Origin: Candidatus Thorarchaeota archaeon SMTZ1-83
GTDB lineage: Archaea; Asgardarchaeota; Thorarchaeia; Thorarchaeales; Thorarchaeaceae
Reading direction: 5' to 3'
DNA length: 19,232 nt
Assembly: GCA_001563325.1 (NCBI GenBank)
Contig: LRSK01000220.1
Coordinates: 1-19,232 of the forward strand
The position numbers were made by a program, and so were the translations under genes. The notes beneath the pieces are model-generated. The model had not been told where the DNA came from and did no database searches. It worked only from the letters and a program-made list of their open reading frames with translations. Positions 1 through 19,232 of this stretch are shown here, piece after piece (the stretch's first letter is position 1; each line of letters starts with the position of its first letter).

Positions 1-152
1 AGCTGACCACGAAGATACGTTACTCTCTGTTGGTCGGCAACCTCTTTGAAGCAATAGGTAGGGAGCTGATGATTGGGTCTGACCTCGAAGTGAATTCCAA
101 CTACGCTATGCCAACGATTGCTCTGAACGGGATAGAAATCGTCGGCCAGTAA
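1..152 (+). CDS. TldD/PmbA-family metalloprotease homologue, C-terminal end only
   Basis: The frame is open from the left edge (first full codon at base 3) to a TAA at 150-152 and gives about 49 residues. The segment LLVGNLFEAIGRELMIGSDL, followed by a short strand-like end (TIALNGIEIVGQ), resembles the C-terminus of TldD/PmbA (peptidase U62) proteins, where a V/A-G-N-hydrophobic stretch leads to a G-D/S-D-L motif and a final beta strand ending in G. The metal-binding part would lie outside the window, so activity cannot be judged. The gene points toward the prenyl synthase gene but is separated from it by about 130 bases holding two hairpins and a TATA-like box, so co-transcription is not required. 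The family call rests only on this short tail. Confidence 0.6.
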   Translation, partial: LTTKIRYSLLVGNLFEAIGRELMIGSDLEVNSNYAMPTIALNGIEIVGQ

Positions 153-171
153 GCATATCAAAGGTCCTTTG

Positions 172-191
172 GCGAACGATGATGGGTTCGC
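172..191 (+). terminator. Possible hairpin after the TldD-like gene
   Basis: GCGAAC at 172-177 and GTTCGC at 186-191 are perfect inverse complements around an 8-base loop, 20 bases after the TAA of the TldD-like gene. A pyrimidine-rich stretch follows (192-203), but there is no strong T run. It could contribute to termination or be chance. Confidence 0.3.
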
Positions 192-219
192 TCACTCCTC
201 CATTAGAGTTCAGGACTTT

Positions 220-236
220 GGAAACTCTAAAAAGGA
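220..236 (+). promoter_or_regulatory. Candidate BRE/TATA element of the prenyl synthase gene, overlapped by an inverted repeat
   Basis: The stretch GGAAACTCTAAAAAGG looks like an archaeal BRE plus A/T-rich TATA box. It would place a transcription start near 255-260, just before the GAGGGG ribosome-binding sequence (about 270-275) and the ATG at 282. This argues against the upstream in-frame GTG at 252. An 8-bp perfect inverted repeat (TTAGAGTT at 203-210, AACTCTAA at 223-230) overlaps the box and may be an operator or a hairpin. Confidence 0.4.
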
Positions 237-281
237 GCCTACCTCTGATTCGTGTGTAGCTCATTCGAGAGAGGGGTCCAC

Positions 282-1364
282 ATGAGCCGTTTCGACGAGA
301 TTTGGAAGGAAGAGGTCGAGAAGATAGACGCCGCCCTTGACGAGTTCATATCGTGGAAGCGCAGCGAGGCGCATCATATGGGCCCGACCCATGATGAGTA
401 CTATGACAACATCAAGGAATATATCATGCGTGGTGGGAAGAGGCTCCGACCATTGGCTTTCGTCGTTGCGCACAAGGCTGTGAGGAAGCAGGTCGATGTT
501 AAGCATCTCTACCGAGCAGCCTGTTCACTGGAGATCCTTCACAACGGTTCACTTCTCCATGACGATTTAATTGACCATGATGAAACAAGACGCGGTGGTC
601 CAACCTTCCATGCCCGATATCGGGACTGGCTGAAGGAGCAGTTTGATGCCGGTCAGGACAGAGCAGAAGACTTCGGTATGACTCTCGCAATCTTAGGGGG
701 AGACTCTCTCATCAATCTTGGGGGTGAGGCGATAACTCATTCTGAATTGGAACCTGAGGTTGCTATGAAGCTATTGGGATACTACCAGAAGGGATTCAGT
801 GACCTTGTCGAGGGTGTATTGCTTGAAATGTCCATGATTAGAATACCAGATGTCAGTGAAGACACGTACCTTGAGATGGTCTATAGAAAGACTGCCACGC
901 TGTTTCAAAAGGCCCTTCAAATGGGTGCTACCATTGCCGGGGCTAGCGAGGCTCAATTGAGAGCATTCAGTGAGTTCGGCGTGAAAGTCGGACAGGCTTT
1001 CCAGATGCAGGATGATATCCTTGGTTCGTTTGGTGACGAGTCTGTAACAGGAAAGTCGGCTGCCGGAGACATTAGAGAGGCGAAGAAGACGATGCTTCTC
1101 ATTCAGGCTCTCAAGAAGAGCGATGCCAAGCAGAAGAAGACCCTTCAGAATCTTCTTGGCAAAGCAGACATGTCAGAGGACGAGGTGGAAGAGGTACGAA
1201 CCTTGTTTCGAGAATCAGGTGCGCTTGAGGCGACTGAGAAGATACGCGATGACCTTCTCAAGGCGGCTCAGGATGCACTCAGCAACACCAATCCGCCGCT
1301 TGACCCGGAGTATTTGGAGTTCTTGATATCTCTATCAGAATTCTTGACCAGCAGGTCATTCTAG
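282..1364 (+). CDS. Geranylgeranyl-type (short-chain) prenyl diphosphate synthase
   Basis: This is a trans-prenyltransferase that condenses isopentenyl diphosphate with allylic diphosphates, making the C20 or longer chains needed for archaeal ether lipids. The 360-residue product has the GGKRLRP substrate motif (residues 51-57). It has the first Asp-rich motif D94-D-L-I-D98 preceded by H93, a KTA motif (about 203-205), and a second Asp motif QMQDDILGSFGDE (D244, D245). Small residues (Gly89, Ser90) rather than aromatics lie just before the first motif, which fits a C20 or longer product; exact chain length cannot be read. ATG at 282 is chosen because GAGGGG sits 7-12 bases upstream and the candidate TATA box lies near 230. 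An in-frame GTG at 252 would add ten residues of poor family fit. It ends 6 bases from the convergent gene at 1371. Family call firm, product length inferred. Confidence 0.9.
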   Translation: MSRFDEIWKEEVEKIDAALDEFISWKRSEAHHMGPTHDEYYDNIKEYIMRGGKRLRPLAFVVAHKAVRKQVDVKHLYRAACSLEILHNGSLLHDDLIDHDETRRGGPTFHARYRDWLKEQFDAGQDRAEDFGMTLAILGGDSLINLGGEAITHSELEPEVAMKLLGYYQKGFSDLVEGVLLEMSMIRIPDVSEDTYLEMVYRKTATLFQKALQMGATIAGASEAQLRAFSEFGVKVGQAFQMQDDILGSFGDESVTGKSAAGDIREAKKTMLLIQALKKSDAKQKKTLQNLLGKADMSEDEVEEVRTLFRESGALEATEKIRDDLLKAAQDALSNTNPPLDPEYLEFLISLSEFLTSRSF

Positions 1365-1370
1365 TCCAGT

Positions 1371-1997
1371 TCAACCAGCGGCTATGAGCCTGAGGCTGAG
1401 AAGGAGCACATCCTCTCCCTTGGACCGGAGAATCTTCTCCATGGGCTTTCTCATGCTAGGAAGGTTAGTTCTTACGTACTCGAGAAACTCGCTTGAAGAC
1501 CCTGCAAGTGCACGGCGCATGCCCCTGATATGAAGCTGAAGCACTTCTGTCACCTCGATATCTGTGAGCTCTCCTTTCAGTACCTTTCGCTTCAAGGTGC
1601 GAAGAATCTCCTCCGCAATAACTCGAGATTCGGTGACAAGCTTGTCACGAGGGGATAGTCGCTTCTTCTTCATCTTCGCTCTAGTTTCACGAGCTCTCTC
1701 GATTATCCGTCCTATCTCCTCTTCATCCTGCAACTCTTCCTCGAGATCTGATTCAACTACAAGCTTTCTCCATGCTCTCTTGCCTTGAAACTCAAGCGGA
1801 GAAACATAACCCTTGGAGTGCATCTCCTTGAGGTGCTTCTTGAAATCCTGCTCAGTCATGATTGAGGCCGGTGCTGAAATGTGAAGATACTTCTGAAACA
1901 GAGAGGCCTCGAATTCGATTATCGACCAACCAAACGAGCGAATTATCCCAAGCTCTATTTCGTTTTCCACCAGTTCGGTTTCAGGCCTATGAGCCAT
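1371..1997 (-). CDS. Unrecognised charged protein, possible winged-helix N-terminus
   Basis: A 208-residue protein that I do not recognise. Residues about 12-80 alternate hydrophobic helices with a basic turn and end in a short strand-like stretch, which would suit a winged-helix fold. Residues 83-115 are a very acidic-then-basic helical stretch (many E, then R and K), likely a coiled coil. The rest is predicted helical and ends in a hydrophobic LLLSLRLIAAG tail. There is no signal peptide or membrane segment. The start at 1997 (MAHRPETE) is chosen because GGGGGGT lies 7-13 bases upstream; an ATG at 2024 would translate through that ribosome-binding sequence. An A/T-rich box (about 2035-2045) may be its promoter. 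It is convergent with the prenyl synthase and divergent from the transporter operon. A DNA- or RNA-associated role is only inference. Confidence 0.75.
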   Translation of the reverse strand: MAHRPETELVENEIELGIIRSFGWSIIEFEASLFQKYLHISAPASIMTEQDFKKHLKEMHSKGYVSPLEFQGKRAWRKLVVESDLEEELQDEEEIGRIIERARETRAKMKKKRLSPRDKLVTESRVIAEEILRTLKRKVLKGELTDIEVTEVLQLHIRGMRRALAGSSSEFLEYVRTNLPSMRKPMEKILRSKGEDVLLLSLRLIAAG

Positions 1998-2274
1998 GTC
2001 TTTACCCCCCAGACGCGCTGGCACAATCCGCTTGTATTATTTCCATAAGAAGATTTGTGGAACCGCAGGCTGATTTCATTAACCGATGAGTCTGCCGAAA
2101 TTCTGATTTGAGTTCAGCGTTTTTCGAACTTGCTCTGTGAAGCCTCAATGAAGCTAGAAATCTGTTCAAAATGAGTCGCGAATAAAGATGAGACTTATAG
2201 GCATGTTGAACACCCTTACATTGCAACAGAACATGGATAGAACATATTCTGTTCAAGTGATAGAGGAGTGAGAA
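1998..2274. promoter_or_regulatory. Divergent control region with repeated TGTTCAA/TTGAACA half-sites
   Basis: No convincing gene lies in this 277-base gap. TGTTCAA occurs at 2163-2169 and 2250-2256 and its inverse complement TTGAACA at 2206-2212. Two further GAACA cores lie at 2229-2233 and 2240-2244, the latter forming GAACA-N5-TGTTC with 2250-2254. A TATA-like CTTATAG at 2194-2200 would start transcription near 2223, so most half-sites would flank or follow the start, as expected for a repressor. The GAGGAGTG ribosome-binding sequence and ATG at 2275 follow. The regulator is unknown. Confidence 0.4.
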
Positions 2275-3759
2275 ATGAGCGAATATACATCAGGCAGCAG
2301 TCGGAACATGATTATTGCTATAGTTGTAATCGTGATTATCGGTGTTGCCGGAGTAGCTTTTGTTATGCTCGGCGGTCTACCTGGACCTACGACCACAACA
2401 ACCACTACGACCACCACCACAACAACCACAACACCCCCACCAGGGCATACTCTTGAGATTCTAACTCGACATAGTGTCGCATTGCAGAATCTCTACGAAA
2501 CTGCATTCTTGGCCACCGACCTCGCGGATGATTACAACATCACTGCAATCGAGTGGTATGATCCTCCGGATGCGCAGTGGGATGATATTATTGATGCAGG
2601 CGACGCTGATGTTGTCTGGGGAGGAGGCCCGACCGTCTTCGACCAGCTGATGGTTGACAATCGCCTAGAACCACTGACCAGTACGCGGATGCAGACAGTG
2701 GAGGCGAGGGTTCCTGATGAGTTTGGTGGAGTTGACCTGAAGAGAAACAACTCGCTGAACGAAACTGCATGGATTGCCGCAGCAGTATCAACATTCGGTT
2801 TTACGACCAACAACTACTTCCTTACCCAATGGAGCCTTCCAACACCCGAAACTTGGGTGGACCTCGGTAACTGGACATATGGCAAGTATCTGCCACTTCT
2901 GCCCTCGGTTGCGATGTCAAACGCGCCCTGGTCATCGTCAAACAGGCGATGCTATGAGATTATCTCTCAAGGTTATGGATGGGACGCGGGTTGGGACCTA
3001 CTGGCGCGTATCGCGGGTAACTCCCAGTTTCCTGGCGGCTCATCGGCTGTCAAGGCCGCCGTGGACAATGGCGCAGTAGGAGTTGCATTCTCGATTGACT
3101 TCTACGGCTATCAGTCCGCATATGACCGACCCGGAGTCTGTGACTATATCGTGCCCAGCGACTACACTGTCATCAATGGAGATCCGATTGCTGTCGCCGC
3201 AACGAGTACACAGAAGGACCTCGCTGAGGTCTTTGTTGACTATGTACTATCGGCCGAGGGCCAAGCTGTCTGGCTTGATCCGAGTGCAATGAGGCTACCA
3301 GTTATCGAAGCAGCATTTGCGGAGCCTGTGCCTACCGGCAACGAGGCTTTGCATGACGCGCTTTACCTTGCATACAACACGACCAAGACTAGTACAGGAC
3401 TTGACTTCTCTGATGCTGAATCTCTTAGTGTCAGCAACTCATTCAAGTACTACTTCGAGGCTGTGTTCTACGATGCACAGACCAAGCTTGTCGAATGCTG
3501 GAACGCCATTGTGACTGCTAGGAGCAATGGCTGGATCACAGAGGCTCAAGTGGACACCTACGCAGCTGCAATGTCCCAGATAATCACTGTTGGCGACTAT
3601 AACGCTACAGTAACCGGCGGGGCATTCACATTGGCCTACGCTCAGTCAATCAACAGCTATCTGACTGAATCGGCCGTTCTGACCTGGTTCCAGAACGAAT
3701 GGACGACTCTGGCTAATGGTCAGTATGATGCAGTGAAGGCGACAGTGCCAACATCCTAG
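2275..3759 (+). CDS. Membrane-anchored ABC solute-binding protein, Fe(III)/AfuA-like, with poly-Thr linker
   Basis: The 494-residue extracytoplasmic receptor belongs to a three-gene importer. Residues 12-34 form one hydrophobic anchor with no lipobox cysteine. Next comes an unbroken run of 15 threonines (39-53) and PPPG, then the binding domain. Features recalling the AfuA/FbpA-type family (COG1840) are the early LEILTRHS strand, GDADVVWGGGPTVFDQL (about 109-125), a late GDPIAVAATSTQKDLAEVF segment and DYVLSAEGQAVW (about 322-333). Several N-x-S/T sequons would allow surface N-glycosylation. A C-terminal extension beyond the usual family length is mostly helical. The ATG has GAGGAGTG 6-13 bases upstream. 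The permease gene follows after 42 bases. The substrate could be ferric iron, thiamine or another small anion; the sequence does not decide. Confidence 0.82.
   Translation: MSEYTSGSSRNMIIAIVVIVIIGVAGVAFVMLGGLPGPTTTTTTTTTTTTTTTPPPGHTLEILTRHSVALQNLYETAFLATDLADDYNITAIEWYDPPDAQWDDIIDAGDADVVWGGGPTVFDQLMVDNRLEPLTSTRMQTVEARVPDEFGGVDLKRNNSLNETAWIAAAVSTFGFTTNNYFLTQWSLPTPETWVDLGNWTYGKYLPLLPSVAMSNAPWSSSNRRCYEIISQGYGWDAGWDLLARIAGNSQFPGGSSAVKAAVDNGAVGVAFSIDFYGYQSAYDRPGVCDYIVPSDYTVINGDPIAVAATSTQKDLAEVFVDYVLSAEGQAVWLDPSAMRLPVIEAAFAEPVPTGNEALHDALYLAYNTTKTSTGLDFSDAESLSVSNSFKYYFEAVFYDAQTKLVECWNAIVTARSNGWITEAQVDTYAAAMSQIITVGDYNATVTGGAFTLAYAQSINSYLTESAVLTWFQNEWTTLANGQYDAVKATVPTS
2389..2433 (+). repeat. Poly-threonine codon run (15 ACN codons)
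   Basis: Fifteen consecutive ACN codons use ACG, ACC, ACA and ACT in irregular order. Because the third bases vary, this is not a fresh trinucleotide expansion. It encodes the stalk between the membrane anchor and the binding domain, and is probably an O-glycosylated spacer across the cell envelope. Confidence 0.85.
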
Positions 3760-3801
3760 ACATAGTCTCAACTGAGAAACGATGAAAGGCGTCGGAGTTC
3801 A

Positions 3802-5895
3802 TTGAGCTCTAGCGAAGAAATCGAAGCACAAGATACAGACACCCTTGAGGTTGATTCCGAGCTCGTTCCGGCTGATCGTCGGAGCGTTCTGGTGAGCTAC
3901 CTCAAGGGTGCTCCCTTTAAGATAGCTTCAGCGTTCTCACGAAGAGTCAGGGCTGCAGGTTCTTTCATCATTCGTGGCGTTAGGCGATTTGGGGGTTTCT
4001 TTAGGCACCCCTTGACTAACAGTCGCCAGTTGGCTTCCAGATCTAGGACAAGAATTCGTGCTGGCGCACGGCAAATACGTCGTGAGCTGGACGCCCTCAC
4101 TACAATTCAACTCGTTGCGGTCATAGGAGTCTTCACCACATTCCTTGTATTGCCTATCCTGAGTGTGGTGGTGTTTTCCTTCCAAGATGCTGCTGGAGGG
4201 TTCACACTAGACCATATCGCCAGTCTCTTCAGAGACCCAAACATCTGGCCTTTCATATTCAATCAGGCTACTGGCAACATAGACTTCCGAGCAAACCTTA
4301 ACGGTGCGGGCTTTCTCCCAGCGGTCAATCTCTTGGCAATCTGGGGTCCCGACCTGGGAGCCATTTTCAACTCGATTTACGTCGCTATTATTGTTACCGC
4401 GGCTTCTATTCTCCTTGGAGTCTTCTTTGCTTTCATAATAGCACGATACGAATTCGTGGGAAAGAGAGTGATTCGTACACTCTTGATATTTCCAATCCTG
4501 GCAATCCCATTTGTTGGTGCTATTGGCATCAAAGTCTTCTTGGGATTTGATGGGTTCATCAACAAGCTGTTCTATGATACGTTACACATTCTGCCGGTTC
4601 GCATATGGTTGCGAGGACTTGCTGCAATGATATTCGTACAGTCGTTCTCATTATTCTCGTTGGTCTATCTAAACGCATACTCTTCGTTTATGAGCATAGA
4701 TCCATCTTTAGAGGAGCAAGCCGAGAATCTAGGTGCAACAGGGTTCCGGTTGTTTCGGTCTGTTACACTTCCCCTAGCAATGCCTGGAATTCAGGCTGGA
4801 GCTATCTTGACATTCATTCTCAGCATCGAGGATCTTGGTTCGCCTATCGTCTTCCAAGATCACCAATCAGCCAGAAACACTCTTGCCTTTCAAGTCTGGG
4901 CGAATGTCGCAACTCAATCGGGCCAAGTCGATCCTAAAGGACCTGCGATAGGTATCTTGCTTCTTGTGTTCGCACTCGTGGGGTTTATAGCTATTCGGAA
5001 ATACACGTCGTTGAGGTCCTATGATTCCGGAACCAAAGGTGGACAATGGAACCCGAGGACCAGAAGAATAAGCAGGAGGGCGACACTACTACTGTATGCC
5101 ATTCTGATTCCTGTTCTGTTTCTTGCTCTAATACCTCAAATCAGTGTCATCATGATTTCGTTGGCTGGAGACTGGGCACCTACCAGCCTATTCCCTAATG
5201 AATGGACTCTGAGCAACTATGATGTGTTATGGGCATTTCCTGATGTGGCAAACTCGGTGAATGTCACGCTTACGTATGGGGTGATTGCTACCATAATCAT
5301 CGTACTCCTGGGGTCAAGCGCTGCCTACATAATTGCCAGAAAGGACATCCCCGGTAGGACTGCACTTGACTTGCTTGTCACTTCGCCAATTGCTCTTCCT
5401 GGAATCGTGATTGCCACAGGATTCTTCACGCTATATTATGCTACTCCGATATTCCCATCGGGGCATCCTGCCTTTCTCATAGTCATGTCATATGCGGTGC
5501 GTAAGTTTCCGTTCACGGTCAGAGCGGCGTACGCAGGGATAATGTCTACGCCTGTCATTCTTGAAGAAGCATCTCAGAACTTGGGGGCCAGCAAGAACAG
5601 AACCTTCGTCAAGATCACTCTCCCCCTCATAGGTGTAAGTGTTCTTGCTGGATCACTTCTTTCATTTGTGTATTCAGTGAGCGAGGTTAGCACGAGTCTG
5701 ATATTAGGGAGTGTTGGGCACTCAGAAGCACCCATGACATATTGGACATCTCGAGTGCTGGATATGATTGGACCCTACGGTGGGCCGGCCAGTGCGTCCT
5801 GCTTAGGAGTTGTACTAATGAGTATGCAATGGATTGTTATTACGGTGACCAACAGAATCCTGGGAGCTAGGTCCGCTGCTATTACAGGCATCTGA
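3802..5895 (+). CDS. ABC transporter permease, two fused transmembrane domains (FbpB/ThiP type)
   Basis: A 697-residue inner-membrane component carrying two MetI-like permease domains in one chain, as in Fe(III) and thiamine importers (COG1178). Domain 1 spans about 103-400 and its EAA loop is at 303-330 (EEQAENLGATGFRLFRSVTL then P-x-x-x-P-G). Domain 2 spans about 427-690 with its EAA loop at 588-610 (LEEASQNLGASKNRTFVKIT then LP). Both loops keep the Gly and the LP pair that dock on the ATPase. About 100 residues precede the first membrane helix: acidic to residue 20, then strongly Arg/Lys-rich. The start is TTG at 3802 with GGAG at 3794-3797; no upstream ATG or GTG is available in frame after the TAG at 3763. 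The ATPase gene starts one base after the stop. Confidence 0.9.
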   Translation: MSSSEEIEAQDTDTLEVDSELVPADRRSVLVSYLKGAPFKIASAFSRRVRAAGSFIIRGVRRFGGFFRHPLTNSRQLASRSRTRIRAGARQIRRELDALTTIQLVAVIGVFTTFLVLPILSVVVFSFQDAAGGFTLDHIASLFRDPNIWPFIFNQATGNIDFRANLNGAGFLPAVNLLAIWGPDLGAIFNSIYVAIIVTAASILLGVFFAFIIARYEFVGKRVIRTLLIFPILAIPFVGAIGIKVFLGFDGFINKLFYDTLHILPVRIWLRGLAAMIFVQSFSLFSLVYLNAYSSFMSIDPSLEEQAENLGATGFRLFRSVTLPLAMPGIQAGAILTFILSIEDLGSPIVFQDHQSARNTLAFQVWANVATQSGQVDPKGPAIGILLLVFALVGFIAIRKYTSLRSYDSGTKGGQWNPRTRRISRRATLLLYAILIPVLFLALIPQISVIMISLAGDWAPTSLFPNEWTLSNYDVLWAFPDVANSVNVTLTYGVIATIIIVLLGSSAAYIIARKDIPGRTALDLLVTSPIALPGIVIATGFFTLYYATPIFPSGHPAFLIVMSYAVRKFPFTVRAAYAGIMSTPVILEEASQNLGASKNRTFVKITLPLIGVSVLAGSLLSFVYSVSEVSTSLILGSVGHSEAPMTYWTSRVLDMIGPYGGPASASCLGVVLMSMQWIVITVTNRILGARSAAITGI

Positions 5896-5896
5896 G

Positions 5897-7066
5897 GTGA
5901 ACAACTTGGTAGAGATTAGAATGGAGAACTTGCGTAAGACTTTCGGTGATGTTGTCGCAACTGATGAAGTGAACATGATTCTTGAAGAAGAGGAGCTTTC
6001 TACCCTCCTCGGTCCATCAGGATGCGGAAAAACAACTCTTCTACGTCTGATTGCTGGTTTCTACGCACCAGACCGAGGCAAAATATACTTCGACGATAGA
6101 GACGTGACAGGGGTGCCCCCGCATAAGAGGAACACAGGAATGTGCTTCCAAAACTATGCCCTCTGGCCCCACATGTCAGTGTCTGATAATGTAGCATACG
6201 GGCTGAAGTTGAAGCGAATCAACGGAATGAAGTACACCAAGAGTGCAATTGAACGGCGAGTGGGCGAGGCACTCAGTCTTGTGCGGATGGAAGACCTAGG
6301 GCATCGGCACATACATCAGTTGTCGGGTGGCCAGCAGCAGCGTGTGGCGCTTGCACGGGCGCTGGTGATAGAGCCAGGTGTTCTCTTATTGGACGAACCT
6401 CTATCGAACCTTGATGCAAAGCTGCGGGTCGAGATGAGAGAAGAGATAATCAGGATCCATAAAGAGATGTCCATAACCACAGTGTACGTCACTCATGACC
6501 AGCATGAGGCCCTGAGCATTTCGGACAGAGTTGCTGTAATGGATCAAGGTTATGTCCAGCAGTTTGGGACGCCACGGGAAATCTACGAAAGGCCACAGAC
6601 GGTGTTCGTCGCAGACTTCATCGGGCAATGCACTTTCATCGAGGGTGTTGTTGAATCAGCTGGAGAACGCATCAAGGTCAGAATCCCAAACGATCAGATT
6701 GTCACAGGGAGAACAACCATCGGCGGCTATCCCTTTGAGGTTGACGAACAGGTAAAATGCGCGATGAGGCCAGAGGACCTCCATCTGAACCGAGAAAGTC
6801 CGACAGACAACGAGATAACGGGAGATGTAACACGGACAATCTATGTGGGTAATGCGCTGGAACTCTACTTCAAGGTGGGAGACCTGGCTGCACAAGCACT
6901 GCTAGAACCTGATGCCGGACTCAAGAGAGGTGACAAAGTGACCCTATATGCTCCTGAGTCTGAAGTGATGATTCTTCCAATTGGCGGTGTAGAAGCATTG
7001 AGGAAGGTGCCAGGTCACCCTATGTCCACGAGTGCGCCGCCGACTAGAGTTCCCGCGAATGTCTAG
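5897..7066 (+). CDS. ABC transporter ATP-binding protein (FbpC/PotA type)
   Basis: The 389-residue cytoplasmic ATPase powers the importer. Walker A GPSGCGKT is at 39-46, the Q-loop is at Q85 (CFQNYALWPH), the signature LSGGQQQR is at 142-149, Walker B VLLLDEP with the D-loop SNLD is at 162-173, and the switch histidine is H200 (VTHDQHEA). A C-terminal region of about 150 residues (ADFIGQCTFIEGVV onward) is the TOBE-type regulatory domain usual in FbpC/ModC/PotA proteins. Start is GTG at 5897, one base after the permease stop, which implies translational coupling. An internal ATG eight codons in is possible but would cut the first beta strand. The 3' end overlaps the convergent transglycosylase gene by 23 bases. 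Family certain, substrate not. Confidence 0.92.
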   Translation: MNNLVEIRMENLRKTFGDVVATDEVNMILEEEELSTLLGPSGCGKTTLLRLIAGFYAPDRGKIYFDDRDVTGVPPHKRNTGMCFQNYALWPHMSVSDNVAYGLKLKRINGMKYTKSAIERRVGEALSLVRMEDLGHRHIHQLSGGQQQRVALARALVIEPGVLLLDEPLSNLDAKLRVEMREEIIRIHKEMSITTVYVTHDQHEALSISDRVAVMDQGYVQQFGTPREIYERPQTVFVADFIGQCTFIEGVVESAGERIKVRIPNDQIVTGRTTIGGYPFEVDEQVKCAMRPEDLHLNRESPTDNEITGDVTRTIYVGNALELYFKVGDLAAQALLEPDAGLKRGDKVTLYAPESEVMILPIGGVEALRKVPGHPMSTSAPPTRVPANV

Positions 7067-9077
7067 TAGCCACAGCAGCACCCCGCTTGAAGGCTAACAT
7101 CTCCTTGCCATCAAGGACTGCACGTCCAACACCAAGCAGGTTTGAATCCTCGTCAACTATCAGAACTTCCTCGCCAGCGATGATGCTTTGACTTGCATGT
7201 TTGACAAACTTTGCCAGGGCGGATTTCCCTTTGGCAACGAATTCTGCAATGGAACTGTCCATGGTCACAATGTAATCTGGGGATATCCCAAGTTTCAGAA
7301 GCTCCAGGCCACCCACATAAGTAGGTATGAGAAGGCCAGTGTTTGGTACCAGTGTGAATACTATCTCCTCACCTTTCCTGACATGCCGTATCTTTCCAGT
7401 TGTCTTTGAGAAGGTGATTTCGAAGTCCTCCATTTTGGCAAGAGCTTTCGGCTCAATCCCCCATTGGTGTCCGAGCAAAGCACGAACCTTTCTCATCGGC
7501 CAAGAATCAGATTGTGCGTGATCAGATGAGCTTACGCCTAATTCATCTGTCCCTTCCACTGTTTCAATATTGATTTCCCTGCCGAGTATGTCATGAAGCG
7601 CATTGGTGGGAGTATCGCGCGTTAGCCATATTGCTTCCTCATACGAGAGAGTGTGCAAGAATTCTAGCTGTCTCTTCGTAGATGCGTCTAGCGTAGGACT
7701 GTCAACTGTTCTAGAGAACACACACTGCTGGGCAGGATGGACATGCTCTAACTCCCAAGGAATAGCTCCCATGGGTGTCACATAGACGACTATCAGTCTT
7801 TCAGGATCTGTACCTTTGACTAGGTCTGACACGGAGATTGTGGTGTCTGAGAATGGTCTGTCACCGAGATGGGGTACAAGGAGAACAGTGTGTGTCTTTC
7901 GATACGGGTACCTGGCCATCAACCTTCGATGGAACCCGATTATCTCGGGACGCTTTGCTGTTTCCGGTCCAGTCTGGAAGATTGAGGCTGACTTCCCTAC
8001 AGGGCCAACCACATTCAGCTGGTCGTACAGTTCCAACATCGCATCAAGGGCTTCTTGAAGCGCAGGGTGACCCCTAGCACGATTTGCAGTGAGTTCGAAC
8101 AGCTTGCCCTCCTGTATCGCCTGCCTGACCCTTCTCATCTCGGCTGCGCTGACATAGAGATTGTGTTTCATTAGGAGAAGTGCCCTATCATCCTGTTCTG
8201 CATCCTTCAGCTCGTCTGCATTCGTAGAAGCACAGACCGGACATTCACAAGGCAGCTCACTAAGATTCTCAAGGTGAACTGTACCGGACGGTAACAACAT
8301 TCGGTCTGACTCTGCGAATTTCGCGTAAGATGCCGAGTCAAAGAAATCACAACCGAGAAAGGCTGCTTGAGCAAAGAACATGGGATGGCCACAACCAAAA
8401 AGGTGCACTGGTCTATCAAGAGGCAGATGTTGTTTTGCTGCTATGGCGGCTCTCACGATGTCAGCGTAGCGGTAGCTCTCCATTAGTGGCACTAAGCCCC
8501 CGATTGGATGGATATCGAAGTCCATTGAGGCAAGAGCCTTTGCAGATGCCTCCCTTAAGTCCGGATAGATCCCGCCCTGCACTGTTCCCGCAAGCAGCAT
8601 GCCACCCTTCTCATTCTGTGATAAACGTGCGCGTTCGAGAGAAATCTTGACATCTTCCTCCACCTTTGACCTACCGACTTTGGGGTCCGAGAACGCATCG
8701 AGAATCGTACCTATGTCCGAGCCTATCTCTCTCTGGAACCTCACTATCTCTAGGGGATCAATCTCTCCGTCGGGTAAGCCATGGAGGTACATCTGGAAAG
8801 TGCCTGAATCAGTCATGACCGGACCGTCAAACTCGAGGAGACTGTGGACTCCTTCACCAAGTGCCTTCTTCCTAAATCGATCGTGCGAGTTGATGATATA
8901 GGAGTTGGTGATTATCATTTGGAATCTGAAATCGCTTACTAACTCGGTAGGTCGGATTGTGGACTTCCCCGGATGAACAACCGGCATCAAGAGTGGGGTC
9001 TTCACAGTGCCATGTTTGGTTGTGAACCTACCTCCGCGTGCTAGCCCATCCTTTGCACGTACTTCGAAGTTGCTCAT
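7044..9077 (-). CDS. tgtA: Archaeosine tRNA-guanine(15) transglycosylase with degenerate ArcS-like insert and PUA domain
   Basis: The enzyme exchanges guanine 15 in the tRNA D-loop for preQ0, the first tRNA step of archaeosine synthesis. In the 677-residue product the catalytic domain has the Asp of TDSGTFQ (D90), GTVQGG (164-169), FDSASY (D247), and a zinc site C277-x-C279-x2-C282...H305. These match the archaeal enzyme spacing. Residues about 380-460 resemble the DUF5591 domain of ArcS: LLVPHLGDRPFSDT and VTPMGAIPWELEHVHP align with the ArcS P-C-x2-K-P-Y-S and S-P-L-G-x-x-P-R-E-L patterns, but the Cys and Lys are lost. A PUA domain closes the protein (about 598-677). Start is ATG at 9077 after an AAGGTCG-like site; an in-frame ATG at 9140 would add 21 atypical residues. 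It diverges from hflX. Confidence 0.92.
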   Translation of the reverse strand: MSNFEVRAKDGLARGGRFTTKHGTVKTPLLMPVVHPGKSTIRPTELVSDFRFQMIITNSYIINSHDRFRKKALGEGVHSLLEFDGPVMTDSGTFQMYLHGLPDGEIDPLEIVRFQREIGSDIGTILDAFSDPKVGRSKVEEDVKISLERARLSQNEKGGMLLAGTVQGGIYPDLREASAKALASMDFDIHPIGGLVPLMESYRYADIVRAAIAAKQHLPLDRPVHLFGCGHPMFFAQAAFLGCDFFDSASYAKFAESDRMLLPSGTVHLENLSELPCECPVCASTNADELKDAEQDDRALLLMKHNLYVSAAEMRRVRQAIQEGKLFELTANRARGHPALQEALDAMLELYDQLNVVGPVGKSASIFQTGPETAKRPEIIGFHRRLMARYPYRKTHTVLLVPHLGDRPFSDTTISVSDLVKGTDPERLIVVYVTPMGAIPWELEHVHPAQQCVFSRTVDSPTLDASTKRQLEFLHTLSYEEAIWLTRDTPTNALHDILGREINIETVEGTDELGVSSSDHAQSDSWPMRKVRALLGHQWGIEPKALAKMEDFEITFSKTTGKIRHVRKGEEIVFTLVPNTGLLIPTYVGGLELLKLGISPDYIVTMDSSIAEFVAKGKSALAKFVKHASQSIIAGEEVLIVDEDSNLLGVGRAVLDGKEMLAFKRGAAVATRHSREL

Positions 9078-9142
9078 CTTTCGACCTTCTGGTGTCCACC
9101 GATATGTACCCAAGAATCTTTCTCTATGCCACCAATGCAACG

Positions 9143-9149
9143 CTTTAAG
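9143..9149 (+). promoter_or_regulatory. Candidate TATA box for hflX
   Basis: CTTTAAG lies 26-32 bases before the ATG at 9175, which places the expected start of transcription almost at the start codon. No Shine-Dalgarno-like sequence precedes that ATG, so a leaderless or near-leaderless mRNA is plausible. On the other strand, GGTACATATCGG (about 9100-9111) could serve tgtA. Confidence 0.4.
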
Positions 9150-9174
9150 ACTGATTCACGAGGCCTAGTCTACA

Positions 9175-10458
9175 ATGACGGTTGAAAGAGCGCTACTAAT
9201 TCAAAGGCGGGCTCACAATGAGCCGAACCTATTGGATGAGTTCGAAGCTCTAGCCCTGACAGCAGGCTATTCAGTGGCAAAGTCGTATGACATAGTCAGT
9301 ACTCCGTCGGCACGCTATGCCATCCGAAGCGGAAAGGTCGAGGAGATCGCCACTTGGATTGAAATCAACCAGCCTGATGTTGTGCTCTTCTCACCGCGTC
9401 TTACATCCGGACAGGTCTTCCGTTTGATGGAACGTTGGGAAGTTGAGGTCCGCGACAGAACACAGCTGATTCTTGAGATATTCGATAGACAGGCGCGGAC
9501 GCCACAGGCCAAGCTCCAAATTGAGCAAGCTCGTTTGAGGTATGAACTACCGTTCGAACGTCATCAGATCAGAATGCGTCTCCAGAAAGAACATACTGGG
9601 GACAGACCTATTGCCGAGCAGATCGGCGCCGGTGAAGACCTTCTAAACCTCCGTATTCATCAGATTCGAAAGCGAATTGCTGTCATCCAGGAAAAGCTGG
9701 ATTCCATATCCAAGGCGCAAGGGCTCAAGAAGAGGAAAAGGTCAAAGAAGGGCTTCCTCGAGGTCACATTGGCAGGCTACACGAATGCGGGTAAGAGCAC
9801 CCTCCATAGAGCGCTGACAGGCTCAGAAGTGGAGGTAGCAGACAAGCTCTTCACTACTCTGTCAACAAAGTCCACAGAATTGCCGCTGGAGGGTCGCAAG
9901 GTTGTCCTCACAGATTCTGTCGGCTTCATCAGTGACCTGCCTAGGTCACTTCTTCAGGCATTCAATACGACATTGATGGAAATCGGAGAGGCAGATGTCA
10001 TCGTTCTCGTCGTTGACGGAAGCGATTCTCTTGCAGAGATGAGGCGCAAACTGGATACTTGCCTAGAAACCTTCACGCAAATTGGAGTCAACGGCATCTC
10101 CTCGGTTGTTGCAGTCAACAAGATTGACCTCTTGGAAGAAGGAGCGATTCAAGAACGACTTGAAATCGTCAATGACGAATCACTTCGCGGTGTACCAATA
10201 TCCGCCTTGAAGAACACCAACCTAGAAGAGCTGGTGCAAGTCATCGACTCCAACCTGCCTTCTCTGACACGATATCTTCTCACACTACCCTATAGTGACG
10301 AAACGATGTCCCTTGTGTCCCAACTGCACGACATGTCTTCAGTACGGAATCAGGATTTCGCTGGTGGAACTGTCCATGTGGAGGTCATCCTCAGCGCAGA
10401 GATGGTACAGAAACTTGAGAGTGAGCTTCCAGTCGGTTCTCTCAAGAGAATCGACTAA
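9175..10458 (+). CDS. hflX: HflX-family ribosome-associated GTPase
   Basis: HflX is a translational GTPase-like factor that binds the large ribosomal subunit and helps split or rescue stalled ribosomes. The 427-residue protein has the HflX N-terminal domain (about 1-140, with QARTPQAKLQIEQARLRYEL at 106-125). A helical linker (about 155-190, basic KKRKRSKK at its end) leads to the G domain: G1 GYTNAGKST (201-209), G2 threonines in FTTLSTKST (226-234), G3 D247-S-V-G (usually D-T-V-G), G4 NKID (315-318) and G5 SAL (343-345). A C-terminal domain of about 60 residues follows. The start is ATG at 9175; the TATA-like box and lack of a ribosome-binding sequence suggest a leaderless transcript. It is followed after 75 bases by the metF-like gene. 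The gap has its own A/T-rich box (about 10475-10484), so it is probably a separate unit. Confidence 0.93.
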   Translation: MTVERALLIQRRAHNEPNLLDEFEALALTAGYSVAKSYDIVSTPSARYAIRSGKVEEIATWIEINQPDVVLFSPRLTSGQVFRLMERWEVEVRDRTQLILEIFDRQARTPQAKLQIEQARLRYELPFERHQIRMRLQKEHTGDRPIAEQIGAGEDLLNLRIHQIRKRIAVIQEKLDSISKAQGLKKRKRSKKGFLEVTLAGYTNAGKSTLHRALTGSEVEVADKLFTTLSTKSTELPLEGRKVVLTDSVGFISDLPRSLLQAFNTTLMEIGEADVIVLVVDGSDSLAEMRRKLDTCLETFTQIGVNGISSVVAVNKIDLLEEGAIQERLEIVNDESLRGVPISALKNTNLEELVQVIDSNLPSLTRYLLTLPYSDETMSLVSQLHDMSSVRNQDFAGGTVHVEVILSAEMVQKLESELPVGSLKRID

Positions 10459-10533
10459 TACATCTGACCAAAGAGATTAAGTTAGACCTGGAGGTGTCCG
10501 CCATTCAATACATCGAATGAACGAGAGATTCTC

Positions 10534-11469
10534 ATGCTTCCAAAGACTCACCTAAGGGAACTACTAGAGCGCGGTCATTTTGTAGTGACAGCCGAAGTCG
10601 GGCCTCCTCAAGGTTCTGATGCAGCTTTGGTGGCTGAGCGAGTTGAAATGATCAGGAATCACTGTGATGCGATAAACGTCACAGATAATCCTCTGGGCGT
10701 CCCACGGATGAGCAGCTTGGCCTGCGCTCGTCTCATAATAGACGCGGGTGTTGAGCCGATAATGCATATAGCGACTCGCAGCCGGAGTGAGATGTTGCTC
10801 CAAAGCGAGCTCTTCGGTGCGTCTGCACTTGGAATCCGAAATCTGCTGTTCATCACTGGTGATGAAGCCGTGGCGAAGGTTGAGCCACGGTCAGGTATAG
10901 TGCCAGAGATGGACTCAGTAGGAGGTCTAGGGCTAGCCAGCACGCTGATGAAAGGTACGAACTCCGAGGGAGAGGAAATCGCAGGTTCCCCGTCCTTCTT
11001 CCTAGGATCTACTTTCAATCCCTACGCACAGTCAACGGACGAGGAAATCCGTCGGATTGAACAGAAGCGCAATGCAGGTGCTCAGTTCTTCCAGACTCAG
11101 GCCGTGTACGGAGTCGAGCGGTTCCGAGACTTCACGGAAAAGATAGAGAATCTTGATGTGAGAGTGCTTGCAGGAATAGTACCCCTTCAGGGGTCTGAGA
11201 TGGCAGAATACATGAACACACACGTTCCTGGTATTCAGATATCTGACGCAATCATTGCCCGGCTCCGTGATGCTGAAGAGGGTCTGGCGGATGAAGAACT
11301 CCTGAATGCAGGCAGAGCTGAGGGACTTCTCATTGCAGCAGAAACCGTAGACGAGATTCGCAGCCTGAAGGGAGTGGACGGAATTCACATAATGGGTATT
11401 GGATGGTACGAGAGCATTCTACAGACAGTGGAGCGTTCCAGACTTCACCCAAGACCAACAAGAGGATGA
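10534..11469 (+). CDS. MetF-like 5,10-methylene-tetrahydropterin reductase
   Basis: A flavin-dependent TIM barrel that reduces methylene-pterin to methyl-pterin. The 311-residue protein has TAEVGPP at 19-25, where E21 corresponds to the catalytic Glu of the MetF family. It also has AINVTDNP (46-53), LLFITGD (104-110), GSTFNPYAQ (158-166), and FFQTQAVY (185-192), equivalent to the family's substrate-binding F-x-Q-T/P strand. Archaea with tetrahydromethanopterin normally use the unrelated F420-dependent Mer, so a MetF-type enzyme beside mtrH and mtrA suggests that this lineage makes the methyl group either on tetrahydrofolate or on a pterin with MetF. No partner such as MetV is visible. It heads the methyl-transfer run, with mtrH-like 1 starting 6 bases after its stop. 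The start at 10534 is the first ATG; its ribosome-binding sequence is weak. Confidence 0.85.
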   Translation: MLPKTHLRELLERGHFVVTAEVGPPQGSDAALVAERVEMIRNHCDAINVTDNPLGVPRMSSLACARLIIDAGVEPIMHIATRSRSEMLLQSELFGASALGIRNLLFITGDEAVAKVEPRSGIVPEMDSVGGLGLASTLMKGTNSEGEEIAGSPSFFLGSTFNPYAQSTDEEIRRIEQKRNAGAQFFQTQAVYGVERFRDFTEKIENLDVRVLAGIVPLQGSEMAEYMNTHVPGIQISDAIIARLRDAEEGLADEELLNAGRAEGLLIAAETVDEIRSLKGVDGIHIMGIGWYESILQTVERSRLHPRPTRG

Positions 11470-11475
11470 AAGACG

Positions 11476-12393
11476 ATGTTTGTCTTCAAAAAGGAACAGA
11501 AATCGTTCGATTTCGGAGGCGTCACAATTGGCGGCCAGCCAGGCGAGAACCCGACGGTCCTCGTAGGAGGTCTATTCTTCGCTGGGCAGCCAATTGTTGA
11601 GGACACGAAGCAGGGCACATTCGACAAGAGCCTGGCCAAGGAATGGATTGACAGCGGAATCAGTATGTCGGAGCAAACCGGACATCCTCTCATAATCCAA
11701 GTGTTTGGTAGGTCTCCTACGGCAATGAACCGCCATCTGCAGTGGTTGGTTGAGAACTTTGATGGGCCTTTCATCTTCGAATCCACATCGGCCAAGACAC
11801 GAACAAGTGCAATCCAGTTTTGCGATGAATCTGGTCTTAGCGACCGTGCCATCTACAACTCCGTTAACATGGCTCTCAAGGAGGATGAGAAGGAAATCCT
11901 GAAGGCAAGCTCAATCAACAATGCAATTGTGCTTGGCTGGTCGCCCAAGAGCGTGCCGTTGAATGAACGGATGGATACAATCAGAGAGCTGGTGTCTGAG
12001 GCCGAGCGTCTTGGAATAGGCAAGATGGCCGTGGATCCTGCAACTATGCCAGTAGGAGCTGGATTCGGCCTTGAGTTCCGGACTACACTTGCAATCAAAT
12101 CGGAAATCGGTCTACCCACATGTCTTGCTCCTCACAATGCTCCGTCTTCTTGGAGCTTCATCAAAGAAGGAGTACTCGGTGATGAGCCGACCTATCTCTC
12201 TGCGGTCGTAGCCTCGACAGTTGCCGCACAACTCTTTGCCACAGACTGCCTGATGTATGGATCGATGGTCAGAACCAAGGCGGTGTTTGCGGCTGTGGCC
12301 CTCATTTCCAATGCCATTCATTCTGCAGCTATAGAGGCAGGTCAAACACTTGGGATTGACAGAGCGCTATTCGAACCCATCACTAAAGAATAG
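11476..12393 (+). CDS. MtrH-like methyltransferase, copy 1 (divergent)
   Basis: A homologue of subunit H of tetrahydromethanopterin S-methyltransferase, the subunit that moves the methyl group between methyl-pterin and the corrinoid protein. In 305 residues it keeps PGENPTVLVGGLFFAGQPIV (22-41), a FDKSLAKEW helix, the TGHP turn, the PFIFEST strand, GLSDRAIYNSVN (about 125-136) and the late APHNAPSSWSF segment. It departs from the family where LAFNPQDPS-type residues are usual (GWSPKSVPLNER here) and in the C-terminal YGPIE region (MYGSMVRTKAVF here). It is therefore the more divergent of the two copies and may use another pterin or partner. GAGGATGA lies a few bases before the ATG. The mtrA-like gene follows after 12 bases. 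Confidence 0.88.
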   Translation: MFVFKKEQKSFDFGGVTIGGQPGENPTVLVGGLFFAGQPIVEDTKQGTFDKSLAKEWIDSGISMSEQTGHPLIIQVFGRSPTAMNRHLQWLVENFDGPFIFESTSAKTRTSAIQFCDESGLSDRAIYNSVNMALKEDEKEILKASSINNAIVLGWSPKSVPLNERMDTIRELVSEAERLGIGKMAVDPATMPVGAGFGLEFRTTLAIKSEIGLPTCLAPHNAPSSWSFIKEGVLGDEPTYLSAVVASTVAAQLFATDCLMYGSMVRTKAVFAAVALISNAIHSAAIEAGQTLGIDRALFEPITKE

Positions 12394-12405
12394 GAATCGG
12401 TTACC

Positions 12406-12792
12406 ATGTCAGGGAACAAGACGAAATGGCCACCAATCTCCGGAGACTTTGAGGTTGGAGACCCCTCAGGTTGTGTGGCAGTCTGCACTCTGGGGAAGAA
12501 GGTTCGCGTTGATGCAGACTATGCAATCATCGGTACCTGCAAGACGGAGAACATCGGCATCGAACGTGTAATTGTCAATGTCATCTCCAACAGTTACGTG
12601 CGTTTTCTAATCCTCGCTGGTCCAGAGGTACCGGGTCACCTCACTGGATCATCTCTAAGGTGTCTCTATGAGCAAGGCATCGATTCGGACACAAGGAAGA
12701 TAATAGATGCCCCAGGTGCAATACCGTACATCGAGAACATACCAATAGAGGCTGTGGAGAGATTCCGGAGTCAGATAGAGTTCGTAATCTGA
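12406..12792 (+). CDS. MtrA-like corrinoid protein, cobalamin-binding domain only
   Basis: A homologue of subunit A of the methanogen methyltransferase, which carries the corrinoid that accepts the methyl group. The 128-residue frame has WPPISGDFEVGDPSGCVAV (8-26), CKTENIGIERVIVNVISNSY (45-64), FLILAGPEVPGHLTGSSL (67-84) and GAIPYIENIPIEAVERF (about 105-121). His78 in GHLTG corresponds to the family's cobalt-ligating His. Methanogen MtrA is about 240 residues with a C-terminal membrane anchor; this frame stops at TGA 12790-12792 right after the cobalamin domain. The next bases, read one frame earlier, continue with what looks like the MtrA tail, so the gene appears shortened by a frame change. 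An mtrH homologue lies on each side. Whether the short protein is functional is open. Confidence 0.88.
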   Translation: MSGNKTKWPPISGDFEVGDPSGCVAVCTLGKKVRVDADYAIIGTCKTENIGIERVIVNVISNSYVRFLILAGPEVPGHLTGSSLRCLYEQGIDSDTRKIIDAPGAIPYIENIPIEAVERFRSQIEFVI

Positions 12793-13065
12793 ATGCAAGG
12801 AATCCGGGGACGTACCCAGAGGAGGCCATTTGGATTGACTTTGCTGCAGTATCAAGACCTGCGACTGCCGTGGCTCTTAGAGCATCAATCTCTCTCTTGC
12901 CTGAGTATCGAGTATCACTTGACCCATCATCTTCAATCGTGGCAAGAAACGAGGCCCGCGCAATCATCGGCCCGCGCAATCATCTCTGTTCATCCGACAT
13001 TCGTGGGTGCTGAAACAAGGGCCACGGATCCTGGAACAATAAGTGTAGGAAAGGAGTTGAAGTAG
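12783..13065 (+). pseudogene. Frame-broken MtrA-like tail with 16-bp tandem duplication
   Basis: Read in the frame of base 12783, this stretch gives RNLNARNPGTYPEEAIWIDF and then about 40 further residues to NEARAII at 12968. The phrase N-P-G-T-Y-P-E-E-A-x-x-I resembles the K-D-P-G-A-F-x-E-E-A-x-V segment after the cobalamin domain of methanogen MtrA. At 12969-12984 the preceding 16 bases are repeated exactly; this shifts the frame and brings a TGA at 13011-13013. Omitting one copy joins NEARAII to SVHPTFVGAETRATDPGTIS and runs to a TAG at 13063-13065, two bases before the next gene's ATG. The frame-1 reading (ATG 12793, 90 residues) is Arg-rich and unlike a natural protein until after the repeat. 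No transmembrane stretch is present even in the repaired tail. Could be true decay, a recent mutation or an assembly error. Confidence 0.65.
12953..12984 (+). repeat. Exact 16-bp tandem duplication
   Basis: The unit GGCCCGCGCAATCATC occurs at 12953-12968 and again at 12969-12984 with no spacer and no mismatch. Sixteen is not a multiple of three, so it acts as a +1 frameshift in the MtrA-like tail. Confidence 0.95.
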
Positions 13066-13066
13066 T

Positions 13067-14002
13067 ATGTTCTTCTTTGAGAAGGAGCAATACATCTACA
13101 ATGTTGGTGGAGTCAAGGTTGGAGGCAATCTTGGGGAAACACCGACTGTGCTTGTTGGCACTATCTTCTATGGCGGTCACAAGATTGTTAGAGATGCCGC
13201 CAAGGGGGAGATTGACAAGAAGACTGCCGAGGACATGATCATCACTCAGATTGAAATGTCTGACACTACTGGGAATCCAGCGATGGTTCAGGTCTTCTCC
13301 GAGTACAACTCAGCCATGGAGAAGTATCTAGACTTCATCGCCGGATTGACAGACGCTCCATTCCTCATCGACTCCACGCAGCCAGGGGTGAGAATAGCAG
13401 GTCTCCGATACACTGAGGAAGTGGGACTTGTCGATAGGGCGGTCTATAACTCTATCAATGTTGCAGCATCGGAGGACGAGATTGAGGCTCTTCGTGACAT
13501 TCGGCATGACTGCGCGATAGTACTGGCCTTCAATCCACAGGACCCGTCAATTGCTGGCCGAAGAGCTGTTCTTGAATCGGGGACAGCAGCTTTCGACCAA
13601 GGACTACTCAGTCTTTGTGAGGACATTGGTGTGACCAAACCACTGATTGACACTGCAATCACTGCCATGGGAGCTGGTGCTGGGTCTGCTGCCTCGTTCA
13701 CTTTCGTGGCCAAGACTATCTATGGACATCCCGTGGGTTCAGGGATTCACAATGCACCATCATCATGGACTTGGCTCCGCAAGTACAGAAAGACGAACAG
13801 GGAAGCCTTCAAGGTCTGTGACATCGCTTCTAATCTCCTGGTGCAGTCTATGGGCGCCAACTTCCTACTCTATGGCCCCATAGAGAACGCCGGCGTTGTC
13901 TTTCCTGCAGTCGCCATGGCTGATATCTTCTCTGCAGAGTCGGCACGCCTTGAAATCGGTTTGGAACCTCCTGAGAGTCATCCTTTCAAGAAGCTACTCT
14001 AA
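13067..14002 (+). CDS. MtrH-like methyltransferase, copy 2 (canonical-looking)
   Basis: The second pterin:corrinoid methyltransferase of the run has 311 residues and is closer to methanogen MtrH than copy 1. It retains GETPTVLVGTIFYGGHKIV (23-41), the MSDTTGNPAMVQV turn, PFLIDST (about 102-108), GLVDRAVYNSINV, IVLAFNPQDPSIAGRRAVLE, the GLLSLCEDIGVTKPLIDTA segment, GIHNAPSSWTWL, and GANFLLYGPIENAGVVFPAV near the C-terminus. GGAG of AAAGGAGTTG lies about 10 bases before the ATG, inside the 3' end of the broken MtrA tail. This implies that the tail and this gene were built as one polycistron. Marker-14 follows after 12 bases. Having two MtrH copies around one corrinoid protein would let two pterins, or opposite directions of transfer, share one carrier; that part is inference. 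Confidence 0.92.
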   Translation: MFFFEKEQYIYNVGGVKVGGNLGETPTVLVGTIFYGGHKIVRDAAKGEIDKKTAEDMIITQIEMSDTTGNPAMVQVFSEYNSAMEKYLDFIAGLTDAPFLIDSTQPGVRIAGLRYTEEVGLVDRAVYNSINVAASEDEIEALRDIRHDCAIVLAFNPQDPSIAGRRAVLESGTAAFDQGLLSLCEDIGVTKPLIDTAITAMGAGAGSAASFTFVAKTIYGHPVGSGIHNAPSSWTWLRKYRKTNREAFKVCDIASNLLVQSMGANFLLYGPIENAGVVFPAVAMADIFSAESARLEIGLEPPESHPFKKLL

Positions 14003-14014
14003 GATGGTGACGAG

Positions 14015-15439
14015 ATGCCCAGACAAAGATTGACCTTGCAACCACGCACTATTGGGGTCTCTTCTCTTCGAATGAAGCCGTTCTACACTGTCGCTTCAGT
14101 GGAGCTGGGCAATACCACCACAAAGTGCATCCTGATGACAACGAACTTGCAGACCGCGGAAATCTTCCAGATTGACAAGGAAATTCGGCTGACGCGAGAT
14201 GTACGGCCTCCAAAGAAAGGAGAAACTACCTTTGGTCATACAATAAGTGGAACTGCACTGACTCAGCAATCAGTTGGCGAGCTTGTTGCTGATGTTCTCA
14301 CCACAGCCCTCAAGCGTTCGCGTGTGGACATTGAAAGAGATCTCCACTTCGTAGTCAGGTCGACAGGGGTAACGGCCAGTTTTGCATCTCCAAAGGAGGT
14401 AGGAAACATGGTGAAGGCTCTGGCTGATGGATGTCTGCTGGCACGTGTCCCACCTAGGAAGATGACCGCCTCGCTCTCACCTGACAACCTTCCTCCAGGT
14501 CTACGTTCCTTCACCTGGCTGAAGAAGGTGTACTTCGATGGAGCCGTGGCCAGTTCTCTACCTCCTGCAAGCACGGAAGTCGTGGCTAACGAGATGGAGG
14601 GTGAACTGGTGACTGCAGGAATAAAGGGTGCCGCCAAGCTCACGGAGGTGGATTTCCGCAACCCTGCTATGACTCTGGATTTTGGCACGACTCTTGCCGG
14701 TCGAGTGACAGACGATAGTTATCCCTATGCAAAGACCATCGCGTCATTCGCGGGTCTGGCGGGGGCAATTCCGGATGCACTTGCAAGAGGCTCTGGGCTC
14801 GTGAATCCCAATAGTGGGTGTGTGCTGGACCTTGCCGCTCCTCCACTGAGGATTGAAAGCGTCATCAACGATGAGTGGATTGAACGAGCCCGTTCCCTCA
14901 TCCGAGTCGAAAGAGTTCCTAGTAATGTTTCTAGGTTCGGTACTGTTCCTGTGAACATGAAGGCCGCCAACGAGTCAAACGTGGTTCTCATAGGCGTGGA
15001 TGTGGGAACTGATGGTTCTGACCTGAAACCCCTGGAGCAACTGGGAGCGGAGATTACTGAGAAAGGCGGTGTAGAAACCCTACTTAGCACAATCGACCGT
15101 ACCCAGGCAGAAGTAGTTCAAAGGCTACTAACAGTAGCTGAGTCCGAGGGTCTAGTCTTGGAAGAAACCTCCCTTGGCCTTACCGGGAGATCAGTCACAA
15201 CTGGGAACAAGCCTCAGCTCATCAGTGATACGCTACACCTCGGCGACGGATCAAAATGGACAGATTCCCATCAACTCTTGTTTGTGGAAGACGGACTAGC
15301 AATGGGCGCGGCTGTTGCAGCTAGGTGCATGAACTCGATGGGCACAAGACATAATCCAATGGGCGGTAGAAAAGGTGACAAGTGCGTCATGGGGGCACGA
15401 ATGAAGCTGCAGAGAGATGACGGTGACAAACCAAGGTAA
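14015..15439 (+). CDS. Methanogenesis marker protein 14, ASKHA-like ATPase
   Basis: The 474-residue protein fits the methanogenesis marker 14 family (TIGR03285 as I recall it). Hallmarks are VELGNTTTKCI (29-39), TRDVRPPKKGE (60-70), DLHFVVRSTGV (109-119), ALADGCLLARVPPRKM (135-150), VVANEMEGEL (189-198), VDFRNPAMTLDFGTTLAGRV (212-231) and PYAKTIASFAGLAGAIPDAL (237-256). ELGNTTTK and LDFGTT look like the two phosphate-binding loops of ASKHA ATPases, the fold used by corrinoid re-activators such as RACo. A role in re-reducing or maturing the neighbouring MtrA corrinoid is inference; no iron-sulfur domain is evident. GGTGA lies before ATG 14015; an in-frame ATG at 14072 is the alternative start. 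It ends the run, with 79 bases before cofE. Confidence 0.88.
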   Translation: MPRQRLTLQPRTIGVSSLRMKPFYTVASVELGNTTTKCILMTTNLQTAEIFQIDKEIRLTRDVRPPKKGETTFGHTISGTALTQQSVGELVADVLTTALKRSRVDIERDLHFVVRSTGVTASFASPKEVGNMVKALADGCLLARVPPRKMTASLSPDNLPPGLRSFTWLKKVYFDGAVASSLPPASTEVVANEMEGELVTAGIKGAAKLTEVDFRNPAMTLDFGTTLAGRVTDDSYPYAKTIASFAGLAGAIPDALARGSGLVNPNSGCVLDLAAPPLRIESVINDEWIERARSLIRVERVPSNVSRFGTVPVNMKAANESNVVLIGVDVGTDGSDLKPLEQLGAEITEKGGVETLLSTIDRTQAEVVQRLLTVAESEGLVLEETSLGLTGRSVTTGNKPQLISDTLHLGDGSKWTDSHQLLFVEDGLAMGAAVAARCMNSMGTRHNPMGGRKGDKCVMGARMKLQRDDGDKPR

Positions 15440-15478
15440 CGAGAGTCTGGAGCCTTGTAGATGGGCCTATGGTGAGGC

Positions 15479-15485
15479 TTTATTT
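15479..15485 (+). promoter_or_regulatory. Candidate TATA box for cofE
   Basis: TTTATTT, in GGCTTTATTTGG, sits 34-40 bases before the TTG start of cofE and after the end of the marker-14 gene. It suggests that cofE can be transcribed separately from the methyl-transfer run. Confidence 0.35.
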
Positions 15486-15518
15486 GGTGTTGGCACGGCT
15501 TCGCATTCGGTGTGAACA

Positions 15519-16319
15519 TTGCTCGTTCTTCCGATAAAGACTCGAATCATCACAGCAACCGATGACATGCTTGATGTGCTACTAGACGGTTTGCACGGCG
15601 CAGGCATCGAGATTCAAGACCAGGACATATTGGCCGTTGCGGAGACCCCCTTGGGTACCACGGAAGGGCGAGCTGTCAAGTTGTCAGATGTTGAAGTATC
15701 ATCAAAGGCACACGAGCTCTCAGAACAATTCGACCTCCTGCCGGAGGTCGCTCAGCTTGTTATCGAGGAAGCCGATGAGATACTGGGGGGAATCCCTCAT
15801 GTGTTGCTCACAATAAAGAACAACACACTCATGGCAAACGCTGGAGTCGACAAGTCCAACGTGCCTGCAGGTTTCGCATCTCTACTGCCATTAGACTCAC
15901 GAGATAGCGCTGAGAGGATAAGACAAGGGGTCAAGAAGCGTCTGGGGAAAGACGTTGGAGTTCTTGTCATCGACAGTAGGACTCAGCCCCTCAGACTGGG
16001 TAACATCGGCATGGCACTGGGTGTGGCAGGGTTCAAACCAGTGGCTGATGACCGCGGAAGAGAAGACCTGTTTGGTAATGAGCTGAGGGTAACACGAAGG
16101 GCAGTCGCTGACAATCTAGCTTCAGCATGCACCGCCTTGATGGGAGAGTCTAACGAGTCCATACCGGCTGTCCTGATACGAGATGCTCCTGTTGAGTTTG
16201 TGGACGAATCCTTTGATTCCTCTGACATGTGGATAGATGTTGCTGAGTGCATGTACATGGCGATATTCGAGCGGTGGAGGAAAGGTGGCTCAGCGGCGAG
16301 GGAAACCGTGCGCGATTGA
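15519..16319 (+). CDS. cofE: Coenzyme F420-0:L-glutamate ligase
   Basis: The enzyme adds glutamate to F420-0 with GTP, a late step in making the deazaflavin cofactor F420. The 266-residue protein starts LVLPIKTRIITATDD, matching the family start. It has ETPLGTTEGRAVKL (about 42-55), NAGVDKSN (about 108-115) and LLPLDSRDSAERIR (about 121-134). It also has IGMALGVAGFKPVADDRGRE, DLFGNELRVTRRAVADNLAS and SIPAVLIRDAP near the C-terminus. The usual D-T/S-x-G-R-P-W-R-x-G loop reads DSRTQPLRLG here, losing G-R and the aromatic. The start is TTG at 15519: a TGA lies two codons upstream in frame, no ATG or GTG is available, and GGTGTG precedes it. F420 in this organism would serve oxidoreductases not seen in this window. 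Confidence 0.88.
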   Translation: MLVLPIKTRIITATDDMLDVLLDGLHGAGIEIQDQDILAVAETPLGTTEGRAVKLSDVEVSSKAHELSEQFDLLPEVAQLVIEEADEILGGIPHVLLTIKNNTLMANAGVDKSNVPAGFASLLPLDSRDSAERIRQGVKKRLGKDVGVLVIDSRTQPLRLGNIGMALGVAGFKPVADDRGREDLFGNELRVTRRAVADNLASACTALMGESNESIPAVLIRDAPVEFVDESFDSSDMWIDVAECMYMAIFERWRKGGSAARETVRD

Positions 16320-16557
16320 ACCACGTAGACCACACGTGTATTGAAGAGGTCTTCAAGAGGCGGGATGTCTACTTGGCGATGTAGTATGACTACATTGTTG
16401 TCACCGCTGAGCCCAAGCATTTGTGCTGACAAGATTATTTAGGCTGCCCGCAAAATCATTACATCAATCCACCATGCGAAACTCCACCAAATGGAGTAAG
16501 AAGAGTCATACTGGCGAATCGTGCTGCGCGAACCACTCAAAGATGGAGAATTCGGAC
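16320..16557 (+). promoter_or_regulatory. cofE-larC gap with a 7-bp palindrome and a TATA-like box
   Basis: This 238-base stretch has no convincing separate gene. ATGTAGT at 16379-16385 and ACTACAT at 16389-16395 form a perfect inverted repeat with a 3-base centre, which could be an operator or a small hairpin after cofE. GATTATTTAGG at 16433-16443 is TATA-like and would start transcription near 16465, close to an in-frame ATG at 16474. The better ribosome-binding sequence (GGAG, 16545-16548) precedes ATG 16558. Confidence 0.35.
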
Positions 16558-17910
16558 ATGAGCGAGAAAGTCCTCATAGATGTCAAGACTGCTGGAGCAT
16601 CTGGAGACATGTTCCTTTCTGCATTAGTCAGCCTAATCGGTGAGGATGACGCACTTCTTCCAGTCGCAGCTAGTCTCCTCATATACGACCCGACAATCAG
16701 GGTGCGCTTTTCTCCAATGACTGAGGGTGAAGTTGCCGGAATGAATCTTCAGATCACCAGTGATTCTGACATTCGTTTTGACCCGAATACTCTCAAAGAG
16801 ATAATATCCACCGTGTCTGAAGAACTGGAGCTCTCGGATGAAGCAAAGTGCTTGGCGGAGAACGCCTTGGATGAGATATTGCAGGCTGAGTCTCGTGCTC
16901 ATGAGACCCCCATTTCCAAGCTCACTCTCCATGAGACTGGAGCGATCGATACGGTTCTCGACTTGGTTGGGACCGCCTACCTTCTCGAGAAGGCAGGGTT
17001 ACTGGTCGACCAAGAGTTCATAGCTACGCATGTGGCTGTCGGCAGTGGTACGATTGAAACTGAACATGGAACTCTGGAAGTTCCTGTTCCCGCTGTAGCT
17101 GAGATTCTAGTTTCAAATGATGTTCCATTCATCATGGGCGATGCAAAAACCGAAGTGTTGACCCCCACCGGAGCAGCGCTTCTGGTGACTCTAGCAAGTG
17201 AATATGTCGAGTCTGCCGAGAACTTCGTGGCAAGACAGCAGGGTGTAGCCTTCGGCAGTCGCGACTTGGGCGACGTTCAGAACACAATGAGAATCTTGGT
17301 GGGTGATTTTGCAGAGGAGTTGGAAGAAGCGCCGACTCCTGCAAAGAAGGCGCCGAAGAAGAAGGCACCTCCTAAGAAGAAGCCTTCAAAGAAGGAAAAG
17401 CCACCCAAGGAAAAAGAGGAGCGAGCCGAGATGATTGATGCCTGGGTTGCTGACGACGTGGTCGTCATCGAAACGAATGTTGATGACATAGACGGAGAAA
17501 GCATGGGTGCCCTGTTTGACACACTCCTGTTGGAAGGGCTTGCCTACGATGTGGTAATGATACCGGCCTACGGCAAGAAGAATCGTCCCTGCTATGTAGT
17601 CAAAGTGATCGCTGCAAAGACTGGACTCAAGAGCATAGCCGCAATCTTGATCAAGCATCTTGGGACGCTTGGAATCCGATACACGACCTGGGACAGACTG
17701 AAGGCTGCAAGGGAGACCATCGTCTGCAAACTTGAGATCGAGGGCAAGGACTTCATGGTTCGGGTCAAGGTATCTCGTGGCATAGATGGCAGTATAATCA
17801 ACATCAAGCCTGAGGCTGACGACGTGATGAGAGTTTCGCAGGAAACTGGCATTCCGATTCGTGACCTCAAACCAAGGATTGCAATGCAGGCTTATGCAAT
17901 CACGGAGTAG
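16558..17910 (+). CDS. larC: LarC-like nickel-insertion protein (DUF111), both halves in one chain
   Basis: LarC inserts nickel into the pyridinium-dithiolate pincer cofactor of lactate racemase and related enzymes. The 450-residue protein has the N-terminal half (about 1-256): IDVKTAGASGDMFLSAL (7-23), LTLHETGAIDTVLDLVG (122-138), VGSGTIETEHGTLEVPVPAV (161-180) and TEVLTPTGAALL (198-209). A Lys/Pro-rich linker (257-291) leads to the C-terminal half, with VIETNVDDIDGESMG (303-317) and YGKKNRPCYVVKVIA (338-352). In Lactobacillus the two halves are joined by programmed ribosomal frameshifting; here one open frame does it. The His-rich stretch of many LarC proteins is absent. ATG 16558 is chosen for GGAG nine bases upstream; ATG 16474 would add 28 residues. 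LarB and LarE are not in the window. Nickel use also fits CODH/ACS biology, so the client enzyme is open. Confidence 0.88.
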   Translation: MSEKVLIDVKTAGASGDMFLSALVSLIGEDDALLPVAASLLIYDPTIRVRFSPMTEGEVAGMNLQITSDSDIRFDPNTLKEIISTVSEELELSDEAKCLAENALDEILQAESRAHETPISKLTLHETGAIDTVLDLVGTAYLLEKAGLLVDQEFIATHVAVGSGTIETEHGTLEVPVPAVAEILVSNDVPFIMGDAKTEVLTPTGAALLVTLASEYVESAENFVARQQGVAFGSRDLGDVQNTMRILVGDFAEELEEAPTPAKKAPKKKAPPKKKPSKKEKPPKEKEERAEMIDAWVADDVVVIETNVDDIDGESMGALFDTLLLEGLAYDVVMIPAYGKKNRPCYVVKVIAAKTGLKSIAAILIKHLGTLGIRYTTWDRLKAARETIVCKLEIEGKDFMVRVKVSRGIDGSIINIKPEADDVMRVSQETGIPIRDLKPRIAMQAYAITE

Positions 17911-17930
17911 TACTCTTCCGATATGCAATG

Positions 17931-19232
17931 TCAGTAGATTGAGCTCTGCAAGGGAATGCGTGGCTCTTCAATCAGATTGGAGCCGTCCAAGTACTGGTTG
18001 GGTATTAGGTTCTCGAAGGCTCTGCGACAAAGAGTTGCGTATGCATCAGGATCGTATCTTGTTGTGTCATCGAAAAGCTCTAGGGCTCTGACACGCCTCA
18101 TTGGGCTCTCCGATTCTGCACTCACCATCACATAGCGTACTTTCTGCCCCGCATGTAGCTCTCTACCCGTCTCCACCAATTGATTTGCAACTATGGCAGC
18201 TCTTGACATGGCACGATATTCATGTGGTTCGCGTGTCAGACGCGTATGTAGAATCAAATCCCTTGTGTCTACATCTCCCTTGTACAGCTTCTCTATGTAG
18301 TCTTGGCACACAAATTGAGCATCAGGGATTCTGTCTATGAACTCCTTCTTGTTTCGGCCGCGCGCAAGTGCCCTAATCATCGCCATCTGGCAGTCACCGA
18401 CGTACAGGCATGTATCACGTCGTCTGGTTTCTATCCCTCGTGTCTTGATTCCTCCGTTGGCATAGACCCCATAGTACCGATTCAATGGCGCAATGGAGGG
18501 ATGTAGACGCGATGACGGAATCACCATCCATCGATATACTCCCTTTGGCGACATTGTGATGTCCACAGCATCAGATACCCTTCTACAGAACTCTGCGACT
18601 CTATCGTATTCGGGCACTCCCTCTGACCTCATCCATACGGAGTCGACAATGCCGTGTATGAGCTCAAAGCCCATCTCCTCTCCGATTTCCTGAGTCTTCA
18701 GGAGTACATCCCGTGCAAAAGCGGTGACCGCAGTATGTGCTTCCACTCTCCCGAATCTCGCGTTCTTGAAACCGAGATAGCCAAAGCACGACACTAAGAC
18801 TCCCTTCAGAGTGTTCTCCATCAGTCTGTACTTCTTGGCATCATGCCCTCTCTCAATCTGATTCTTGAACTCTCTGCGCTTCTCCACGACCAGTTCAAGT
18901 GACTTTGAAACAATTCCTCTCTTCCTCTTACAGAGTCGGAATGGAACCTCTGGAACTTCTATGCAATATTCCTCATTGTAAGGGCACTCGTCAAGTGTAC
19001 AGATTGTCTCTGGACTGATATTCTGATTTACCATCAGGGTCGGATACATGGACGAAAAATCGCATTCGGCAATGTTGTCATAGATGTCTGGTTTTGGCTG
19101 AAGAATGAGGCCGCCTCTGTCGATTGAGGCCAACTCGTTTATAGACTTCAGAAACTCTGGATTCCGCTTTACTGGTGGTATCAGAATGTCCATCTCGTAG
19201 GCATTGTAGTATTGCACTGCTGCATTGACACT
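17931..19232 (-). CDS. Family-B DNA polymerase with degenerate motifs, PolB2-like, 5' end outside window
   Basis: About 433 C-terminal residues are visible and the frame stays open through the right edge, so the exonuclease region and start are missing. With residue 1 set at base 19217, GGLILQPKPDIYDN leads to motif A ECDFSSMYPTLM (D53 present) and NISPETI. Motif B, normally K-x3-N-S-x-Y-G, reads KGVLVSCFG (138-146), with Asn to Val and Tyr to Phe. Motif C, normally Y-G-D-T-D-S, reads HGIVDS (188-193): the first Asp is Ile, while the second (D192, the metal ligand) is kept. The thumb start LNRYYGVYANGG and RGIETRRRD are clear. Archaeal PolB2 proteins are known for such motif decay, so PolB2 is my best guess. 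Weakened or altered polymerase activity is inference. It is convergent with larC, 20 bases apart. Confidence 0.88.
   Translation of the reverse strand, partial: SVNAAVQYYNAYEMDILIPPVKRNPEFLKSINELASIDRGGLILQPKPDIYDNIAECDFSSMYPTLMVNQNISPETICTLDECPYNEEYCIEVPEVPFRLCKRKRGIVSKSLELVVEKRREFKNQIERGHDAKKYRLMENTLKGVLVSCFGYLGFKNARFGRVEAHTAVTAFARDVLLKTQEIGEEMGFELIHGIVDSVWMRSEGVPEYDRVAEFCRRVSDAVDITMSPKGVYRWMVIPSSRLHPSIAPLNRYYGVYANGGIKTRGIETRRRDTCLYVGDCQMAMIRALARGRNKKEFIDRIPDAQFVCQDYIEKLYKGDVDTRDLILHTRLTREPHEYRAMSRAAIVANQLVETGRELHAGQKVRYVMVSAESESPMRRVRALELFDDTTRYDPDAYATLCRRAFENLIPNQYLDGSNLIEEPRIPLQSSIY

Follow-up and report, generated by a model that had tools for sequence, protein, structure and literature searches.

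A thorarchaeal gene cluster encoding a MetF-type reductase, two MtrH proteins, MtrA, and marker 14 looks like a rebuilt form of the sodium-pumping enzyme of methanogens that has its methyl-transfer half but not its membrane part. Our preferred reading, which we give an even chance of being correct, is that the operon encodes a soluble, reduced Mtr in which MtrA is self-docked to the MtrH pair, serving as a class-wide C1 hub that is not tied to CODH/ACS. The cluster lies in a window of 19,232 nucleotides, the whole stretch of DNA analysed. In a sequence-only reading, MetF had been taken to stand in for Mer, and soluble MtrA and MtrH to pass methyl groups on, with marker 14 keeping the corrinoid active. 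The soluble module, the gene order, and the fold of marker 14 agree with that account; MetF in place of Mer and CODH/ACS as the acceptor do not hold as general statements.

Gene Content and Conservation of the Cluster

The five genes run head to tail in the order MetF, MtrH1, MtrA, MtrH2, and marker 14, and Pfam and NCBIfam scans confirm their identities and coordinates (Table 1). The gaps along this series are 6, 12, 274, and 12 bases, such that the earlier figure of 1–12 bases is nearly right. Gene order was compared across the Thorarchaeota class, part of the wider search that the sequence-only reading had proposed. The order is fixed wherever contigs reach, and MtrA or marker 14 is present in 46 of 47 class genomes. 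This class-wide conservation indicates a gene cluster beyond chance. One genome with a 3.16 Mb contig (G203) keeps the module without MetF, and outside the class marker 14 was found in a single genome (G197). A CofE-like ligase is a conserved downstream neighbor. The bin8 genome (L018/G018), a near relative of the window's organism (LarC 92% and PolB 96% identical), has Mer and Mch over cut-off, whereas CdhC gave no hit in it and FolD none over cut-off.

Table 1. Features of the methyl-transfer cluster and its downstream neighbor (window coordinates)
Feature	Position	Strand	Evidence
MetF-type methylene-pterin reductase, 311 aa	10534..11469	+	PF02219 98 bits, cut-off 24
MtrH1, divergent MtrH, 305 aa	11476..12393	+	PF02007 248 bits; TIGR01114 244 bits, below cut-off 271
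MtrA (corrinoid domain, N-terminal 128 aa), frame interrupted at stop	12406..12792	+	PF04208 163 bits, profile 6-130 of 173; matches MtrA chains of PDB
Broken mtrA tail	12793..13066	+	In +2 frame until about 12968, first frame thereafter; three-frame translation and intact relatives
Shifted-frame stretch SISLLPEYRVSLDPSSSIV, putative equivalent of the MtrB-like docking strand of intact MtrA	12885..12941	+	Translation; tail-profile MtrB match
MtrH2, canonical MtrH, 311 aa	13067..14002	+	PF02007 383 bits; TIGR01114 393 bits, cut-off 271
Marker 14 / DUF2114, 474 aa, predicted ASKHA-fold ATPase	14015..15439	+	PF09887 619 bits; TIGR03285 598 bits, cut-off 274
CofE-like gamma-glutamyl ligase	15519..16319	+	TIGR01916 187 bits, above cut-off 180.65; conserved downstream neighbor

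Of the membrane part, the sodium-channel subunit MtrE (PF04206) alone was searched genome-wide; it gave no match in 227 Asgard genomes, a set without the window's own genome, and was positive in both methanogen controls. Without MtrE, no complete Mtr set exists in those 227 genomes, in agreement with the expectation that mtrB–G would not form a full set elsewhere. Together with an MtrA that has no predicted membrane helix, this result supports the soluble MtrA/MtrH module.

The MtrA Tail and the Two MtrH Types

MtrA of the cluster has the corrinoid domain of the methanogen Mtr complex. In the window, its frame ends at a stop at 12790-12792; from there the tail is read in the +2 frame until the first frame is regained at a 16-base tandem duplication (12953-12968/12969-12984). 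Frame analysis and intact relatives thus show that the broken tail noted earlier is real in the window's sequence. Among the best 120 listed relatives of an intact thorarchaeal MtrA, 119 have a length of 225–236 aa and one of 206 aa. The intact tail of P0245, the closest to the window of five relatives compared, matches the shifted frame, and this match points to a break that either arose recently or is an artefact of assembly. Because MtrA is broken in the window's own copy, function there is uncertain.

The intact thorarchaeal MtrA has no predicted membrane helix; a C-terminal domain is present instead of the C-terminal helix of methanogen MtrA. The hydropathy of the 19-residue tail reaches 1.6 in only 3 of 119 proteins (the best 120 listed relatives, with the 206-aa one dropped), the match to TIGR01111 stops at position 169-174 of 238 in the five MtrA scanned, and the tail is beta in the predicted model. 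The absence of a membrane anchor therefore fits the class, although its cause is not the broken tail but a different tail in intact MtrA. The sole solved-structure match of a tail profile is the N-terminal strand of MtrB (8q3v_B), a weak match of 21 residues that is statistically marginal at E 0.032. This strand docks MtrH in methanogens, where MtrB keeps the enzyme assembled. The corresponding strand of the MtrA tail carries an invariant Glu. Against PF05440, 7 of 20 MtrA tails match; controls for the tail comparisons gave E 0.43 and no match. Each NCBIfam MtrB model matches 1 of 20 tails, among other weak hits. With full-length MtrA, 3 of 44 scans match MtrB, the same as for the unrelated family Tax (3 of 44), and a full-length profile run against the PDB does not find MtrB, which is found by the tail profile only. 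These comparisons hint that the C-terminal strand of MtrA may resemble the MtrH-docking strand of MtrB. A C-terminal domain with this weak MtrB match, on an MtrA with no membrane helix predicted, is new here.

The two MtrH proteins differ consistently in their residues, a difference that is also new here. MtrH2 has Thr32, Gln75, Asp102, Asn, Asp, His-Asn, and a basic patch. The catalytic Asp (MtgA Asp102, M. mazei Asp103) is Asp in 35 of 36 MtrH2 and Glu in all 30 MtrH1. MtrH1 also has Gly at Ser/Thr32, keeps the other barrel residues (Asn, Asp, His-Asn), and has Asp at D194 in 31 of 31. It keeps Arg at the MtrB-docking position, and MtrH2 carries an acid at position 5. The sequence-only reading had a second MtrH taking the methyl group onward. 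It may do so, and as Asp to Glu may remain catalytic, MtrH1 may be a true second methyltransferase; however, with Glu in place of the catalytic Asp, MtrH1 has more the look of a docking or altered partner. These patterns suggest to us that MtrH1 pairs with MtrH2, and that the heterodimer docks on a soluble MtrA. In M. mazei there are two bridges, which may involve one or both MtrH of the dimer.

The two different active sites could also be explained by pterin exchange, in which MtrH1 acts on methyl-H4F from MetF, MtrH2 acts on methyl-H4MPT, and MtrA shuttles between the pools. FolD is over cut-off in 40 of 47 class genomes and Mch in 43 of 47; both pterin pools therefore probably exist. Moreover, basic residues at the tail exit patch are sparser in MtrH1 (2.1 versus 3.6 per 10 positions in MtrH2). 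However, of 30 MtrH1, 28 keep Gln75 and all keep His-Asn, which are of the methanogen MtrH type rather than the Asp75 and Ser-Asn of MtgA, and MtrH1 has lost the catalytic Asp. H4F specificity of MtrH1, considered from its resemblance to MtgA, is weakened by the same Gln75 and His-Asn. In addition, the MetF of ANME-1 has been suggested to act on H4MPT itself (PMC9012536). We consider such an exchange improbable.

Source and Fate of the Methyl Group

The closest solved structures to MetF are MTHFRs (E 2e-8), and the protein does not reach the TIGR00676, TIGR00677, and NF006396 equivalog cut-offs. MetV, the partner of MetF in acetogens and ANME-1, was not detected among the nine window proteins scanned with Pfam and NCBIfam. 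In the class search, MetF matched once per genome, in 39 of the 47 genomes. Mer is over cut-off in 21 of the 47, and 17 of these also have MetF. The coexistence of both in 17 genomes means that MetF "in place of Mer", as the operon was originally read, is not general, and a simple replacement was rejected on that basis; yet 22 MetF genomes have no Mer over cut-off. Partial Mer is found in three class genomes, including a Mer-like fragment in G208.

The original interpretation combined this replacement with transfer of the methyl group from MtrAH to acetyl-CoA synthesis, and a role for MtrAH in funnelling methyl groups into the Wood-Ljungdahl pathway has been hypothesised in print. The CdhC-bearing genomes lend it some weight, with 14 of 18 lacking Mer over cut-off and 12 of those 14 having MetF, although in one of the 14 (G208) CdhC, like Mer, is present only as a fragment. 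A switch from Mer to MetF has been proposed for ANME-1 (PMC9012536). However, CdhC occurs in only 18 of 47 class genomes, and 23 of the 40 MtrA-bearing genomes have no CdhC hit. Feeding CODH/ACS is therefore not general, and CODH/ACS as obligate acceptor was rejected in that sense. The Mer and CdhC tallies are, moreover, confounded by phylogeny and incomplete genomes. Canonical archaeal CODH/ACS takes its methyl group from H4SPT via CdhDE and is not known to use MtrA, which also counts against this explanation. We regard it as unlikely.

A module that is class-wide and not tied to CODH/ACS would also suit methionine supply, with methyl-MtrA donating for homocysteine methylation, as MtrA has been predicted to do for MesA in methanogens (PMC7857596). 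No ordinary MetE or MetH was seen, as PF01717 and PF02574 each matched 0 of 47 class genomes at E 0.001. However, no homocysteine methylase of another kind was found either, and PF01717 was likewise negative in Methanosarcina acetivorans, an organism that bears MesC (PMC7857596); that search is therefore insensitive, and nothing is concluded from it on MetE/MetH. At E<=10 there are 12 weak matches, spread over 11 of the 47 genomes; two of the proteins were scanned, and both belong to the URO-D family. The probability we attach to methionine supply is low.

Demethylation of exogenous compounds would run from methyl-corrinoid of methylamine or similar systems to the pterin pool via MtrA and MtrH. 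It has been proposed in print for mtrH/mtrA of Hermodarchaeota, Sifarchaeia/Jordarchaeia, and Atabey-/Freyarchaeia (PMC8163825, PMC9723677, PMC11291895). Here it seems unlikely. Pfam and NCBIfam reveal no substrate methyltransferase or second corrinoid protein among the nine window proteins scanned.

Marker 14, Proposed Mechanism, and Known Systems

Pfam and NCBIfam give no function for the marker 14 family. In structural comparison, its predicted model (pLDDT 80) has an ASKHA-type fold, which suggests an ASKHA ATPase, an assignment that is new here. Against this model, activators score no higher than FtsA and sugar-kinase-like folds; RACo and RamA are not among the best 50 structural matches listed, which excludes nothing. 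RACo and RamA, the corrinoid reductive activators, combine an ASKHA-type ATPase fold with an iron-sulphur domain. Marker 14 is like them in the modelled fold, but its five Cys are scattered without a cluster motif, so it has no obvious iron-sulphur site. The suggestion that marker 14 keeps the cobalt active is compatible with an ATPase-type fold in the model.

Returning to the soluble, self-docked Mtr, MetF would supply methyl-pterin, and MtrH2, the catalytic TIM barrel, would transfer methyl between a methyl-pterin, probably of the H4MPT type as judged from the MtrH2 residues, and MtrA cobalamin. MtrH1 would pair with MtrH2, as a docking partner or as a second site of altered chemistry. The C-terminal strand of MtrA, instead of membrane subunits, would hold MtrA to the MtrH pair. 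Marker 14 would be an ATP-dependent maintenance factor that probably helps return oxidised corrinoid to its active state.

An evolutionary extension, which we put forward tentatively and hold somewhat less probable than not, is that a membrane-free Mtr occurs in Thorarchaeota and in one or more further Asgard lineages. The MtrH-docking strand of MtrB would have become the MtrA tail, and of the former MtrH homodimer one copy, MtrH2, would have stayed catalytic while the other, the non-canonical MtrH1, took on docking. Such a remnant of MtrB would be a molecular fossil of a full Mtr in a methanogen-type ancestor; the sodium pump would since have been lost and methyl transfer retained as a general C1 hub. 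It is debated whether the ancestors of Asgard archaea were methanogens; if this extension is true, a soluble Mtr with an MtrB-like docking strand would be structural evidence that a full complex was lost, and would show how an ion pump can lose its pumping part and keep the part for methyl transfer. The few proteins concerned are small and soluble and lend themselves to expression and testing; marker 14 also gains a role that can be tested.

MtrAH without the other subunits, together with a marker tied to Mtr (m26), has been described in Thorarchaeia (Adam et al. 2022, PMC9635834); the core is therefore not new. The lineage is the same, and the MtrA, MtrH, and marker genes are probably the same. 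That account has no MetF in its main text and, as far as its text on these genes goes, speaks neither of two kinds of MtrH nor of a tail on MtrA or an operon. The Atabey-/Freyarchaeia, with an MtrA-MtrH fusion and separate MtrA and MtrH, are likewise non-methanogen Asgard archaea without the full complex; unlike in Thorarchaeota, their MtrA-MtrH is fused and forms a phylogenetically distinct clade (PMC11291895). The thorarchaeal module shares with methanogen MtrABCDEFGH the corrinoid fold of MtrA, a canonical MtrH2, and marker 14, which is a methanogen family. It differs in the absence of MtrE across the Asgard set, an MtrA with no membrane helix predicted, two diverged MtrH, and MetF in the operon. 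Desulfitobacterium MtgA, which methylates pterin from corrinoid, is an MtrH-family TIM barrel like the thorarchaeal MtrH; it is a homodimeric H4F enzyme, and in the printed alignment its residues at the two positions that anchor MtrB are Thr and Glu (PMC7154762). Unlike MtgA, thorarchaeal MtrH2 carries pterin residues of the methanogen type.

A class-wide methyl-transfer operon

The operon is real and class-wide. The sequence-only reading had assigned its five genes to families, and the window proteins bear those assignments out.

Methyl-transfer genes of the window
Feature	Position	Orientation	Basis
MetF	10534-11469	same direction as other four genes	family assignment
MtrH1	11476-12393	same direction as other four genes	family assignment
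MtrA	12406-12792	same direction as other four genes	family assignment
MtrH2	13067-14002	same direction as other four genes	family assignment
marker 14	14015-15439	same direction as other four genes	family assignment

In the window, marker 14 is followed by a CofE-like ligase and then a LarC-like protein. As far as contigs extend, the order MetF-MtrH1-MtrA-MtrH2-marker 14-CofE-LarC is constant in 18 marker 14 loci, all 18 from Thorarchaeota records; one (L018) has a run of N within marker 14, and another (L006) has MtrH2 split into two overlapping pieces. Across the 47 genomes of Thorarchaeia, MtrA occurs in 40 and marker 14 in 43, and one or the other is present in 46, the exception being a 0.6 Mb genome. 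In 37/37 genomes with both, marker 14 lies on the MtrA contig and no more than 2 kb away. MetF and MtrA lie on one contig less than 2 kb apart in 35 of the 37 class genomes with both; in the other two, the genes are at contig ends. No MetF match was found anywhere in the genome of G203 (a 3.16 Mb contig, of a stated genome size of 3.2 Mb), in which the module is kept (L100, C1:2512000-2530000) and HflX lies 28 bases from MtrH1. This genome has both Mer and CdhC.

The CofE-like gamma-glutamyl ligase (window 15519-16319; L099:10380-11162) follows marker 14 in the Thorarchaeial loci that extend that far. Its role could be to attach glutamate to the pterin tail, or to F420, of the operon's pathway. 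Upstream, 2275-7066 of the window resembles, by eye, an importer of the ABC type made up of a binding protein, a fused permease and an ATPase; the last two occupy the same neighborhood in several relatives.

The operon is a soluble variant of Mtr, the first half of which is already known. The core finding, MtrAH of Thorarchaeia, is in print: passages of Adam et al. 2022 (PMC9635834) report MtrAH without the other subunits. The MetF operon, the putatively MtrB-like tail of MtrA and the proposed split of MtrH roles found no mention in the titles, abstract openings and main-text passages covered, mostly of open papers. The tail and the proposed division of labor between the two MtrH proteins are the aspects worth follow-up. 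An excerpt of PMC11237513 refers to unclassified Thaumarchaeota in which MtrA is fused to MtrB.

MtrA within and beyond the class

The window's mtrA is broken by a stop at 12790-12792; the tail beyond it reads on in the +2 frame as far as a tandem duplication of 16 bases, where it rejoins the first frame. When an intact Thorarchaeial MtrA was compared with its relatives, 119 of the best 120 (out of 361) measured 225-236 aa. The break is recent or an assembly error, because the shifted frame matches the intact tail of P0245, the nearest to the window of five relatives compared. The duplication, perfect and located at 12953-12984 within the broken tail, may itself be an assembly artifact.

Among the Asgard genomes of other classes, only G197 gave a marker 14 match; it carries MtrH1-MtrA-MtrH2 in the Thorarchaeial order (identities of 52, 56 and 54%, respectively) and a CofE adjoining marker 14; its contigs (L098, L099) stop short of the position where MetF would be visible. 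Its MtrA is canonical with a Thorarchaeial-type tail, accompanied by both MtrH types and marker 14, and a second MtrA match lies within a 528 aa frame. Fifteen of the 21 MtrA matches outside the class are in open frames of 445-586 aa, a length that would fit the MtrAH fusion described in PMC11291895. MtrE was found in 0/227 Asgard genomes.

Metabolic setting

Mer scores above the curated cut-off in 21 of the 47 class genomes, with fragments in three more (G221, G224, G208). MetF is present in 39, 17 of which also have Mer above cut-off; CdhC is present in 18 (one a fragment), FolD above cut-off in 40 and Mch in 43. Given these tallies, the module is not bound to CODH/ACS across the class, MetF is no plain substitute for Mer as had been suggested, and folate-type and methanopterin-type pools are likely both present. 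PF01717 and PF02574 each had 0/47 matches in the class.

The methyl branch is split in Thorarchaeia, with CdhC and Mer above cut-off seldom together. Mer and CdhC tend towards mutual exclusion: Mer above cut-off occurs in 4/18 CdhC genomes versus 17/29 without CdhC (Fisher p 0.019), or 5/18 versus 19/29 with fragments included (p 0.017), both values ignoring phylogeny and genome completeness. A URO-D family protein, possibly a corrinoid methyltransferase relative, was scanned at L111:838-1851 and in L112; L110, L115 and L120 look alike by eye. It adjoins a histone-deacetylase-like gene (by eye) in several Thorarchaeial genomes.

Two types of MtrH

MtrH residues were counted at 41 loci, one from each of 40 class genomes and one from G197, using the 30 MtrH1 and 36 MtrH2 copies that span the scored positions and leaving out partial copies. 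In MtrH1, the divergent copy upstream of mtrA, the catalytic Asp is replaced by Glu and Ser/Thr32 by Gly in 30/30. MtrH2, the canonical downstream copy, keeps the Asp in 35/36 and has Thr/Ser at position 32 in 36/36. The Asp matters because the D102A variant of MtgA is inactive, as stated in a section of PMC7154762.

The MtrB anchors, residues that meet the MtrB docking strand in methanogen Mtr, are divided between the two types. Among matches with at least 45% identity covering the position, the docking Arg is present in 31/31 MtrH1 versus 0/38 MtrH2, and an acid at position 5 in 35/38 MtrH2 versus 0/29 MtrH1, which has Lys there. This complementary retention suggests an MtrH1:MtrH2 heterodimer in which MtrH2 would be catalytic. 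In the M. mazei structure, contact with MtrA is thought likely for the membrane-proximal MtrH of the dimer only. MtgA, a homodimer that works without MtrB, has neither anchor according to the alignment published in PMC7154762.
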